Under the pieces are notes generated by a model, which had not been told where the DNA came from, did no database searches, and saw only the letters and a program-made list of their open reading frames with translations. A stretch of DNA of 64,000 bases from Paeniglutamicibacter sulfureus. GTDB taxonomy: Bacteria > Actinomycetota > Actinomycetes > Actinomycetales > Micrococcaceae. The position numbers were made by a program, and so were the translations under genes. Positions 1-64,000 of this stretch are shown piece by piece (within the stretch, counting starts at the first letter, position 1; each line of letters starts with the position of its first letter). The stretch is taken from assembly GCF_039535115.1 (NCBI RefSeq), contig NZ_BAAAWO010000001.1, forward strand, positions 1,054,001 to 1,118,000, written 5' to 3'.

Positions 1-1
1 T

Positions 2-2812
2 ACCGCAAGGCTTGCCACCGAACGCCTCAACGGCAACGACCTGAAAAAGGTCATCGAGGAAGGCTCCGGACTGATGCCGGTGGGCCGTCTGGACACAGAG
101 GGCCTTGACCTGCCCGTCACCTCCGGCTCCACCATCGATTCCCTTGACGCCGTCAAGTCGCTGCCGGTGCGGGGAGCCAGTGGCGTTCACGAGCTTTCGG
201 AGCTGGCCGATGTCAGCATGCAAGAAGACGCCGCCACCTCGATCACGCGCACCAACGGGATCGAGACGCTGGCCGTGTCGGTGACCAAGAAGCCAGACGG
301 GGACACCGTGGGCATTTCCCATGCAGTCGCCGCGCTGCTGCCCGAGCTCGCCGCGCAGCTGGGGCCCGACGCGACGTTCACCACGGTCTTCGACCAGGCC
401 CCCTTCATCGAGCAATCCATCCACGATCTCACCGTCGAGGGACTGCTGGGACTGGGCTTCGCCGTCGTGGTCATCCTCATCTTCCTGCTTTCGGTGCGCT
501 CCACCCTGGTCACTGCGATCTCCATCCCGCTGTCCCTGCTGGTAACCTTCATAGGCCTGCGCACCGGCGGCTACACGCTGAACATGCTCACCCTGGGCGC
601 GTTGACCATCTCCATTGGCCGCGTGGTGGACGACTCCATCGTGGTCATCGAAAACATCAAGCGCCACCTCGCCTATGGCGAGGAAAAATCCAAGGCCATC
701 CTCACCGCCGTGCGCGAGGTGGCCACGGCGGTGGCAGCCGCGACGCTGACGACCGTGGCAGTGTTCCTGCCCGTGGCCCTGGTCGGCGGCATGGCCGGGG
801 AACTCTTCCGACCGTTCGCGCTGACCGTGACCATTGCCCTGCTGGCCTCGCTGTTGGTTTCCCTGACGATTGTCCCGGTGCTGGCCTATTGGTTCCTGGG
901 CCACAGCCGGCCAGGGGCCGCCGATGCCGCAGCGGCCAGGGCGGCTGCCGAAAAGAGGGAAGCGAAGTCCTGGCTGCAGCGCGGCTACTCCCCCATCCTG
1001 CGCAAGACGCAGAAACACCCCGTCATCACCTTGACGGCCTCCGTTCTCCTGCTGGGACTTACCGTCGTCTTGATCCCGCTGGTGCCCACCAACCTGCTGG
1101 GCGGCACCGGGCAAAACACCTTCTCCGTCACCCAAAAGCTGCCGGCCGGTTCTTCCCTGGAAACCACCATGAAGGAGGCCGAGCCGGTGGAGGAGGCGCT
1201 GCGCGGGCTCGATGGCGTCGTGGATGTGCAGCTGACGGCAGGTTCCCCGTCCGGCGGCTTCGCCGCGTTCCAGGGTGGCGCGACCGACACTGCCGGTTTC
1301 ACGGTCATGACCGATGCCGACGCCGACCAGGAAGCCATCCAAGCCGCCGCCCGCGCCGCGGTGGCTCCCCTGGGCGGCGACTCCGAGATCTCCATCTCCG
1401 CCGCCGAGGGCGGCCGGGGCGGCTCCTCCGCGATCACCGTTCAGGTCGGTGCGACCACCCCGGAGCTGCTCACCGAGGCAACCCATGTCACTGTGGCGGC
1501 CCTGACCGGAATCGAAGGCTCGACAGACATGGGCGACAACCTCTCCGAGGCGCGCCCCCAGGTCTCCATCGACATCGACAGGGCCGAGGCAGCCGCCGCC
1601 GGGCTCTCCGAGGAACAGATCGGCGCGCTGGCGGCCGGGACGCTCTCCCCCGTCCCCGCGGGCACCATGCGCCTTGGCTACACGGACTACCCGGTGCTCA
1701 TCGGCGAGGGAACCGAGCTCACCGATCTTGACCAGCTGCGGAACCTGGTGCTGCCTGCCGCGGGCGGCACCGTGAAACTGGGCGACGTGGCGACGGTGGA
1801 GCGCTCCGAATCCCCTGCAACCATCACCTCCTCCAACGGGGATCGCATCGCCACGGTCTCCGTCACCCCGGGGGAAAACGATCTGGGTGCGGTTTCCGCC
1901 GAGGTTGCCAAGCGCCTCGAGTCGCTCACCCTGCCCGCTGGAGCCACCGCGGAACTGGGCGGGGCGGCCACCGAGCAGGCCGAGTCCTTCGGCCAGCTCT
2001 ACCTGGCGCTGCTGGCGGCCATCGCCATCGTCTACGTGGTGATGGTCGCGACCTTCAAGTCGCTCATTCAGCCGCTGATCCTGCTGGTCTCCATCCCGTT
2101 CGCCGCCACCGGCGCCATCGGCTTGCTGCTGCTGACCAAGGTGCCGCTCGGCCTGCCGTCGTTGATCGGCATGCTGATGCTGGTGGGCATCGTGGTCACC
2201 AACGCGATCGTGCTCATCGACTTGATCAACCAGTACCGCAAGCCGCGCGACGGGCACCCGGCCATGGACCTTGCCGACGCCATCCACCACGGGGCCCGGC
2301 AGCGCCTGCGCCCGATCCTGATGACGGCACTGGCCACGATCTTCGCGCTGGTCCCGATGGCCCTGGGCCTGACCGGTGGCGGCGGATTCATTTCCAGGCC
2401 ACTGGCCGTGGTGGTCATCGGCGGGCTTCTCTCCTCCACCGCGCTGACCCTGATCCTGGTGCCGGTGCTCTACCACTTGGTGGAGGGCGCCAAGGAGCGG
2501 GCGGCCAAACGCCGCATCGACAGGCACTCCGCACCTGGCACACGGGCCGGAACCTCGGTTGTTGTCACGCCGACCGAACCGACGCGGGAGCTGATCGCTG
2601 CCATGGCAGCGGCCGGGCGCACGCCGCTTGCCGGTGGCGCATCCGTCGGGGCGGGCAACTCGGGCAACGGCTCGGTACCGCCGCCGGTCAGCGCCACGGG
2701 CACCGCAGCCTCGGGCACCTTGATCAATCCGGCCACCGGGATGATCCCGCTGACCCGCAAGGAACGCAAGGAAGTCGAGGACTTGCTGAGGAAGCAGCCA
2801 CGGGATTCCTGA
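2..2812 (+). CDS. RND-family efflux transporter (AcrB/HAE1 type), 5' truncated by window edge
   Basis: Inner-membrane proton-driven exporter of the resistance-nodulation-division superfamily. The frame is open from base 2, so the true start lies outside; 936 residues are visible and about 200 N-terminal residues are missing compared with the usual 1,040-1,070. The conserved TM4 proton-relay pair is seen as GRVVDDSIVVIENI (Asp-Asp at about residues 210-211 of the fragment), followed by helices for TM5-6, a large periplasmic-type domain, and a second helix bundle containing GMLMLVGIVVTNAIVLID. The last 90 residues form a Gly/Ala/Pro-rich cytoplasmic tail. In actinobacteria such proteins work without an outer-membrane channel, and the substrate cannot be read from sequence. 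It could belong to an operon that continues upstream of the window. Confidence 0.93.
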   Translation, partial: TARLATERLNGNDLKKVIEEGSGLMPVGRLDTEGLDLPVTSGSTIDSLDAVKSLPVRGASGVHELSELADVSMQEDAATSITRTNGIETLAVSVTKKPDGDTVGISHAVAALLPELAAQLGPDATFTTVFDQAPFIEQSIHDLTVEGLLGLGFAVVVILIFLLSVRSTLVTAISIPLSLLVTFIGLRTGGYTLNMLTLGALTISIGRVVDDSIVVIENIKRHLAYGEEKSKAILTAVREVATAVAAATLTTVAVFLPVALVGGMAGELFRPFALTVTIALLASLLVSLTIVPVLAYWFLGHSRPGAADAAAARAAAEKREAKSWLQRGYSPILRKTQKHPVITLTASVLLLGLTVVLIPLVPTNLLGGTGQNTFSVTQKLPAGSSLETTMKEAEPVEEALRGLDGVVDVQLTAGSPSGGFAAFQGGATDTAGFTVMTDADADQEAIQAAARAAVAPLGGDSEISISAAEGGRGGSSAITVQVGATTPELLTEATHVTVAALTGIEGSTDMGDNLSEARPQVSIDIDRAEAAAAGLSEEQIGALAAGTLSPVPAGTMRLGYTDYPVLIGEGTELTDLDQLRNLVLPAAGGTVKLGDVATVERSESPATITSSNGDRIATVSVTPGENDLGAVSAEVAKRLESLTLPAGATAELGGAATEQAESFGQLYLALLAAIAIVYVVMVATFKSLIQPLILLVSIPFAATGAIGLLLLTKVPLGLPSLIGMLMLVGIVVTNAIVLIDLINQYRKPRDGHPAMDLADAIHHGARQRLRPILMTALATIFALVPMALGLTGGGGFISRPLAVVVIGGLLSSTALTLILVPVLYHLVEGAKERAAKRRIDRHSAPGTRAGTSVVVTPTEPTRELIAAMAAAGRTPLAGGASVGAGNSGNGSVPPPVSATGTAASGTLINPATGMIPLTRKERKEVEDLLRKQPRDS

Positions 2813-2951
2813 GTCCGAACCGGATGCGGGGCTCCATCCCCGCCCATCGGGCCGGCATCATTCCGGCCCCCTGGACTCCGGCGGCCACACTGGCCCGGAA
2901 AACGGGTACGGTCCTCTGGCCACTTTGTCCGACCGCACGTACGCTCAAGTC

Positions 2952-3404
2952 ATGGAAAAGGAACAGACACACACGGACGTTGAGGCCCTCGAATCCAACC
3001 AGTGCCTGGAACTGCTTCGAGCGGTTTCCCTCGGCCATCTCGCCGTGAGCCACGGCGACATGCCACAGATCTTCCCGATCAACTTCACGGTCGACCACGG
3101 CACCGTGGTATTCCGCACCGGACCGGGAACCAAGCTGGACACCTTGCGTGCCCAGCCCCACGTTGGCTTTCAGGCGGACGGGGTGAACCCGGAAACCGGC
3201 GTCGCCTGGTCGGTCATGGTCCAGGGCAAGGCGGAACTTTTCGGCGGCATCGAGGAAACGCTGGATTCCTTCAACCTCATGCTCTTCCCCTGGGAATCCG
3301 GGCCCAAGGACCAGTTCGTGCGCGTCATCCCCAGCTCGATGACGGGGCGGCGGTTCAAGGTTGCCGATCCGCTGACCTGGTGGAAGCACATGCGCCACGG
3401 ATAG
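2952..3404 (+). CDS. Pyridoxamine 5'-phosphate oxidase-like flavin-binding protein
   Basis: A 150-residue single-domain protein of the PNPOx-like split-barrel family, which usually binds FMN or F420. The core reads LGHLAVSHGDMPQIFPINFT, then a strand with VVFRTGPGTKLDTL and a long GFQADGVNPETG turn, typical of the family members annotated as nitroimidazole-resistance or flavin-nucleotide-binding proteins. The ATG at 2952 is chosen because a -10-like hexamer (TACGCT, 2940-2945) lies exactly 6 nt upstream and no Shine-Dalgarno is visible, which suggests a leaderless mRNA. A TTG at 2925 in the same frame is an alternative. It stands alone between the RND gene and a convergent MFS gene; the substrate is unknown. 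Confidence 0.85.
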   Translation: MEKEQTHTDVEALESNQCLELLRAVSLGHLAVSHGDMPQIFPINFTVDHGTVVFRTGPGTKLDTLRAQPHVGFQADGVNPETGVAWSVMVQGKAELFGGIEETLDSFNLMLFPWESGPKDQFVRVIPSSMTGRRFKVADPLTWWKHMRHG

Positions 3405-3717
3405 GCCCTACTACTTCTGGCAGTACTTTTCACCGGACTTCGCGGCGCTCGGGGATGGTCCGCGCATGTCCATGAAATTCCCTGCCGGTGACGATGGACA
3501 AGCACGTCAAAAGGAGTATCGTCGAAGACGTCGGGACCCCTCAGGACTTCAATGTGGCTCTACCGGCCTATACCGCGCTCCAAGGAATCCAGGAGCAAGG
3601 TGTTCGTGCCGGCAACCCACGAGAACTTGAAGCGCGGGTCCCGACGCCCACACACCACATCCGCTCGCGGGATGCCGTGCGTCTCGCGCGACGGGAACTC
3701 CTCCCCCACACGCCCGC
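3405..3717. other. Intergenic gap between convergent genes
   Basis: This 313-base stretch separates the PNPOx-like gene (plus) from the MFS gene (minus). Open frames that cross it are antisense to the MFS gene and lack family features or a ribosome-binding site. I see no strong hairpin with a T-run and no RNA gene. Confidence 0.6.
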
Positions 3718-5214
3718 CTACCGGTGCTTCCCGGCAAGTGCGGTATCCTCGAGGGCATTTCGCGGCACGGCGAACAGCACCAGTGCGCACACGATCCCCG
3801 TCCCGCCGCAGATGGCCCAAACGATCATGTATCCGGCCAATGGCGCAGCGGTGTTTTCCACCGCCGTGTTCGATGCCGCCCCGGCCACCTGGCCGATGAG
3901 GGCCAGCCCGAAGACCGCCGAAGCGAAGGAACCTCCAATGGTCTTCACCGCATTGGTCAGCCCGGTGGCCATGCCCGTCCGGTGATAGGGGGCGGCTGCC
4001 GCAGCCGCCGCCGGCAGAGCCGCGATCAACGCCCCTGAACCAACGCCTGCAACCACCATGTTTGCCAACACCTGGGCCAGCGAGGCATGCAACGGCAGGA
4101 ACATCAGATACCCGATGCCAACGAGCGCGCTGGCCGAGACCAGCGTCGCCTTGGCACCCACAAGTCGCGCAGCCACCGGGAACAGCAACGCCCCCACAAG
4201 CATCGAAAGCACATACGCCCCAATGATGACCGAGACGCCCGATGCGCCCAGCCCGAGGCCATACCCATTGACGGCCGGGTCGGTGCGGGCGAAGGTGCTC
4301 ATGGGAATCTGGGCCCCCAGGACCGAGACGCCAAAGAGTCCTGCGGTCAGCTGCACCGGCCACATCGACCGGGCGAAGAGGACCTTGAAATCTATCAGCG
4401 GATCGGCCTGCTTGTTTTCGTGGCGGTAGAACACGTAAAGCACGGCCAGGCCCAGCACCATCGATCCCCATGGCAACGGGCTGCCGGCGCCGTTGATCCG
4501 CAGGAAGCTCAGTCCGCTGGTGAGCAGCAGCAGCCCGGTGGCCAGGTAGCCGAATCCCCCGCCGTCAATCCTGGCCCCGTTGCGCTCCCCGTCATCGGGC
4601 ACGCCGAAGGCCACGGCAAAGATGCAAATCGTCGTGGCGATGGCGGGGATCGTCATGGTCAGCGGAACACTGCCGCCGAAGACCCCGATCAGCGCGCCGC
4701 CGGCCAGCGCACCGGCAATCACCCCGACTTCGAGCGCCCCCACCAGCAGCCCCGCCGCGCGACGGGTCACCGGGCCGGGGATGCCCAGTTTGCGGGCGCG
4801 TGAAAAGACGATGGCTATTTCCAGCGGCAGCCACACCGCATAGACCCCCTGCAATGCCCATGCGACCAGGAACGTGGTGAAGGATCCGGAAAACACCACT
4901 GCCCATGAAGCCAGTGCGGTGACCACGGCCGAGAGCAGGAGCATCTTCTTGTGCCCGAAGATGTCCCCGAGGGATGCCAACAGCGGGACCGCCAGCGCGC
5001 TGACCATGAGCTGGGCGGCCTCGAACCAATTCACATCCGCATCGTGGATTCCCAGATGGCGGGCTATGTCGGTCATGAGCGGCGTGTAGTATCCCTGCAG
5101 GATCCCGCTGGTGAGTTCCACAATGGCCAGGAAGCCGACGATCCCGGCCACCGAGTTCCAGCGCACCGGATCCCGACGGGCAGGGTCCTGGTTGATCGAT
5201 AATGGCGTGTCCAT
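3718..5214 (-). CDS. MFS drug-efflux transporter, DHA2-like (14 TM)
   Basis: A 498-residue hydrophobic protein of the major facilitator superfamily. The loop after TM2 contains SLGDIFGHKKMLLLSA, matching MFS motif A (G-x-x-x-D-x-x-G-x-K/R-x-x). Length and an estimated 14 helices suggest the DHA2 group of proton antiporters for cationic or lipophilic drugs. It is divergent from the luciferase-like monooxygenase/MarR gene pair, which suggests shared control and a detoxification role. The ATG at 5214 is preceded 6 nt upstream by the hexamer TAGGCT on the minus strand (5226-5221), so the transcript may be leaderless. The real substrate is not deducible. Confidence 0.9.
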   Translation of the reverse strand: MDTPLSINQDPARRDPVRWNSVAGIVGFLAIVELTSGILQGYYTPLMTDIARHLGIHDADVNWFEAAQLMVSALAVPLLASLGDIFGHKKMLLLSAVVTALASWAVVFSGSFTTFLVAWALQGVYAVWLPLEIAIVFSRARKLGIPGPVTRRAAGLLVGALEVGVIAGALAGGALIGVFGGSVPLTMTIPAIATTICIFAVAFGVPDDGERNGARIDGGGFGYLATGLLLLTSGLSFLRINGAGSPLPWGSMVLGLAVLYVFYRHENKQADPLIDFKVLFARSMWPVQLTAGLFGVSVLGAQIPMSTFARTDPAVNGYGLGLGASGVSVIIGAYVLSMLVGALLFPVAARLVGAKATLVSASALVGIGYLMFLPLHASLAQVLANMVVAGVGSGALIAALPAAAAAAAPYHRTGMATGLTNAVKTIGGSFASAVFGLALIGQVAGAASNTAVENTAAPLAGYMIVWAICGGTGIVCALVLFAVPRNALEDTALAGKHR

Positions 5215-5324
5215 GGCCGGAGCCTACCGCGAAGACGAAGCGAGTCGTGAGAGACGCCACATGAACCCTGGGGAATTATTTGGTGACGATTCTCGCTATT
5301 CCATGCAAACGCATATAAATCTGG

Positions 5325-5339
5325 CATACTGGTTACCAG
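5325..5339 (+). promoter_or_regulatory. Putative -10 and MarR-type operator of the LLM/MarR operon
   Basis: CATACT (5325-5330) resembles a -10 box. It is overlapped by the inverted repeat CTGGT-T-ACCAG (5329-5339), which lies where transcription would start. A second, looser repeat (ATGC-N4-GCAT, 5303-5314) lies just upstream. Both sit in the divergent region between the MFS gene and the monooxygenase gene, so they are candidate binding sites for the MarR protein encoded at 6468. Confidence 0.4.
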
Positions 5340-5371
5340 AGCGAAGTCCACCCAGCCCAACAGGAGGCATC

Positions 5372-6475
5372 ATGCAGTTCGGCATTTTCTCAGTCAGCGA
5401 CATCACCCGCGATCCCACCACCGGCAAAACTCCGAGCGAGGCCCAGCGCATCAAGGACATCGTTGCCATCGCCAAGAAGACCGAAGAAGTCGGCATGGAC
5501 GTCGTCGCCATCGGCGAGCACCACAACCGCCCGTTCTTCTCCTCCTCCCCCACCACGACCTTGGCCTACATCGCGGCGCAGACGGAGAAGATCATTCTCT
5601 CCACTGCCACGACGTTGATCACCACCAATGACCCGGTGAAGATCGCCGAGGACTTCGCGATGCTGCAGCACCTCGCCGACGGCCGCGTGGACCTGGTGCT
5701 CGGGCGCGGCAACACCGCCCCGGTCTACCCCTGGTTCGGCAAGAACATGCAGGACTCGGTGAACCTGACCATCGAGAACTACAACCTGCTGCGCCGTCTC
5801 TGGGACGAAGACACGGTGAACTGGGAAGGGAAGTTCCGCGCCCCGCTGCAGAACTTCACCTCCACCCCGCGCCCGCTCGATGACGTGGCCCCCTTCGTCT
5901 GGCACGGGTCGATCCGCACCCCGCAGGTCGCCGAAATCGCGGCCTACTATGGCGACGGCTTCTTCGCGAACAACATCTTCTGGCCCAAGGAACACTACAT
6001 CCAGCTGATCAACCTCTATCGCGAGCGCTACGAGCACTACGGCCACGGCCGCGCGGACCAGGCCATGGTGGGCCTTGGCGGGCAGTTCTTCATCCGCAAG
6101 AACTCCCAGGACGCCAAGAATGAATTCCGTCCGTACTTCAACAACGCCCCGGTCTACGGCCACGGCCCCTCCATGGAGGACTTCACCGACCAGACCCCGC
6201 TCACCGTGGGCTCGCCGCAGGAAATGATCGAAAAGACCCTGACTTTCCAGGAGGCATTCGGCAACTACCACCGCCAGCTCTTCCTGGTCGACCACGCCGG
6301 CCTGCCGCTCAAGACCGTCCTGGAGCAGCTCGACCTCTTCGGCGAAGAAGTGCTGCCCACGCTGCGCAAGGAATTGGCCAGCCGCAAGCCGGCCGACCAC
6401 CCCGAGGCACCGACCCACGCGAATCGCGTTGCGGCCCGCGACGCCAAGCTCGCCGCCGGAAAAGCCAATGTCTAG
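5372..6475 (+). CDS. LLM-class FMN-dependent oxidoreductase (CE1758-like luciferase-like monooxygenase)
   Basis: A 367-residue TIM-barrel flavin-dependent monooxygenase of the bacterial luciferase superfamily. It begins MQFGIFSVSDITRD and contains VVAIGEHHNRPFF and a glycine-rich LVLGRGNTAPVYPWFG segment, features I associate with the CE1758-like subgroup. Such enzymes use reduced FMN supplied by a partner reductase; none is encoded nearby. The start at 5372 is fixed by AGGAGG at 5362-5367; an upstream in-frame extension has no family similarity. The stop overlaps the start of the MarR gene by 8 bases, so the two are co-transcribed and probably translationally coupled. The substrate is unknown; the divergent exporter suggests a toxic aromatic or quinone. 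Confidence 0.9.
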   Translation: MQFGIFSVSDITRDPTTGKTPSEAQRIKDIVAIAKKTEEVGMDVVAIGEHHNRPFFSSSPTTTLAYIAAQTEKIILSTATTLITTNDPVKIAEDFAMLQHLADGRVDLVLGRGNTAPVYPWFGKNMQDSVNLTIENYNLLRRLWDEDTVNWEGKFRAPLQNFTSTPRPLDDVAPFVWHGSIRTPQVAEIAAYYGDGFFANNIFWPKEHYIQLINLYRERYEHYGHGRADQAMVGLGGQFFIRKNSQDAKNEFRPYFNNAPVYGHGPSMEDFTDQTPLTVGSPQEMIEKTLTFQEAFGNYHRQLFLVDHAGLPLKTVLEQLDLFGEEVLPTLRKELASRKPADHPEAPTHANRVAARDAKLAAGKANV

Positions 6476-6920
6476 CCAGGCCTCGCTTCGTTCCGCGTCT
6501 GCCGCCTGGGAAGCAGTATTCCGGGCGCAGGTCACGGTGATGCGCGAGATCCAGAAACTCCCGGAGTTCAAGGAGCTCAGCACCCGTGAATACGATGTGC
6601 TCTTCAATCTCTCCAGGTGTTCCTCCGGTACCAGCCGGCTTTCGGACTTGAACCAGCACCTGTTGATTTCCCAGCCAAGCCTCAGCCGCATGGCTGACAG
6701 GCTGGAAGCCAAGGGCCTGGTCTCGCGCCAGTCGGATCCCACCGACCAGCGGGCTGTCCTTATTTCCTTGACCGAGGAAGGTGCCCGGCTGCAGAAGGCG
6801 ATGGGCCGCGAACATGTCAAGGGCATCCACGACCTCATTGGGACCGCGCTCTCCGACGAGGAATTTGCGACGCTGCAGCAACTGGCCACCAAATTGCGCC
6901 AGCACGTGGAAGCGCCGTAG
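6468..6920 (+). CDS. MarR-family transcriptional regulator
   Basis: A 150-residue winged-helix repressor. The DNA-binding part shows LSDLNQHLLISQPSLSRMAD (recognition helix) followed by the wing LVSRQSDPTDQRAVLISLTEEG, the signature D-x-R motif of the MarR family. The ATG at 6468 overlaps the end of the monooxygenase gene. It probably represses its own operon and possibly the divergent MFS gene by binding the inverted repeats at 5303-5339, with release by a small aromatic ligand; this is inferred from family behaviour. A very strong terminator follows at 6949. Confidence 0.92.
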   Translation: MSSQASLRSASAAWEAVFRAQVTVMREIQKLPEFKELSTREYDVLFNLSRCSSGTSRLSDLNQHLLISQPSLSRMADRLEAKGLVSRQSDPTDQRAVLISLTEEGARLQKAMGREHVKGIHDLIGTALSDEEFATLQQLATKLRQHVEAP

Positions 6921-6948
6921 CCACTAAGTCCACACCGGACAATCCACA

Positions 6949-6996
6949 GGCCACGGGTGCCAAGGAATCCACCTTCCTTGGCACCCGTGGCCTTTT
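6949..6996 (+). terminator. Rho-independent terminator
   Basis: A perfect 19-bp stem (6949-6967 with 6974-6992) and six-base loop, followed by TTTT. It closes the monooxygenase/marR operon and, being nearly symmetric, may also stop the convergent acetyltransferase gene. Confidence 0.9.
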
Positions 6997-7026
6997 GCCT
7001 GCCCAGGCCGCGCCGACGGATCCACG

Positions 7027-7539
7027 TTAGACCCCGAACGGCTCCGCATAGCGGAAGTTGCCCTTGGGCAGTGGCATCGGCGAGAGGTTCAACACCATGA
7101 AATAGTCGCCCCAGGACGGATCCGAGGGAATGATCCCGTGGGGCATGGCCGGCGCGTACCCCAAGCGCCGGTAGTATTCCGGCTCGCCCAGCAATATGAT
7201 CGCGCGCTCCCCGCGCTGGGCGGCGCGATCCCGGATCTCATTCAGGAGTGCGGTCCCGACCCCGTGCTTTTGGTCCCCGGGATCCACCGACACCGGGCCA
7301 AGTCCCAGCAACGGGATGTCCCCATCGAGCCATCCGCGCGTGGCGATCGCATGACCTGCCAAGTGGCCATTGACTTCTGCCACCACGGAATATTCGGGTA
7401 GGTACCCTTCGCAGGAATAGAGTTCGGACAGCAATGCCGCTTCCCCGGGTTCCCGGGCGGCGTCCGAGTCGGCGAATGCGCGCACGGTCAGCTTGCGGAT
7501 CTCCTGCCGATCTGCCGGTTTCTCGCTTCGAAGCCTCAT
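7027..7539 (-). CDS. GNAT-family N-acetyltransferase
   Basis: A 170-residue acetyl-CoA-dependent acyltransferase. The acetyl-CoA pyrophosphate loop is QKHGVGTALL, preceded by the beta4 strand LGLGPVSVDP. The arrangement with GEPEYYRRLGYAPA is typical of YhbS-like GNAT proteins. The substrate is unknown. The ATG at 7539 is preceded 6 nt upstream by TAGGCT on the minus strand and no Shine-Dalgarno is visible, so it may be leaderless. It is a single gene convergent with the marR operon. Confidence 0.88.
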   Translation of the reverse strand: MRLRSEKPADRQEIRKLTVRAFADSDAAREPGEAALLSELYSCEGYLPEYSVVAEVNGHLAGHAIATRGWLDGDIPLLGLGPVSVDPGDQKHGVGTALLNEIRDRAAQRGERAIILLGEPEYYRRLGYAPAMPHGIIPSDPSWGDYFMVLNLSPMPLPKGNFRYAEPFGV

Positions 7540-7588
7540 GCCACCAGCCTATGGCCAAAAGTATTCAAAAACCGCTAAGACGCAAGTG

Positions 7589-7615
7589 AAAGGCCCGGTT
7601 GGGAACCGGGCCTTT
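7589..7615 (-). terminator. Terminator hairpin after the SPW-repeat gene
   Basis: A 12-bp perfect stem (7589-7600 with 7604-7615) around a GGG loop, with A/T runs at both stem ends, so it can act on both strands. It lies 13 bases past the SPW-repeat stop codon. Confidence 0.75.
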
Positions 7616-7628
7616 GAATGTTGATCGC

Positions 7629-7994
7629 CTAGTGCGAGCCAACCGGATGATGCTCGTGGTACATGCGCATCGTCGGCTTGATGGCCATTGCCGAGGCAAC
7701 CAAAGCGACAATACCCGGAATCCAGGTATGCCATGCCACCATCGGCGTGCCCGAGGCGAAGCTGCCCATCCAAGGCGAAGCAACAACCAGCGCCGCCACG
7801 ACCAGCTGAACCCATTCGGCCGCCGGCATCCCGGGGGCAGCAAGGTTGATAACGCCAATAACGATCAAGGCGATACCACCGGTCAGCATGTAGGCGGCAG
7901 ACTGTCCCACTTCCGTAGTCCAGGTCATGGCCAAGACCGTGTAAAGGCCAGCGGCCACGGCGACCCAATTTTGCCATGCAGTCCATCGCTTCAT
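7629..7994 (-). CDS. SPW-repeat integral membrane protein
   Basis: A 121-residue membrane protein with four predicted helices and two copies of a tryptophan-containing segment (WTAWQNWVAVAAGLYTVLA near the N-terminus and MGSFASGTPMVAWHTWIPG later), matching the SPW repeat family seen in actinobacteria and rhizobia. The function of the family is not known. The start has a clear Shine-Dalgarno (complement of CTCCTTT, 8004-8010). It is monocistronic and ends at a strong hairpin. Confidence 0.85.
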   Translation of the reverse strand: MKRWTAWQNWVAVAAGLYTVLAMTWTTEVGQSAAYMLTGGIALIVIGVINLAAPGMPAAEWVQLVVAALVVASPWMGSFASGTPMVAWHTWIPGIVALVASAMAIKPTMRMYHEHHPVGSH

Positions 7995-8418
7995 GGTCTA
8001 GATCTCCTTTGTCTTACGTCCATCCCCCGATCCACGGCTTCTCCGGAATCGCGAAGGTTGCCCGTGCGGGCACCGACGGTGCAACGGGCCCCACTTGCTT
8101 GGCACATTGCCCCTTCGGTTGTCATCTCATCCTGCCCGCAGCTCCCGCGCGGGGGTAGGGTCCAAAGTCACGGTCGGTGGGACGAACCCGCATGCGGGGC
8201 AAACTCCAAACTGAGTCGCTGTCCTTCGCTGCGTTCAGGCATCATCAAAACGGTGCCCAACGGATCCAAGGTGCAGCTACCGGTAACGAAGTCGGGTTCC
8301 TGGATCCAGACCAGCCATAACTGCCAAACAGACTGGATGGGTTCGCAATACCTGCGCTGAGACCGGACCCTGGATGACCGATGACGGGCAACGGGTCCGG
8401 GGAAACTAAACTGGTTCA
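7995..8418. other. Divergent intergenic region
   Basis: 424 bases between the SPW-repeat gene (minus) and the ABC-F gene (plus). It must hold both promoters. A -10-like TAAACT at 8407-8412 lies 6 nt before the ABC-F start. Short open frames here show no family features; no RNA gene was recognised. Confidence 0.5.
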
Positions 8419-10065
8419 ATGACTGCAACACTCGTGGCCAAGGACCTTGCCGGCGGCCATGCCAACCGGACGCTATTTTCTTCCCTCAGCTTCACCGTCT
8501 CCCCCGGGGACGTCATCGGGGTGGTGGGTGCCAACGGGGCCGGCAAATCCACGCTGCTGCGATTGCTCGCCGGGGTGGACGTTCCGCTGGGCGGAACCGT
8601 CTCCAGCGCACCGGACGGCGCGTTCATCGGCTGGTTGCCACAGGAACACGAACGCATCGACGGAGAAACCATCGAGGCCTACCTGGCCCGGCGCACTGGC
8701 TGTGCTGCGGCAACCGAGGCCATGGAATCCACCGCCGAGGCCCTGGGCTCCGGGGCACCGGGTGCCGATGACGCGTACGCCGCCGCCTTCGAGCACTGGA
8801 TGGCCAGCGGCGCGGCCGATCTTGAGGACCGGGCTCCGGCGACGCTTGCCGAACTTGGCTTCACCCTGCCCACCGACACCCTCATGACAGCACTCTCCGG
8901 CGGACAAGTGGCCCGCGTTGCCTTGGCGGCCCTGCTGCTTTCCCGCTTCGACCTGGTGCTGCTGGACGAACCCACCAACGACCTTGACCTCGCCGGGCTC
9001 GAACGCCTTGAATCCTTCGTCTCTTCGCTGCGCACCGGGGTCGTTCTGGTTTCCCACGACCGCGAGTTCCTGGCCCGCTGCGTGACCCGCATCGTCGAGC
9101 TGGATCTGGCACAAAACCAGGTCGCCGTGTACGACGGCGGCTACGACTCCTACCTCGAGGAGCGGGCCATTGCCCGCCGCCATGCCCGCGAGGCCTACGA
9201 CGAGTTCGCCGACAAGAAGGCGGACCTGGTTTCCCGGGCCCGCACCCAGCGCGAGTGGTCCTCCCAGGGTGTGCGCAACGCGATGAAGAAGAACCCTGAC
9301 AACGACAAGTTGCGCCGGAAGGCGTCCAACGAGTCCTCGGAGAAGCAGGCGCAGAAGGTCCGCCAGATGGAATCGCGGATCAAGCGCCTCGACGAGGTAG
9401 CCGAGCCACGCAAGGAATGGGTGCTGCAATTCGAGATCGCCGCCGCCCCGCGTTCCTCCACCGTGGTCTCCACGCTCAACGAAGTCTCCATCACCCGCGG
9501 CGAATTCACCTTTGGGCCCGTCTCAGCGCAGGTCAACGCCGGGGACCGCATCGGCATCACCGGCCCCAACGGGGCCGGGAAGTCCACCCTGCTAAAGCTG
9601 CTGCTGGGGCACCTGGCGCCGGATTCCGGATCGGCCACCTTGGGGTCCTCGGTGGCCATCGGCGAGATCGACCAGGCACGCAGCCACCTTGACGAAGACA
9701 CCGCCCTGGGCGACGGATTTGAACTTGCGGTTCCCCAGATGAACCCGGCCGAGGCTCGCACCCTGCTGGCCAAGTTCGGCCTCAAGGCCCACCAAACCGC
9801 ATCCCTGGTGCGGGATCTGTCCCCGGGTGAGCGGACGCGGGCGGGCCTGGCCCTGCTGCAGGCACGCGGGGTGAACCTGCTGGTGCTCGACGAACCCACC
9901 AACCACCTTGACCTGCCGGCCATCGAGCAGCTCGAGGAGGCACTGGAGTCCTACGAGGGAGCCCTGCTCCTGGTGACCCACGACCGCCGCCTGTTGGACA
10001 ATGTGCGCCTGGATGCACGCTGGCACGTCGAGGCCGGAAAGGTGCGCCTGGGGATCAGCTCCTGA
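8419..10065 (+). CDS. ABC-F family ATPase (ribosome-associated type)
   Basis: A 548-residue soluble protein with two ABC nucleotide-binding domains and no membrane segments. Domain 1 has Walker A GANGAGKST, signature LSGGQVAR and Walker B LVLLDEPTNDLD. Domain 2 has GPNGAGKST, LSPGERTRAG and LLVLDEPTNHLD. Between them lies a charged helical linker (about residues 245-330) rich in Lys/Arg/Glu, the P-site tRNA interaction motif region of ABC-F proteins. Members act on the ribosome as translation factors or antibiotic-protection proteins; sequence alone does not separate these. The ATG lies 6 nt after TAAACT, with no Shine-Dalgarno, suggesting a leaderless message. A second, unlike ABC-F is encoded at 57512. 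Confidence 0.93.
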   Translation: MTATLVAKDLAGGHANRTLFSSLSFTVSPGDVIGVVGANGAGKSTLLRLLAGVDVPLGGTVSSAPDGAFIGWLPQEHERIDGETIEAYLARRTGCAAATEAMESTAEALGSGAPGADDAYAAAFEHWMASGAADLEDRAPATLAELGFTLPTDTLMTALSGGQVARVALAALLLSRFDLVLLDEPTNDLDLAGLERLESFVSSLRTGVVLVSHDREFLARCVTRIVELDLAQNQVAVYDGGYDSYLEERAIARRHAREAYDEFADKKADLVSRARTQREWSSQGVRNAMKKNPDNDKLRRKASNESSEKQAQKVRQMESRIKRLDEVAEPRKEWVLQFEIAAAPRSSTVVSTLNEVSITRGEFTFGPVSAQVNAGDRIGITGPNGAGKSTLLKLLLGHLAPDSGSATLGSSVAIGEIDQARSHLDEDTALGDGFELAVPQMNPAEARTLLAKFGLKAHQTASLVRDLSPGERTRAGLALLQARGVNLLVLDEPTNHLDLPAIEQLEEALESYEGALLLVTHDRRLLDNVRLDARWHVEAGKVRLGISS

Positions 10066-10242
10066 GGCCCGGTCGGCGTGGGCCCGGTATCGAGCTATTC
10101 CCAACGTCCACCATGGATTCTGCGCTAGGCGAACCCGTGGACGGTGACCATTCATTGCTAAAGGGCACAGGTTCGGGACATGCTGAAATTGTTGCACGTA
10201 GCGTGTGCCAACCTACTGGACGGTACGTCGAAAGTGGTCTCC

Positions 10243-10653
10243 ATGAAGAAGTCAGTTTCCAAGCGTGTGCCCCGATTGCCTTTGCTTTCCGCGCAGGCAA
10301 CCCCGTCAGCCGGTGCCTGGATCATCCAAAGGAACGAGGCACCATCCTATGATGCCCCGACCTGTGAACGCTGTGGCACCAGCGAATATCTTGTCTATGA
10401 AAACGTCACCCTTCTGCTCGACTCCAAAAGGGTCCAGCCTCCATGCTGGGACGTTGAATATTGGTGCGGCGCATGCGAGTCCTTCTACGGGATGCTCACC
10501 ACCTACGTGCCCGAAGACCGCCAGGCCGTCAGGCTGGCGGCGGAGAATCCCCGCTATGTGCACTACCGCGTGACAGAGCTGGATCGCGGCAACAGCACGA
10601 AGGTTGCCCGTGGTGCCCGCCAGCAGCTGCCCGGTTTGACCGCAGTCGATTAG
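10243..10653 (+). CDS. Hypothetical zinc-ribbon-like protein
   Basis: A 136-residue protein I do not recognise. It carries two Cys-x-x-Cys knuckles, CERCGTSEYL and YWCGACESFYG, about 40 residues apart, which suggests a zinc ribbon. Between them is a conserved-looking Trp/Tyr patch (CWDVEYW). The N-terminal 35 residues are basic. The ATG at 10243 (MKKSVSK) is preferred over upstream in-frame codons because the extra sequence looks non-coding. It lies 13 bases upstream of the carboxylate-amine ligase and may be co-transcribed with it. No function is assigned. Confidence 0.65.
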   Translation: MKKSVSKRVPRLPLLSAQATPSAGAWIIQRNEAPSYDAPTCERCGTSEYLVYENVTLLLDSKRVQPPCWDVEYWCGACESFYGMLTTYVPEDRQAVRLAAENPRYVHYRVTELDRGNSTKVARGARQQLPGLTAVD

Positions 10654-10666
10654 GGGCGAGTGCGAG

Positions 10667-11749
10667 GTGCGCACCTTTGGCATTGAGGAAGAGTTCTTCC
10701 TCATCGACCGTGAAACCGGGATGCCGGCCGTCCCACGGCGACGCGTTTACAACGACTTGATGGCAGTGAACGGCGGAAGCAGTCCCACGCATCCCGAATT
10801 CCTCTCCTGCCAGCTGGAGCGCAGTACGCCGATCTGCACCACGCGCCAAGAGGCGATCGAGTCAGTCACCGCCGCCCGCCGGGAACTTTCGGCTGTGGCG
10901 CGCCAGGCGGGGCTTCACTTGGTCGGGTCGGGCACGCCGCCGCGGATCCCGTCCGGCCCGGCAACTGTGCACGCTTCAGAACGCTACTATTCCATCAACG
11001 AATTCTGCGGTGCCATCACCGCGGAGCACTACCTCAGCGGCACCCATGTCCATGTGGGGATCGACGACCTTGCCTCCGGGGTGGAGGCCATGAACGCGCT
11101 CCGGCCATGGCTGCCGCTGCTCACTGCCTTCGGGGCAAACTCGCCCTACTGGCGGGGATCCGACAGCGGATTCGCGTCCTGGCGCACCATCCAGTACCGC
11201 CGCTGGTCCATCCAAGGCATTCCACCGTATTTTGCTGATGAACAGGACTACCTGCGCCGGATGGAGTTCCTGCTGGCTTCCGACGTGGTCCTTGACCAAG
11301 GCCACATCAGCTGGGCCGCCCGGCTCTCCACGCGCTACCCCACATTGGAGATCAGGACGGCCGATGCCCAGGTGCGCGCCTCCGACGTCGTCCTCCTGGC
11401 GTTGATTGCGCGGGCCTTGGTTTCCGCCGGCATCAACAATCCCGGGCGCATCCCGAATCCGGCGCCCGAGGCCTTGGACATGGCGCAGTGGCAGGCCGCC
11501 AAATTTGGGATCCGCGGAAACCAGTACGATCTGGTCACCGGCACCAAGTGCAGCATCGACCGGCGCCTGGAGTCGCTGCTGCAGTACATCCGCCCGGAAC
11601 TGAAGACCACCGGAGACACCGAATACGTCGGCGCAGGGCTTGAACGGATGATGAGCGAGGGCAACGGTGCCGTGGCCCAGCGCCGCGCCTTCCATGACGG
11701 CGGGTTCGACCAGGTGCTGGCCGAGGCTGACGCCCGGGTTGCCGACTGA
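10667..11749 (+). CDS. YbdK-type carboxylate-amine ligase (GCS2 family)
   Basis: A 360-residue ATP-grasp-like ligase of the glutamate-cysteine ligase type 2 family. It opens with RTFGIEEEFFLID, the hallmark Glu cluster for Mg-ATP binding, and contains YLSGTHVHVGIDD and the arginine-rich LEIRTADAQ strand. Family members form a gamma-glutamyl-type amide from a carboxylate and an amine; in mycothiol producers the true substrate is unclear because glutathione is absent. The GTG start at 10667 is the only one that keeps the conserved N-terminus, with a weak GGGGCGAG upstream. It may share a transcript with the small zinc-ribbon gene. Confidence 0.88.
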   Translation: MRTFGIEEEFFLIDRETGMPAVPRRRVYNDLMAVNGGSSPTHPEFLSCQLERSTPICTTRQEAIESVTAARRELSAVARQAGLHLVGSGTPPRIPSGPATVHASERYYSINEFCGAITAEHYLSGTHVHVGIDDLASGVEAMNALRPWLPLLTAFGANSPYWRGSDSGFASWRTIQYRRWSIQGIPPYFADEQDYLRRMEFLLASDVVLDQGHISWAARLSTRYPTLEIRTADAQVRASDVVLLALIARALVSAGINNPGRIPNPAPEALDMAQWQAAKFGIRGNQYDLVTGTKCSIDRRLESLLQYIRPELKTTGDTEYVGAGLERMMSEGNGAVAQRRAFHDGGFDQVLAEADARVAD

Positions 11750-11777
11750 ACCTTTCCCCGTGGACCGGAAGCTTGAT

Positions 11778-13130
11778 TCATTCGCCTCCGGACAAGGCCT
11801 CGTCCACCCCCGGGATTTGTTCCCGGTAGGTGTCAAGCAACGACTTGGCCACGGAGATTGAATCCACCAGCGGGTGGGCGGCCAGCGCCCGCCAGGCCAG
11901 CTCGCCGCTCTTGTTTTTCGAAGCTGCAATCGTCAACCGCTCGACGGCCTTGACCTGCTGCAGCAGCCCGAGCATCTCGCCGGTGACCGGCGCGATGCGC
12001 CGGGGCACGATGCCGTCGCCGGTGACGGTGCACGGCACCTCGATCACCGCGTCATCGGGCAGCTGGGGAACCAGACCGCGATTGGCCACATTGAGGATCA
12101 TGGTCGCGGGCTTGCCACCGAGCAGGGCCGTCATGAGGTCGAGGGCGACCTGCTGGTATCCCCCTCCCTCGATGTCGGAGGCCTGGCGAGCGGTGCGTTC
12201 GGACTCGGGCCGGCTTTCGGCCATGTAGCTCGCCTCGCGATCGTGCTTGGTCCGCTGCCACAGCTCCAACGCACTGTCGGGATGGTGGCAGGCCTCCTCG
12301 TAGAAGCGTCCCTGCTGGCGGTGCAGGAACTCGCCGCGGGTCTCGGCCGAGCCGCGCAGCCGCTCGGTGGCTTCACGCTGGAAGTAGTAATAGTAAAGGT
12401 ACTCGTTGGGAATCGCTCCCAGTGCCCTGATCCAGTCGGAGCCCATGAGCCTGGCTTCCTCGATGCCTTCGAGCCCCGCGTCGTCGGCCAACAGCCCGGG
12501 CAGTTTGTCCACTCCGTCCACGGTGAGGCTGCGCAGCCAGCCGAGGTGGTTCAGGCCCACATAGTCGAAGTCGACGTCCTCGGGGGTGGATCCGATGGCG
12601 TGGACAGCCCGGCGCATGAGCCCGATCGGTGTGTCGCAGATGCCCACGACGTTGTCTCCCAGCGCCTCCCGCATGGCCTCGGTGACGATGCCCGCGGGGT
12701 TGGTGAAGTTGATGAGCATTGCCTCGGGGGCGTGCCTGGCCACGCGCTCGGCGAGGTCGCGGGCGTGGGGCAGGGTGCGCAGGGCGTAGGCCAGCCCGCC
12801 GGGACCTGTGGTTTCCTGGCCGAGCACGCCCATTTCCAAGGCGATCCTCTCGTCCTTGATCCGTCCGCCGGTGCCTCCGATGCGCATGGCGGAGAAGATG
12901 AAGGCGGCACCCGTGACCGCTTCATCCACTCCGGAGGCCGTGGTGACGCGCGGGGGCCGGGGCAGGGAAGGGGCCATCTGCGCCAGCACGGCCTCGATGG
13001 CTGCCACCCGTTCCGGGTCGGAGTCGAAGAGGCACAGGTCGGTGATGCGCACCGTCTCCGTGTCGCCCGAGATGGCCTCAAAGATTTGCGGCACCCGGAA
13101 CCCGCCGCCTCCGATGATGGTCAGCTTCAT
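11778..13130 (-). CDS. Glycoside hydrolase family 4 (6-phospho-beta-glucosidase-like)
   Basis: A 450-residue NAD- and Mn-dependent glycosidase. The Rossmann loop is IIGGGGFRVP (residues 5-14); metal ligands are expected at Cys165 (GICDTPIG) and His195 (GLNHLGW). The segment NFTNPAGIVTEA is typical of GH4. Family members open phospho-glycosides by an oxidation-elimination-addition mechanism, although some act on unphosphorylated alpha-galactosides or glucuronides. The ATG overlaps the deoR stop by 4 bases, so both come from one message. The divergent kinase and ABC importer indicate a disaccharide or glycoside catabolic locus. Confidence 0.9.
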   Translation of the reverse strand: MKLTIIGGGGFRVPQIFEAISGDTETVRITDLCLFDSDPERVAAIEAVLAQMAPSLPRPPRVTTASGVDEAVTGAAFIFSAMRIGGTGGRIKDERIALEMGVLGQETTGPGGLAYALRTLPHARDLAERVARHAPEAMLINFTNPAGIVTEAMREALGDNVVGICDTPIGLMRRAVHAIGSTPEDVDFDYVGLNHLGWLRSLTVDGVDKLPGLLADDAGLEGIEEARLMGSDWIRALGAIPNEYLYYYYFQREATERLRGSAETRGEFLHRQQGRFYEEACHHPDSALELWQRTKHDREASYMAESRPESERTARQASDIEGGGYQQVALDLMTALLGGKPATMILNVANRGLVPQLPDDAVIEVPCTVTGDGIVPRRIAPVTGEMLGLLQQVKAVERLTIAASKNKSGELAWRALAAHPLVDSISVAKSLLDTYREQIPGVDEALSGGE

Positions 13131-13876
13131 GCCAGAATCACTTCGCTTCCTGATGTCCTGAATGCTTCGAGGGTCTGGGGATCGGCACCCTTGCTGGTCA
13201 CCAGCGTGCCAATGCGCGAGGCGGTGCAGACCTCGCGGAGGCCCACCCCCGGGAATTTCGTTTCGTCGGCCAACAGCACAATATTCGAGCTGGTGGCCAG
13301 CAGTGCGTGCTTGACGGGAACCTCGATGCCGGTGGTGTCAAGCACCGTGGTGTCGGGCCGCACTCCGCTGCAGCCCAGGAAACCGATGCTGGCACGAATG
13401 TTGGCCAGCGATTCGAGGGTCAGCGACCCCACCAGCGAATGGTAGGAGCGCCTCAGGACTCCCCCGAGGATGACCAGCTCCACCTCGGTGTCGGTGCGCA
13501 ATTCATCGAGCACCGCAATACTGGAGGTCATCACCGTAATCTGGCGCCCACGCAGTGCCCGGGCGAGCAAGGCGGCGGTCGTCCCGATATCCAGCAGGAC
13601 CACGTCTCCGCCCCTGACCAGCTCGGCTGCGCGGAGGGCGATGTTTTCCTTCGACGGCGGACCGGCGGCGAGCACCTCGCGGAAGGGGAACTTGTCCGCG
13701 TCGAGGCTCCCGCCCCCGTGGACGCGGCGAAGTTGGCCTTCGGACGAGAGTTGGTTCAGGTCCCGCCTGATGGTGGACAGACTCACGCCCAAGTCATCGG
13801 CCAGTTGCTGGACCGAGACATCACCGGTCTCCTGGATCCGACGCAGGATGGAACCCTGTCGCGCGCTGATGAGCAT
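13127..13876 (-). CDS. DeoR-family transcriptional repressor
   Basis: A 249-residue sugar-responsive regulator. The N-terminal helix-turn-helix reads VSVQQLADDLGVSLSTIRRD (about residues 20-39) and is followed by GQLRRVHGGG, the DeoR family signature. The C-terminal part (about residues 75-235) is the sugar-phosphate sensor, with VLLDIGTTAALLA. It is the first gene of the GH4 operon and is divergent from the kinase/importer genes, so it probably represses both in the absence of a phosphorylated sugar. The ATG at 13876 follows TAGGGT by 6 nt, suggesting a leaderless message. Confidence 0.92.
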   Translation of the reverse strand: MLISARQGSILRRIQETGDVSVQQLADDLGVSLSTIRRDLNQLSSEGQLRRVHGGGSLDADKFPFREVLAAGPPSKENIALRAAELVRGGDVVLLDIGTTAALLARALRGRQITVMTSSIAVLDELRTDTEVELVILGGVLRRSYHSLVGSLTLESLANIRASIGFLGCSGVRPDTTVLDTTGIEVPVKHALLATSSNIVLLADETKFPGVGLREVCTASRIGTLVTSKGADPQTLEAFRTSGSEVILA

Positions 13877-13896
13877 GGCATCACCCTAGCAGTCAG

Positions 13897-13955
13897 AAAT
13901 GCGCAAAAACGAGCATTTTCAAGCACTTGAACCGTCTCTGGACGCATGCTAACGT
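13897..13955. promoter_or_regulatory. Divergent promoters and DeoR operator candidate
   Basis: On the plus strand TTGAAC (13927-13932), a 17-base spacer and TAACGT (13950-13955) form a good promoter for the kinase/importer genes. The inverted repeat AAATGC-N10-GCATTT (13897-13902 and 13913-13918) lies upstream of it, in the region where the deoR promoter should be, and is a candidate DeoR binding site. Confidence 0.5.
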
Positions 13956-14063
13956 CCAATCCAAGGGTGCTCCCAGCGGCCCCCCGCCACGGGCGATCCG
14001 GGGGTGCATCGACCCGACCCGCAGCGGCAGGCTCCAGGCGGCACAAGTCAGAGGAACTCAGCG

Positions 14064-15179
14064 GTGGACACAGCATCCAATCCCGGCACCGACCTTGATC
14101 TCTTCCTCCACGGGTCGCTCTTCTTCGACATCATCTTCACCGGCCTGCCCTCCGCCCCGCAGCCCGGCACCGAGGTCTGGGCCGAGGGCATGGGATCGGT
14201 CCCCGGAGGCATCGCGAACCTCGCCGTGGCCGCGGCCCGGCTGGGGCTGTCCACCGGGCTCTCGGCCGGCTTCGGGGACGATGCCTACGGCGCCTGGTCC
14301 TGGTCGCTGCTGGAAGAGCAGGAGGGCATAGACCTAAGCCGCTCGCGCATCTTCCCCGAGTGGCATTCGGCGGTCACCGTCTCCCTGGCCCGCGGCGGCG
14401 ACCGTTCCATGGTCACCCACGGCCACCCGATGCCCGTCAGCGCCATGGAGCTGATCGGAACCCCGCCAACTTCCAAGGCCATGATTGCCGAGCTGGCACT
14501 GCCCGGGGACGAGGCGCCTTGGTGGCTGGCCACCGGCCCGAACCAGGGCAGGGTCTTCGCGGCCGTCGGCTGGGACCCCACCGAAAAGTGGGATCCGGCC
14601 ATGCTCGGGGATCTGGAACACTGCCACGGCTTCCTGCCCAACCACGTCGAGGCCATGGCCTACTCCCGCACCTCCACCCCGGACGCAGCGCTCGAGGCCC
14701 TAGCGACACGCGTCCCGCTGGTGGTCGTCACCCGGGGCGTGGAGGGGGCCATCGCCATCGACTCCACCACCGGCGAACGCGCCCGCGTTCCCAGCCTGCC
14801 GGTTCCTGCCATCGACCCGACCGGCGCCGGCGACGTGTTTTCGGCCGGCATCGTGCTCGGCACCCTGGCCGGCTGGCCGCTGGAGCAGCGTTTGCTCTTC
14901 TCCACGCTGTGCTCGGCCCTGGCCGTGAAGCACTTTGGCGGCTCCCTGGCTTCCCCGGGCTGGGGAGACATTGCCGACTGGTGGGAGTCCACAAAGCTGC
15001 GGGCTCGGGAGAACGCCGAGTGCCGGGACATCGCCAAGCGCTACGGTTTCCTGGACGAGGTCCTGCCGCAGCACCAGCTCAATGCCGTGCGCCGCGCCGA
15101 GGCCACGTTCGGATTGCTGACCGAGGCCGAGGCACACTACCGGACCAATGGATACAAGCCACTTCCGCCGGCCCGCTGA
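14064..15179 (+). CDS. PfkB-family carbohydrate kinase
   Basis: A 371-residue sugar kinase of the ribokinase/PfkB family. The N-terminal substrate-binding part shows GSLFFDIIFTGLP and GGIANLAVAAARLG (about residues 48-61), and the C-terminal anion-hole motif is DPTGAGDVFSAG (251-262), with Asp257 as the catalytic base. The C-terminal 80 residues extend beyond the usual fold and are less typical. The GTG at 14064 has GAGGAAC at 14051-14057; upstream in-frame sequence looks non-coding. It is followed by the importer genes and probably phosphorylates the imported sugar or the glycoside that GH4 cleaves. Confidence 0.9.
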   Translation: MDTASNPGTDLDLFLHGSLFFDIIFTGLPSAPQPGTEVWAEGMGSVPGGIANLAVAAARLGLSTGLSAGFGDDAYGAWSWSLLEEQEGIDLSRSRIFPEWHSAVTVSLARGGDRSMVTHGHPMPVSAMELIGTPPTSKAMIAELALPGDEAPWWLATGPNQGRVFAAVGWDPTEKWDPAMLGDLEHCHGFLPNHVEAMAYSRTSTPDAALEALATRVPLVVVTRGVEGAIAIDSTTGERARVPSLPVPAIDPTGAGDVFSAGIVLGTLAGWPLEQRLLFSTLCSALAVKHFGGSLASPGWGDIADWWESTKLRARENAECRDIAKRYGFLDEVLPQHQLNAVRRAEATFGLLTEAEAHYRTNGYKPLPPAR

Positions 15180-15258
15180 ACCGCACCCGCCGTCCCGGCG
15201 GCGGCCATCGAGACATGTCGCATCACTTGCACCACGTACCTTGCATGAAAGGACCACC

Positions 15259-16623
15259 ATGAAACCCCGAGGCAAGACCCTCACCGGTGCCTTGGCCGCT
15301 GCCGCGGCCCTGGCACTGACGCTCTCAGCCTGCACGCCGGGCTCCGAGGCCCCCACGTCCTCTGCCCCGCTCACCAGTGCCCCCGTGGAAACGGACGTCT
15401 CAAAGATGGGCGAGCAGACGCTCACCGTCTGGGACCAGGAGGTCCGCGGCGGGCAGAACGAGCAGATGACCAAGCTCAATGCCGCCTTCGAGGACAAGTA
15501 TCCGAACGTGACCATCGAGCGCAACTCCCAGTCCTTCGAGGACCTGGGCAAGACCCTGCGCCTGGCGCTGTCCGGCAACGACGCCCCCGACGTGGTCCAG
15601 GCCAACAACGGCCGCAACACCATGGGCTCCTTCGTCAAGGCCGGGCAGCTGCTGCCACTCGATGCGTGGGCGCAGGCCTACGGCTGGACCGAACGCTTCC
15701 CCGCCTCCGTGCTGAAGTACTCGCAGTACTCCACGGACGGCACCACGTTCGGATCCGGCTCGGTCTACGGGCTGCCGCAGGTCGGCGAGGTGGTCGGCGT
15801 CTTCTACTCGAAGAAGAAGCTTCAATCCCTGGGCCTGGACGTCCCGTCCGACTGGGCCGGGTTCGAGTCCGCCACCGCCACCGCCAAGGACAAGGGCGAG
15901 ACCCCGCTGCTGCTGGGCAACATCGAGAAGTGGCCCGCGGGCCACGTCTTCGGCCCCCTCCAGGGTGCCAAGGCGCCTGCGGAGGACATCGAGAAGCTTG
16001 GTTTTGGCAACGCCGGTTCCACCTGGAACACCCCGGAGAACGAGGCCGCGGCGGCCGAACTGGCCGACTGGAACGCCAAGGGCTACTTCAACGAGGGCGT
16101 CAACGGCACCGAATACGATGCCGCCTGGCAGAACCTGGCCAAGGGCGAGGGCGTGTTCCTGATGGGAGGCTCCTGGATGGCCGCGGACCTGGCCGACGCC
16201 ATGGGCGAGGACGTTGGGTTCTTCGCCCCGCCGGCAACCGCCGGGACCGGCGCGCACACCACCGGCGGCACCGGGCTGCCCTTCACCGTGACCTCCAAGA
16301 CCGAAAACCCGGATCTGGCCGCCGCCTACATCGACTTCATCACCAACGACGAGGCGATGGCAGTGTTGGCCGACACCGGGAACCTGCCGGTCATCAACAC
16401 CCAGAAGTATGCCCCTGCCTCCGGCGTGCTCAAGGACGTTTACACGGAGTTCGAGACCGTCACCACCAAGGGCGCCCTGCTGCCGTACCTGGACTACGCG
16501 ACCCCGTCCATGGGAGACACCCTCGGCGACTCGCTGCAGGGCCTGCTGGCCGGCAAGCTCGATGCTAAGGCGTTCACCGACGCCATGGAAGCTGACTATG
16601 CCGGCTTCACCCAAGGCAAGTGA
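15259..16623 (+). CDS. ABC sugar importer, lipoprotein substrate-binding protein
   Basis: A 454-residue family-1 extracellular solute-binding protein. The signal peptide ends in the lipobox LSAC, with Cys25 predicted to be lipid-modified, so the protein is anchored on the outer face of the membrane. The mature part has the periplasmic-binding fold with VVQANNGRNTMGSFVKAG and VFLMGGSWMA segments typical of disaccharide/oligosaccharide binders. The ATG at 15259 has AAAGGA just upstream. Its 3' end overlaps the first permease gene by 26 bases, so the importer genes are one operon. Confidence 0.93.
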   Translation: MKPRGKTLTGALAAAAALALTLSACTPGSEAPTSSAPLTSAPVETDVSKMGEQTLTVWDQEVRGGQNEQMTKLNAAFEDKYPNVTIERNSQSFEDLGKTLRLALSGNDAPDVVQANNGRNTMGSFVKAGQLLPLDAWAQAYGWTERFPASVLKYSQYSTDGTTFGSGSVYGLPQVGEVVGVFYSKKKLQSLGLDVPSDWAGFESATATAKDKGETPLLLGNIEKWPAGHVFGPLQGAKAPAEDIEKLGFGNAGSTWNTPENEAAAAELADWNAKGYFNEGVNGTEYDAAWQNLAKGEGVFLMGGSWMAADLADAMGEDVGFFAPPATAGTGAHTTGGTGLPFTVTSKTENPDLAAAYIDFITNDEAMAVLADTGNLPVINTQKYAPASGVLKDVYTEFETVTTKGALLPYLDYATPSMGDTLGDSLQGLLAGKLDAKAFTDAMEADYAGFTQGK

Positions 16624-17518
16624 CACCACCGGCGGGCCGGGCACACGCTCGGCCCGCCACGGGCGCACCATCACGCCCTACCTCTTCATTGCACCGGCCC
16701 TGGCGGTCTACACCGCGTTCATGCTCTACCCGCTGGCCCGCTCGGTGCACCTCTCCCTCTTCGAATGGGACGGGCTGTCCCTGGCCACCTTCGTGGGGGT
16801 GGGGAACTACACCGACATCCTCGCCGATGAACGCCTGCGCGCAGCGTTCGGCCACGCTGCGGCCTTCATCTTCTTCTACGCGCTGCTGCCCTGCGGCATC
16901 GGCCTGGTCCTGGCCGCGGTGCTGACCCGCGCCAAGGTCCGGGCCCTGCCGCTCTTCCGCGTCCTGGTGTTCCTGCCCCAGGTCATTGCGATGGTCGTGG
17001 TCTCCGTGGCCTGGAAGCAGATCTACGCCCCCGACGGCCTGCTGAACTCCGGGCTGCGCTCCATCGGGCTGGAGGCACTCACCCGTTCCTGGCTCGGGGA
17101 CTACGCCTTCGCGCTGCCGGCCGTCGGGCTGGTCGGTTCCTGGGTGTCCACCGGGCTGGTCACCGTGCTGCTGCTTGCCGGCATGGCCAAGATCCCCACC
17201 GAGCTTTTCGAGGCGGCGCGGCTTGACGGCGCCGGGGCCATCCGCGAGTTCTTCGCCATCATCGTCCCGGCCGTCCGCGCGGAAGTCACCGTGGCGCTGA
17301 CGCTGACCATCGTGGCCTCGCTGAAGACCTTCGACCTGATCTACATGACCACCTCCGGCGGGCCCGGTTCCTCCACCACGGTGCCCAGCTACGAGGTCTA
17401 CCGACGGGCCTTCGAGACCGGGCAGGTCGGCTCCGCGGCCGCCATCGGCGTCACGCTGACGGTGATCATCTTCCTGATCACGCTGGCCGTGAACCGGATC
17501 TCGGAGCGCGGCGCATGA
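16598..17518 (+). CDS. ABC sugar importer, permease subunit 1 (MalF-like)
   Basis: A 306-residue membrane protein with about six helices. The cytoplasmic coupling (EAA) motif is FEAARLDGAGAIREFFAIIVP-like (E-A-A-x-x-x-G near the C-terminal third), where the ATPase docks. Sequence FIAPALAVYTAFMLYPLARS near the N-terminus is typical of the MalF/UgpA group. The ATG at 16598 lies within the substrate-binding-protein gene, preceded by GGAAG; a longer upstream frame is out-of-frame sequence of that gene. It overlaps permease 2 by 4 bases. Confidence 0.92.
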   Translation: MPASPKASDTTGGPGTRSARHGRTITPYLFIAPALAVYTAFMLYPLARSVHLSLFEWDGLSLATFVGVGNYTDILADERLRAAFGHAAAFIFFYALLPCGIGLVLAAVLTRAKVRALPLFRVLVFLPQVIAMVVVSVAWKQIYAPDGLLNSGLRSIGLEALTRSWLGDYAFALPAVGLVGSWVSTGLVTVLLLAGMAKIPTELFEAARLDGAGAIREFFAIIVPAVRAEVTVALTLTIVASLKTFDLIYMTTSGGPGSSTTVPSYEVYRRAFETGQVGSAAAIGVTLTVIIFLITLAVNRISERGA

Positions 17519-18330
17519 GGGTCTCGGGCACCGAGCGCACGCTGAACTACGCGATCCTCATCGGCTTCTCGCTCATCGTGCTCACCCCCGTGCTTTCCAT
17601 CCTGGCCACCGCTTTCGGCCCGGCCGATGCGGCCGCCGCCCGCAATGGTGCCTTCCACCCGTCGAACTTCGCCACCGCCTGGGTGGAGGGGCGCTTCGGC
17701 CAGTACATGGGCACCTCGGTGATGGTGGCGCTGGTCGTGGTGTCCCTGGCAGTGGTGCTCTCGATCCTCTCCGGCTACGCGTTCGGGACCATGTCCTTCC
17801 GCGGCGAGCAGGCGCTCTTCTACCTCTTCCTGCTGGGCATCATGGTGCCTTCCGAGGCCATCATCGTGCCGCTGTTCTTTGACCTGCGCACCTTCGGGCT
17901 CACGGACACGCTCTGGGCCGTTGCCCTGCCCCAGGTCGCGCAGTCGGTCGCGTTCGGCACCTACTGGATGCGCGCCTACTTCAAGTCCGTGAGCCCCTCG
18001 ATCATGGATGCCGCGCGCGTGGACGGGGCCTCCAAGGCCCGCATCCTCGTTTCCATCCTGGTGCCCATGGGGCGTCCGGCCATCACCACCATGGTCGTGC
18101 TGATGTTCATGTGGACCTGGAACGAGTTCCTGATCCCGCTGGTGATGTCACCCTCCGGAGCGTTTCGGACCGCGCCGTTGGGCCTGGCCTTCTTCCAAGG
18201 GCAGTACACCCAGGGCACGGCCTTGTTGGCCGCGGCCGCGGTGTTGGTGGCGCTGCCGGTGGTCCTGCTCTATTTCCTGATGCAGCGCCACTTCATCAAG
18301 GGCATGCTCGAGGGGGCCGTCAAGGAATAG
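17515..18330 (+). CDS. ABC sugar importer, permease subunit 2 (MalG-like)
   Basis: A 271-residue inner-membrane protein with six helices and the EAA-loop DAARVDGASKARILVSI. It forms a heterodimer with the preceding permease. Its ATG overlaps the preceding stop (ATGA). No ATP-binding subunit follows; in actinobacteria a shared MsmK/MsiK-type ATPase often serves several such importers, which is the likely case here. Confidence 0.92.
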   Translation: MRVSGTERTLNYAILIGFSLIVLTPVLSILATAFGPADAAAARNGAFHPSNFATAWVEGRFGQYMGTSVMVALVVVSLAVVLSILSGYAFGTMSFRGEQALFYLFLLGIMVPSEAIIVPLFFDLRTFGLTDTLWAVALPQVAQSVAFGTYWMRAYFKSVSPSIMDAARVDGASKARILVSILVPMGRPAITTMVVLMFMWTWNEFLIPLVMSPSGAFRTAPLGLAFFQGQYTQGTALLAAAAVLVALPVVLLYFLMQRHFIKGMLEGAVKE

Positions 18331-18424
18331 GTGCGGCGCCATGCCCTGTCCGGACGGCAACAATGCCGACAGGGTAGCAGACCAAGGCTGTCCCTGGGCG
18401 CTGGCCCCGGTGCACACTGGTGAC

Positions 18425-19012
18425 ATGAGGATCCTGCTGCAGACCGCGCGGCTCCTGCTGCGCGAATTCACCGCCGACGACGCCGGGCTGCTGGTGGAGC
18501 TGGATTCGGATCCGCGGGTCATGCGCTACATCACCAACTCCAAGCCCACGCCCCGGCAGGAAATCATCGGCGAGTACATCCCCGCCTACCTTCAGTACCA
18601 CCGGAAGGGGCCCGACTTCGGGTTCTGGGTGGCGCAGCTGCGCGACAGCGGCGACTTCGCCGGGTGGTTCCACCTGCGCCCCGAGCCCGGGGACCCGGCG
18701 GACGATCCGGAACTTGGCTTTCGGCTCAAACACCGTTTCTGGGGCCAAGGCCTGGCCACCGAGGGGGCCTCCGCGCTCATCGACCACGCGTTCTGCGCGG
18801 ATTCCATCGACGTCACCCGGGTCCATGCCAGCACCATGGCGGTGAACATCGCCTCGCGGATGGTCATGGAAAAATGCGGGATGGACCTGGTCCGCCATTT
18901 TGTCGCCGACTGGCCGGTGCGCATCGACGGCGACGAGCTCGGCGATGTCGAATACGCGATCACCCGTGCCCAGTGGCTTGAAGGCCGGCCTCCGCAGCCC
19001 CAGCGCCGATGA
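18425..19012 (+). CDS. GNAT-family acetyltransferase (RimJ/RimL-like)
   Basis: A 195-residue acetyltransferase of the RimJ/RimL-type (Acetyltransf_3) group, which modifies protein N-termini or small amines. The start MRILLQTARLLLREFTADD and the strand LGFRLKHRFWGQGLATEGA (acetyl-CoA loop) are characteristic. The ATG at 18425 follows CACACT (18413-18418) by 6 nt and has no Shine-Dalgarno. It is not obviously linked to the importer operon upstream. Confidence 0.9.
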   Translation: MRILLQTARLLLREFTADDAGLLVELDSDPRVMRYITNSKPTPRQEIIGEYIPAYLQYHRKGPDFGFWVAQLRDSGDFAGWFHLRPEPGDPADDPELGFRLKHRFWGQGLATEGASALIDHAFCADSIDVTRVHASTMAVNIASRMVMEKCGMDLVRHFVADWPVRIDGDELGDVEYAITRAQWLEGRPPQPQRR

Positions 19013-19121
19013 GCACCTCCGCGGCAAGCCATGGGCATGGGCGGGGAAGTCGCCTACGCTGAAGACAAGCGCCGTTTCCGTTCCCGGCATCCACGCCGGG
19101 TTGGCACGAGGGGAGCACATC

Positions 19122-19658
19122 ATGGCCACCACCCGTATCCACACCATTGGCCATTCCACCCACGAGGTCGCCGACTTCATTGAGATCCTGCGCGCCCACG
19201 GCATCAAGCAGCTCGTGGACATCCGGACCATTCCCAAGTCCCGGCACAACCCCCAATTCAACGGCGAGGACCTGGCCGCAAGCCTGGACGCCGCCGGCAT
19301 CGGCTACCGCCGCGCCAAGGAGCTCGGCGGCCTGCGCCCGACCCACAAGGACAGCATCAACGGTGCCTGGCGCAACGATTCCTTCCGCGGCTACGCCGAC
19401 TACATGCAGACCGGCGAATTCGCAGCTGCCATCGATGACCTGCTGGAGAGTGCCACGAACAACGACACCGCCATCATGTGCGCAGAGGCCGTCCCCTGGC
19501 GCTGCCACCGCTCGCTGGTCGGCGACGCCCTGGTGGTGCGCGGCGTCGAGGTCCTGGACATCTTTTCAAGCACCAAGGCAACCCCACACACGCTTACCTC
19601 GTTCGCGCAGGTCGAGGGAACCACCCTCACCTACCCGCCCCAAGAGGGCATCTCCTAG
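19122..19658 (+). CDS. DUF488-domain protein
   Basis: A 178-residue cytoplasmic protein of the DUF488 family. Diagnostic segments are TIGHSTHEVADFIEILRAHG at the N-terminus, VDIRTIPKSRHNPQF, and the C-terminal CAEAVPWRCHRSLVGDAL, with paired Cys and His that may form an active site. The biochemical role of the family is unknown. The start has AGGGGAG at 19109-19115. A terminator hairpin follows at 19660. Confidence 0.92.
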   Translation: MATTRIHTIGHSTHEVADFIEILRAHGIKQLVDIRTIPKSRHNPQFNGEDLAASLDAAGIGYRRAKELGGLRPTHKDSINGAWRNDSFRGYADYMQTGEFAAAIDDLLESATNNDTAIMCAEAVPWRCHRSLVGDALVVRGVEVLDIFSSTKATPHTLTSFAQVEGTTLTYPPQEGIS

Positions 19659-19659
19659 G

Positions 19660-19680
19660 AACCCCCGCGGCAGGGGTTTT
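19660..19680 (+). terminator. Terminator after the DUF488 gene
   Basis: A short GC stem (AACCCC with GGGGTT) followed by TTTT, directly after the stop codon. Confidence 0.6.
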
Positions 19681-19849
19681 GCCGTTCGCCTCATCCACCA
19701 AGGAGTTCCTCGCCGTCCACTGACGCCCAACGCGTCCCTGCGTCGAGTAGTTTGCCCGGGCCCCGGAATGTCAATCGCTGCGGCCAACCGTCCCCCGGTC
19801 TCGGTATCCTGGGCAGCAGGACAGTGTGCTGCAAGCAACGGAGGAACCA

Positions 19850-20305
19850 ATGGCCGAAGAAGCATTCGTGGGGATTGCCGAAGACATCGCCCGCCGCGCC
19901 CATGCGGGCCAGGTGGACAAGGCAGGGCTCGACTACATCACCCACCCCGCCCGGGTGGCCGCGGGCGTACGCCTGCACGGCGGCACGAACGAGGCAGTGG
20001 CCGCCGCCTGGCTGCATGACGTGCTGGAAGACTGCGATGTCTCCGCGGCGCAGCTCGCCGAGGCCGGAATCCCCGATACCGTCATCGAAGCGGTCAGGGC
20101 GGTCACCAAGATCAAGGGCGAACGGCTGGAAGACTATTGCGGGCGCATCCGGGCCAACCCCACGGCCCTGCGCGTCAAACGCGCCGACATCGAGGACAAC
20201 ACCGATCCGGCCCGCACCGCCAAATTGCCCGAACCAACGCGGCTCCGCCTGGCGGCAAAGTATGCCCGCGTCCGCTCGCTCCTCGGCTTCCCGCAGCAGG
20301 CCTGA
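19850..20305 (+). CDS. HD-domain phosphohydrolase, small alarmone-hydrolase-like
   Basis: A 151-residue single-domain protein resembling the (p)ppGpp hydrolase domain of RelA/SpoT. The metal ligands are visible as ITHPARVA (His), WLHDVLED (His-Asp and the catalytic Glu-Asp) and RADIEDNTD, the late Asp motif of this family. There is no synthetase domain or TGS/ACT region, so it resembles MESH1-type stand-alone hydrolases. The ATG at 19850 has GAGGAA at 19841-19846. Whether it truly degrades (p)ppGpp or another nucleotide cannot be told from sequence. Confidence 0.85.
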   Translation: MAEEAFVGIAEDIARRAHAGQVDKAGLDYITHPARVAAGVRLHGGTNEAVAAAWLHDVLEDCDVSAAQLAEAGIPDTVIEAVRAVTKIKGERLEDYCGRIRANPTALRVKRADIEDNTDPARTAKLPEPTRLRLAAKYARVRSLLGFPQQA

Positions 20306-20451
20306 GAACCGTTTCATCCGCTGCCGCAGATCCCCGGGGCCGGGAATTCCACGACGGGCCTTTGGCCCCTTGTCCGGGGCGGGTTCGGCGGCAAGGATGG
20401 GAGTTGTGCACGGTAACCGGCACACGCCAACGGGGATCGGGAGGAACCGCC

Positions 20452-21174
20452 ATGGACCACGCAGCGACATCGGATGCTTCCCCTGGCCAGGCCACCGGCA
20501 CCCACCGCGACGCCGAATCCGCCGCCCCCATCCGCGTCTTCATCCTCGATGACCACGAGCTGGTCCGCCGCGGCCTGGCCGAGCTGCTGGAGGGTGAGGG
20601 CTTCGAGGTAGTGGGCACCTCCGGGACGGCGCGCGATGCCCGGAAGCAGATCCCCGCGCTGCGCCCCGACGTCTCGGTGCTGGACGCCCGCCTGCCCGAC
20701 GGCACGGGCATCGAGGTCTGCCGCGACGTGCGCTCGATCGACGGGTCGCTGAACTGCCTGATCCTCACCAGCTACGACGACGAGCAGGCGCTGCGCGGGG
20801 CGGTGCTTGCCGGGGCCGTCGGCTACGTGCTCAAGCAGATCGCCGGCAACGACCTGATCCGCGCGCTGCGCCGGGCAGCTCGCGGCGAATCGCTGTTCAC
20901 CCCGGGGCTCAAGGCCAGGATCGTCTCGGGGCTCATCACCCACGAGAACACCGACCCGCGCATCAGCCAGCTGACCACGCAGGAACGCCGGGTGCTGGAA
21001 CTGGTCGGCGAGGGGCTGAGCAACCGGCAGATCGGCGAGCGCATGCGCTTGGCGGAGAAGACGGTGAAGAACTACGTGTCATCGATGTTGGCGAAACTGG
21101 GGTTCGAGTCCCGCACGCAGGCTGCGGTGTTTGTGACCCATCCGCTGCCGGGGCGCAACGACGGGGGAACCTAG
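20452..21174 (+). CDS. DevR/DosR-like response regulator (NarL/LuxR family)
   Basis: A 240-residue two-component regulator. The receiver has FILDDHELVRRGLAELL, the phospho-acceptor Asp78 in VSVLDARLPDGTGIEVCRDV and GYVLKQIAGND. The C-terminal LuxR helix-turn-helix includes EGLSNRQIGERMRLAEKTVK and the DevR-like NYVSSMLAKLGFESRTQAAVF. These segments match the mycobacterial dormancy regulator closely. The start has GAGGAA at 20441-20446. A GAF-domain histidine kinase is encoded convergently 12 bases downstream and is its likely partner, so redox, NO or O2 signalling is plausible. Confidence 0.92.
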   Translation: MDHAATSDASPGQATGTHRDAESAAPIRVFILDDHELVRRGLAELLEGEGFEVVGTSGTARDARKQIPALRPDVSVLDARLPDGTGIEVCRDVRSIDGSLNCLILTSYDDEQALRGAVLAGAVGYVLKQIAGNDLIRALRRAARGESLFTPGLKARIVSGLITHENTDPRISQLTTQERRVLELVGEGLSNRQIGERMRLAEKTVKNYVSSMLAKLGFESRTQAAVFVTHPLPGRNDGGT

Positions 21175-21186
21175 CCTTCCCTCGCT

Positions 21187-22707
21187 TCAGGATTCGGCGG
21201 GCATCGGCACGACCCAGCGCAGCGTTGTCCCTTCCCCCGGGGCCGAGTCAATGACCAGTGTGCCGCCGAGTTCTGCGGCGCGTTGGCGCATGTTTGCCAG
21301 ACCGCTTTCGGCCACGGGGGCGATGAATCCGATTCCGTCGTCGCGCAGCACGAGCGCCAGGGTGTCGTCGGTGCGTTCGATGGACAGTTCCACGGTGTGG
21401 GCGTGGGCGTGGCGCCCCACGTTGCTCAGCGCCTCGGTGATCACGGCCAACAGGTGGGTGAGCGTGGTTTCGTCGGTGAGGGCGTCGATGTTGTCGCCCA
21501 GGCGCAGCGCCGGGGTGAAGTCCAGGGGTGCCGAGGCCCGGCGGATGGCGCGCAGGATGTGGGAGCTGGGGTTCTCCGTCTCCCCCGCATGGGCACGCAG
21601 CGAGTAGATGGTGGCACGCAATTCGGCGATGGTGGTGTCCAGTTCCCGGGCAATGCCGCTGGCACGTTCCCGCGTGGCGTCGGTGGGCAGTTGCTTGCGC
21701 AGGGCACTGATGCCAAGGCCGGCGGCGAAGATGCGCTGGATGACGATGTCGTGCAGGTCCCGGGCGATGCGTTCGCGTTCCAGGTAGAGCAGCACGTCCT
21801 CGCGCAGGTGGTGCATCTGGACCAGTCCCAGGCCTTGGGCGACGTTGTCGGCGAAGATCCCTGCCATCTGGCTCTCGACGGGGCGGTAGGGGCCGGTTCC
21901 GTGTTCCCTGATGGCAACGAGCAACCCGTAGTGGGTGCCGCGGGCCGACAGCGCGGCCACCAGGGTGTGGGTCCCGTCGGCCAGTTCCCCCAGCGGAACG
22001 ATTGCCTCGGGGGTGGGCAGCAGGGTCGGTGCGGTGCGGTGCGGCACCGACCCGAGGCGCTCCCCCGGCTCCAGCAGGACGCGGCCGGCCAGGTGCGGGT
22101 GCACGTGCCTGCTGATCCCGGCAATCCGGTATCCACTCGCGCCGGGACCGTCCCCGTCGATGGGGAGCAGCAGCAGGACGTATTTGGCCCGGGCCTCGAG
22201 GCGCGCCAGCTCCGCGACATCGTTCAGGCCCTGGGTATGGTGGGGGGATTCGCCTCCCAGCAGACCTCCGATGCGGGCCGAGGCTTCCAGCCAGCGGGCA
22301 CGGTCGGCGGCGTCCTGGTAGAGCTGGGCATTTTCCAGGGCCACACCCGCACTCCCGGCGAGCGCCTCCCCCAGCTTCCTGTCGGCCTGGGAATAGCGGT
22401 CCTTGCCGTTCTTGGGTCCCAGGGCGAGGCGGGCGAAGTGGTGTTGCCGAGTCATCAATTCCAGGCGCAGGCGTTTGGCTTCGTCCTTGCCGGCCGGCTC
22501 CCCCAAGGTGGCGGCTTCACTGCCCTTGGCCAGGAGTCCTTGCTGGTGGGAGGCGCTGGTCAGCTCGAGCACCCCCGAGGTGGCTCCGAAGATCTTCATC
22601 GCCTCGTCCAGGACGCGGTGGGTGATGGCGGTGACGGAGAGGTCGCTGGCGATCGAGGCCATGGAGGCGAGCAGTTCGCGCACCCGTGCGTCGCTGCGCT
22701 TGGACAT
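21187..22707 (-). CDS. GAF-domain sensor histidine kinase (DevS/DosT-like)
   Basis: A 506-residue soluble histidine kinase. Two GAF-like sensory regions fill about residues 15-320, followed by the HisKA_3 H-box ERIARDLHDIVIQRIFAAGL, which matches DevS, and a HATPase region with LRDDGIGFI and GEGTTLRWVVP. In mycobacterial DevS the first GAF binds haem; I cannot confirm the haem ligand here. The start at 22707 is chosen because GGGAGG lies just upstream; a longer frame adds 40 unlikely residues. It faces the DevR-like gene tail to tail. Confidence 0.9.
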   Translation of the reverse strand: MSKRSDARVRELLASMASIASDLSVTAITHRVLDEAMKIFGATSGVLELTSASHQQGLLAKGSEAATLGEPAGKDEAKRLRLELMTRQHHFARLALGPKNGKDRYSQADRKLGEALAGSAGVALENAQLYQDAADRARWLEASARIGGLLGGESPHHTQGLNDVAELARLEARAKYVLLLLPIDGDGPGASGYRIAGISRHVHPHLAGRVLLEPGERLGSVPHRTAPTLLPTPEAIVPLGELADGTHTLVAALSARGTHYGLLVAIREHGTGPYRPVESQMAGIFADNVAQGLGLVQMHHLREDVLLYLERERIARDLHDIVIQRIFAAGLGISALRKQLPTDATRERASGIARELDTTIAELRATIYSLRAHAGETENPSSHILRAIRRASAPLDFTPALRLGDNIDALTDETTLTHLLAVITEALSNVGRHAHAHTVELSIERTDDTLALVLRDDGIGFIAPVAESGLANMRQRAAELGGTLVIDSAPGEGTTLRWVVPMPAES

Positions 22708-22864
22708 GTGCACCGTCCTCCCGATTCCACCGTGCCACTCCCCTGTGCCTGCCGGGGGTACCGGCCTAGGCGTCACCTTACTCGCGCACCGCCAGCCGGG
22801 AACAGGGGGAAAGATGTATATCCGCAACCAGGCGATGGAGCCTGCGGTGGATTAGATTGGGTGG

Positions 22865-23353
22865 ATGGATATTCGAGTTGCCACCCCTGGGGATTGGACG
22901 AGCCTGTGGCCCATCATCGAGGAGGTGGTCCGCGCCGGCCAGACCTACTGCTGGCCCGTGGATGCCACCGAGGAAGAATGCCGCACGTGGTGGATGGGCA
23001 AGCCCGGCGGGACGGTCTATGTGGCGGTGGATCCGGACGGGAAAATCGCGGGGACCGCCGAGCTGCATCCCAACCTGCCGGCCGCGGGTTCGCACATTGC
23101 CAATGCCGGGTTCATGGTCGCTTCCCATGCCTCCGGCCGCGGGCTGGGGCGCACGCTGGGCCGCCACGTCATCGAGGAGGCCGCGGCGCAGGGCTTCACG
23201 GCCATGCAGTTCAATGCCGTGGTTGCCACCAACGCGCATGCCATCCGGTTGTGGCAGTCCCTGGGTTTCAGCATCCTGGCCACGATCCCCGGGGCCTTCA
23301 ACCACCCCGACCGCGGCATGGTGGGGCTGAACCTGATGTACCGGTCGCTGTAA
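22865..23353 (+). CDS. GNAT-family acetyltransferase
   Basis: A 162-residue GNAT enzyme. The conserved core is IANAGFMVASHASGRGLGRT (beta4 and acetyl-CoA loop) and NAHAIRLWQSLGF (beta5-alpha4). The residues AGQTYCWPVD near the N-terminus are typical of a GNAT subgroup in actinobacteria with unknown substrate. The ATG follows TAGATT (22853-22858) by 6 nt without a Shine-Dalgarno, so it is probably leaderless. It is divergent from the sensor kinase. Confidence 0.9.
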   Translation: MDIRVATPGDWTSLWPIIEEVVRAGQTYCWPVDATEEECRTWWMGKPGGTVYVAVDPDGKIAGTAELHPNLPAAGSHIANAGFMVASHASGRGLGRTLGRHVIEEAAAQGFTAMQFNAVVATNAHAIRLWQSLGFSILATIPGAFNHPDRGMVGLNLMYRSL

Positions 23354-23608
23354 CCGCCCCCCAGGCCGCCGGGCCGTCGTGCCCCGAAAAATGATTAGAA
23401 CACATATTCGATCAGGCTTTGGGGTGCGTGGTGTTCCAACAACGCTGCCGGAGCTGGCCGGTGTATCCCTGCGGTGTGCTGGTCGACGGCATCGGCGAGG
23501 TGCGGGTAGAGCTCTCCCAATCCCCGCCCCGTTATGGTCCGGTGCAGAAGCGGGACTTTACTGTGACTCTTGGAGCTGCGCCCGGTGATCGCCGGATAGA
23601 CTCAGCCG

Positions 23609-23986
23609 ATGGCCGATGCAGACAGTCCGCGCAGGCCTGAGGACGATGAGTGGATAGCGAAGCACAGGTCGATGACCGGCCACCGCGACACCTGTTGGTT
23701 GTTGACTGTGTCGTGTCAATCATCCTCCTGGTCGTGCAGCCGGTGGTCGCCATCGTGCTGTTCTTCCTTGCAGCCCTTGCCGGGTCGTCAAGTTTTCACC
23801 AAACGCAATCGGTGCCGCAGTGGGCGGTGACAACCGTGATCGTCTTGGTTTTCGCCGTCCCGCTCGTAGCGGCGGTTTTCACGATTGCACGGATGGTCAA
23901 TGACCGCGTTTTGGGTGCCGTCGCTGACCATGGCAATGACAACCCTGATGGTCTATTTCCTGTCCTCGTATGGGGCATCGCACTAA
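23609..23986 (+). pseudogene. Small membrane protein gene with two apparent frameshifts
   Basis: The start ATG at 23609 lies 6 nt after a -10-like TAGACT, and the first codons give a charged N-terminus (MADADSPRRPEDDEW). The frame then loses sense, while frame 1 (from the GTG at 23650) encodes two strong membrane helices (VVSIILLVVQPVVAIVLFFL; TTVIVLVFAVPLVAAVFTIA). After the run TTTT at 23909-23912 the original frame again encodes a helix (WVPSLTMAMTTLMVYFL) and ends at TAA 23984. One missing and one extra base would restore a protein of about 125 residues with three or more helices, resembling small actinobacterial membrane proteins such as DUF6264. It may be a true pseudogene, a sequencing artefact, or a 122-residue protein read only in frame 1 (23650-24018). 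Confidence 0.45.
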
Positions 23987-24088
23987 ATCCCGTCGGCGCG
24001 TTCCCACTCACGAATTAGGCAGCCCCCTGGACCGGGAATTCCTTCCAGCGCTGAACCCCACACTGAACCGCGCGGGCACCCGGAAGAC

Positions 24089-24565
24089 TCAGAGGCTTGC
24101 CAGCAGCGAGGCCAACGGAGCGGGAATGGCCTCCAACGGCACCGCCTCCGCCAGCAGCCCGGCGTAGCGCACCTTGTTGCCGCTGCGTCCGCCAAAGAAC
24201 CGCGCCAGCTGGCGATCGATGGGTTGCGCCCGCTGGAAGGGCTGGGACTGCAGGCGCCGGAAGGACACAAGCTCGCCCTGCCCGGCGATGACCGCTTCGA
24301 CGCCTTCCACGCCCAAGGCACGGATGAACTCGGCTTCCAGGTCCGGGTCGCAGACAAACACCGTCTTCAGCACCCGCTCGAAGTCGCGCCTCTCGGCCGC
24401 GTCCACCAAACCGACAAGCCGCTGGCCGTTCAGTTCGCCGGCGGCGCGGCGGGCGCCCTTGGACCCGCCGACGGGCAGCACCCGGGGTTCGGGCAGGGCC
24501 AGCCTCCGGGCCAAGGTCCTGATGACGACGGCGTCGCTCTCGCCTTCAACCAGCACGATGCTCAT
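24089..24565 (-). CDS. Stand-alone TOPRIM-domain protein (OLD-endonuclease-like)
   Basis: A 158-residue protein containing a TOPRIM fold. The first motif, IVLVEGESDAVVIRTLAR, carries the catalytic Glu, and the second is LVGLVDAAERRDFER, with a single acidic residue in place of the usual DxD. The C-terminal part (VCDPDLEAEFIRALG, then RLQSQPFQRAQP and FFGGRSGNKVRYA) matches actinobacterial proteins annotated as TOPRIM nucleotidyl transferase/hydrolase and resembles the C-terminal nuclease part of OLD-family proteins. No ATPase domain is attached or encoded nearby. It lies downstream of the NAD operon on the same strand, 51 bases away, and may be read through. Confidence 0.75.
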   Translation of the reverse strand: MSIVLVEGESDAVVIRTLARRLALPEPRVLPVGGSKGARRAAGELNGQRLVGLVDAAERRDFERVLKTVFVCDPDLEAEFIRALGVEGVEAVIAGQGELVSFRRLQSQPFQRAQPIDRQLARFFGGRSGNKVRYAGLLAEAVPLEAIPAPLASLLASL

Positions 24566-24616
24566 GCAGACATGGATATCACATGGCCTGCCCCCGGCTC
24601 CATGGCCGGGACGTGT

Positions 24617-25762
24617 TCATTCCCCGGCGATGGCCTTGACCGCCGCAACCACGGCGCGGGCGGCGGTGGCAATTTCGGCTTCCTTCACGTTTCGGGTGAA
24701 GCTCAGCCGCACCGCGGTGTGTGCCACCTCCTCGTCGTAGCCCATGGCCAGCAGCACGGTCGAGGCGTCGGTGGACCCGGCGGCGCAGGCCGAGCCCGAG
24801 GAACACACCACCCCGCGGCGCTCGAGTTCGAGCAGCACCGTCTCTCCGCCGGTCTCCGGAAAGACGAAGGAGACGATGCCCGGCACGCGCCGGGTGGGAT
24901 CCCCGGTAAGCCTGGCACGGATCCGCCCGCCGGTGTTCAGCCCCTTGAGCACGGTGTCGATGAAGTGCCGTCCGTAGCCGTCGGCGATGCCGCCGGTGTT
25001 GGCTGCCGCGGCCAGGGACAGGGCGGTGGCGGTGGCCACGGCGCCGGCCACGTTTTCGGTGCCGGAGCGGCGTTCGCGTTCCTGCCCGCCGCCGTGGACC
25101 AGCGGTTCCAGGGCCAGCTTGCCACGGACCATCAGCAGCCCGGCACCCTTGAGCCCGCCGATCTTGTGCCCGGAGATGCTCAGCGCGTCCGTGTGCGCGG
25201 CGATCTGGCCCATGTCCAGCCAACCGGCTGCCTGCACCCCGTCGCAATGCACCAGCGCCCCCACCGCGTGGGCGGCGGCCGCCACCTCGGCGATCGGCTG
25301 GATCGTGCCGACCTCGTTGTTCACAGCCATCACCGAGACCAGCGTGGTGTCCGGGCGCAGCAGCTTGGTGAACGCGTCGATATCCAGGATCCCGTCGGAA
25401 CCGACGGGGGCGACGTCGAGTTCGAAGCCGTGGTGGCGCACCAGGTAGGCGCAGGCCTCGGCCACCGCGGGGTGCTCGATGGCCGAGCGCACCAAGTGGC
25501 GTCCACGCGGGTTGCCCAGCGCCAGGCCCTTGATGGCCAGGTTGTTGGATTCGGTGCCCCCAGAGGTGAAGACCACGTCCCCGGTGCGCACGCCCAGCAC
25601 GTCCGCGGCGGTGGCCCGGGCGTAGTCCAGGGCCCGCTTGGCCGTTTGGCCCATCGAGTGGGCGCTGGAGGGGTTGCCGTAGTCGCTGGTCAGCAGCGGG
25701 ATGATGACATCCAGCACGTCTTGGCGCACGGGCGTGGTGGCCGCCGCATCGAGGTAGATCAC
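24617..25762 (-). CDS. Cysteine desulfurase (NifS-like) of the NAD operon
   Basis: A 381-residue PLP-dependent class V aminotransferase-fold enzyme that takes sulfur from cysteine. The PLP lysine is in SISGHKIGGLKGAG, the active-site cysteine loop is SSGSACAAGS, and the N-terminus YLDAAATTPVR is canonical. The GTG start at 25762 lies one base after the nadC stop, with GGAAGCG upstream. As last gene of a nadA-B-C operon it is likely to supply sulfur for the 4Fe-4S cluster of NadA, as described for NifS (NadF) in Bacillus subtilis. A general role in Fe-S or tRNA thiolation is the alternative. Confidence 0.92.
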   Translation of the reverse strand: MIYLDAAATTPVRQDVLDVIIPLLTSDYGNPSSAHSMGQTAKRALDYARATAADVLGVRTGDVVFTSGGTESNNLAIKGLALGNPRGRHLVRSAIEHPAVAEACAYLVRHHGFELDVAPVGSDGILDIDAFTKLLRPDTTLVSVMAVNNEVGTIQPIAEVAAAAHAVGALVHCDGVQAAGWLDMGQIAAHTDALSISGHKIGGLKGAGLLMVRGKLALEPLVHGGGQERERRSGTENVAGAVATATALSLAAAANTGGIADGYGRHFIDTVLKGLNTGGRIRARLTGDPTRRVPGIVSFVFPETGGETVLLELERRGVVCSSGSACAAGSTDASTVLLAMGYDEEVAHTAVRLSFTRNVKEAEIATAARAVVAAVKAIAGE

Positions 25763-25763
25763 G

Positions 25764-26666
25764 TCAGTTCGCTTCCATCCTGATGTCCAGGCCGAGGTCA
25801 AGGGCGCGCACCGAGTGGGTCAGGGCGCCGGAGGAAATGACGTCGACCCCGGTGGCGGCGATGGCTGCCACGGTATCCAGCTTAACGTTGCCAGAGGCCT
25901 CCACCAGCGCGGCCCCGGCGATCCGGCGCACGCCGGTGGCCAGGTCGGCCAGGTTGAAGTTGTCCAGCATGATGGTGTCGACCCCGGCGGCGAGCACCGC
26001 GTCGAGCTGGTCCAGGGAATCGATTTCCACCTCGAAGTGGACGGTGTGACCCAGGGACGCACGGGCCTTGCGCAACGCGTTGGTCAGCTCCGAGCCTTTG
26101 CCCAGCAGGGCGAGGTGGTTGTCCTTGGCCATCACGGCCTCGGAGAGGTTGTCGCGGTGGTTGTGCCCGCCGCCGCAGCGCACCGCGTAGCGCTCCAGCA
26201 CGCGCAGCCCCGGGGTGGTCTTGCGGGTATCGGCGATCCGGGCGTTCGTGCCGGCCGTTTCGGCCACGAAGGCGGCGGTGGCGGTGGCGATGCCGGACAG
26301 GCGCTGGAGCAGGTTCAGCCCCACTCGCTCCCCTGCCAGCAGCCCGCGGGCGGGCCCGGTGACCGTGACCAGGGTCTCCCCGGCGGCGAATCGCTCCCCG
26401 TCGGCGAGCGCCGGCACCAGCTCCAGGGCAGGGTCCGAGAGCCTCATGGCGGCGATGAAGCTGTCCAGCCCGGCGCAGATGCCCGGTTCGCGGGCGATGA
26501 CCGCTGCGGTGGCGGTGGTGTGCGCGGGGATCAGCGTGTTCCCGGTCAGGTCCCCGCGGGGATTGTCCTCTTCCAAGGCAGCCAGGACGATTTTCTCGAT
26601 GACGCGCACGGGGACCGGCATGACGGAAGCGGTGCGGGTCGGTGCGGGGGCGGTGGTGTTAGACAA
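25764..26666 (-). CDS. nadC: Nicotinate-nucleotide pyrophosphorylase (quinolinate phosphoribosyltransferase)
   Basis: A 300-residue enzyme converting quinolinate and PRPP to nicotinate mononucleotide, CO2 and pyrophosphate, the third step of de novo NAD synthesis. Visible motifs are EEDNPRGDLTGNTLIP, ADTRKTTPGLRVLERYAV and GGGHNHRDNLSEAVMAKDNH, all diagnostic. The start is either the TTG at 26666, which overlaps nadB by 8 bases, or an ATG at 26621 that removes a 15-residue Thr/Ala-rich tail; the overlap favours the TTG. It is followed directly by the cysteine desulfurase gene. Confidence 0.95.
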   Translation of the reverse strand: MSNTTAPAPTRTASVMPVPVRVIEKIVLAALEEDNPRGDLTGNTLIPAHTTATAAVIAREPGICAGLDSFIAAMRLSDPALELVPALADGERFAAGETLVTVTGPARGLLAGERVGLNLLQRLSGIATATAAFVAETAGTNARIADTRKTTPGLRVLERYAVRCGGGHNHRDNLSEAVMAKDNHLALLGKGSELTNALRKARASLGHTVHFEVEIDSLDQLDAVLAAGVDTIMLDNFNLADLATGVRRIAGAALVEASGNVKLDTVAAIAATGVDVISSGALTHSVRALDLGLDIRMEAN

Positions 26667-28350
26667 GGGTCTTGGTCCTTAGGTTCTGGGTGGCGGCTGT
26701 CGCGGCCAGGGCGCGGCCGAAGCGGGGCAGGTGCCCGTTGGCCGGCTGCGGGGCCGCGGTGGCGTCACTGCGGTAGTGCGCGCCGATGGAGTTTTCCCGT
26801 TCCAGGGCTGCAGTGGCCACGACGGTGGCCACTGTGAGCAGGTTGGCGCGCTCACGGGAAGCCCGGTCGTTGCCGGTCACTCGCCAGCAAGCCAACCGGT
26901 CCAATGCGCTGCGCAGCCCCTCGGCGGTGCGTTCGACGCCAAGGTGCAGCTGGGCCAGTTCCTGCAGCTGGGCCAGGTCCATGTCCGCGGTGGCGGTTTC
27001 CGCCGGGTCGCTGCCGGAACCCTCGAAGTTCCCGGCTCCCGCAGGCCGGGTGGCCATCACCTTCATGCCCGCGCTGTTGGCCACCGCAGCGGCCAGGGCG
27101 GTGGCGGCCGCGAGGTCGGAGGGCAGGTTCACCACGGTGCGCCAGGCGAAGACCAAGCCCTCGAGCAGCGAGTTGGAGGCCAGCCGGTTGGCGCCGTGCA
27201 CCCCGGTGCATGCCGTCTCGCCCGCGGCAAAGAGCCCGGGCAGCGTGGACGCGCCGGTGTCGTTGGTCAGGATCCCGCCCATCCAGTAGTGGGCAGCGGG
27301 CGTCACCGGCACCGGTTCGGCGGCCAGGTCATAGCCCAGCTTCTTCAGTTCGCGGGTGATGGAGGGGAAGCGGCGGGCCAGGAACCCCGCACCGTGCCGC
27401 GCCTCGACGGCGCGGGCATCCAGGTGCACGGTGCCGCCCTGGGCGCGCACCGCGTGGATGGCGCGGGCCACCACGTCCCGGGGCGCGAGCTCTGCATCCG
27501 GGTGGACGGCCTGCATGAAGCGCTCGCCGCGTTCGTTCAGCAGCACCGCGCCTTCGCCGCGCACGGCCTCGGAGACCATGAAGCCGCCGGGGCTGACCAG
27601 CGTGGGGTGGAATTGGATGAATTCGGCATCGGCCAGCACGGCACCGGCCCGGTAGGCCAGGGCGGCCCCGTCTGCGGTGGCACCGTGCGGGTTGGTGGTG
27701 GCGGCAAAGAGCTGTCCGGCACCGCCGGTGGCCAGCAGCACGGCCTCGGCGTGCAGTTCATCGCTCTGTCCCTCGCCTCCGAGCACCCGCACCCCCGTGA
27801 CCATGGTGGCCGGCCGGTCGGATCCGGCCTCCGCGTACGGGTTTTCCTCGGTCAGCAATTCGGTGACGAATGCGTGCTCGCGGATTTCCAGCCGTCCGGC
27901 TGCCTGCTGCGCGCGGCAGGCAAGGATCAGCGCACTGGCCAGGCCCTTGCCGGTGGCGTCCCCGCCGGCGTGCAGGATCCGCGGGTGGGCGTGTGCCGCC
28001 TCCAGGCCCAGGGCGAAGGTGCCGGAGGCGTCGGTGTCGAACTCGGCGCCCGCACCGATGAGCCGTTGCACATGTCCCCACGCGGAGGTGCACATGATGG
28101 CCACCGCGTCCGCGTCGTTGAGCTGCGCCCCGGCAGTGAGCGTGTCGGCAATGTGGCTGGCGATCGAGTCGCCGGCGGCCGCCCCGGCCGGGCCGACGGC
28201 GCTCAGGCCGCCCTGGGCGTACCAGGAGTTGGAGTCGGCGAGCGCGTCTTTGGTCAGCAGGACCACGTCAAGCCCGCGCACGGCGGCCGTCAGCGCGGCG
28301 TAGAGCCCGGCTACGCCGGAGCCCACGACCACCAGCCCGGTGGCGTTCAC
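26659..28350 (-). CDS. nadB: L-aspartate oxidase
   Basis: A 563-residue FAD enzyme that oxidises L-aspartate to iminoaspartate, the first step of de novo NAD synthesis. FAD is bound by VVVGSGVAGLYAALTA at the N-terminus. Further motifs are WYAQGGLSAVG, the active-site region GERFMQAVHPDAELAPRDVV, HYWMGGILTN and GVHGANRLASNSLLEG. The GTG at 28350 overlaps the nadA stop by 4 bases; the open frame continues upstream but that part is antiregister sequence of nadA. The product passes to NadA encoded by the preceding gene. Confidence 0.95.
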   Translation of the reverse strand: MNATGLVVVGSGVAGLYAALTAAVRGLDVVLLTKDALADSNSWYAQGGLSAVGPAGAAAGDSIASHIADTLTAGAQLNDADAVAIMCTSAWGHVQRLIGAGAEFDTDASGTFALGLEAAHAHPRILHAGGDATGKGLASALILACRAQQAAGRLEIREHAFVTELLTEENPYAEAGSDRPATMVTGVRVLGGEGQSDELHAEAVLLATGGAGQLFAATTNPHGATADGAALAYRAGAVLADAEFIQFHPTLVSPGGFMVSEAVRGEGAVLLNERGERFMQAVHPDAELAPRDVVARAIHAVRAQGGTVHLDARAVEARHGAGFLARRFPSITRELKKLGYDLAAEPVPVTPAAHYWMGGILTNDTGASTLPGLFAAGETACTGVHGANRLASNSLLEGLVFAWRTVVNLPSDLAAATALAAAVANSAGMKVMATRPAGAGNFEGSGSDPAETATADMDLAQLQELAQLHLGVERTAEGLRSALDRLACWRVTGNDRASRERANLLTVATVVATAALERENSIGAHYRSDATAAPQPANGHLPRFGRALAATAATQNLRTKTLV

Positions 28351-29615
28351 GGCCGTGCCGCCAGCATCCGCTCCAGGGCCACCTTCGCGTCGGCGGCGAT
28401 CCCTGCGGGTACGGTGATCTGGTTCAGCACGACCCCGTCCACCAGTGCCTCGAGCACCCAGGCGAGGTAGCCGGGGTGGATGCGGTACATGGTGGAGCAC
28501 GGGCAGATGACCGGGTCCAGGCAGAAGATGGTGTGCTCGGGGTGCTGGGCAGCGAGCCGGTTGACCATGTTGATTTCGGTGGCGATGCCGAAGACCGATC
28601 CGGCAGGGGCGTTGGCCACTGCCTTCTGGATGTAGTCGGTGGAGCCTGCCTCGTCGGCGGCGTCGACCACCGGCATAGGGCATTCGGGGTGCGCCAGGAT
28701 CCGCACGCCTGGGTGCTCCTTGCGGGCGCGCTCGATCTGGGACACGGTGAAACGCTTGTGCACCGAGCAGAAGCCGTGCCAGAGGATGACCTTCGCGTCG
28801 AGCAGGGTGGTCGCTTCATTGCCGCCCAGCGGCTTGCGCGGGTTCCACATCGGCATTTGCTCCAGCGGCACGCCCATGGCCTTGGCGGTGTTGCGGCCCA
28901 GGTGCTGGTCGGGGAAGAAGAGCACGCGGCGGCCGCGTTCGAACGCCCATTCCAGCACCGTGGCGGCGTTCGAGGAGGTGCACACGATCCCGCCGTGCTT
29001 GCCCACGAACGCCTTCAGCGCCGCCGAGCAGTTCATGTAGGTCACGGGGATGACCGAGGCCAAGCCGTCAGCGTCCGACTCGTCGGCATACAGGTCCATG
29101 AGCTGTTCCCAGCATTCCTCGACACTGGATTCGTCGGCCATGTCCGCCATCGAGCAGCCGGCGGCCAGGTTGGGCAGGATGACCTTTTGCTCATCCGTGG
29201 AGAGCACGTCGGCGGTCTCGGCCATGAAGTGCACGCCGCAGAAGACGATGTACTTGGCCTGTTCACGGGTCAATGCCGCGTTGGCCAGTTGGAAGGAGTC
29301 GCCGATGTAGTCGGCGAAGCGCACCACCTCGTCACGCTGGTAGTGGTGGCCCAGGACCACCAGTGAATCACCGAGGGTTTCCTTGGCCGCCAGGATGCGG
29401 GCGGTGAGTTCCTCGTCGGAGGCCTCGCGGTATTCGGCGGGGATGTCCCCCTGCCGCGGGGTGTCGGCCGGGGCCACATCTTCCTGCGAGGACCCCGGGC
29501 CGTACGCGGCCTCCCCGGTGTCAAAGAGCCAGGGACCCTTGGTCAGGTCGGTGTTGCAGCTGGCTTCGGGTGAAACCAGCTTTAGGGTCTGCAGGGTGGC
29601 TTGGATGCTGCTCAT
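28347..29615 (-). CDS. nadA: Quinolinate synthase A
   Basis: A 422-residue 4Fe-4S enzyme condensing iminoaspartate with dihydroxyacetone phosphate to quinolinate. Cluster ligands are expected in KYIVFCGVHFMAETADVL, in HGGIVCTSSNA or TYMNCSAALKAF, and in DPVICPCSTMYRIHP. Other family motifs are LVVLGHHYQRDEV and AGCSMADMA. An N-terminal extension of about 60 residues is common in actinobacterial NadA. The ATG overlaps the end of the upstream regulator gene by 4 bases (ATGA). Confidence 0.96.
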   Translation of the reverse strand: MSSIQATLQTLKLVSPEASCNTDLTKGPWLFDTGEAAYGPGSSQEDVAPADTPRQGDIPAEYREASDEELTARILAAKETLGDSLVVLGHHYQRDEVVRFADYIGDSFQLANAALTREQAKYIVFCGVHFMAETADVLSTDEQKVILPNLAAGCSMADMADESSVEECWEQLMDLYADESDADGLASVIPVTYMNCSAALKAFVGKHGGIVCTSSNAATVLEWAFERGRRVLFFPDQHLGRNTAKAMGVPLEQMPMWNPRKPLGGNEATTLLDAKVILWHGFCSVHKRFTVSQIERARKEHPGVRILAHPECPMPVVDAADEAGSTDYIQKAVANAPAGSVFGIATEINMVNRLAAQHPEHTIFCLDPVICPCSTMYRIHPGYLAWVLEALVDGVVLNQITVPAGIAADAKVALERMLAARP

Positions 29616-30340
29616 GAGATGTTCTCGCTCTCAAGGGGATGGGTGGTTGAGCCGGTGTAGCGATAAAGGCGTGGGGGGCGGTGCTTGCCGCCGGCAAGGA
29701 ACTCGTCGGTTTCCTCGATGTCGGGGGTGCTGCGCAGCGTCCGGCGGAAGTTTGCCGGGTCCAGCTCCTTGTCCAGCACCGCTTCGTAGACCTCGCGGAC
29801 CTGGGCGAGGGTGAAGCGCTCGCCGAGCAGGCGGTGGGCAATGGAGCCGTATTCGACCTTGTTGCGCAGCCGCCACAACGCATACTCGATGATTTGGCGG
29901 TGGTCGAAGGCCAGGTTCCCCAGGACCTCGGGGTCATCGGCACGGAACCAGGCGACGTTGGAGTCATCGAGCAGCACCGAGGTGGCGGTGTCGTGCGGGT
30001 CGTCCTCGCGGACCAGCGCCCAGTAGACGACGGAGACGACCCGGCGGGTGGGCGAGCGGTCCAGATCCCCGAACGCGTAAAGCTGTTCGAGGTAGCGCGG
30101 GATGAGCCCGGTGGTGTCGCGCAGGTTGTTCGCCGCGGCGTCGAAAAGCGAGTCGCGGGGCCCCAGGGGGCCGCCGGGCAGTGCCCACTGGCCGCGGAAG
30201 GGTTCGCGGGTGCGGCGGACCAGGGGCAGCCACAGGCTTTTGCGCCCGGTGCGCTCGTCGTCGCGCAGCGAGAAGATGACCGTGGACACGGCAAGCGCCG
30301 GTGGTTGTTCGCGGCGTTCCGCCACATTCGAAAACTGCAA
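29612..30340 (-). CDS. nrtR: NrtR-like NUDIX transcriptional regulator of NAD synthesis
   Basis: A 242-residue protein with an N-terminal NUDIX domain (FRGQWALPGGPLGPRDSLFD begins the Nudix box region) and a C-terminal winged helix (FTLAQVREVYEAVLDKELDPANFRRTL). This is the NrtR architecture. The Nudix box lacks the full REUxEE catalytic signature (here LFDAAANNLRDTTGL), fitting a sensor of ADP-ribose-type ligands rather than an enzyme. The TTG at 30340 is chosen because AGGAAGG lies 8 nt upstream and the candidate operator then stays outside the gene; an ATG at 30367 is the alternative. It is first in the nad operon and probably represses it when NAD derivatives are plentiful. Confidence 0.85.
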   Translation of the reverse strand: MQFSNVAERREQPPALAVSTVIFSLRDDERTGRKSLWLPLVRRTREPFRGQWALPGGPLGPRDSLFDAAANNLRDTTGLIPRYLEQLYAFGDLDRSPTRRVVSVVYWALVREDDPHDTATSVLLDDSNVAWFRADDPEVLGNLAFDHRQIIEYALWRLRNKVEYGSIAHRLLGERFTLAQVREVYEAVLDKELDPANFRRTLRSTPDIEETDEFLAGGKHRPPRLYRYTGSTTHPLESENIS

Positions 30341-30357
30341 CCGGTCCACCTTCCTAG

Positions 30358-30387
30358 TTAGTGTCATATTGACCAGAACTAAGAATA
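30358..30387 (-). promoter_or_regulatory. nrtR-nadABC promoter and candidate NrtR operator
   Basis: On the minus strand a -35 TTGTGG, a 17-base spacer and the -10 TATTCT (30387-30382) precede the operon. The -10 is followed at once by a 25-base imperfect palindrome (30358-30382) with outer arms TTAGT/ACTAA and an inner GTCA-TAT-TGAC. Its position over the transcription start suits repression by the co-encoded NrtR. Confidence 0.5.
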
Positions 30388-30464
30388 CAGCGCGCCGCGG
30401 CCCGCCACAAGCCCTGTGACGCGGAAGGCCGGCGACAAGTCGAAGCTCCTGGCAGCAAGGGGGG

Positions 30465-30493
30465 TTGCGCGATGCGTTAGCGACCGCTAACGT
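30465..30493 (+). promoter_or_regulatory. arsR-type promoter with perfect operator palindrome
   Basis: TTGCGC (30465-30470), 17 bases, then TAACGT (30488-30493), 7 nt before the GTG start. The spacer and -10 are covered by a perfect inverted repeat CGTTAGCG-AC-CGCTAACG (30475-30492), a strong candidate for autorepression by the ArsR protein. Confidence 0.65.
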
Positions 30494-30500
30494 ATCTTTT

Positions 30501-30800
30501 GTGCCTGACGTTCTGGAAACCGCTGCCGAGCCCACCAGGCGCGCCCTGCTCCACATCCTTGCCGACGGGGAACACACCGTCAGCAAACTGGCCGAGCACT
30601 TCCCCGTGACCCGCTCGGCCATCTCCCAACACCTGCTGTTGTTGGCAGAAGTTGGGCTGGTCACGGCCAGGAAAGACGGCCGAAACCGGTACTACCGGCT
30701 TGATCCCTCCGGGATGGCCACGTTGCGCCGGGCGCTGGAGTCCTTCTGGACCACAGAGCTGGACCTGCTGGTCGCCGAGGCCACGGGTCCGAATTCATGA
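30501..30800 (+). CDS. ArsR-family transcriptional regulator
   Basis: A 99-residue winged-helix repressor. The HTH reads TVSKLAEHFPVTRSAISQHL and the wing is VTARKDGRNRYYRLD. There is no Cys-rich metal site, so it belongs to the metal-independent ArsR group usually paired with SRPBCC/AHSA1 proteins, as here. The GTG at 30501 lies 7 nt after the -10 box, suggesting a leaderless transcript; an upstream TTG (30465) would overlap the promoter and is unlikely. The stop codon overlaps a possible ATG of the next gene. Confidence 0.9.
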   Translation: MPDVLETAAEPTRRALLHILADGEHTVSKLAEHFPVTRSAISQHLLLLAEVGLVTARKDGRNRYYRLDPSGMATLRRALESFWTTELDLLVAEATGPNS

Positions 30801-30820
30801 ACACCCCAAGGAGAATCCCC

Positions 30821-31789
30821 ATGTCCATCGAAAAATCCGTGTTCCTCCCGCTCGATCCCGAGGCCGCCTTCGAACTGGTGACCCGGCCGGAACGGCTGCG
30901 CCGCTGGCAGACCGTCGCCGCACGCATGGACCTGCGTGCCGGCGGCGAATACCGCTGGACCATCACCCCCGGGCATTCCGCTGTCGGCCAGGTCAAGGAG
31001 GTCGAGCCCGGCAAGCGCCTGGTCTTCGACTGGGGCTGGGAAGGCTCCGCGTCCGACACCTCGACGGTCACCATCACCCTGGAGCCGGCCGAGGGCGGCA
31101 CCCGGCTCACCCTGCTGCACGAGGGTCTGGCCACCGAGGAAGTCGCCGGGCACACCGAGGGCTGGAACCACTTCATGGACCGTCTGGTGCGCTTCGTGAC
31201 CGACGGCGACGCCGGTGCCGACGACTGGGCAGCGGTCCCCGATCCGCTCAACGAGCTCACCAGCGCCGAGGCAACCCTTGCCATCGCCCAGCGCGTCCTG
31301 CACCAGCTCAAGCCGGCCGACAACGGCCTGCCCACCCCGTGCGAGAACTTCAGCGTCACCCAGCTGGTGGACCACCTGGTCGGTTCGGTCAGCGGCATCG
31401 GCAAGGCCCTGGGCCTGGAATTGCTCGATGACCCCTCCGCCTCGGCCGAGGCCCGGGTGGCCGACGCCGCCCAGTCGACGCTGGAGGCCTTCACCAAGCG
31501 CGGGCTCGAGGGCACCATCGACATGGGCTTCGCCGAACTGCCCGCAACCATGGTCGCGAACATCCTGAACCTCGAGTTCCTGGTCCACGCCTGGGACCTG
31601 GCCACGGCCACCGGAGCCGAGCTGGACGTCGCCCCCGAACTCTCGGACTACGTCCTCTCACTGGCCCGCAACACCATCAGCCCGCAGATGCGCGGCGCCA
31701 GCTTTGCCCAGGAGACCCTGGTCGACGAATCCGCAGCCAGCCTCGAACGCCTCGTGGCCTTCACCGGCCGCGAAGTTTCCGCCCGCTGA
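30821..31789 (+). CDS. Fusion of AHSA1/SRPBCC domain with maleylpyruvate isomerase-like domain
   Basis: A 322-residue two-domain protein. Residues 1-140 form an AHSA1-type SRPBCC fold (FLPLDPEAAFELVTRPERLR, WGWEGS, GWNHFMDRLVRFV), a hydrophobic-ligand cavity. From about residue 150 onward it matches the mycothiol-dependent maleylpyruvate isomerase N-terminal-like family (TPCENFSVTQLVDHLVGS and LVHAWDLATATG). The DinB-like fold of the second part uses mycothiol in characterised members. AAGGAG at 30807-30812 sets the ATG at 30821. It is co-transcribed with the arsR gene. A detoxifying isomerase or transferase role is inferred only from the domains. Confidence 0.85.
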   Translation: MSIEKSVFLPLDPEAAFELVTRPERLRRWQTVAARMDLRAGGEYRWTITPGHSAVGQVKEVEPGKRLVFDWGWEGSASDTSTVTITLEPAEGGTRLTLLHEGLATEEVAGHTEGWNHFMDRLVRFVTDGDAGADDWAAVPDPLNELTSAEATLAIAQRVLHQLKPADNGLPTPCENFSVTQLVDHLVGSVSGIGKALGLELLDDPSASAEARVADAAQSTLEAFTKRGLEGTIDMGFAELPATMVANILNLEFLVHAWDLATATGAELDVAPELSDYVLSLARNTISPQMRGASFAQETLVDESAASLERLVAFTGREVSAR

Positions 31790-31816
31790 GCGGGCCGGAA
31801 CACCTCAGGAGCACCA

Positions 31817-32263
31817 ATGGTCGACGTCAAATGCGAGATCGTGATCCAGCGGCCGCGGGCGGCCGTTGCCGGGTTCGCGGCCGATCCCAACAATGCACCC
31901 ACGTGGTACGCAAACATCGGTTCGGCCGTTCACCGCGGCGGCCCGCCGGTGGGTGTCGGCACGCTCGTGGATTTCGGTGCCCGCTTCCTGGGGCGCGAGC
32001 TGAAGTACACCTACGAGTTCGTCGAATGGGTGCCCGGCAGCAGGCTGGTCATGCGCACCGCCCAGGGCCCCTTCCCCATGCAAACCACCTACACGTGGAG
32101 CGACGAGGGTTCGGCGACCCGCATGGTGCTGGCCAACACCGGCGAGCCGGCAGGTTTTTCCAAGGTGGCCGGCTTCCTGATGGCCCCCATGATGCGCCAT
32201 GCCATGGGCAAGGACCTAAGGAAGCTCAAGGAGCTCCTCGAATCCGGAGCAGCGGACCGCTGA
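31817..32263 (+). CDS. SRPBCC-family protein
   Basis: A 148-residue single SRPBCC (polyketide cyclase/START-like) domain: CEIVIQRPRAAVAGFAADPN at the N-terminus, then strands with WVPGSRLVMRTAQGPFPMQT and a long C-terminal helix that closes the cavity. It probably binds a hydrophobic small molecule. AGGAG precedes the ATG, and the 27-base gap to the fusion gene suggests one operon under the ArsR regulator. Confidence 0.88.
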   Translation: MVDVKCEIVIQRPRAAVAGFAADPNNAPTWYANIGSAVHRGGPPVGVGTLVDFGARFLGRELKYTYEFVEWVPGSRLVMRTAQGPFPMQTTYTWSDEGSATRMVLANTGEPAGFSKVAGFLMAPMMRHAMGKDLRKLKELLESGAADR

Positions 32264-32388
32264 CCCGCAGGTCGCTGCGCTCGCCCCGGCTCCCCTGCCA
32301 GGGTGGGCGCATCGGCGTTGTGGCGCGGACACGCAGGTCCGCGACTCCGTTTCGCGTCGGTGCGCTCCACTGGTGCAGACTGGAAACC

Positions 32389-32703
32389 ATGATCACCGAA
32401 CACGCATTGTTGCCAGTCATCATCGGAATGGAAGACGAATTCATGGCCGCCTTCGAACAGGCGCGCCCGCTCATCGCCGCCACCGACGGCTTCCTCGGCC
32501 TGCAACTCTCACGCAGCATCGAGACCCCCAACCACTTCCTGTTGCTGGCCTCCTGGGAGAACGTCGAAGCGCATACCGTCGGCTTCCGGGGATCATCCAA
32601 CTACGTTCAATGGAAGCGCCTGCTGCATCGCTTCTACGAGCCGTTCCCGGTGGTCGAACATTTCGAGGCCATCGAACACCTTTCGGCCGACCGTCTCGGT
32701 TAG
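32389..32703 (+). CDS. Antibiotic biosynthesis monooxygenase (ABM)-domain protein
   Basis: A 104-residue dimeric alpha-beta barrel protein of the ABM family: an initial strand ALLPVIIGMEDEFMAAFEQA, then GFLGLQLSRSIETPNHFLLL and the Trp-containing WENVEAHTVGFRGS. Members act as cofactor-free monooxygenases or as haem-degrading enzymes; which applies is not clear. The ATG follows CAGACT by 7 nt and also has GGAAA just upstream. It may be transcribed separately from the SRPBCC gene. Confidence 0.85.
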   Translation: MITEHALLPVIIGMEDEFMAAFEQARPLIAATDGFLGLQLSRSIETPNHFLLLASWENVEAHTVGFRGSSNYVQWKRLLHRFYEPFPVVEHFEAIEHLSADRLG

Positions 32704-32765
32704 CATGGGACCAATGAGCCCACGCGGCCTCCCGCAGGTGGCCATCGCGAGAAGGTGACCCGTCC

Positions 32766-34268
32766 ATGAGCACACCCCTCACCACCCCGGAATTTCCCGG
32801 ACGGCAGTCGGTCGAGCAGTGCTACGGGTATGGCCGAGTCTCGATCCTGGAAGACCATGCGGGAACGGCCCACATGCACTTGGCCACCAACGGCGGGATG
32901 GACGCGACCCGAACGCCGGTTGCCAATCCGTATTTCTACGCCGGGTTCCCCGCGAATCCCCTGGCCGTGGCCCAGGCCCTGCTCGTGGTGGCCAGGGTCG
33001 CCCGCACCCGGTTCTACGTGCCGCCCGGAATGCTTGCCGCCATCCTGCGCGCGGCGGATCCGGTTATCACCTCGACGCCCGCGGGATTGCGCTTCGAATC
33101 CTTCAGCGCCTGCTGCGGTGTCCACGCCCGGCTCGATATCCCGGCCGCGTCGCTGGACACCGAGTTCACGGCCAGCGGAGTGACGAACATCGACATCAAC
33201 CCACCCCTGCGACAGGCTCTGGCCGGGCTGCGCCACGGCGAGCCCCTGCACCTTGCCATCGGGGAAGCCGACGTTCGGGTGCGCACCATGGATTCCGAGC
33301 GGACCGAGGAACGGGTCGAGCTGCCGAACCGCTGGCTCAGGGGCCTGTGCGAGGTCCAGGCCTCGGGCACCGCAATGAAATTGCGCCACGAGCTGGGGCC
33401 CGCGGAAGCCAAGCGCTTCATCGGGTCCCTGCCCCGCACCAGCTCCACCGGCACGGTGTTGTGGGCCGCCCGGGCCGCCCGATCTCTGCGCACGGCCTCG
33501 CGGCCCGCCCCGGGCGCCGTGTGCCTCGCCGGTCCCGAACGCCTGTTGGCCCTGGGTCCGTTGTTGCGTTTTGCCACGGGCCTGCGCGCCTACGGACCGG
33601 ACATCGATGCCGACTCGCTTCCCGCGGCCAGCTGCTGGGTGCTGGACATGCCCGGCGCCCGCCTGAGCCTGACGCTCAGCCCCGGGAAGTCGCGCGGGTT
33701 TTCCGGCGAGGGCGGGGTGTTGCACCGGCTGTCCTCCGACTCGGCTCCCCGGAATGCACTGCTTCTCGATTCTGCCCTGGCCCTCGATTCCTCCATCGAC
33801 ATCCCGGATCTGGGCCGGCGAACAGGGCTCCGCATTCCTGCGGTGACGGACGCGCTCGCGGTGCTGGCAATCTCCGGGCAGGTCGGCTTCGACGTCGCCG
33901 AAGGAAGCTACTTCCATCGCCCCCTGCCCCTGGACACCGCCTTCGCGACGGGACTGAACCCCCGCCTGGCCGACGCGCAACGGCTGGCTTCCCTCGGCGC
34001 GGTACGGCCCCTGCCGGCATCGTCGGCCGAACCGCGCGGCGGGGCGGACGTCCGTGGGTTCACGGTGCATTCGGGTGGCAACGAGTACGTGGTGCGCCAG
34101 CGGGACGGCGGAACCGACAGTTGCAGCTGCCCCTGGTTTGCGACCCACCGCGACGGGCGCGGCCCCTGCAAGCACATCCTGGCCGCCCGCATCGCGCAGC
34201 CGGGGACCGGGTTTCCGCCAACGGGTGCATCCCGCACACCCCAGGTGCCAGACGGGCTGGGACCTTGA
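32766..34268 (+). CDS. SWIM zinc-finger protein
   Basis: A 500-residue protein with a C-terminal SWIM zinc finger, CSCPWFATHRDGRGPCKHI (Cys-x-Cys then Cys-x-His, about residues 453-470). The N-terminal 430 residues have no recognised domain. SWIM fingers bind DNA or proteins and are common in bacterial multi-gene modules with AAA and VWA proteins. The next gene starts inside its stop codon (TTGA), so the two products are made together. No MoxR ATPase or VWA gene is found nearby. Confidence 0.85.
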   Translation: MSTPLTTPEFPGRQSVEQCYGYGRVSILEDHAGTAHMHLATNGGMDATRTPVANPYFYAGFPANPLAVAQALLVVARVARTRFYVPPGMLAAILRAADPVITSTPAGLRFESFSACCGVHARLDIPAASLDTEFTASGVTNIDINPPLRQALAGLRHGEPLHLAIGEADVRVRTMDSERTEERVELPNRWLRGLCEVQASGTAMKLRHELGPAEAKRFIGSLPRTSSTGTVLWAARAARSLRTASRPAPGAVCLAGPERLLALGPLLRFATGLRAYGPDIDADSLPAASCWVLDMPGARLSLTLSPGKSRGFSGEGGVLHRLSSDSAPRNALLLDSALALDSSIDIPDLGRRTGLRIPAVTDALAVLAISGQVGFDVAEGSYFHRPLPLDTAFATGLNPRLADAQRLASLGAVRPLPASSAEPRGGADVRGFTVHSGGNEYVVRQRDGGTDSCSCPWFATHRDGRGPCKHILAARIAQPGTGFPPTGASRTPQVPDGLGP

Positions 34269-36796
34269 GCCGGCGGCCCTACCAGTGGTGGGAATTCGAC
34301 CAGGACCTCGATGCCCTGGTTGCGCGGCCGGGCACCGATCTGGCGTCCCTGAATGAGCAGCTGCTCAAGGTCACCGACCCCGCCGAGCCCGCGGCGTACG
34401 CCGAGAAAGACATCCGGGAGCTGTCCAGGAGATGGACGCAGCGCCGGGACTTCGTGTCCGTGCGGCTGGCCGAACTCTTCCACTGCGTGCAATTGGTGCA
34501 CGACGACGACTACGTCCTGGCGGCCGTGGGCCACCTCGGCGGACGCTCCGACACCGGCGGGGTCCGGAAATTCATGCTGAGGCACGACGACTACCTGCGC
34601 GAACACGTTTTCTGGCGGTTCTTCGAAGTGGAGGGCGGCGGTGAGATCTCCCTGGCAAACGTCGACAAGTACAGCGACGAGAACCATACCTGGACGGATA
34701 CCATCCTGGCGCTGGTTGCCGAGGGAACCCTCGAGCGATCTCGCGTGCTGCGCAGCTGCCTCGAGGCGTTGAACCGGGATTTCTCCGCCTACCGCGCCGG
34801 CTGGTTTTCCAGGCTGCATGACGCCCTGGCGCCCGACGCCGCCGAGGCCCGGAACAACCAGGGCGAGCTGCTCCGCCTGCTGGCCTCGAACAATTCCGCC
34901 ACCACGGCACTGGCGGTGCGGCAGGCACAACTGTTGCACCGGGCGGGAACGCTTGATTCCGAGGGGTTCATCCGCCATGCCGCGCCCGCCCTGGCCGCCC
35001 CCAAGACCTCGGCGCTGAAGGTCCTGGCCATTCTTCGGTCCATGGCCGGCAACGCTGCAGGGATTGCCGGGACCGGGCTTTTTGCCGCCGCCCAAGCGGG
35101 GATGGACCACCCACACCACGACGTGCAGCGGGCGGCCACCGCCTTGCTGGCGGATTTCGGCCGGGATGACCTGCTGCGTGCCGGGTCGCCGGGTTTGTCG
35201 CCCGCCGTGTCCATCGAGTTCGCAGCACGCCTGCCCCGGGCAGAGTTCTCCGGGTCCCCGGAGGCCCCCGCCTCCCCGGCGGGAGTGACCGGTGCCGTGG
35301 TGCCGCGGCAACCGCCGTGGCCGCACCCCGTTCCGGTGCCCGACTGGGCCGAGTCCGAGATGCAGGAGCACCTGGCGATGCTCCTGGAAAATCCGGGCGA
35401 CCCGGTTGCCTTCGAATTGGCGCTGTCCCGGCTGGCCTCCCGGGATGCATGCGAGCTGTTGCGCCCGCTGGCCCGGCGCGCGGCCAAACTCGGCGGGAAC
35501 AACGAAAACGTGGTGGCGGAACTGATCCTTGCCGGTGCCGATCCGGACTTCAGGTTCAGGCCGCCGACGCGCGCGCGGCGCTCGGGGCAAGACCAGGAGT
35601 CGAAGGTTTCGTGGCCCGAAGACCGCTCGATCGTTCCGGTGCTGTACAAACGGGTGCGGGAAGTCATAGAGATCCTGCAGGAACGCGCGGAGCACCGGGT
35701 ACTGCTGGCGACGCCCACCGCAACATGCGGCTGGATCGAGCCCGCCGCACTGGTGGCCCGTTTCCTGGCCAACGACGCGGCAGGCAGGGATCCCCTTCGT
35801 TTCGATACCCTGGCCGCATTGCTGCGCCTGGCACCAGAGAATCGTCCCGCCGCACTCGAACAACTGCAAAAGGCCGATGTCCGCCCCGCGGGCACGGAGG
35901 CCGGCAACGCCATGGCGTACGCATTGGGCGGCCCGCCGGCGGCAATCAACGACGCAGCCTGGTGGGTGGCCGCCGCACGGGCCCACGCGCCCTTTGCCAT
36001 TGACGGCCACCTGCTGGAGGCGGGACTGGCAGTTGCGGGACAGGGGCATCCCGCCACACTCTGCCTCCGCTGGAAATCTGAGACCTCAACGTTCAAGGAT
36101 GACGGGAAGCTGCGGAGCTACACCTGGTGGAAGGTCAAGGCCGACGCAGGTCCCCAAGGCCGGGCGTCGGCGGAGTTCCCCAGCATCATTCCGTCCGCCG
36201 CCGATGCCTTCCAGGTTGCTTCCGCACTGGAAATCCGCCAAAGCGCGATGGCATTCCCGCCCAGCACCCTCTCGCTGGCCGCCGCGTCCATCTCCTGGTT
36301 GAACCGCGCGATGCAGACGCCGGACCCCGCGGTGGAGGATGCTGTCCTGGCCGCACTGGAAGTGCATGCCGGACGGTGGGAGGGGCCGACCGCCGAACTC
36401 CTGGCCTTGGGCCTGGCCGCCAAGCGAGCCGAGGTCCGTATCCGTGCCTCCGAGCTGTTCGCGCTGGCGATTCCGGAGCGAATGGGAGCCGAACCGTTTG
36501 CCGCAGCCCTGGCGCACTGTGCCCGGGCATGCGTCCTTTCTCGCTGGGCCGCGTCGCTGGCCGATGCCGCCGGCATCTCCGGCTCCGCGGCCACCGCGAC
36601 CCGGGAGGTGCTGGCCCATTTGCTGCCCCGCTTGGAACGTGCCCAGCATGGTGTCGGCAGGCTCCTGGGCGTGTATCTGGAGGAATGCATCCGTGCGCAT
36701 GTCCCGCCGGAGTCCGCCGCACTGCGCGCCTGGCTGAAGGGTTTTTCCGGCACCTCTATCGCGACACGGAACGCCAAAGGACTCCTGGCGCTGTAG
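34265..36796 (+). CDS. DUF6493-like large helical-repeat protein
   Basis: An 843-residue soluble protein, rich in Ala/Leu helices that look like HEAT-type repeats, without membrane segments or known catalytic motifs. It resembles proteins I know as DUF6493, which in actinobacteria follow SWIM zinc-finger genes. The TTG at 34265 overlaps the SWIM-gene stop by 4 bases; the frame continues upstream, but that part is an out-of-frame copy of the SWIM gene. A scaffold role with the SWIM protein is inferred from context only. Confidence 0.7.
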   Translation: MSRRPYQWWEFDQDLDALVARPGTDLASLNEQLLKVTDPAEPAAYAEKDIRELSRRWTQRRDFVSVRLAELFHCVQLVHDDDYVLAAVGHLGGRSDTGGVRKFMLRHDDYLREHVFWRFFEVEGGGEISLANVDKYSDENHTWTDTILALVAEGTLERSRVLRSCLEALNRDFSAYRAGWFSRLHDALAPDAAEARNNQGELLRLLASNNSATTALAVRQAQLLHRAGTLDSEGFIRHAAPALAAPKTSALKVLAILRSMAGNAAGIAGTGLFAAAQAGMDHPHHDVQRAATALLADFGRDDLLRAGSPGLSPAVSIEFAARLPRAEFSGSPEAPASPAGVTGAVVPRQPPWPHPVPVPDWAESEMQEHLAMLLENPGDPVAFELALSRLASRDACELLRPLARRAAKLGGNNENVVAELILAGADPDFRFRPPTRARRSGQDQESKVSWPEDRSIVPVLYKRVREVIEILQERAEHRVLLATPTATCGWIEPAALVARFLANDAAGRDPLRFDTLAALLRLAPENRPAALEQLQKADVRPAGTEAGNAMAYALGGPPAAINDAAWWVAAARAHAPFAIDGHLLEAGLAVAGQGHPATLCLRWKSETSTFKDDGKLRSYTWWKVKADAGPQGRASAEFPSIIPSAADAFQVASALEIRQSAMAFPPSTLSLAAASISWLNRAMQTPDPAVEDAVLAALEVHAGRWEGPTAELLALGLAAKRAEVRIRASELFALAIPERMGAEPFAAALAHCARACVLSRWAASLADAAGISGSAATATREVLAHLLPRLERAQHGVGRLLGVYLEECIRAHVPPESAALRAWLKGFSGTSIATRNAKGLLAL

Positions 36797-36893
36797 TAGG
36801 TGCTCACCGTGGAGCGGCGGGTGCCGGCCCCGCTCACCTCCGGAGCGTCGAAGCAACTCGCCAAGCCACCACTATTCTGGAAGGATCTGCCTC

Positions 36894-37706
36894 ATGGAAT
36901 CCACACACGAGCACCTTGTCGAAGGCACCGCCAACGCCCTGGGCCTGACCGTCTACGAGCCCGGCTCCTCCACGACGCTGCGACCGGTGGTCCTGCTGCA
37001 CGGCTTTGCCTCCTCCAGCGTTCTGAACTGGGTGAAGTCCGGATGGATCCGCAGCCTCACCGAGGCCGGACGCAAGGTGCTGGCAGTGGACCTGCCCGGC
37101 CACGGCACCTCCCCGGCTCCCGAGGACCTGGACGCCTACACCCCCAGCCGGATGCGCGCGGACCTGCTGCAGCTGCTGATGGACCACGGGGTTACCACGC
37201 TCTCGCCAAGCGACGCACTCAGCGGCGTCGATCTGGTCGGCTATTCCCTCGGCGCCCGCCTGGCATGGGAATTCGGCGGCACCCAGCCGCAACTGGTGAA
37301 CCGGCTGGTGCTTGGCGGTCCGGCCAGCATCGACCCGCTGGCCGCCTTCGACCTGAACGCCGCCCAACTCTATTTGGCCGACGGCACCTCGATCGCCGAC
37401 GAATCGACGGCGGACTTGCTGCGCATGGCCCAAACCGTGGAATCCAACGACATGTTCTCGCTGATGAGTATGATCCAGGCCATCAAGACCGAGCCCTTCT
37501 CCCCCGAACAAATGATTCCCACCATGCCCACGCTGCTGGTTGCCGGAGACGGCGACTCGCTGGCCACCACCATGCCGCGGCTCACCGAGTTGCTCGCCAC
37601 CCGCGACACCGAGAAGTCGATCCTCTGGCTCACCGGCCGCGACCACGCCAACGCGGTGACCAGCCGCGAGTTCAAGAACGCTGCTGTCGCTTTTCTGGAG
37701 GCCTGA
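36894..37706 (+). CDS. Alpha/beta-fold hydrolase
   Basis: A 270-residue hydrolase. The oxyanion segment is VVLLHGFASSS, the nucleophile elbow is VGYSLGARLAWE (G-x-S-x-G), and the late His lies in TGRDHANAVTS. A lid-like insertion follows PASIDPLAAFD. There is no signal peptide, so it is cytosolic. AAGGAT precedes the ATG. The substrate (ester, lactone or haloalkane) cannot be assigned. It is convergent with the potassium channel gene. Confidence 0.9.
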   Translation: MESTHEHLVEGTANALGLTVYEPGSSTTLRPVVLLHGFASSSVLNWVKSGWIRSLTEAGRKVLAVDLPGHGTSPAPEDLDAYTPSRMRADLLQLLMDHGVTTLSPSDALSGVDLVGYSLGARLAWEFGGTQPQLVNRLVLGGPASIDPLAAFDLNAAQLYLADGTSIADESTADLLRMAQTVESNDMFSLMSMIQAIKTEPFSPEQMIPTMPTLLVAGDGDSLATTMPRLTELLATRDTEKSILWLTGRDHANAVTSREFKNAAVAFLEA

Positions 37707-37816
37707 TCCCCGCGGGTGCTGCACCACGGGTCCTTCACCGGGTCGCGCTGCCGCTGGCGCGGCTGCACCGGAGATGAGCCGGTGGGCTCCGCGGAAGTCA
37801 GCCGCAGCCCGCTGGG

Positions 37817-39226
37817 TCAGCCGATGATGGGCCGCTCTTCCGGTAGCCGGAAGAGCCTGGGCCGGAGGGAGAGAGCCAGCGCGGTGCTCACGGTGACCGT
37901 GCCGATCCGGCCGAGGAACATCAGGACGATGAGTACCACTTGGGCATTCGTCGGCAGGCCCGCGGTGATACCGGCGCTCAGGCCGACGGTTCCGAAGGCA
38001 GAGGTCGCTTCGAACAGCGTCTTTTCCAGTGTGTGGTCCGTAAAAGTGAGCAGCAGGAGCGTTCCAATGATGACCGCGGCGACACCGAGCAGTGCGACGG
38101 TGAGGGCCTGGCGCTGCACCGAGGAAGAGATGCTGCGGTGGGCGATGTTCACCTGCCCGTTGCCGCGAACCTCGTTCCAGATGGAGTAGCCCAGCACGAG
38201 GAACGTCGCGATCTTGATGCCGCCGGCCGTGCCCGCGCTGCCGCCGCCGATGAACATCAGGATGTCGGTGATGAAAAGCGTTTCGGAGGCGGCGGCGGCG
38301 TAGTCGATGCTATTGAAGCCGGCGGTTCGAGGGAACACCCCACCGGCCAGCGCAGCGAGCAGCTTGCCTCCCGGGGAGAATCCGCCCAGGGTTTCCTGCC
38401 GGTTCCATTCGACGGCGGCAAACATGAGTGTTCCGAGGAACAGGAGAGCGATAGTGCCGTAGATGGTCAAACGGGCGTGGACGGTCCACGACCCAAACCT
38501 GAATCCCTGCCGCCTGAGCTCGATGAGCACGGGGAACCCCAGCCCGCCGGAAATCAGGGCCAGACAGATCGGGATGATGATCCAAGGGTCCTGCGCGAAG
38601 CCGATGAGGTTGTCACTGTACAAGGCGAAGCCTGCGTTGTTGAAGGCCGAGACCGCATGGAAGACGCCGTGCCACAGGGCCTCGAGGGGATTCTCCTGGT
38701 AGGCGATCCAGTACCTGCCTGCGAGGAAGATGGCCGTTGCGCCCTCGAAGAGGAGCATGATCCGGGCCACCCGGAAAAGCACACCCCGCACGTCGCCCAG
38801 ATTGAGGGTATGGGTTTCAGACTGTGCAACGAGTTGTCCGTGGAGGCCGATCTTCTTCCGAAGCATCAGTGCCAGGAGTGTTCCGAGCGACATGATGCCG
38901 AATCCGCCGGCCTGGATGAGTCCGAGGATGACGGTGTGCCCGAAGGGCGTCCAGAATGTTGGCGTGTCCACGGTGACCAGTCCCGTCACGCACACCGCCG
39001 AGACGGCGGTGAACAACGCCGGCATGAACCCTCCACCGGCGTCCTCGGTGCGTGCCGCGGGAAGCATCAGCAGGAGTGTGCCGATCGAAATCATGCAGAG
39101 GTAGGCGAGGGGAACAATGCGTACCGGGTGCAGCACCACCCGTTTCAGGAATCCGACCCAGCGGGCCGGCGCCCAAGGGTTGCCCCGCTTCGGGACCGGT
39201 TTTTTCGAGGCACGCAACAACACCAT
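37817..39226 (-). CDS. ktrB: Potassium uptake channel subunit KtrB/TrkH family
   Basis: A 469-residue membrane protein with four M1-P-M2 repeats. The four selectivity-filter loops are visible as VCVTGLVTV, NNAGFALYS, PRTAGFNSI and FGTVGLSAG, each with the conserved Gly. The intramembrane gate loop after the third repeat is GGGSAGTAGGIKI. The length and filters match KtrB, which needs a cytosolic KtrA ring; no ktrA/trkA gene is present in the window. GGAGG precedes the ATG. It is divergent from the KdpD/KdpE-like two-component genes, which suggests they respond to K+. Confidence 0.92.
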   Translation of the reverse strand: MVLLRASKKPVPKRGNPWAPARWVGFLKRVVLHPVRIVPLAYLCMISIGTLLLMLPAARTEDAGGGFMPALFTAVSAVCVTGLVTVDTPTFWTPFGHTVILGLIQAGGFGIMSLGTLLALMLRKKIGLHGQLVAQSETHTLNLGDVRGVLFRVARIMLLFEGATAIFLAGRYWIAYQENPLEALWHGVFHAVSAFNNAGFALYSDNLIGFAQDPWIIIPICLALISGGLGFPVLIELRRQGFRFGSWTVHARLTIYGTIALLFLGTLMFAAVEWNRQETLGGFSPGGKLLAALAGGVFPRTAGFNSIDYAAAASETLFITDILMFIGGGSAGTAGGIKIATFLVLGYSIWNEVRGNGQVNIAHRSISSSVQRQALTVALLGVAAVIIGTLLLLTFTDHTLEKTLFEATSAFGTVGLSAGITAGLPTNAQVVLIVLMFLGRIGTVTVSTALALSLRPRLFRLPEERPIIG

Positions 39227-39313
39227 TCGACGTTACCTCCGGCCGATGGACGCCCGGCCAGGTTTGGCGTAAGGGTCCCGTAAAGATTCGTGGCCGTCGG
39301 GCATAATGGGTGG

Positions 39314-40786
39314 ATGATCCGCGGCAGAAGCATCGGGAAGGCGGGTCCCGCCGCCTCCGGGCAGGACCCGATGCGCACCTTGTCGGGTTATCTTCTAGCG
39401 CTTGTCCTGCCGGCGGCAATGACCTTCCTGCTCTCTCCGTTCGACGAGTTGAACCTGGCCACCCATGCCCTGGCACGGCTGTGCTCGGTGATAGTCGTGG
39501 CTTTTCTCGGAGGCCTGGGGCCGGCAGTGCTGGCGGCGGTGCTGGACGCCTTGTTCCTGAACTATTTCGTGACCCATCCGGTGGGAACCTTGACTGTCAA
39601 CGACCCCCAGGACTTTTTCGTCTTGTTGGTCTATCTGGGGGTCGGGATTACCGTGGCCCTGGTCGTGGGGCTCTCCGCCCGCCGGTCCCGGGCAGCAGCC
39701 CTCTCCAGCGCCGAGGCAGCCACGCTGAGCGAGTTGGCCCGCACCTCCCTGGCGGGCGACCAAAGTTCGGAGGAGTTCCTCGACCAGTTGCGCGGGCAGT
39801 TCCAGCTCAACGGGGTCAGCGTCTTCGAAGGCGTTGATGACGGCTTGTGGCGGCTGCGTGCCTCGTCAGGTCCGGACGCGCCGCAGTGTCCGGACGCCGC
39901 CACCACCCTTGACCGACCTCGTCCCGGGTTGGCAGTCGGGCTGAACCAATCGGCGCCGACCGGCGGTGATCGGCGCCTGCTAAACGCCTATGAGGCACAT
40001 CTTGCGGCGTTGTTGGAGCGTGAGCGGCTCATCCTTCGGCTACGCGATTCGATCAAGCTCATCGAAGGAAACCGGGTCAAGACCTCGATCCTGCGGGCCG
40101 TTTCCCATGACCTGCGAACCCCTCTGGCCGGTATCGAACTCGCCCTGACCGCGCTGCGCCGTCAGCGGTCCAAGACCAGCGTGGAGCAGCAGGAAGAGAT
40201 GCTGGACGCGGTTCAGAGCTTCACCGACCGCCTCAAGGGGCTCGTGGGGAACCTATTGGACATGTCGCGGCTTTCCAGCGACAGCGTCCAGGTGCTGCAC
40301 GAACCCGTCACGTGGCTCGAAGTTGTTCCCGAAGCGCTTGCCGGGGTGCCGGACGGGGCCGTGCGTGCGGAACTGGCCCCCAACTTGCCACCGGTGGACG
40401 CGGATCGCGGGTTGCTTGAGCGGGCATTGGCCAACCTCGTGGAAAACGCCGTGAAGTATGCGTCCGGGACCGATATTGTGGTGCGCGCCACGGCCGGCGG
40501 CAGTCTGCATGTCTGGCCTGACGGCCGTCCCTTTGGTGAACTGCGCGTCGTGGACCATGGCGACGGCGTGCCCGCGGACCGGGTCGTGGCAATGTTCCAG
40601 CCTTTTCAGCGACTCGACGACGCGTCCCCCGATGCAGGCATCGGCCTTGGACTGGCGGTGGCCAAGGGCTTTATCGAGGCCATGGAGGGTCAACTCGTGG
40701 CCGAGCCAACGCCCGGGGGCGGCCTCACCATGTCCATCAGGTTGCCGCTTTACACCGGGATGGCAACGTTCAAGGACGACGAATGA
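39314..40786 (+). CDS. KdpD-like sensor histidine kinase lacking the KdpD/USP N-terminal domains
   Basis: A 490-residue membrane histidine kinase. Residues 20-115 form the four-helix DUF4118 module typical of KdpD (GYLLALVLPAAMTFLLSP, then VAFLGGLGPAVLAAVLDALF). A GAF-like linker (about 130-230) is followed by the H-box ILRAVSHDLRTPLAGIELAL and a HATPase with LVENAVKYA and GIGLGLAVAKGFIEAM. Full KdpD is about 850-900 residues; the KdpD and universal-stress-protein domains that bind c-di-AMP are absent. The ATG at 39314 lies 6 nt after CATAAT. The response regulator gene overlaps by 4 bases. Confidence 0.88.
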   Translation: MIRGRSIGKAGPAASGQDPMRTLSGYLLALVLPAAMTFLLSPFDELNLATHALARLCSVIVVAFLGGLGPAVLAAVLDALFLNYFVTHPVGTLTVNDPQDFFVLLVYLGVGITVALVVGLSARRSRAAALSSAEAATLSELARTSLAGDQSSEEFLDQLRGQFQLNGVSVFEGVDDGLWRLRASSGPDAPQCPDAATTLDRPRPGLAVGLNQSAPTGGDRRLLNAYEAHLAALLERERLILRLRDSIKLIEGNRVKTSILRAVSHDLRTPLAGIELALTALRRQRSKTSVEQQEEMLDAVQSFTDRLKGLVGNLLDMSRLSSDSVQVLHEPVTWLEVVPEALAGVPDGAVRAELAPNLPPVDADRGLLERALANLVENAVKYASGTDIVVRATAGGSLHVWPDGRPFGELRVVDHGDGVPADRVVAMFQPFQRLDDASPDAGIGLGLAVAKGFIEAMEGQLVAEPTPGGGLTMSIRLPLYTGMATFKDDE

Positions 40787-41457
40787 AAAACGTCCTGCTG
40801 GTAGACGATGAACCCCAGCTCGTCCGCGCCCTGCAGATCAATCTTGAGGCCGAAGGCTATGCCGTCACGACCGCACCCGACGGCGCCAAAGCACTGCGGG
40901 CAGCTGCTTCCCAGCCCCCGGACGTACTCGTGCTCGACCTCGGGCTGCCGGACATGGACGGCACCGAGGTCATCCGCAGGCTGCGCGCCTGGACGGAACT
41001 GCCCATTATCGTACTCTCGGCCCGCCATGGCTCCTCGGACAAAGTCGAAGCCCTCGATGCCGGGGCCGATGACTACGTCACCAAGCCTTTCGGCCTGGAT
41101 GAGCTCTTGGCCAGGCTCCGCGCCGTAGAGCGGCGTTCCTGGCCCGTCCGTGAGGCCGGGACGGTGGAAGCGGGCGAACTGGAGATCGACTTGATGGCTG
41201 CGACAGTCTCCCGTGCAGGCCACCGAATTCGTCTCACTCCGCGTGAATGGGGCGTGCTGCAATTACTCGTCGAAAACCGGGGAAGGCTGGTGTCCCAGCA
41301 ACAGATCCTCAGCGAGGTCTGGGGGCCGCTCTACGAAAAGGAAACCCACTATCTGCGCATCTACGTGGGACAGCTCAGACGGAAACTCGAGGAAGACCCT
41401 GCAAACCCCCGGCATCTCCTGACAGCACCAGGTATGGGCTACCGATTCGAAACATAG
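40783..41457 (+). CDS. KdpE-like OmpR-family response regulator
   Basis: A 224-residue regulator. The receiver shows VLLVDDEPQLVRALQINL, phospho-acceptor Asp52 in VLDLGLPDMDGTEVIRRL and YVTKPFGLDELLARLRAVER; the C-terminal winged helix has IRLTPREWGVLQLLVENRGR and TPGM-type GMGYRFET end. It resembles KdpE. It overlaps the kinase gene (ATGA) and is its partner. The kdpFABC genes are not in the window, so the likely target here is ktrB or itself. Confidence 0.92.
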   Translation: MKNVLLVDDEPQLVRALQINLEAEGYAVTTAPDGAKALRAAASQPPDVLVLDLGLPDMDGTEVIRRLRAWTELPIIVLSARHGSSDKVEALDAGADDYVTKPFGLDELLARLRAVERRSWPVREAGTVEAGELEIDLMAATVSRAGHRIRLTPREWGVLQLLVENRGRLVSQQQILSEVWGPLYEKETHYLRIYVGQLRRKLEEDPANPRHLLTAPGMGYRFET

Positions 41458-41857
41458 CTTGTGATGCGCCGTATGCTCCCGCGGAGTTGACGGCGCCAAT
41501 CTGTGGGAGTGACCTGCGGAAACAGGAAACGGGCAGGGGCAACGCCTCCCCCGGCGACTCCGCCACCGGGGTTGCTCCAGTCCACCCGTTCGATGTCTTA
41601 GGCCCCTGTTGAGCCTCCGAAAGCCGCGCACCCGGCAGCAGTCGGCCAGTGCCAGGCCACCGGCCTCTTCAGCTTGTGTGCCCGGCACACAAGCATTGGC
41701 CGGATCATATTTCGCGGGCACGGACCTTGGGACATTTCACCGTGATGGCAAGATCCAATTCGCTCCCCTGCACGATTTTGTCCTCGACCGGAGCCGAGGC
41801 TCCGGTCGAGGACAAATCAACGTCCAAAGGGCACGCGCTGTTGCGCGCATCGCGAGG
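41458..41857. other. Intergenic region with two large hairpins
   Basis: 400 bases between convergent genes. One hairpin has perfect 10-bp arms and a CCG loop (41672-41694, arm GCTTGTGTGC); it has no T-run. A second, longer one lies at 41777-41816. I find no gene with a ribosome-binding site here. The hairpins may be terminators for the two converging transcripts or a structured RNA. Confidence 0.5.
41777..41816. terminator. Bidirectional terminator-like hairpin
   Basis: An 18-bp perfect stem (41777-41794 with 41799-41816) with tetraloop CGAG. Its ends carry AAA/TTT on either strand. It lies 42 bases past the stop of the DUF6480-like gene on the minus strand. Confidence 0.55.
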
Positions 41858-42271
41858 CTACTCTTCGTGCCCCTGGTCCTGGCTCATCGCTCCCTCACCC
41901 GGGGGCGTCTCGCCAGGAGGGACTCCGCCTCCTGGTTCCAGGCCTGTGATTTTTTGCTTGACCGGATCGGGGTTGGATGTGGCCCCGGGTTCATCGGTTT
42001 CAGACCCGGCCGATTCGTCCGACTCCGGCGCCGGTTCGTTCTTTGGGTCGAAGGCTGGTTTGTTGCCCATCGCGGTATTTTCCTGTCTGTCGATGTCGAT
42101 TTCGGCCTCTGTGGGTCGGGCCGTTGCCATTCCGGCGTGAGCGTCGGGCTCATCGGGGATATCGGACCATTCGGGATCGTCCGGCTGAAGGTTCAACGGA
42201 TCAGCTTCGACTTCGCTCCCGTGCGTTTCGGCTTCTGGCTCCCCTCCCGCGGGAAGGCCGTGTCTATCCAT
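41858..42271 (-). CDS. Acidic DUF6480-like protein
   Basis: A 137-residue, strongly acidic, Pro/Glu/Asp-rich protein without hydrophobic segments. The C-terminal stretch NPDPVKQKITGLEPGGGVPP followed by GETPPGE matches a short actinobacterial family (DUF6480) of unknown role. The first 90 residues are low complexity and probably disordered. A clear Shine-Dalgarno (GAGGAGA on the minus strand) precedes the ATG. It lies 40 bases downstream of the SDR gene and is probably in the same transcript. Confidence 0.75.
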   Translation of the reverse strand: MDRHGLPAGGEPEAETHGSEVEADPLNLQPDDPEWSDIPDEPDAHAGMATARPTEAEIDIDRQENTAMGNKPAFDPKNEPAPESDESAGSETDEPGATSNPDPVKQKITGLEPGGGVPPGETPPGEGAMSQDQGHEE

Positions 42272-42311
42272 CGTGCACTCTCCTCTTGGTTTGCCCGCCC
42301 GGAGAACGGGC

Positions 42312-43235
42312 TCAGGGAGTCGACTTGCCGCCGTTGACGTTCAGCGTTTCCCCGACCACGTAGCTAGATTCGGCAGACGCCAGGAAGACGTAGGCCGGGG
42401 CCAGCTCGACGGGTTGCCCCGCCCGGCCGAGCGGTACGTTGTGACCGAACTTCGGCAAGGCATCCTTCGGCTGGCCGTCGGAGACCTGCAACGGCGTCCA
42501 AATGGGACCGGGGGCCACGGCGTTCACGCGGATGCCGCGAGGTGCCAGTTGCACTGCCAGCCCCTTGGTGAACGCGTTGATCGCCGCCTTCGTCGAGGCG
42601 TAGTCCAACAGCGTGGGTGACGGGTCGTAGGCCTGGACCGAGGTCGTGTTGATAATGCTGGCACCGGCCGGGAGGTGCTTGAGGGCTGCGCGGGTGACGG
42701 TGAACATGGCCAGGATATTGACCTGGAAAGTCTGCATGACCTGCTCGTCGTCCAGGTCTTCAAGGTTCTCGATGGCAATTTGCTTGCCTGCATTGTTCAC
42801 CAGAATGTCCAATCCGCCCAGTTTCTCCGCAGCCTCGTCGGCCAGCGAGTTGCGGTATTGGGCATCGAGCAGGTCCCCGGCAAGACCAATGCCAATCCTT
42901 CCTTCCGCCTCGATCACCGCGATGATCTTGCGTGCGTCTTCGGCTTCGGCCGGCAGGTAGGCAATGGCGACATCCGCACCTTCCCTGGCGAAGGCGATGG
43001 CCACTGCCGCGCCGATACCGGAGTCTCCGCCCGTGACCAGTGCCTTGCGACCCTTGAGCCTCCCGGTTCCGACGTAGGACTCCTCACCGTGGTCCGCCAA
43101 CGGTTCCAGCTTTGCATCAAGGCCGGGTTCGGGTTGGTCCTGTTTGGGCGGTGAGATCCGGGGGTGCCGTTCCACCGGGTTGTCCAGAGAAAGCTGGGCC
43201 TCGGAATCGGGAATATTGGGTTCACGCTCATCCAT
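42312..43235 (-). CDS. SDR-family oxidoreductase (YghA / general-stress-protein-39-like)
   Basis: A 307-residue NAD(P)-dependent short-chain dehydrogenase. It has the long N-terminal extension of the YghA/GSP39 group ([20 protein letters not shown]), the cofactor loop [29 protein letters not shown], and the catalytic Tyr-Lys pair in [13 protein letters not shown]. Members reduce aldehydes or ketones and are induced by general stress. AGGAGG precedes the ATG. It sits in a minus-strand run of acidic and membrane proteins that also look stress-related. Confidence 0.92.
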
Positions 43236-43421
43236 GGGAAATCCTCCTGTCGTCGTGGACTTTGATGCTCGTACGGTTCACGCTAGGGCAAACCCCTTGG
43301 GGGTTCAATGAATGCGCACACGCTTGGCCATGGCAGGGCCATGGCAGGGCGATGGTCCTCGTGGAGGCAGGCCCGGCTTCCGGCCACCATGTACGCAGGG
43401 GCGTTCGTTTTGGTCGATTCC

Positions 43422-43619
43422 CTACTCTTTGTCGGAACCGGAGGCTTCCTCCTGCGTCTCGGAGGAAGCCTCCGACGCGCCCAGATCCTGGTTGATCCCC
43501 GGTTGGATCTCTTCTTCCGTCGAAGGCCGATCAACTTCACCGGCGTCGGGCATTTCGTCCTCGTCCGATTCCTGCGGCTGCCCGGTCACGTCGTGCCGAT
43601 CATTTTCGTGTCGTTCCAT
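43422..43619 (-). CDS. Small acidic protein
   Basis: A 65-residue protein, about one third Asp/Glu with Ser and Gln, without hydrophobic segments and probably disordered. I do not recognise the family. The evidence that it is real is a good Shine-Dalgarno (AGGAGA on the minus strand) at proper spacing and its place 30 bases after the DUF4235 gene on the same strand. Two other acidic proteins are encoded in this cluster. Confidence 0.65.
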   Translation of the reverse strand: MERHENDRHDVTGQPQESDEDEMPDAGEVDRPSTEEEIQPGINQDLGASEASSETQEEASGSDKE

Positions 43620-43649
43620 GGTCGATCTCCTTGTCTCTTTTTGCGTGGT

Positions 43650-43907
43650 CTAGAGGGTGCGCTTTTTTTCCACGAGTTTCTGGGTCCAGCGTTTGGTGAC
43701 GGCCTGGATGACCGATGCGCTGGCGCCGGAGAAGACAGCGAAGGCGAGTACCTTGCCGATCTTTGCCCGTTGCTGGGCCTCGGGGTTGGTGACGTTCGGC
43801 GGCTGCTCGCCGGTGGCCCCTTTCCAGATGGCGCCGGAGATCTTTGCCGCGACCAGTCCGGCAATGATCGAGATGCCGATTGCCAGGGCCTTGGTGACCA
43901 GTTTCAT
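43650..43907 (-). CDS. DUF4235 membrane protein
   Basis: An 85-residue protein with two membrane helices (ALAIGISIIAGLVAAKISGA and VLAFAVFSGASASVIQAVTK) separated by a short polar loop, matching actinobacterial DUF4235. The function of the family is not known. AAGGAGAAAA precedes the ATG. It lies between the larger membrane-protein gene and the small acidic protein gene in one minus-strand operon. Confidence 0.88.
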   Translation of the reverse strand: MKLVTKALAIGISIIAGLVAAKISGAIWKGATGEQPPNVTNPEAQQRAKIGKVLAFAVFSGASASVIQAVTKRWTQKLVEKKRTL

Positions 43908-43955
43908 TTTTTCTCCTTCGTTGTCTGCTTCTGTTGGGGGCCTCGTTCGGCCTCG

Positions 43956-45062
43956 TCAGTTCTCGCTGTCCGTGGGCTTGTCCAAGGTGATTTGCCGGCG
44001 CTCGTACTCGCGCTGGCTGAAGGTCGCCTTCCGCACGGATTCCTCGTTGTCCAGGCTCGATCCGACGGCTCCGGCAATGGTGCCCAGGGATGCCGAAAGC
44101 CACGACAAATTCAGGTACTCCCCGAACCCCACCTCATGGCCCAATTCCATGGCCAGGAAGCGGGCATCGATGATGATCAGCGCGCCGGTGAGGATGATGG
44201 CAAACAGGACCAGGTACATCAGGAGAATCGCCGAGGCAATGGTCATCAATGTCGCCAGGTTGTAAATGACACGCTTCTCACGGTGGCGATTCCCGACGGG
44301 TCGTTCCCAGAGCCTGTTGTGCAACACCAGCCACGAACCCATCACCACAACGGAAAGCAGGCTGATGATGGCAAGGCGCTGGGGTGGGAGGTAGTCCGCC
44401 ATGGTCCAGATGTTGGTGTAGAAAACGCCAAATGCACCAGTAGCCAAGGCCGCGGCCATCGCCGAGGAAAGGCTGGGCACCAACCTCCACGGTCGGTTGC
44501 TGCGCACCATGCCGATGAGCAGCAGCAACCTGCCCATCATGCCCTTGACGGTTTCGAAGGCATCGTCGTCCGTCTTGGCGGCCTCGATCCTTCGCTCAAG
44601 GGAAAAGGGGTCCACGGCCGGCAATACCCGCCCGTCGTCCCGCAAGTAGGGATCCCCGACCCCATGCAGGGCCGCGAGTGCCTGGACCACGGCACGCTGC
44701 AGTCGTTTCTTTCGGACTATGCCCAATGCGGGCAAGACCACGATGGCGGATCCGGAGCCGGCGTTGACGCTGGATGTCAGGGGTTCGCCTCTTTCATACT
44801 GTGGCAAGTCCGTCAGGTACACCAAGTAGTCCCAACCGCCCGCTTCGCGCAATTGGCGCGAGTGGGCATTGAGTTCAACCTCGCCGTTACCGGCCAAGGG
44901 AAGCGAGAATTCGGCGACTTCCACCTCCCAGCCCGCACCGTTGTCCAGGTCCGATACCAACTGCGCGGGCAGCGAGTCCTTCAGCGACACGGCCAGGGAC
45001 AGCGGCATTCCGGTGTCAGCTATCAGGCCGACGACGGTCTGGCGGGCCGGCTGCGTGGACAT
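43956..45062 (-). CDS. Hypothetical four-helix membrane protein
   Basis: A 368-residue protein. The first 170 residues are soluble (TVVGLIADTGMPLSLAVSLK at the start; DYLVYLTDLPQYERGEPLTS), then four helices follow from about residue 195 to 330, including AIISLLSVVVMGSWLVL and LMYLVLFAIILTGALIII. The C-terminal 40 residues are charged. I do not recognise the family with confidence; similar proteins appear in Micrococcaceae next to DUF4235 genes. The stop lies 48 bases before the DUF4235 gene. No function is assigned. Confidence 0.8.
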   Translation of the reverse strand: MSTQPARQTVVGLIADTGMPLSLAVSLKDSLPAQLVSDLDNGAGWEVEVAEFSLPLAGNGEVELNAHSRQLREAGGWDYLVYLTDLPQYERGEPLTSSVNAGSGSAIVVLPALGIVRKKRLQRAVVQALAALHGVGDPYLRDDGRVLPAVDPFSLERRIEAAKTDDDAFETVKGMMGRLLLLIGMVRSNRPWRLVPSLSSAMAAALATGAFGVFYTNIWTMADYLPPQRLAIISLLSVVVMGSWLVLHNRLWERPVGNRHREKRVIYNLATLMTIASAILLMYLVLFAIILTGALIIIDARFLAMELGHEVGFGEYLNLSWLSASLGTIAGAVGSSLDNEESVRKATFSQREYERRQITLDKPTDSEN

Positions 45063-45066
45063 CGGG

Positions 45067-45405
45067 CTACCCTGCGTCGAAGCGGTCTTCGTCCCCCGAC
45101 GACGCGTCGGATCCCGAGCCGTCCGCTTCTAGGTCGCCGGCGTCCGGCTTGGCCGCGCGGGTTCTGTCCTGTCCTTCGGAGGACACGTCACGGGCTGCGG
45201 TGTCTCCGGTCCCCGGCTGGACATCGTCAGCTCCCAGCAATTGCTCGGCCAGGTAGTCGGGGTCCTGAAACGGGTCGACGGTGCCGGGGTCTTCGGGCCC
45301 GTCGAGGGAGTCCAACTCGGACAACCCATCCGTGCCTGGACCCGAGGCGTCCTCGGGGTATTCGTCCTCGGGCCCGGAGCCTGGATTCCGTGGTGTCGTT
45401 GACAT
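45067..45405 (-). CDS. Acidic low-complexity protein
   Basis: A 112-residue protein rich in Asp, Glu, Gly and Pro (for example LSELDSLDGPEDPGTVDPFQ), without hydrophobic segments. It is probably disordered. AAGGAGG at a good distance fixes the ATG at 45405; the longer frame upstream has no start signal. It is the first gene of the minus-strand run and ends 4 bases before the membrane-protein gene. Function unknown. Confidence 0.72.
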   Translation of the reverse strand: MSTTPRNPGSGPEDEYPEDASGPGTDGLSELDSLDGPEDPGTVDPFQDPDYLAEQLLGADDVQPGTGDTAARDVSSEGQDRTRAAKPDAGDLEADGSGSDASSGDEDRFDAG

Positions 45406-45876
45406 GTGGTGCCTCCTTCGTAGCTTCGGGATTTCACGTGCCTGGTGGCGATGTGGGCTACTTACGTTCCGGACCGGAGGTCCGTTCCAACCGATTTCCC
45501 CCGGCCATGTGCCCGCAGCTTCCAACCCAACGTCGCGTTCCCCACGCTACTGTCCTTGTGGGGCCGTGCCAAGGAATCTGCACGTACTGCCATGGTGACA
45601 AGGGTCCTTCCCGCTTCGACTGTCGCCCTGGGGTTGGGTTGCCTCCAAGCGGTTCGAATGGTTGCCACGTGGCCAAGCGCGCAGTCCTGCTGCCGAGTCA
45701 CCGGCCGATACGAACCGCCGGCCACCCACGACGCGTCCGTGGTTTCCTCCGACGGGTTGCGAAAAGCTATCCGAGTCCCGACTCGTGACCATATCCTGAC
45801 GGAACACCACGATTCCACGATGCCCTGTGTGGACGTGATCCACCGGCCGGTGCCTCAACGAAGGAGACAGCTTTCA
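45406..45876. other. Divergent intergenic region
   Basis: About 470 bases between the acidic-protein operon (minus) and the glycosyltransferase cluster (plus). Overlapping open frames here lack start signals. I could not find a convincing promoter of sigma-A or stress-sigma type by eye; no RNA gene is visible. Confidence 0.4.
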
Positions 45877-45894
45877 ATGCGGATGCGTAAATGA
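45877..45894 (+). CDS. Five-codon mini-ORF (MRMRK) before the glycosyltransferase gene
   Basis: ATG-CGG-ATG-CGT-AAA-TGA lies 9 nt after AAGGAGA (45861-45867), and its stop overlaps the next ATG (AAATGA). The glycosyltransferase start itself has no other Shine-Dalgarno, so ribosomes may reach it by re-initiation. It could equally be that the SD serves the second start at long range. Confidence 0.35.
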   Translation: MRMRK

Positions 45895-47003
45895 TTCTCG
45901 ATACCCGCCCAGCAGGCGACCCTTTGCGGATCGCAGTCCTGGCGCACCTGCACCATGCGATCGTCCCGCCCTTTGCCGGCGGCATGGAATCGCACACCGC
46001 ACACCTGGTTGGGGGCCTCACCGACCGAGGCCACCAGGTCACGCTCTTTGCCAAGACGGGCAGCGAGGCAACCTGCCGTGTCGAATCCGTGCTGGCTCGC
46101 TCCTACATCGTGGAGGGCTATCCCGAAAGCGACGGGCGAAACCGGCAACACCTGATGCTGGACGGCGCCATGGCGCAGGCCACCGGACGGATCCGTGCGG
46201 GACGCTTCGACGTCGTCCTGAACAATTCGCTCAGTCCCATACCCCACAGGGAACTGGCCGCAATACCGACCTTGCATGTCCTGCATACCCCGGTCTTGCC
46301 GAGACTGGCAGGAATCTTTGGCACCCCGGGGTGGACACCGGACCCGATGCACCGCCACGTCACTGTCTCACACGCGAACGCCCGGGCGTGGCGCCGGTGG
46401 CTGCCGGAGATCGACGTGGTCCACAACGGCATCGCCTTGGAGACCTGGCACTCCGACGCGGAGTCGATTCCGGGCACCGCGGCCTGGACCGGGCGCATCA
46501 CCCCGGAAAAGGGAACCCATCTGGCCATAGCGGCCGCCCGGGCAGCCAACATGAAGCTGAGGATCGCAGGGCCGGTGCAGGACCGGGACTACTTCACCGC
46601 CTTGATTGAACCGGAACTGGATGCGGACATCACCTACCTCGGGCACCTTGACCAACGGGACCTGAGCACCATGGTTGCCACGGCCCAGGTGTTCATCTCC
46701 TCGCCTTTGTGGGAAGAACCCTTTGGGCTCACCACCCTGGAGGCGATCGCATGCGGCACCCCGGTGGCAGCGCTGCCCTCCGGGGCGATGACCGAAATCA
46801 TCACCGCAGACTCCGGGGTCTTGGCCACGGGCCATGACGCCGAGGCGCTTGCAAGGGCTGTCATCCTGGCCAAGGACCTGGAGCGGACGAAGGTGCGGGA
46901 CAGCGCCCGCACCTTCTCGCTGGATTCCATGATCGATGCCTATGAAGGGCATTTGCGTTCGGTTGCACCCGTGCCGCACCGCGCTTTGGGACGGTATTCG
47001 TGA
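45891..47003 (+). CDS. Glycosyltransferase, GT4-like
   Basis: A 370-residue GT-B fold glycosyltransferase. The N-terminal domain shows PPFAGGMESHTAHLVGGLTD (acceptor-side glycine loop); the C-terminal nucleotide-sugar domain contains WTGRITPEKGTHLAIAAA and the E-x7-E type motif SPLWEEPFGLTTLEAIACGT. No membrane segment is present. It is first in a glycosyltransferase cluster; the GTG of the next gene overlaps its stop by 4 bases. The donor and acceptor are unknown. Confidence 0.9.
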   Translation: MILDTRPAGDPLRIAVLAHLHHAIVPPFAGGMESHTAHLVGGLTDRGHQVTLFAKTGSEATCRVESVLARSYIVEGYPESDGRNRQHLMLDGAMAQATGRIRAGRFDVVLNNSLSPIPHRELAAIPTLHVLHTPVLPRLAGIFGTPGWTPDPMHRHVTVSHANARAWRRWLPEIDVVHNGIALETWHSDAESIPGTAAWTGRITPEKGTHLAIAAARAANMKLRIAGPVQDRDYFTALIEPELDADITYLGHLDQRDLSTMVATAQVFISSPLWEEPFGLTTLEAIACGTPVAALPSGAMTEIITADSGVLATGHDAEALARAVILAKDLERTKVRDSARTFSLDSMIDAYEGHLRSVAPVPHRALGRYS

Positions 47004-48055
47004 ACTACAGGGTCTCCTACTACGCCCACCACCACGGCACCGGACATTTGCGCCATGCACAGCGGCTGGCGGAGCTGGAGGGAGTGGATTTGCAGGTGGC
47101 CAGCACCGGGGAACGCCGCCGCGACCTGCTCTTCGGTGAACTGGACTACGTCGCCTTGCCGGCCGACGCCGGGCCCCTGCAACACCCCGGCAAGATGCGG
47201 GCCGGAGACCCGCTGCACTATGCCCCGGTCGGCCCTGGCATCCAAGAGCGCTTTGCCATGCTGAACCGGGCGTGGGCACGGTTTGTCCCGGATGTTGTCA
47301 TGGTCGATGTATCCGTGGAGGTGGCATTGTTTGCCCGCCTCAGCGGCTATACCGTCGCCTTCCGCCGCATGCCCGGGGAGCGCCGGGACCGGGCACACGA
47401 ACTGGCCTACGAGGTCGCCGATGCCATCTTCGGCTATTTTCCCGCAACACTCGAGGATCCCACCCATCTGGCGGCGTTCGGCAACAAGAGCCACTATCTG
47501 GGTGTGCCCGGGTCCCTGCCTGCGCCGAGCGACCCCCCTGCAGCGCCATCGGGCCGCCGTCGAGTGCTGGTGCAGACCTCACTTGCCTCCGCGATTCCGG
47601 CACGGGGTTTGGCCGTGGCGGCCGCGGCCTCACCCGAATGGCTATGGGAGGTCGCCGGGGCGGTGGAAGAGGACGGGACGAGGCTGCCGGAAAACCTGCT
47701 GCTGCACGGCGTGGTGCCCGACCCCGGACGGGCGATGGCCGCGGCCGACCTCGTCATCAGCTCAGCGGGCCACAACGCCGTTGCAGCAGCTGCTGCCTCT
47801 GGGCGACCGGTCATGCTGGTCCCGGAGGAAAGGCCTCATGACGAGCAACTCCACTTTGCCCGAGCCCTCGAAGGCGTCGCGGGAATCCCGATGCTTGGAT
47901 CGTGGGAGGAACCCGCAGACTGGCCGTCCCTGCTGGAACGCGCCGTCGGCACGACCCAAGGTGCCCTGGCCGATGCCCTGTTTGTCAGCCCAGCAAGCTT
48001 CGCCGACGCATTGGAGGCGATGCTTGCCGCCTGCCTGAAAGCGGCAGTGGCATGA
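47000..48055 (+). CDS. MurG-like glycosyltransferase (GT28 C-terminal domain)
   Basis: A 351-residue GT-B protein. It starts YRVSYYAHHHGTGHLRHAQR, a GT28-type glycine/His loop, and the C-terminal domain has VISSAGHNAVAAAAASGRPV and LVPEERPHDEQLHFARALE, the UDP-sugar-binding pattern of MurG-like enzymes. It is not MurG itself because the sequence is shorter and the context is different. The GTG overlaps the preceding stop (GTGA), so it is translationally coupled to the GT4-like gene. Confidence 0.85.
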   Translation: MNYRVSYYAHHHGTGHLRHAQRLAELEGVDLQVASTGERRRDLLFGELDYVALPADAGPLQHPGKMRAGDPLHYAPVGPGIQERFAMLNRAWARFVPDVVMVDVSVEVALFARLSGYTVAFRRMPGERRDRAHELAYEVADAIFGYFPATLEDPTHLAAFGNKSHYLGVPGSLPAPSDPPAAPSGRRRVLVQTSLASAIPARGLAVAAAASPEWLWEVAGAVEEDGTRLPENLLLHGVVPDPGRAMAAADLVISSAGHNAVAAAAASGRPVMLVPEERPHDEQLHFARALEGVAGIPMLGSWEEPADWPSLLERAVGTTQGALADALFVSPASFADALEAMLAACLKAAVA

Positions 48056-48063
48056 ACCGCGCC

Positions 48064-48930
48064 TTAGTAGGGGTCGTTGCTGCGGGTCGCCTCAACTTCA
48101 GCCGCTCCGGGCTTTCTCATCACATCGATCCGGCTCCCTTCCGGATCCCACCGAATCAGCCCCATTTCTGCGAATGCGCCCAACCAGCCTTCCATGGGCC
48201 AGGTTCCCCAGCGCCCGTGGAAGTTCCGGGCGTTGGCAATGATGGCCTCGAAGTGGTTCAGCGGCGGCTTGTGGACGCCGTGGTGCTGGTGGAACAGCGG
48301 CTCGGCCACAAAGCACATGGGGATTTCCTGCTTGCGCGCCCTGAAGGCGAAATCGGTGTCCTCGGCACCATAGCCGGTAAAGCCCTCGTCGAATCCGCCC
48401 ATGCGAAAGAAGATCCCGGCCTTGATCGCGAACCCGAGCGACCAGAACATTTCGTGGCGGGAGCGCTCCCCGCCCCCTGCCAGGTTCGCCCGGGCATGGT
48501 GGGGGACGGAGGCGCCAAGCAACGCGGCATCATCAATTCCGAAGCCCGCCTGAAGCGGGGCCGGAAGGTACCGGGGCTCAGCCATGGCCAGCACCGGTTC
48601 CCCCTCAATGGCGTCCAGGAGTGCGGTGAACAGCGTGTCCGAAGGAATGCAGTCCACGTCCAGGAACACCAGATTCGGGCTGTCCGCCGCGCTTGCGGCA
48701 GTGTTGCGGGCCCGGGCCAGCGGCAGGCCGGATTCGCCGGGACGCGAGGTGACATGGTGGATCCGCAGCGGCACGATGCAGGAAACGGGCTCCGGGACCG
48801 GCTCATCCATGTAGACGAGCACCACTTCGCAGGGAAGCTCGGCCGAGCGCTCCACGCCTGCCAGCAGGTTGCGCAGGTGTCCGGCCCGCCCGTGGGCGAT
48901 CACCAGTACCGAAAAATTCCGTGCCTCCAC
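48064..48930 (-). CDS. Glycosyltransferase family 2 with galactosyltransferase-like C-terminus
   Basis: A 288-residue GT-A enzyme. The N-terminus FSVLVIAHGRAGHLRNLL, the DxD-like LVFLDVDCIPSD and the C-terminal MGGFDEGFTGYGAEDTDFAF (acceptor/catalytic Asp pair, Glyco_transf_7C type) are diagnostic. The GTG at 48930 is preferred over an ATG eight codons earlier because AGGAGGC (48940-48934) is correctly spaced for it. It is convergent with the MurG-like gene, 8 bases away. Confidence 0.9.
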   Translation of the reverse strand: MEARNFSVLVIAHGRAGHLRNLLAGVERSAELPCEVVLVYMDEPVPEPVSCIVPLRIHHVTSRPGESGLPLARARNTAASAADSPNLVFLDVDCIPSDTLFTALLDAIEGEPVLAMAEPRYLPAPLQAGFGIDDAALLGASVPHHARANLAGGGERSRHEMFWSLGFAIKAGIFFRMGGFDEGFTGYGAEDTDFAFRARKQEIPMCFVAEPLFHQHHGVHKPPLNHFEAIIANARNFHGRWGTWPMEGWLGAFAEMGLIRWDPEGSRIDVMRKPGAAEVEATRSNDPY

Positions 48931-49064
48931 GCTGCCTCCTTGATTGCCGGCCATCGCGCCGCGAAGGCACCGGACATCTTCCGTCGGGTTGCTCCCAGCT
49001 TACGTCGACACACCACCGGCCGGCACCGAACCGGTACACATCCAGCAGCGCCAAGGAGGAACGC

Positions 49065-50198
49065 ATGAGCGGCACACCATCCAACCCCGTGGTCAGGGTC
49101 GCATCAATTCCGCACGACCAGATCTATATCCGCCACCTTGAGGCCGTCGATTCGTCGGGAGCCGAAGTGTTCCGCCTGCCCGATCCCCCGCCTGTCGACG
49201 GCATGCGATCAGCGCAATCCGGCTGGTGGCCGCCGGCGATGCTCTCGGCCGACTGGGTACGCGCCAACCATGACTCCTTTGACCTGATGCATATTCATTT
49301 CGGTTTCGACGCCGCAGACCCGGCCCACCTGCGAGAGCTGGTCGCCGAATTGCGGCACTTCGGCAAGCCCTTGGTTTACACGGTTCACGATCTGGTCAAC
49401 CCGCATCAGCCCGACCCTGCGGCGCATGTTGAATTGCTCGATGTATTGATACCCCATGCGGACAAGCTGATTACGCTCACCGCGGGGGCCGCGCGGGAAA
49501 TCCGTCGCCGTTGGGGTGCCGAGGCCCAGGTGCTGCCCCACCCCCACGTCGTGGACTTCGGAACCATGGACCGGATCCGCGCCGCCCGCCGGAGGAAAGC
49601 AGCGATCGGGAACAAGGATGGGATGAAGCGGATCGGCGTGCATCTCAAGGGGTTGCGACCCAACATGGACACCGCCATCCTGGATCCGCTGGCCCGCGCC
49701 GTGGCCCGGCTCCCCTCCGCGGTGCTCCAGGTCAACATCCATTCCCAGCCCCTGGATCCGGCCAGCGACGAATACCGGCCCGCACTGGCCGGGAAGCTGC
49801 ACGACGGCGCGAACCTGGGGCTCTGGGAACTGCGGTCCCACGAGTACTTCAGCGAACCGGAACTCTTCGACTACCTGGCCTCGCTGGATGCCTGTGTCTT
49901 GCCCTACCGTTTTGGCACCCACTCCGGTTGGCTCGAAGCGGCCATTGATGTCGGCACACCGGTGGTCGCGCCCGATTGTGGGCATTACGCGGACCAGGAC
50001 CCTTCGGTTGGACGATTCAGGACCACACCGACCGGCGCGGATGAAGAATCACTCCTGAACGCGATCCGGGAAGTATTGCGGGCCGAAGACCTGCCCGGCC
50101 TTGATGCGGAAGGGCGCCGTCGGCAGCGGCTAGAGATCGCCCGGGCCCACCGGGAGTTGTACGACCTGCTCTTGGACCGGACCCCGGCTGCACGGTAA
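49065..50198 (+). CDS. Glycosyltransferase (GT-B fold)
   Basis: A 377-residue glycosyltransferase. Segments such as LMHIHFGFDAADPAHLRELV, VYTVHDLVNPHQPDP and LDACVLPYRFGTHSGWLEAA resemble GT4-like enzymes, with the Gly/Glu loop of the nucleotide-sugar site at the C-terminus. AAGGAGGA (49053-49060) sets the ATG at 49065. It is divergent from the GT2 gene and probably completes the same glycan or glycolipid. Specificity unknown. Confidence 0.87.
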   Translation: MSGTPSNPVVRVASIPHDQIYIRHLEAVDSSGAEVFRLPDPPPVDGMRSAQSGWWPPAMLSADWVRANHDSFDLMHIHFGFDAADPAHLRELVAELRHFGKPLVYTVHDLVNPHQPDPAAHVELLDVLIPHADKLITLTAGAAREIRRRWGAEAQVLPHPHVVDFGTMDRIRAARRRKAAIGNKDGMKRIGVHLKGLRPNMDTAILDPLARAVARLPSAVLQVNIHSQPLDPASDEYRPALAGKLHDGANLGLWELRSHEYFSEPELFDYLASLDACVLPYRFGTHSGWLEAAIDVGTPVVAPDCGHYADQDPSVGRFRTTPTGADEESLLNAIREVLRAEDLPGLDAEGRRRQRLEIARAHRELYDLLLDRTPAAR

Positions 50199-50322
50199 AT
50201 GCCGGGGGCCGGCGCCGTCCGGTCCCGCCTACCTGCTGGCGACGGAAGCCGCTTAATCCGCCCGCCCGCGCCCCGGCGAACCCCACGCCAGTCGATCCGA
50301 ACCATCGCCCCGCGCCCAGGCC

Positions 50323-50383
50323 TTGACATTCACGGAGACCCCGGTCACACTAGATCGTATACGATTTCATACACAACAGGAGG
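50323..50383 (+). promoter_or_regulatory. hpa operon promoter with GntR-type operator
   Basis: TTGACA (50323-50328) with a 17-base spacer to CACACT (50346-50351). The perfect 12-base palindrome ATCGTATACGAT (50354-50365) lies over the expected transcription start, and AGGAGG (50378-50383) follows. The palindrome has the GTATAC core typical of FadR/VanR-type GntR operators, and a GntR gene is second in the operon. Confidence 0.7.
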
Positions 50384-50388
50384 AAACC

Positions 50389-51894
50389 GTGAGCAGCGAC
50401 GCTACAGCCACCGAATTGGTCGAGGTCGACCAGTCCATCTTTGACAGGGCCGGCAAGGTCCTTGCGGTCCACCTCTCCTACTCCTCGAGGGCAGCCCAGC
50501 GCGGCCGCACCCCTGCTTTCCCGTCGTATTTCATGAAGGCGCCTTCCTCGCTGGCCAGCACGGGCTCCACCGTTGAGCGCCCGGCAGGCACCGAACTGCT
50601 TGCCTTCGAGGGCGAAATCGCCTTGGTCATCGGCACCGACGCCCGCCGCGTTACCGTCGAGCAGGCTTGGGGCCACGTCGGATACGTGACGGCCTCAAAC
50701 GACCTGGGCGTCTACGACATGAAGTACGCCGACAAGGGTTCGAACATCCGCTCCAAGTCCGGCGACGGCTACACCCCGATGGGCCCGGTGCTGCTCCCGG
50801 CGGCCTCCCTCAACCCCGACGCCCTGCGCATCCGCACCTGGGTCAACGGCGAGATCGCCCAGGACGCCACCACGCAGGAACTGATCTTCTCCTTCGCGCA
50901 GATCGTCGCGGACCTCTCCCAGCAGATGACGCTGAAGGCCGGAGACGTGATCCTCACCGGGACCCCGGCCGGATCTTCCGTGATCGTGCCGGGCGACGTG
51001 GTCGAGGTGCAGGTCGACGACGAGGCAGCGGGCCTGTCCACCGGACGCCTGGCCACCACCGTGGTGGAAGGCACCGAAACCTTTGCGGCCTTCGGCAACC
51101 AGCCCAAGATCACCGACGCGGACCGCATCGACGCCTTCGGCACCGCCGCCGACGCAGGCATCGAGACCCCGATCACCGGCAAGGCCGCATTGACCGACGA
51201 GGTCAAGGCCAAGCTCATGTCCGTGGCCACCGCGACGATCTCCGGCGCCCTGCGCAAGCGCGGACTGAACAACGTCTCGGTCGACGGACTGCAGGCCACC
51301 AAGGGCATGACGAAGGTCATCGGCACCGCCCGCACGCTGCGCTACGTGCCCAACCGCGAGGATCTCTTCAAGACCCACGGCGGCGGCTACAATGCCCAGA
51401 AGCGCGTCATCGACGACATCGGCCCGGGCGAGATCCTGGTCATGGAGGCCCGCGGAGAAAAGGGCTCCGGCACCCTGGGCGACATCTTGGCGATGCGCAC
51501 CCAGGTGCGCGGCGCCGAGGCCATCATCACCGACGGCGGGGTCCGCGACCTCGACGCCGTTGCCGCCCTGGACATCCCGACGTTCCACAACGGCGCGCAC
51601 CCTGCGGTCCTCGGGCGCAAGCACGTGCCGTGGGACACCGACGTGGCCGTGGGCTGCGGAGGCACCACCATCGTCCCCGGGGACATCGTCATCGCCGACG
51701 CCGACGGCATCCTGGTCATCCCGCCGCACCTGGCCGCCGAGATCGCCGAGGAGGTCGTCGAGTCCGAACGCCAGGACACCTTCGTGTTCAAGCACGTGTC
51801 CAACGGCGCCGAGATCAAGGGCCTGTTCCCGATGAACGCCGACTGGAAGGCCAAGTACAACCAGTGGGTCGCCGACGGCGAACCGGAATTCTAG
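50389..51894 (+). CDS. hpaG: FAH-domain isomerase/decarboxylase fused to an RraA-like domain (HpaG-type)
   Basis: A 501-residue fusion. Residues 20-240 are a fumarylacetoacetate-hydrolase fold (GEIALVIGTDARRVTVEQAW, YVTASNDLGVYDMKYADK, KAGDVILTGTPAG), as in HpaG/HpcE, which decarboxylates 5-oxopent-3-ene-1,2,5-tricarboxylate and isomerises the product. Residues 265-470 are an RraA-like domain (GTLGDILAMRTQVRGAEAII, then DGGVRD), with the D-X20-R-D metal motif intact. E. coli HpcE has two FAH halves; here only one is present. AGGAGG and GTG at 50389 define the start. It is the first gene of the hpa operon. Confidence 0.88.
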   Translation: MSSDATATELVEVDQSIFDRAGKVLAVHLSYSSRAAQRGRTPAFPSYFMKAPSSLASTGSTVERPAGTELLAFEGEIALVIGTDARRVTVEQAWGHVGYVTASNDLGVYDMKYADKGSNIRSKSGDGYTPMGPVLLPAASLNPDALRIRTWVNGEIAQDATTQELIFSFAQIVADLSQQMTLKAGDVILTGTPAGSSVIVPGDVVEVQVDDEAAGLSTGRLATTVVEGTETFAAFGNQPKITDADRIDAFGTAADAGIETPITGKAALTDEVKAKLMSVATATISGALRKRGLNNVSVDGLQATKGMTKVIGTARTLRYVPNREDLFKTHGGGYNAQKRVIDDIGPGEILVMEARGEKGSGTLGDILAMRTQVRGAEAIITDGGVRDLDAVAALDIPTFHNGAHPAVLGRKHVPWDTDVAVGCGGTTIVPGDIVIADADGILVIPPHLAAEIAEEVVESERQDTFVFKHVSNGAEIKGLFPMNADWKAKYNQWVADGEPEF

Positions 51895-51902
51895 GACCCG
51901 AC

Positions 51903-52562
51903 ATGGCCCCCAGCAAATCAGAGTCGGCCTACCGGCTGCTGCACGAGAAAATCACCGAGGGAACCTTCTCCCCCGGCTACCGGCTGGTGCTCGGCACCAT
52001 TGCCGCGGAGCTTGGCTGTTCGGTGGTTCCGGTGCGCGAGGCCATCCGCCGGCTCGAGGCCGAGGGCCTGGTCACTTTCGAGCGCAACGTCGGGGCCATG
52101 GTCGCGGCAGCCGACACCACCCTCTACCTGCACACCATGCAGACCCTGGCCATCATCGAAGGAGCGGCCACCGCGCTGAGCGCCCCGTTCATCGACGAGG
52201 ACCAGCTGGCAGCGGCCCGGGCCATCAACCAGGCCATGGCCGAGTTGCTGGTCGACTTCAACGCCCCGCGCTTCACCGAACTGAACAACGAGTTCCACCA
52301 GGTGCTCTACCGCAATTGCCCCAATCCGCACATCCTGGATCTGGTGCACCGCGGCTGGAACCGCCTGGCGGTGATGCGCTCCTCCTCCTTCACCCACATC
52401 CCCGGCCGCGCCCGGGAATCGGTGAGGGAACACGCCCGACTCCTGGACCTGATCGAGGCCAAGGCCCCCGCGGCCGAGATCGAGCAGGCCGCCCGGGCCC
52501 ACCGCACCACCACTCTGAACGCCTACCTGGCGGCGGCCAACCTCCCGGCCTCACCGCTCTAG
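51903..52562 (+). CDS. GntR-family regulator (FCD-type), probable hpa repressor
   Basis: A 219-residue regulator. The winged HTH is LGTIAAELGCSVVPVREAIR, followed by RLEAEGLVTFERNVGAMVA, and the C-terminal FCD helical domain includes FTELNNEFHQVLYRNCPNPH, with His/Asp metal ligands, and EHARLLDLIEAKAP. It lies between hpaG (8-base gap) and hpaE, so it is made with the pathway enzymes. It probably binds the palindrome at 50354 and responds to an aromatic or ring-cleavage intermediate. Confidence 0.9.
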   Translation: MAPSKSESAYRLLHEKITEGTFSPGYRLVLGTIAAELGCSVVPVREAIRRLEAEGLVTFERNVGAMVAAADTTLYLHTMQTLAIIEGAATALSAPFIDEDQLAAARAINQAMAELLVDFNAPRFTELNNEFHQVLYRNCPNPHILDLVHRGWNRLAVMRSSSFTHIPGRARESVREHARLLDLIEAKAPAAEIEQAARAHRTTTLNAYLAAANLPASPL

Positions 52563-52619
52563 GCAGCCACACACATCTTCCATACGACGCCCCCACCCCA
52601 TCCAGCAAGGAGCCAGTTC

Positions 52620-54125
52620 ATGAGCAAGCACTTCGTTCCCGAGAACCTTCCGACCCACCTGCAGCACTACATCGGCGGCCAGTTCGTCGATTCCATCGGC
52701 GGGGAAACCTTCGAGGTCCTGGACCCCGTGACCAACCAGACCTACGCCACCGCGGCCGCCGGCCAGAAGGCCGACATCGATGCAGCCGTCGCCGCCGCCA
52801 CCGAGGCGTTCAAGAACGGCCCGTGGCCGACGATGAGCGCCCGGGCCCGCGCCAAGGTCCTCTACAAGATCGCCGACGCCGTCGTCGCCCAGGAAGACCG
52901 CCTGGCCGAGATGGAAACCTTCGACACCGGCCTGCCGATCACCCAGGCCCGGGGCCAGGCGCAGCGCGCCGCGGAGAACTTCCGCTTCTTCGCCGACCTG
53001 ATCGTCGCCCAGCACGATACCGCGCTGAAGGTCCCCGGATCGCAGCTGAACTATGTGAACCGCAAGCCGATCGGCGTCGCCGGCCTGATCACCCCGTGGA
53101 ACACCCCGTTCATGCTTGAGTCCTGGAAGCTCGCCCCCTCGATCGCCTCCGGTTGCACCGTGGTACTCAAGCCGGCCGAGTTCACCCCGCTCTCCGCCTC
53201 GCTGTGGGCCACCATCTTCAAGGAAGCCGGCCTCCCGGACGGCGTGTTCAACCTGGTCAACGGCATCGGCGAGGAAGCAGGCGACGCACTGGTCAAGCAC
53301 CCGCGCGTTCCGCTGATCTCCTTCACCGGCGAGTCCTCCACCGGCCAACTGATCTTCCGCAACTGCGCCGAAAACCTCAAGGGCATGTCCATGGAGCTGG
53401 GCGGCAAGTCCCCCGCCATCGTCTTCGCCGACGCGGACTTCGACGCCGCCATCGACTCGACCCTCTTCGGCGTGTTCTCGCTGAACGGCGAGCGCTGCAC
53501 CGCCGGTTCCCGCATCCTGGTCGAACGTCCGATCTACGAGAAGTTCGTCGAGGCCTATGCCGCCCGCGCCAAGAACATCAAGGTCGGCGACCCGCACGAT
53601 CCCGAAACTCAGGTCGGCGCGCTGGTCCACCCGGAACACTACGACAAGGTCATGAGCTACGTGGAAATCGGCAAGTCCGAGGGCCGCGTCGTGGCCGGCG
53701 GCGGACGCCCGGAAAACCTGCCCGAGGGCCAGGAAAACGGCTCCTACGTCGCCCCGACCGTGTTCGCCGACGTGGCACCAGATGCCCGCATCTTCCAGGA
53801 AGAGATCTTCGGACCCGTCGTGGCAATCACCCCCTTCGACACCGACGAAGAGGCCCTGGAACTGGCCAACAACACCCGGTACGGCCTGGCCGCCTACATC
53901 TGGACCAACGACCTCAAGCGCTCGCACAACTTCGCGCAGAACGTCGAGGCCGGCATGGTCTGGCTCAACAGCCACAACGTGCGTGACCTGCGCTCCCCCT
54001 TCGGCGGCGTGAAGGCCTCGGGCCTGGGCCACGAGGGCGGCTACCGCTCGATCGATTTCTACACCGACCAGCAGGCGGTGCACATCACCCTCGGTGAGGT
54101 CCACACCCCCAAGTTCGGCGCCTAA
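52620..54125 (+). CDS. hpaE: 5-Carboxymethyl-2-hydroxymuconate semialdehyde dehydrogenase
   Basis: A 501-residue NAD-dependent aldehyde dehydrogenase. Cofactor and catalytic motifs are visible: ITPWNTPFMLESWKLAPSIA, FTGESSTGQLIF, the general-base Glu in SMELGGKSPAIVF and the nucleophile Cys in FSLNGERCTAGSRI. The closest family by eye and by neighbours (ring-cleavage dioxygenase hpaD next) is HpaE, which oxidises the dioxygenase product. AAGGAG precedes the ATG at 52620. It is fully in frame and of normal length. Confidence 0.93.
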   Translation: MSKHFVPENLPTHLQHYIGGQFVDSIGGETFEVLDPVTNQTYATAAAGQKADIDAAVAAATEAFKNGPWPTMSARARAKVLYKIADAVVAQEDRLAEMETFDTGLPITQARGQAQRAAENFRFFADLIVAQHDTALKVPGSQLNYVNRKPIGVAGLITPWNTPFMLESWKLAPSIASGCTVVLKPAEFTPLSASLWATIFKEAGLPDGVFNLVNGIGEEAGDALVKHPRVPLISFTGESSTGQLIFRNCAENLKGMSMELGGKSPAIVFADADFDAAIDSTLFGVFSLNGERCTAGSRILVERPIYEKFVEAYAARAKNIKVGDPHDPETQVGALVHPEHYDKVMSYVEIGKSEGRVVAGGGRPENLPEGQENGSYVAPTVFADVAPDARIFQEEIFGPVVAITPFDTDEEALELANNTRYGLAAYIWTNDLKRSHNFAQNVEAGMVWLNSHNVRDLRSPFGGVKASGLGHEGGYRSIDFYTDQQAVHITLGEVHTPKFGA

Positions 54126-54175
54126 CTTCTTCTCCCCACCCCGCTTTTCCAGTTTTTTCCGCAAAGGAGCGAATC

Positions 54176-55273
54176 ATGTCCAACGTCATCCCCAAGCCCT
54201 CCGTCCCGGCTCCCGATATCCTGCGCTGCGCGTACATGGAGATCGTGGTCACCGATTTGGCCAAGTCCCGTGCCTTCTACGTGGACCTGCTCGGCCTGCA
54301 CGTGTCCTACGAGGACGACAAGCAGATCTACCTGCGTTCCTTCGAGGAGTTCATCCACCACAACCTGGTGCTGACCCTCGGCCCGATTGCCGCGGTTGCC
54401 GCATTCTCCTACCGCGTGCGCTCCAACGCCGACGTTGACGCCGCCGAGGCGTACTACAAGGAACTGGGCTGCCGCACCGAGCGCCGCACCGAAGGCTTCG
54501 TGCGCGGCATCGGCGACTCCGTGCGCGTCGAGGATCCGTTGGGCTTCCCCTACGAGTTCTTCTTCGAGACCGAGCATGTCGAACGCCTGCACATGCGCTA
54601 CGACCTCTACTCGGCCGGCGAATTGGTCCGCCTTGACCACTTCAACCAGGTCACCCCGGATGTCCCGCGGGGACGCAAATACCTCGAGGACCTGGGCTTC
54701 CGCGTCACCGAGGACATCCAGGACGACCAGGGCGTCACCTACGCCGCCTGGATGCACCGCAAGGGCACCGTGCACGACACCGCCCTGACCGGCGGCGACG
54801 GCCCGCGCATGCACCACGTTGCCTTCTCCACCCACGAGAAGCACAACATCATCCAGATCTGCGACAAGATGGGCGCGCTGCGCATGTCCGACCGCATCGA
54901 GCGGGGCCCGGGACGCCACGGCGTCTCCAACGCGTTCTACCTCTACATCCTGGATCCCGATGACCACCGCATCGAGATCTACACCCAGGACTACTACACC
55001 GGCGACCCGGACAACCCGGTCATCACCTGGGACGTGCACGACAACCAGCGCCGCGACTGGTGGGGCAACCCCGTTGTCCCGTCCTGGTACACCGAGGCCT
55101 CCCTGGTCCTGGACCTGGACGGCAAGCCGCAGGACGTCATCCAGCGCACCCACTCCTCGGAGATGGAGGTGACCGTCGGCGCCGACGGCTTCTCCTACAC
55201 GCGTGCACCGGGCGACGCACTGACCGGCGATCCGGGCGAGGAAGTGGGCTTCAAGATGGGCCACCAGCTCTAG
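54176..55273 (+). CDS. hpaD: Homoprotocatechuate 2,3-dioxygenase (MndD/HPCD type)
   Basis: A 365-residue extradiol ring-cleavage dioxygenase of the vicinal-oxygen-chelate superfamily. The metal ligands fall at His155 (LDHFNQVTPD), His214 (RMHHVAF) and Glu267 (DHRIEIYT), and second-sphere His200 and Tyr257 are also present. These positions match the studied enzymes of Arthrobacter globiformis (Mn) and Brevibacterium fuscum (Fe). It opens 3,4-dihydroxyphenylacetate to the semialdehyde handled by HpaE. Whether it uses Mn or Fe cannot be told from sequence. It is the last gene of the plus-strand hpa block. Confidence 0.95.
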   Translation: MSNVIPKPSVPAPDILRCAYMEIVVTDLAKSRAFYVDLLGLHVSYEDDKQIYLRSFEEFIHHNLVLTLGPIAAVAAFSYRVRSNADVDAAEAYYKELGCRTERRTEGFVRGIGDSVRVEDPLGFPYEFFFETEHVERLHMRYDLYSAGELVRLDHFNQVTPDVPRGRKYLEDLGFRVTEDIQDDQGVTYAAWMHRKGTVHDTALTGGDGPRMHHVAFSTHEKHNIIQICDKMGALRMSDRIERGPGRHGVSNAFYLYILDPDDHRIEIYTQDYYTGDPDNPVITWDVHDNQRRDWWGNPVVPSWYTEASLVLDLDGKPQDVIQRTHSSEMEVTVGADGFSYTRAPGDALTGDPGEEVGFKMGHQL

Positions 55274-55311
55274 GCCTTCTCCACCCGCATGCGCCCTGGC
55301 GCATGAAACGG

Positions 55312-55371
55312 GCCGGTGTCGGTGCGCATCATCATCCGATGGTGCGCACCGACACCGGCACTTCCGTTTTT
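55312..55371 (+). terminator. Terminator after hpaD
   Basis: A long inverted repeat (55312-55328 with 55343-55359, 17-bp arms) with an inner CATC/GATG pairing, then TTTTT at 55367-55371. It closes the hpaG-gntR-hpaE-hpaD operon. Confidence 0.88.
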
Positions 55372-55414
55372 GCTGCCCCTTCTGCCTTTCCGTCGCGACC
55401 GCCGACGCCCGGGG

Positions 55415-55975
55415 TCAGTGCCCCACGGAGTAGCGCAGGAAGACCATGCCGTTGTCGAAGCGCCGCTCGTCGAGCAGCTCCAGGGAATGGCGGATGCCCT
55501 CGGGGAACATCCGCTTGCCGCCGCCGACGAGCATTGGTGCAACATACACCTGGCACTCGTCGATCAGGTTCGCCCGCCAGGCCTCCGCCGCCACCCGGGC
55601 ACCGGAGATGTTCAGGTCCAGGACCGCCGACGACTTGAGGGAGCGGACCAGCCCGGGGTCGAAGCTGCGCTCGATCCGGGTGCGCCAGGTGGACACGGCC
55701 TCCAGCGTGCTCGAGAAGACGACCTTGTCGGCCGCCTGCCAGATCCGGGCGAACTCGGCGTTCCCGGGCGAATCCGCGGCCAGTTCCGGGTCATTCTCCC
55801 AGCCGGTCATCATCTCGTACATGGTCCGCCCATACAGGTAGGTGCCCACCCCGCGCTCGGTGGCGTTGATGAAGTCGAGCACCTCCTCCCCCGGATAGGC
55901 CCAGTCGAATCGCCCGTACTCATCGGCGATGTAGCCGTCCAAGGATGCGAGAAACGTGTAGATCAGCCTGGACAT
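55415..55975 (-). CDS. Dihydrofolate-reductase-like (RibD C-terminal) protein
   Basis: A 186-residue protein of the RibD_C/DHFR-like family: it starts MSRLIYTFLASLDGYIAD, then GTYLYGRTMYEMMTGWE, and ends with YVAPMLVGGGKRMFPEGIRH and LELLDERRFDNGMV. These small NADPH-binding proteins are common in actinobacteria and have no settled substrate; it is unlikely to be the housekeeping folA. GGGGA precedes the ATG. It is convergent with hpaD across the terminator. Confidence 0.9.
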   Translation of the reverse strand: MSRLIYTFLASLDGYIADEYGRFDWAYPGEEVLDFINATERGVGTYLYGRTMYEMMTGWENDPELAADSPGNAEFARIWQAADKVVFSSTLEAVSTWRTRIERSFDPGLVRSLKSSAVLDLNISGARVAAEAWRANLIDECQVYVAPMLVGGGKRMFPEGIRHSLELLDERRFDNGMVFLRYSVGH

Positions 55976-56141
55976 GTTGTTCCCCTTGTGCTCGCAGTTG
56001 GTGCCCCGGGTGGGGGGCGGGACGGCGTGAAGCGTGGATCCCACGGTACTCCCGGGCCGGGGCGAAGTCACCGGGCAGGCTTCCGCGGACCCGGGTTGCC
56101 CGGGTCTTCACTCCCGCCCCAAACCCGAGCACACTGGATAC

Positions 56142-56837
56142 ATGGACAGGCAAGCAGGACCGCAGTTCCAGGACAGGGACCAGGCCGGCGCGCTGTTGGG
56201 TGAGCACCTGGTCAAGCGCGGGATGGGTTCCGGGAGCATCGTGCTGGGCCTGCTGCGCGGCGGGATCCCCGTCGCGGCGGCGCTGGCCGCAAGGCTGGGC
56301 GCACCGCTCGGCGCGTTGGCCGTGCGCAAGCTGGGAGTGCCGCAACAGGAGGAGGTCGCCTTCGGGGCAGTTGCCTCCTACCGCTCGTGCCGGGGCCGCT
56401 ACATGGTGCGCACCGTCCACCAGCATGTACTGGGTTCCCGCGCGAAGGCTGTGCTGGAGGAGGTGGAATCCCGCGCCTCAGCGGAACTGGATCGGCTCGC
56501 CCGGCGCTTTGCCGATTACGCGCCCGACATCACCGGGGCGAGGGTCGTGTTGTGCGACGACGGGTTGGCCACCGGTGCCACCATGCATGCCGCCGTGGAC
56601 GTGGTGACTCAGTGCGGGGCCCAGGAGGTCATCGTCGCGGTGCCCGTCGCGCCGCGCATCCTTGCCCGTTCCATGGCCGGTGCCTCTTCAGTCATTTGCC
56701 TGCTGGCACCGCGGGAGTTTTCCGCGGTGGGATCCCACTACGAGGATTTTTCGCAGGTCGACGAGGACGCCGTGGAACGGCTGCTGCTCGAGGCCCGCGA
56801 GGCGCGCGGGCACCACGACGCCCGGGAGGCCAACTAG
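56142..56837 (+). CDS. Phosphoribosyltransferase-family protein (paralog 1)
   Basis: A 231-residue type I phosphoribosyltransferase. The PRPP loop is VVLCDDGLATGATM, and an N-terminal glycine-rich strand SIVLGLLRGGIPVAAALAAR precedes it. The base-specificity hood is not recognisable, so the acceptor is unknown; similar stand-alone proteins are annotated as putative phosphoribosyltransferases. TTCACT-N17-CACACT then 6 nt to the ATG indicates a leaderless transcript. A second, related copy is encoded at 59821. Confidence 0.87.
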   Translation: MDRQAGPQFQDRDQAGALLGEHLVKRGMGSGSIVLGLLRGGIPVAAALAARLGAPLGALAVRKLGVPQQEEVAFGAVASYRSCRGRYMVRTVHQHVLGSRAKAVLEEVESRASAELDRLARRFADYAPDITGARVVLCDDGLATGATMHAAVDVVTQCGAQEVIVAVPVAPRILARSMAGASSVICLLAPREFSAVGSHYEDFSQVDEDAVERLLLEAREARGHHDAREAN

Positions 56838-56992
56838 CCGGTCCCGGCATCCCGCCGGCACCCCGTTGCCCGCGCTGCACGTCCATTGCCTCCGGTGCGA
56901 ACACGCCGTAGGTTGTTGCCCACCGGTGCACACTCGCCGGCCGGAGCCACCGGCTGCGGACCCGGGTATCCGCTGCATCGAAGGGGAACTCG

Positions 56993-57253
56993 ATGGGGTT
57001 GCTTGGTTGGATCGTCCTGGGGCTCATTGTCGGCGCCCTGTTCAAGAACATCATGCCGGGCCGCGCCCACCATGGCTGGACGGCCGCCCTGCTCCTGGGG
57101 GTCCTCGGTGCCGTCGCCGGCGGCTGGCTGGCCGCCATGGCCTCCGGCACCGGAATCGGCGAATTCCTGAACCTGCGCACCTGGGTGCCTTCCATCCTGG
57201 GCGCCGCGGTGGTGGCCGGGACCTACGGTGTCATCCGCCAGCGCCGGGCCTAG
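56993..57253 (+). CDS. GlsB/YeaQ/YmgE-family membrane protein
   Basis: An 86-residue protein with three short helices and the family pattern LGLIVGALFKNIMPGR...GWTAALLLGVLGAVAGGWL. Such transglycosylase-associated/GlsB proteins are induced by stress in other bacteria. AAGGGGA precedes the ATG. It is a monocistronic gene just upstream of the ABC-F leader region. Confidence 0.88.
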   Translation: MGLLGWIVLGLIVGALFKNIMPGRAHHGWTAALLLGVLGAVAGGWLAAMASGTGIGEFLNLRTWVPSILGAAVVAGTYGVIRQRRA

Positions 57254-57276
57254 CCCCGGCAATCCCGGCATGGTCC

Positions 57277-57305
57277 TCGACAACACCCCGTCCCCGTTGT
57301 TATCT
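57277..57305 (+). promoter_or_regulatory. Promoter of the ABC-F leader
   Basis: TCGACA (57277-57282), a 17-base spacer and TTATCT (57300-57305). The expected start of transcription is at or next to the ATG of the short ORF at 57313. Confidence 0.6.
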
Positions 57306-57312
57306 TTGGCCC

Positions 57313-57333
57313 ATGTTGTCTTTCTTCCTGTAA
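57313..57333 (+). CDS. Putative leaderless leader peptide (MLSFFL)
   Basis: ATG-TTG-TCT-TTC-TTC-CTG-TAA starts 7 nt after the -10 box, i.e. at the expected 5' end of the mRNA. It lies 178 bases before the ABC-F gene. The intervening RNA can form competing stems, for example GGTCC-GT-GGACC near 57412-57423 and CGGTCC near 57374 with GGACCG downstream. A ribosome-stalling attenuator for an antibiotic-induced ABC-F gene is a reasonable reading, not proven. Confidence 0.45.
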   Translation: MLSFFL

Positions 57334-57511
57334 TCCGGTGATGCCCGACCGTGCGCTCACCCGCAAGTGCGTTCGGTCCGCCGCAGTTCCGCGTCTGTCC
57401 GCCCCCCAGGGGGTCCGTGGACCGCGCGACCCACCGTTATTGATTACAGCGAGCGCGGCCACGCCTGCCCACCGGCAGCCGGGCCTTGCGCGGAAACACG
57501 AGACATCGACC

Positions 57512-59146
57512 ATGCGAACCCAACTTTCCCTTCACGGCCTCAGCTTCTCCCATCCCGGGCACCCGGTGTTCCGCGACCTGGACTTCTCGGTGCGTCCCGG
57601 CGAGCGGCTGGGGATTATTGGAGAAAACGGCGCCGGCAAGAGCACCCTGCTGCGGCTGCTCGCGGCCGACCTGGCCCCGGACGCCGGGACCGTCACCCTG
57701 CAAGCGGCGGGAGGATTCGGCTACCTGGCGCAGCAGCCGTCCTTCGAACCGGGATGGACCGTCGCGGACTTCCTGGACCATGCCCTGGCCTGGCTCAGGG
57801 ACCTTGAATCACGGATCGAGGCTGCCGCCGCGCAGCTGGCTCTTGCCTCCGATGCCCAGCTTCCCCGGGCACTGGCGGAATACGGGCTTCTGGCGGATCT
57901 CCACGAGTCCCGGGACGGCGCCGGGGCACGGCAGCGCCTGGCCGCCTCGGCGCACCGGCTGGGCATCGGCGGCATCGCGGGCGGGCGGCGCTTCGACACG
58001 CTATCCGGCGGGGAACGGTCCAGGCTGGCGCTGGCGGCCACGCTGGCGGCGAATCCGGAGGTGCTGCTGCTCGACGAACCCACCAACAACCTTGACACCG
58101 CCGGTCTGGAGTGGCTGGAGCACCGGCTGGCAACCCACCCCGGAACCGTGGTGTTCTGCACGCACGACCGCTTGTTCCTCAAGCGGGTCTCGGATGCGAT
58201 CCTCGAGCTGGACCGCGGCGTACCCACCCGCCATGCCGATGGCTACGACGGCTACCTGCGGGCCAAGGCGGCACAGCGCCGGGCCATCATCCTGGCCCGG
58301 GAACAATGGCAGGAAAAACTGGAACAGGCAGCCCGCATGGCCGATCGCTCCGAAGGCGCGGTGGCCAAGATCCCCCGAAAAACGGAGAAACCCGGATTCG
58401 GCCACGGTGCGTTCCGGGCGCGCGACCGCTCCCACGGATCCTCCGCCGCGCTGCGCCAGGCGAAGACGCGCCTGGCGCAGTTGCGGGCACATGAGGCGCA
58501 GCTTCCCCTCGAGCCGCTGCGCTTCACCCCGGATCCCGCGGCCGTGGCCGACTCCGGGGCCGAGGTCGCGCCGCCTGCGGTCGAACTCGTCGGCGTGCAC
58601 GTTCCGGGGCGCCTCGCCATCGACCACCTGCTGCTGGCACCCGGTGAACGGGTCCTGCTCACCGGGCCCAACGGCGCTGGCAAGTCGACATTGCTGGACG
58701 TCATCGCCGGGGTCCTGGCTCCCCCCTCCGGCACTTGCCGCGTCGGCCGGCCCGTGGGATACCTGCGCCAGGAACCCGACGCCTGGCCCGGGCACTGGAT
58801 GGCGGCCCAGGGTTTTTGCTTCGGCTCGGGTCGGGACCTCGCCGAGGACTTGGGGCAGCTGCTGTCCCTGGGGCTCTTCCAGCCGGAGGAACTGACCATG
58901 CGCATCTCTGAGATGTCCCTGGGGCAGCGGCGCAGGCTCGATGTGGCGCGGCTGTTCGCCAGGCCGGCGGAACTGCTCCTGCTGGACGAACCCACCAACC
59001 ACCTGTCCCCGGCCCTCGGCGATGACCTGGAACGGGCGCTGGACTCCTTCGGGGGCACCGTCGTGGTGGTCAGCCACGACAGGGCGCTGCGCGCCAGGTT
59101 TGCCGGGCGGCGGATCCATCTGGAGGAGGGGTTGCTCGTGGAATAG
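57512..59146 (+). CDS. ABC-F family ATPase, antibiotic-resistance-like
   Basis: A 544-residue soluble protein with two ABC domains. Domain 1 has GENGAGKST, LSGGERSRLALA and VLLLDEPTNNLD. Domain 2 has GPNGAGKST, the less typical signature MSLGQRRRLDVARL and LLLLDEPTNHLSP, where the final Asp is replaced. The linker (about residues 240-335) is basic and helical. The ATG at 57512 is chosen by alignment with the fold; the longer frame upstream overlaps the leader region. An attenuated leader and isolated location suggest an antibiotic-responsive ribosome-protection role; a general role is possible. Confidence 0.9.
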   Translation: MRTQLSLHGLSFSHPGHPVFRDLDFSVRPGERLGIIGENGAGKSTLLRLLAADLAPDAGTVTLQAAGGFGYLAQQPSFEPGWTVADFLDHALAWLRDLESRIEAAAAQLALASDAQLPRALAEYGLLADLHESRDGAGARQRLAASAHRLGIGGIAGGRRFDTLSGGERSRLALAATLAANPEVLLLDEPTNNLDTAGLEWLEHRLATHPGTVVFCTHDRLFLKRVSDAILELDRGVPTRHADGYDGYLRAKAAQRRAIILAREQWQEKLEQAARMADRSEGAVAKIPRKTEKPGFGHGAFRARDRSHGSSAALRQAKTRLAQLRAHEAQLPLEPLRFTPDPAAVADSGAEVAPPAVELVGVHVPGRLAIDHLLLAPGERVLLTGPNGAGKSTLLDVIAGVLAPPSGTCRVGRPVGYLRQEPDAWPGHWMAAQGFCFGSGRDLAEDLGQLLSLGLFQPEELTMRISEMSLGQRRRLDVARLFARPAELLLLDEPTNHLSPALGDDLERALDSFGGTVVVVSHDRALRARFAGRRIHLEEGLLVE

Positions 59147-59207
59147 CGCGGGGAATCGACCGCAGGGTCTGGGTCTGGGCCCATGACCCGCATCCCGTTT
59201 CCCGTCA

Positions 59208-59720
59208 TCAGCCGGCCACGTTCAGGCGCGGCAACGTTCCGATGTCCTTGCCGTCCTTGTCGGTGACCCTCAGGGTCTCGCCATCCACCTCCACGGCGGC
59301 GGCCCTCGAGAGCCACGTGTCAATCCCCGGGCAGCCAATCAATGTCATGGTCATCTCGTGCAGTTCGAATGCCTGTCCTGATCCCGTCCACGAGCCGGTC
59401 AGCGTGTTGCACCCGTCATGCCCGTTGAACCGGCCCTCGGGCGCGAACGACAGCACCGGAGCCCCCTCTGGGGCCCCGCCCCATTGGCCAATGACCGCAG
59501 CGTCGGCGTCGCTCCGCTCCGACTCCGCACTCGATGTTTCCTCGGTGGCGGAAGCCGACGGGCCCTGCGCCGGAGGGGTGTTGCTTGCCGGGGGAAGACC
59601 GTACGGTCCCACGTCCCGGGACACGGTTGCCTCGGGGTCTTCGGCGCCGGGACCCGTCGAACATGCCGACAGCGCAAAGGCCATCACAGCAATCATGACC
59701 AGGGCTCCAGGTCGCTTCAT
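59208..59720 (-). CDS. META-domain lipoprotein
   Basis: A 170-residue secreted lipoprotein: the signal peptide ends in the lipobox ALSAC (Cys20), followed by a disordered Pro/Ser/Glu-rich stretch of about 60 residues and a META/HslJ-like domain with FAPEGRFNGHDGCNTLTGSW and MTMTLIGCPG. META domains occur in heat-shock and motility-linked proteins; function here is unknown. The ATG lies 6 nt after TACCAT on the minus strand. A longer upstream frame has no support. Confidence 0.88.
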   Translation of the reverse strand: MKRPGALVMIAVMAFALSACSTGPGAEDPEATVSRDVGPYGLPPASNTPPAQGPSASATEETSSAESERSDADAAVIGQWGGAPEGAPVLSFAPEGRFNGHDGCNTLTGSWTGSGQAFELHEMTMTLIGCPGIDTWLSRAAAVEVDGETLRVTDKDGKDIGTLPRLNVAG

Positions 59721-59820
59721 GGTCACATGGTAGCCCCGAAAACCGGCTTTTGGCCTGCAAAGAGGTGGGAAATCGTGGCTTGCTCCCCAAGCCGCCGTGC
59801 CGGGGTGCAGACTTAGTGAC

Positions 59821-60489
59821 ATGACACCCGAACACATTGCCCCCACCCGCTTCTCGGACCGCACGGCCGCCGGCGAATTCCTGGCGGTCGACCTGCAACG
59901 GTACGCCAAGGACCCCAACGCGTTGGTGCTTGGACTGTTGCGCGGCGGGGTCCCGGTGGCGGCAGAGGTCGCCGCAAGGCTGGAGCTTGAACTCGATGTG
60001 CTGGCGGTTCGCCGCCTGGTGATGCCCGAACGCACCGACATCGCCTTCGCCGCGTTGGCCGCCCATGGAGAGCACACGTCGCTGAAGTACATCGAGGGCG
60101 TTTGGGACTCGGCGCAGCTGCGCTTCGAGAAGGAAATCCTGGACGGGGTGGAGAAGGCGGCCCGGCTGGAGCTGGAGGAGTTGCGTGCCCGGCTCGTGAG
60201 CCCGGTCGTCCTGCCGGTCTCCGGACGCACCGTCATCCTCGTCGACGAGGGGATGGCCAGCGGGGCGACCATGTTGGCCGCCGTGGAATTGATGCGCGAG
60301 GCCGGTGCCGGGCGTATCGTGGTCGCGGTTCCGGTGGCCCCGGCGGTGGCCCGCAAGGAAGTCGAGCCGCTGGTTGACGAGTTCATCTGCGCCATCACGC
60401 CCAGGGTGTTCCACTCCGTCAGCGCCTTCTACTCGCGGTTCGATTCGATCGCCGACTACGAGATCACGGCACTGGTCCCCCGCAGGTAG
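59821..60489 (+). CDS. Phosphoribosyltransferase-family protein (paralog 2)
   Basis: A 222-residue type I phosphoribosyltransferase with the PRPP loop VILVDEGMASGATM and the N-terminal ALVLGLLRGGVPVAAEVAAR. It shares the overall plan with the protein at 56142, so the two are paralogs on either side of the ABC-F gene. The ATG follows CAGACT by 7 nt, without a Shine-Dalgarno. The acceptor base is unknown. A terminator separates it from the convergent MFS gene. Confidence 0.87.
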   Translation: MTPEHIAPTRFSDRTAAGEFLAVDLQRYAKDPNALVLGLLRGGVPVAAEVAARLELELDVLAVRRLVMPERTDIAFAALAAHGEHTSLKYIEGVWDSAQLRFEKEILDGVEKAARLELEELRARLVSPVVLPVSGRTVILVDEGMASGATMLAAVELMREAGAGRIVVAVPVAPAVARKEVEPLVDEFICAITPRVFHSVSAFYSRFDSIADYEITALVPRR

Positions 60490-60523
60490 CCGGGGACGGG
60501 CGGCCTTCTGCCGCCGGGACCAA

Positions 60524-60578
60524 AAAGGGGCCGGCCGGTCCCGCTCCCCAACGGGGAACTGGAACCGGCCGGCCCTTG
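60524..60578. terminator. Bidirectional terminator
   Basis: A GC-rich inverted repeat (AAGGGGCCGGCCGGT near 60525 pairing with ACCGGCCGGCCCTT near 60563) with one bulge, between the converging phosphoribosyltransferase and MFS genes. The left end carries AAAAA. Confidence 0.7.
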
Positions 60579-60613
60579 CTACATGCTGCGCAGGTGCGCG
60601 AGAGGACTATTTG

Positions 60614-61984
60614 CTAGGCTTCCTGGCTTCGGTGCTTGGCATCGTGTGCCGCCTGCAGCTCCGGGTCGATGTCCTCGACGTGCAGGTTGCGGCCCTTGGT
60701 CTCGCCCACCCAGATGACTGCCGCCATCGAAATAAGGGTGAGCACCATAATGTAGATGGCAATCGAGCCGGACCAGCCGGTCCTCTGAAGAAGGATCTCG
60801 GCGACGGTCGATGCAAAGGCACCGCCGAGGATCGCGCCGAGAGCGTAGCCGATCGAGATGCCCGAGTAGCGGATGTGTGCCGGGAACATTTCGGCGTACA
60901 TGGCCGACTGCGGGCCATAGGACAGCCCCAGGCCGACCGTCAGGATGAAGATCGAAACACCGTAGAGGAAGACGCTTCGGGTCTCGATCAAAAGGAACAT
61001 CGGGATCATCCAGACGAAGACGATGCCGTAGCCGATCAGGAAGGTGTTGCGGCGTCCCAAGTGGTCGGAGAGCCAGCCACCGACCAGGGTGAAGATCAGC
61101 CAGCCGACGGAGCCGATGGTGGTGGCCAGGAGCACCGGTGCCGTCGGCATCTCCAGCACCCGGGTGGTGTAGGCGATGAAGAAGGCGATGACCAGGTAGC
61201 CGGCGGCGTTGTTGGCGATGAAGATCAAGGCTGCCTGGATGACTTCCTTGGTGTTGGTCTGGAAGAGCTGCTTCAGCGGGGTGTGCTCCGAGGCCTTGCG
61301 CAGTGCGAGCTGCTTGAAGATCGGGGATTCCTCGACGGCCTTTCGGATCAGGTAGCCAACGACGATCAACACCACAGAGAGCAGGAACGGCACGCGCCAG
61401 CCCCAGGCGGCAAACTGTTCCGGGCTCATGGACGTGCGCAGCAGGTACAGCATGCCCGTGGCAATGATCATGCCGATCGGGACACCGATCTGCGGGAAGG
61501 CGCCGAAGAAGCCGCGCTTGTTGTTCGGGGCGTGCTCCACAGCCATCAATGCCGCGCCGCCCCATTCGCCGCCGGCGGAGAAACCCTGGATGATGCGCAG
61601 GAGCACCAGCAGGATCGGAGCCCACAGGCCGATGGTGGCGTAGGTGGGCAGGAGGCCGATCAGCGCGGTGGCCGCGCCCATCAGGATCAGGGTGGCGACC
61701 AGCACGCGCTTGCGTCCGTACTTGTCACCCAGGTGGCCTGCCACAATAGCGCCCAGCGGACGGAAGAGGAAGGAAATGCCGATCATTGCGAAGGCGAGGA
61801 TCTGCCCCAGGCCCGGGTTGGACACGCTCAACGGCTGCAGGAAGAGCGGCGTCAGCAAGGTCGCGGTGAGCTGGGCAAAGATGAAGAAGTCGTACCACTC
61901 AATGGTGGTGCCAACCAATGTGCCGGCAAGGACACGACGTTCCTCGGAACGTTTGCTGCTTGCCGCGAGGGATGAGGAAGCCAT
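60614..61984 (-). CDS. MHS-family MFS transporter (probable aromatic acid importer)
   Basis: A 456-residue 12-helix transporter of the metabolite:H+ symporter family. The start TLVGTTIEWYDFFIFAQLTA and the loop GHLGDKYGRKRVLVATLI (motif A) are characteristic, as is QGFSAGGEWGGAALMAVEHA. The position beside hpaB/hpaC suggests import of 4-hydroxyphenylacetate or a related acid; homologues also carry shikimate, citrate or betaine. AGGAG precedes the ATG. A TetR-type operator lies in its promoter. Confidence 0.92.
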   Translation of the reverse strand: MASSSLAASSKRSEERRVLAGTLVGTTIEWYDFFIFAQLTATLLTPLFLQPLSVSNPGLGQILAFAMIGISFLFRPLGAIVAGHLGDKYGRKRVLVATLILMGAATALIGLLPTYATIGLWAPILLVLLRIIQGFSAGGEWGGAALMAVEHAPNNKRGFFGAFPQIGVPIGMIIATGMLYLLRTSMSPEQFAAWGWRVPFLLSVVLIVVGYLIRKAVEESPIFKQLALRKASEHTPLKQLFQTNTKEVIQAALIFIANNAAGYLVIAFFIAYTTRVLEMPTAPVLLATTIGSVGWLIFTLVGGWLSDHLGRRNTFLIGYGIVFVWMIPMFLLIETRSVFLYGVSIFILTVGLGLSYGPQSAMYAEMFPAHIRYSGISIGYALGAILGGAFASTVAEILLQRTGWSGSIAIYIMVLTLISMAAVIWVGETKGRNLHVEDIDPELQAAHDAKHRSQEA

Positions 61985-62031
61985 GGGAGAACTCCTGCGT
62001 TCGGTGCTAGGTGCGGTGGACGAGTGTAGGC

Positions 62032-62055
62032 ATCATACCGACCGTTCGGACGGTA
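62032..62055 (-). promoter_or_regulatory. MHS-gene promoter with TetR-type operator
   Basis: On the minus strand, TATGAT (62037-62032) is a good -10. Just upstream lies the 20-base near-palindrome TACCG-a-CCG-tt-CGG-a-CGGTA (62036-62055), the form of many TetR-family sites. No TetR gene is present in the window. Confidence 0.55.
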
Positions 62056-62202
62056 AAGTGCTTTGTCCATGGTAACCCATCATCGTGACTCCGCTCACGT
62101 CAATTTGGGTCTCGGCTGTTCCTCCCCTTGCGCGGGGAATGTCCGGCGCCGGATGCGCCGGCAATCCGGCGTCTTGGGCGAAGGCGTTTCCGCGGTGGTT
62201 CC

Positions 62203-63655
62203 TCAATCCTCCCGGCCCAGGAATTCGCGCACTCGCAGGCACATCGGCTCGCGGTCGTAGCTGTTCACCATGGCTCCGGCCATGCGCACGGGATCGCCGA
62301 AAAAAAAAGTATTCATAGAGTGCCTGGCGACCGGAGAATCCGGTGATCGAGGCGTCGTAGGCGAGCTTGAACAGCCGGATCCGCTCGGACCCCGTCAGGG
62401 ACTTGCCCTGCAGGTATTTGGCGATATCCTCGGTCGCAACCTCCAGGTCCGCTTCGCCGGGCAGCGCCATGAGGCCCGAAGCGCAGAACTTCCGGATGAT
62501 CTCCGGGAAGCGCTGGGAGATCTTCGGATACCAGTTGCGGGCGGCATTCAGCGTTTCCCAATGCGGCAACAGCACCCCGTCAACGCTGGGGGCCGCCTGC
62601 GCCTCGGCCGCGACCACCAGCGCCTTGCCGATCTCCACGTTGCGGATCAACTCCGCCAGGTCCTCCTGGATATGCGCAAAGCCGTCGATGCCAATGGCTC
62701 CGGCGATCTCCGAGGCCAGCCCCAGGTAGAACTCGGACTTGGCGACGGTGCGGGTGACGACCTGGTGCGTCATCAACGCGCCGGCTCCGGTGTCGGTATA
62801 CCAGGCGTTGCAGAGTTCCGGGCGCCCGAGCATGAAGATGCGCTCATTGGGGATGAACACCTCGTCGAACACCACCACCGCGTCGATCTCGTCGAAGCGG
62901 GCTGCCAGCGGCTCGTCATGCGTGTTGCCGCCGTTGTGCAGCCCGGTGCGGCAGAGGTAGCGCAACCCGGGCGCGTCGTTGGCCACGGCCACGGCAAAGG
63001 AATAGGGAGCGTCCTCGGGGGTGCCGCGCAGCACGGTGGAGGGAAAAACCAGCAGCTCGTCGGCGATCGGGGCGACGGTGGCGAGCATCCGGGCACCGCT
63101 GATGACAATGCCGTCTGCCCGTTCCTCGACAATGCGCGCGGTGAGCTGGCCGCCGAGCTGCTCGGAGCCGGAGACCGAACGGTTGACTTGGGGTGGGATC
63201 AGGGTGTGCGTGGCCAAGAGGTCGTTCTCGCGGGCGAATTCGTAGTAGGCCTCGATGCGCTCCCCGAAGACCGGGTCGCCCTGTGCAAAGAACGTCTTGG
63301 CGGTGGACAGGGCGGTGAGGGCGGCGTTCATGTAGTCGGCGGTCCGGCCCAGGAAGCCGTTGGAATACTCGGACCAGGTGGCTGTCGCCGCCCGCCGCCG
63401 GGCCAGGTCCTGCGGCGTGCGCGGCACCAGGAAAGAGGCATTGACCAGGTCCCCGGTGGTGGGCGATTCGTAGGTCAGCGCGTCCCGGTGGGCCGGGTCG
63501 TGTTGCATGTCAAAGAGTTTCGCGTAAGTGAGCGCCAGCTGCCTGAAGGCCGGGTGCCGGGTGAGGTTTTCGGAGACCACCTCCCCGTCGATGACCAGGT
63601 GCGGACGCATCGCGTCCAGCTTGGCCAGGAACTGCGCCCCGGTTCTGATTCCCAT
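62203..63655 (-). pseudogene. hpaB: 4-Hydroxyphenylacetate 3-monooxygenase oxygenase, frame broken at a run of nine A
   Basis: FADH2-dependent oxygenase that hydroxylates 4-hydroxyphenylacetate. From the ATG at 63655 (AGGGG upstream) the frame gives the family segments RPHLVIDGEVVSENLTRHPA, YESPTTGDLVNASFLVPRTP, THTLIPPQVNRSV and YGKAL-like helices up to LYEYFFF. There, nine A on the plus strand (62300-62308, nine T in the gene) shift the frame. With eight, the protein would continue GDPVRMAGAMVNSYDREPMC to a stop at 62203-62205, 483 residues, the normal HpaB length and C-terminus. As written it reads 57 foreign residues beyond and stops at 62033. This is a real mutation, a slippage site or a sequencing error. 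hpaC lies 49 bases upstream. Confidence 0.82.
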
Positions 63656-63704
63656 GTTCAAGACCCCTCTTGAGTAGTGGCGGTGCTTCCGGATCGGCGG
63701 TGGA

Positions 63705-64000
63705 CTAGAGCAGTTCCTCGACGCCCAGGTGGCGTTCGGGGATGGTGGTGAAGGACCCATTGGCGAAGGCCAGCGCGTCGCCGCGGCGGTAGTTGAAGTT
63801 GCGGACCTCGCCCAGATAGAGCGTGTGGTCACCACCGTCGTAGGCGGCCCACGGTGCGCAGGAGAAGTAGGCGAGCACGCCGGCGAGCCGCGGGGCCGTG
63901 GCCCCCTCGATCCAGACCGGATCGTGGCTCGGGCGGCCGGCGAAATGCAGGGCAAGGTCCATCTGCTCGGCGCCGAGGATGTTCACCGTGAACGACCGGT
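63705..64000 (-). CDS. hpaC: Flavin reductase component of 4-hydroxyphenylacetate monooxygenase, 5' part outside window
   Basis: The C-terminal 97 residues of a flavin reductase-like (FMN/FAD split-barrel) protein. The visible part starts RSFTVNILGAEQMDLALHFA, continues with LAGVLAYFSCAPWAAYDGGD and ends HTLYLGEVRNFNYRRGDALA..., all typical of HpaC-type reductases that supply reduced flavin to HpaB. The frame is open through base 64000, so the start lies outside the window; an internal GTG at 63986 is not the true start. It is upstream of hpaB on the same strand, as expected for a two-component monooxygenase operon. Confidence 0.88.
   Translation of the reverse strand, partial: RSFTVNILGAEQMDLALHFAGRPSHDPVWIEGATAPRLAGVLAYFSCAPWAAYDGGDHTLYLGEVRNFNYRRGDALAFANGSFTTIPERHLGVEELL

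What the first reader, a model, noticed from the sequence alone, without database searches (positions are those of the whole stretch)
62203..63655. hpaB is out of frame at a nine-base homopolymer
The HpaB reading frame is intact for about 450 residues, then nine T in the coding strand (nine A at 62300-62308) shift it. Removing one T restores the conserved end (YFFFGDPVRMAG...) and a stop at 62203, giving the normal 483 residues. The run is encoded as Phe-Phe-Phe using TTT codons, although this genome nearly always uses TTC. A long slippery run kept in a high-GC gene could be transcriptional slippage or phase variation; it could also be a recent loss of function or a read error.
Basis: partly seen in the sequence, partly recalled or inferred. 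Interest (0 to 1): 0.8.

Follow-up and report, generated by a model that had tools for sequence, protein, structure and literature searches.

The report
Slipped thymine run breaks catabolic gene
This bacterium carries one thymine too many in a gene for breaking down an aromatic acid, and a sister strain is broken at the same spot in the other direction, so the gene is probably switched off in both by an ordinary kind of copying slip.

Summary
In a Paeniglutamicibacter very close to P. sulfureus, hpaB (4-hydroxyphenylacetate 3-monooxygenase) reads in frame for 449 codons plus Phe-Phe-Phe. Nine T (nine A at 62300-62308) then shift the frame; the conserved last 31 residues lie one base off and stop at 62203. 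New evidence: the sister strain As4PL (about 98% identical here) has seven T at the same place and is out of frame the other way. The six genus members with an unbroken gene have short, interrupted Phe codons there. The gene still looks under purifying selection (pN/pS 0.11 against 0.135 nearby), with no amino-acid change assigned to this strain's own branch. The genome has NucS and no MutS_I hit; NucS in M. smegmatis does not repair 1-2 base indels. Best reading: a young thymine run whose length changed, giving recent off alleles of a dispensable gene; the other pathway genes found are open. True phase variation, rescue by transcriptional slippage, and assembly error stay open, because no reads or RNA could be examined. 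Known mechanism, new instance, moderate interest. Public deep reads of a cave isolate related to As4PL could test it.

The parts
62309..63655 (-). hpaB, in-frame part: first 449 codons of 4-hydroxyphenylacetate 3-monooxygenase, oxygenase component (HpaB-1)
   Evidence: TIGR02309 486.4 bits, cut-off 480.2; Pfam HpaB_N and HpaB
62300..62308 (-). T9 run over the codons of Phe450-452, site of the frame break; T7 in As4PL
62203..62299 (-). conserved hpaB tail, one base out of frame with the rest
   Evidence: translation; identical DNA in As4PL; conservation
62033..62299 (-). out-of-frame extension of the literal 540-residue product
   Evidence: not shared with As4PL, whose product ends at 462 residues
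63705..64000 (-). hpaC-like flavin reductase upstream of hpaB (179 aa, continues beyond the window to 64244)
   Evidence: fragment hits NF042921 HpaC_Thermus at 53 bits, below its cut-off of 200
60614..61984 (-). metabolite/H+ symporter-like transporter downstream of hpaB, open
   Evidence: TIGR00883 391.9 bits, cut-off 443.45
52620..54125 (+). hpaE, open
   Evidence: TIGR02299 673.1 bits, cut-off 638.35
54176..55273 (+). hpaD, open
   Evidence: TIGR02295 446 bits, cut-off 321.4
50323..51894 (+). fumarylacetoacetate hydrolase/RraA fusion, HpaG-like, open
   Evidence: NF009399 798.4 bits, cut-off 444; HpaG-C-term 136.7, below its cut-off of 276.4

Best explanation
A recent loss-of-function allele of hpaB made by a length change in a young thymine run. 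The invariant Phe-Phe (and Phe/Tyr before it) forces a T-rich site. In the P. sulfureus lineage the C that interrupts it in relatives was lost, by C-to-T change (which would give a run of eight) or by deletion. Replication then changed the length: nine T here, seven in As4PL (exactly the P. quisquiliarum sequence minus one C). With NucS and no MutS_I hit, small loops in such a run are expected to escape repair. The products have wrong tails (540 and 462 residues instead of 483) and lack the conserved GDPVRMA stretch, so the first step of 4-hydroxyphenylacetate breakdown is probably off while the other pathway genes found are open. Shown: both lengths, the frames, open neighbours, low protein divergence, NucS present and MutS_I not found. 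Inferred: slippage as the cause, loss of activity, recency.
For: As4PL T7, out of frame the other way. Interrupted in-frame sites in the six genus members with an open gene. 12 synonymous and 4 nonsynonymous differences, pN/pS 0.11 against 0.135 over 43 neighbouring ORFs; on this strain's branch 3 synonymous, 0 nonsynonymous. Gene dispensable in the genus: 6 of 14 genomes lack an orthologue and G004 has a multiply broken one. NucS 140.6 bits, no MutS_I hit; NucS does not repair 1-2 base indels in M. smegmatis (PMC11551767, passages). Open hpaC, hpaE, hpaD, HpaG-like, hpaH and hpaI-like genes.
Against: No reads seen, so either length could be an assembly error. Two of two genomes off could also mean a shared older loss: both carry Cys472 in the tail where 93 of 120 homologues have Arg and 27 Gln, though they also share an unusual Ala225 before the break. 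A near-identical intact protein exists (P0001), so an on state occurs in or near the species. Enzyme inactivity was not tested.
Confidence: 0.6

Rival explanations
1. Phase variation: the run is a contingency switch like the glpK run of M. tuberculosis, flipping a catabolic gene on (eight T) and off (seven or nine T), each state useful in turn.
For: Length differs between strains in both directions; gene otherwise conserved; NucS without a MutS_I hit; a homopolymer switch in a catabolic gene is described in another actinobacterium (PMC11898584, passages); an intact close relative exists as protein (P0001).
Against: No eight-T allele was seen in DNA; the run is absent from related species; As4PL also carries Thr296Arg where 120 of 120 homologues have Thr, so one base might not restore it; As4PL's seven T can come from one C deletion without any run of eight.
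Confidence: 0.13
2. Assembly or sequencing error: the true run is eight T in one or both strains.
For: Homopolymers are common error sites; the two lengths straddle eight; As4PL's assembly holds artefact-like blocks of poly-G, poly-C and poly-A; three or four other mid-ORF frame differences occur between the two assemblies in 284 kb; the sequencing method of this genome is unknown to me.
Against: Errors would have to hit the same site in two assemblies; of four other runs of eight that could be compared, one is eight in both and none shows a pure length change; the genome is 99.99% complete as one contig.
Confidence: 0.17
3. Rescue by transcriptional slippage: RNA polymerase slips on the run, so part of the mRNA has eight U and some full-length HpaB is made despite nine T.
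For: T runs longer than eight are listed as slippage sites (PMC3711429, passages). In Blochmannia frameshifted genes with poly-A/T runs showed no unusual rates, and earlier work cited there found 30% full-length transcripts (PMC3017870, passages). Purifying selection here. Run deletions in Buchnera RNA also rise with run length (PMC5574713, passages).
Against: Nine T needs a one-base deletion in RNA, while run slippage in E. coli and Buchnera gave mainly insertions and no case restored a frame (PMC5574713, passages). As4PL's seven T is below the stated length. The run is not conserved, so it is not programmed.
Confidence: 0.1

Closest known systems
glpK seven-base G run of Mycobacterium tuberculosis (phase variation; PMC11898584, passages)
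   Same: Catabolic gene of an actinobacterium; frame-breaking indels in a coding homopolymer; NucS-type repair thought to leave such indels.
   Different: T run instead of G; no in-frame allele, reversibility or selection shown here; two genomes against thousands of isolates.
Frameshifted poly-A/T genes of Blochmannia and Buchnera (PMC3017870, passages)
   Same: One indel in an A/T run of an otherwise conserved gene, possible correction in RNA.
   Different: GC-rich free-living host where the run is unique in the genome; other genus members lack the gene altogether; As4PL differs in direction.
HpaB-1, two-component 4-hydroxyphenylacetate 3-monooxygenase (TIGR02309; solved relatives 9lft, 2yyg)
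   Same: First 452 residues match the family and score over its cut-off; both solved relatives also carry FFGDPVRM.
   Different: The literal product lacks the last 30 profile positions (447 of 477).

Membership tests
HpaB-1 (TIGR02309) | Score over the family cut-off | tested here: met
   486.4 (449 aa) and 495.2 bits (540 aa), cut-off 480.2
HpaB-1 (TIGR02309) | Full-length conserved C-terminal end in frame | tested here: not met
   profile matched to 447 of 477; intact P0001 reaches 476
Phase-variable contingency locus | Repeat tract in the reading frame whose length differs between strains | tested here: met
   T9 against T7; two genomes only, from assemblies
Phase-variable contingency locus | In-frame and out-of-frame alleles both present in the species | tested here: inconclusive
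   intact protein P0001, 99% identical, but its DNA and species are not known
Phase-variable contingency locus | Reversible switching within a population | not testable with these tools
   no reads or cultures
Programmed transcriptional slippage | Run and frame relation conserved across relatives | tested here: not met
   longest T run at this site: As4PL 7, one locus 6, the other 65 of 67 loci at most 5
Programmed transcriptional slippage | Mixed RNA lengths giving a functional product | not testable with these tools
   no RNA data
Pseudogene | Frame-breaking mutation removing a conserved part | tested here: met
Pseudogene | Further decay beyond the frame break | tested here: not met
   0 nonsynonymous changes assigned to this strain's branch in 449 codons; As4PL has 4, one at an invariant site

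The most novel reading that the evidence does not exclude
hpaB of P. sulfureus is a natural on/off switch for aromatic-acid catabolism in a non-pathogenic actinobacterium: the thymine run toggles between seven, eight and nine, unrepaired because NucS ignores small loops, so a population holds a minority able to use 4-hydroxyphenylacetate while the rest save the cost.
Probability: 0.13. Interest if true: 0.6.

Novelty: new member of a known kind. Interest (0 to 1): 0.33.

Why it matters
One site has changed length in two directions within a species, in a gene whose protein sequence forces T-rich codons, in a lineage whose repair type is thought not to correct small indels. If switching is real, indel-blind NucS repair would give contingency loci to free-living actinobacteria as well as to tubercle bacilli, and the test is cheap: plate on one carbon source and sequence the run. 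If it is plain loss, it is a clean early record of a catabolic gene dying at its longest run.

Tried and rejected
Structure: AlphaFold2 models of P0001 and of the 540-residue product had mean pLDDT 55.8 and 57.9, low from about residue 391 on in both; not used, and no fold search was run. A functional out-of-frame extension: rejected, because As4PL does not share it and stops at 462 residues. A second hpaB covering for this one: the only other match in the genome to the 449 residues is 34% identical (G000:C1:2198299-2199624), probably of the dehydratase/isomerase group (recalled); other types of hydroxylase were not searched. Papers holding both '4-hydroxyphenylacetate 3-monooxygenase' and 'frameshift': three, listing and abstract starts only, none about this by title. 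'Arthrobacter' + '4-hydroxyphenylacetate' + 'phase variation': none. 'NucS' + 'homopolymer' + 'slippage' + 'Streptomyces': none. 'As4PL': one paper, read from the title into its reference list, part 1 of 2.

Full report
What is there. The minus strand from 63655 encodes HpaB-1: the first 449 codons score 486.4 bits on TIGR02309, cut-off 480.2, and match both HpaB Pfam families. Codons 450-452 are a pure T9 run (62308 down to 62300). The frame then leaves the family and ends at 62033 as a 540-residue protein, while the conserved tail continues one base off to a stop at 62203. The literal product matches the family profile to position 447 of 477; an intact protein 99% identical, P0001 (an ENA contig of 5,644 bases, cluster of 17 sequences), reaches 476 and 538.3 bits.

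Where it is. The best named match is Paeniglutamicibacter sulfureus As4PL (L003): 99% identical over the 449 residues, 99.4% over 6.7 kb of DNA, and 1,539 mismatches in 83,595 aligned columns, about 98.2%. The window's genome is one contig of 4,573,525 bases, 99.99% complete.

The key result. As4PL has seven T at the same place, so it is out of frame in the opposite direction and stops at 462 residues. Of 68 loci from genome contigs, 67 could be read at this site: As4PL has seven T, one locus has six and 65 have five or fewer. Among the six genus genomes with an open gene, P. quisquiliarum (G008) and Arthrobacter sp. C2 (G003) read TTTTTCTTC, and four (G002, G007, G010, G011) read TTCTTCTTC. 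As4PL's seven T equal the P. quisquiliarum sequence minus one C, so that allele need not have passed through eight T. The state of the common ancestor is unknown.

How special the break is. Of the 68 loci, 61 are open to the end by my criterion, one (L045) is cut by a contig end, and six are broken (L003, L055, L057, L064, L067, L070); the last five break elsewhere. Of 14 genomes of the genus, eight keep the orthologue (six open; this one and G004 broken, G004 in several places) and six do not (three without any match, three with only distant matches of 35% identity or less). In 284 kb, 173 of 175 coding-like ORFs of this genome aligned to As4PL. Comparing in both directions, hpaB and three or four other ORFs have uncompensated frame differences well inside; several more lie close to mechanically chosen starts and probably precede the true start. 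None of the others is at an A/T run; one is by a run of eight C. So the background of breaks, or of assembly errors, is low but not zero.

The run itself. It is the only A/T run of nine or more in the genome; six others reach eight. Four of the six aligned to As4PL: one is eight in both, two differ by a substituted base, one has an extra C in As4PL. Two gave no counterpart, one in the single 20 kb stretch I fetched, one in a whole-genome search that has no positive control. Phe is TTT in 75 of 529 cases in 43 ORFs.

Age. Over 449 codons the strains differ by 12 synonymous and 4 nonsynonymous changes, pN/pS 0.11, against 0.135 pooled over 43 neighbouring ORFs. Polarised on P. quisquiliarum, this strain has 3 synonymous and 0 nonsynonymous, As4PL 6 and 4, with 3 synonymous unresolved. 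One As4PL change, Thr296Arg, falls where all 120 listed homologues (the best 120 of 1,254) have Thr. So this strain's allele looks young; As4PL's may be older or doubly damaged. Against recency, both share Cys472 in the tail, where 93 of 120 homologues have Arg and 27 Gln; but they also share Ala225 before the break, which none of the 120 has, so this argument is weak.

Mechanism. The genome has NucS_C at 140.6 bits (7 of 14 control genomes ring) and no MutS_I hit (11 of 14 controls ring); MutL was not searched. In M. smegmatis NucS does not repair 1-2 base indels, and the authors link this to phase variation at homopolymers (PMC11551767, passages). Replication slippage left uncorrected is the simplest cause; it is inferred.

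Consequence. Other pathway genes found are open: an hpaC-like reductase (179 residues, 100% identical in As4PL), hpaE and hpaD over their cut-offs, an HpaG-like fusion below the HpaG cut-offs, hpaH over its cut-off (361.3 bits, cut-off 351.5) next to an hpaI-like gene below its own (330.1, cut-off 368.8) near 3.95 Mb. HpaF was not searched. Loss of HpaB would block 4-hydroxyphenylacetate and spare 3,4-dihydroxyphenylacetate (established pathway knowledge). That losing the tail kills activity is inferred: residues 453-459 are the same in all 120 homologues apart from one Val/Ile, and solved relatives keep FFGDPVRM.

Alternatives. Phase variation of the glpK kind (PMC11898584, passages) needs an on allele and reversibility, neither seen in DNA. 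Transcriptional slippage is possible at T9 (PMC3711429 and PMC3017870, passages), but a deletion is needed, and slippage in runs gave mainly insertions with no frame restored, although deletions in runs also rose with length in Buchnera (PMC5574713, passages). Error cannot be excluded without reads; As4PL's assembly has artefact-like homopolymer blocks elsewhere.

Verdict. A real observation with an ordinary mechanism, unusually clear because two strains are broken at one site in opposite directions. Deep public reads of related cave isolates (PMC12160454) are the quickest test.

Noticed in passing
window 16564-16569; As4PL stretch L114: As4PL has about 1.67 kb extra here, flanked by a repeated GCTAAG and encoding a 464-residue protein that looks like an IS1380-type transposase (name recalled); this strain has the empty site.
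   Followed up: partly
window 39867, ORF 39290-40786: As4PL carries 18 extra bases, an in-frame partial repeat of GTCCGGACGCG, inside this ORF.
   Followed up: no
G000:C1:1255052-1256596 (minus strand): A 514-residue ORF here lacks two bases in As4PL (GAAGAGGT against GAAGGT) and is shorter there: another mid-gene frame difference between the strains.
   Followed up: no
L070 and L082 (Arthrobacter sp. AQ5-05, G004): hpaB is broken in several places in this genus member, a far more decayed copy than the one in the window.
   Followed up: partly
L145 1-400 and L146 (As4PL contig C1 start and near 1034400): Blocks of poly-G, poly-C and poly-A that look like assembly artefacts inside a public genome.
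   Followed up: partly
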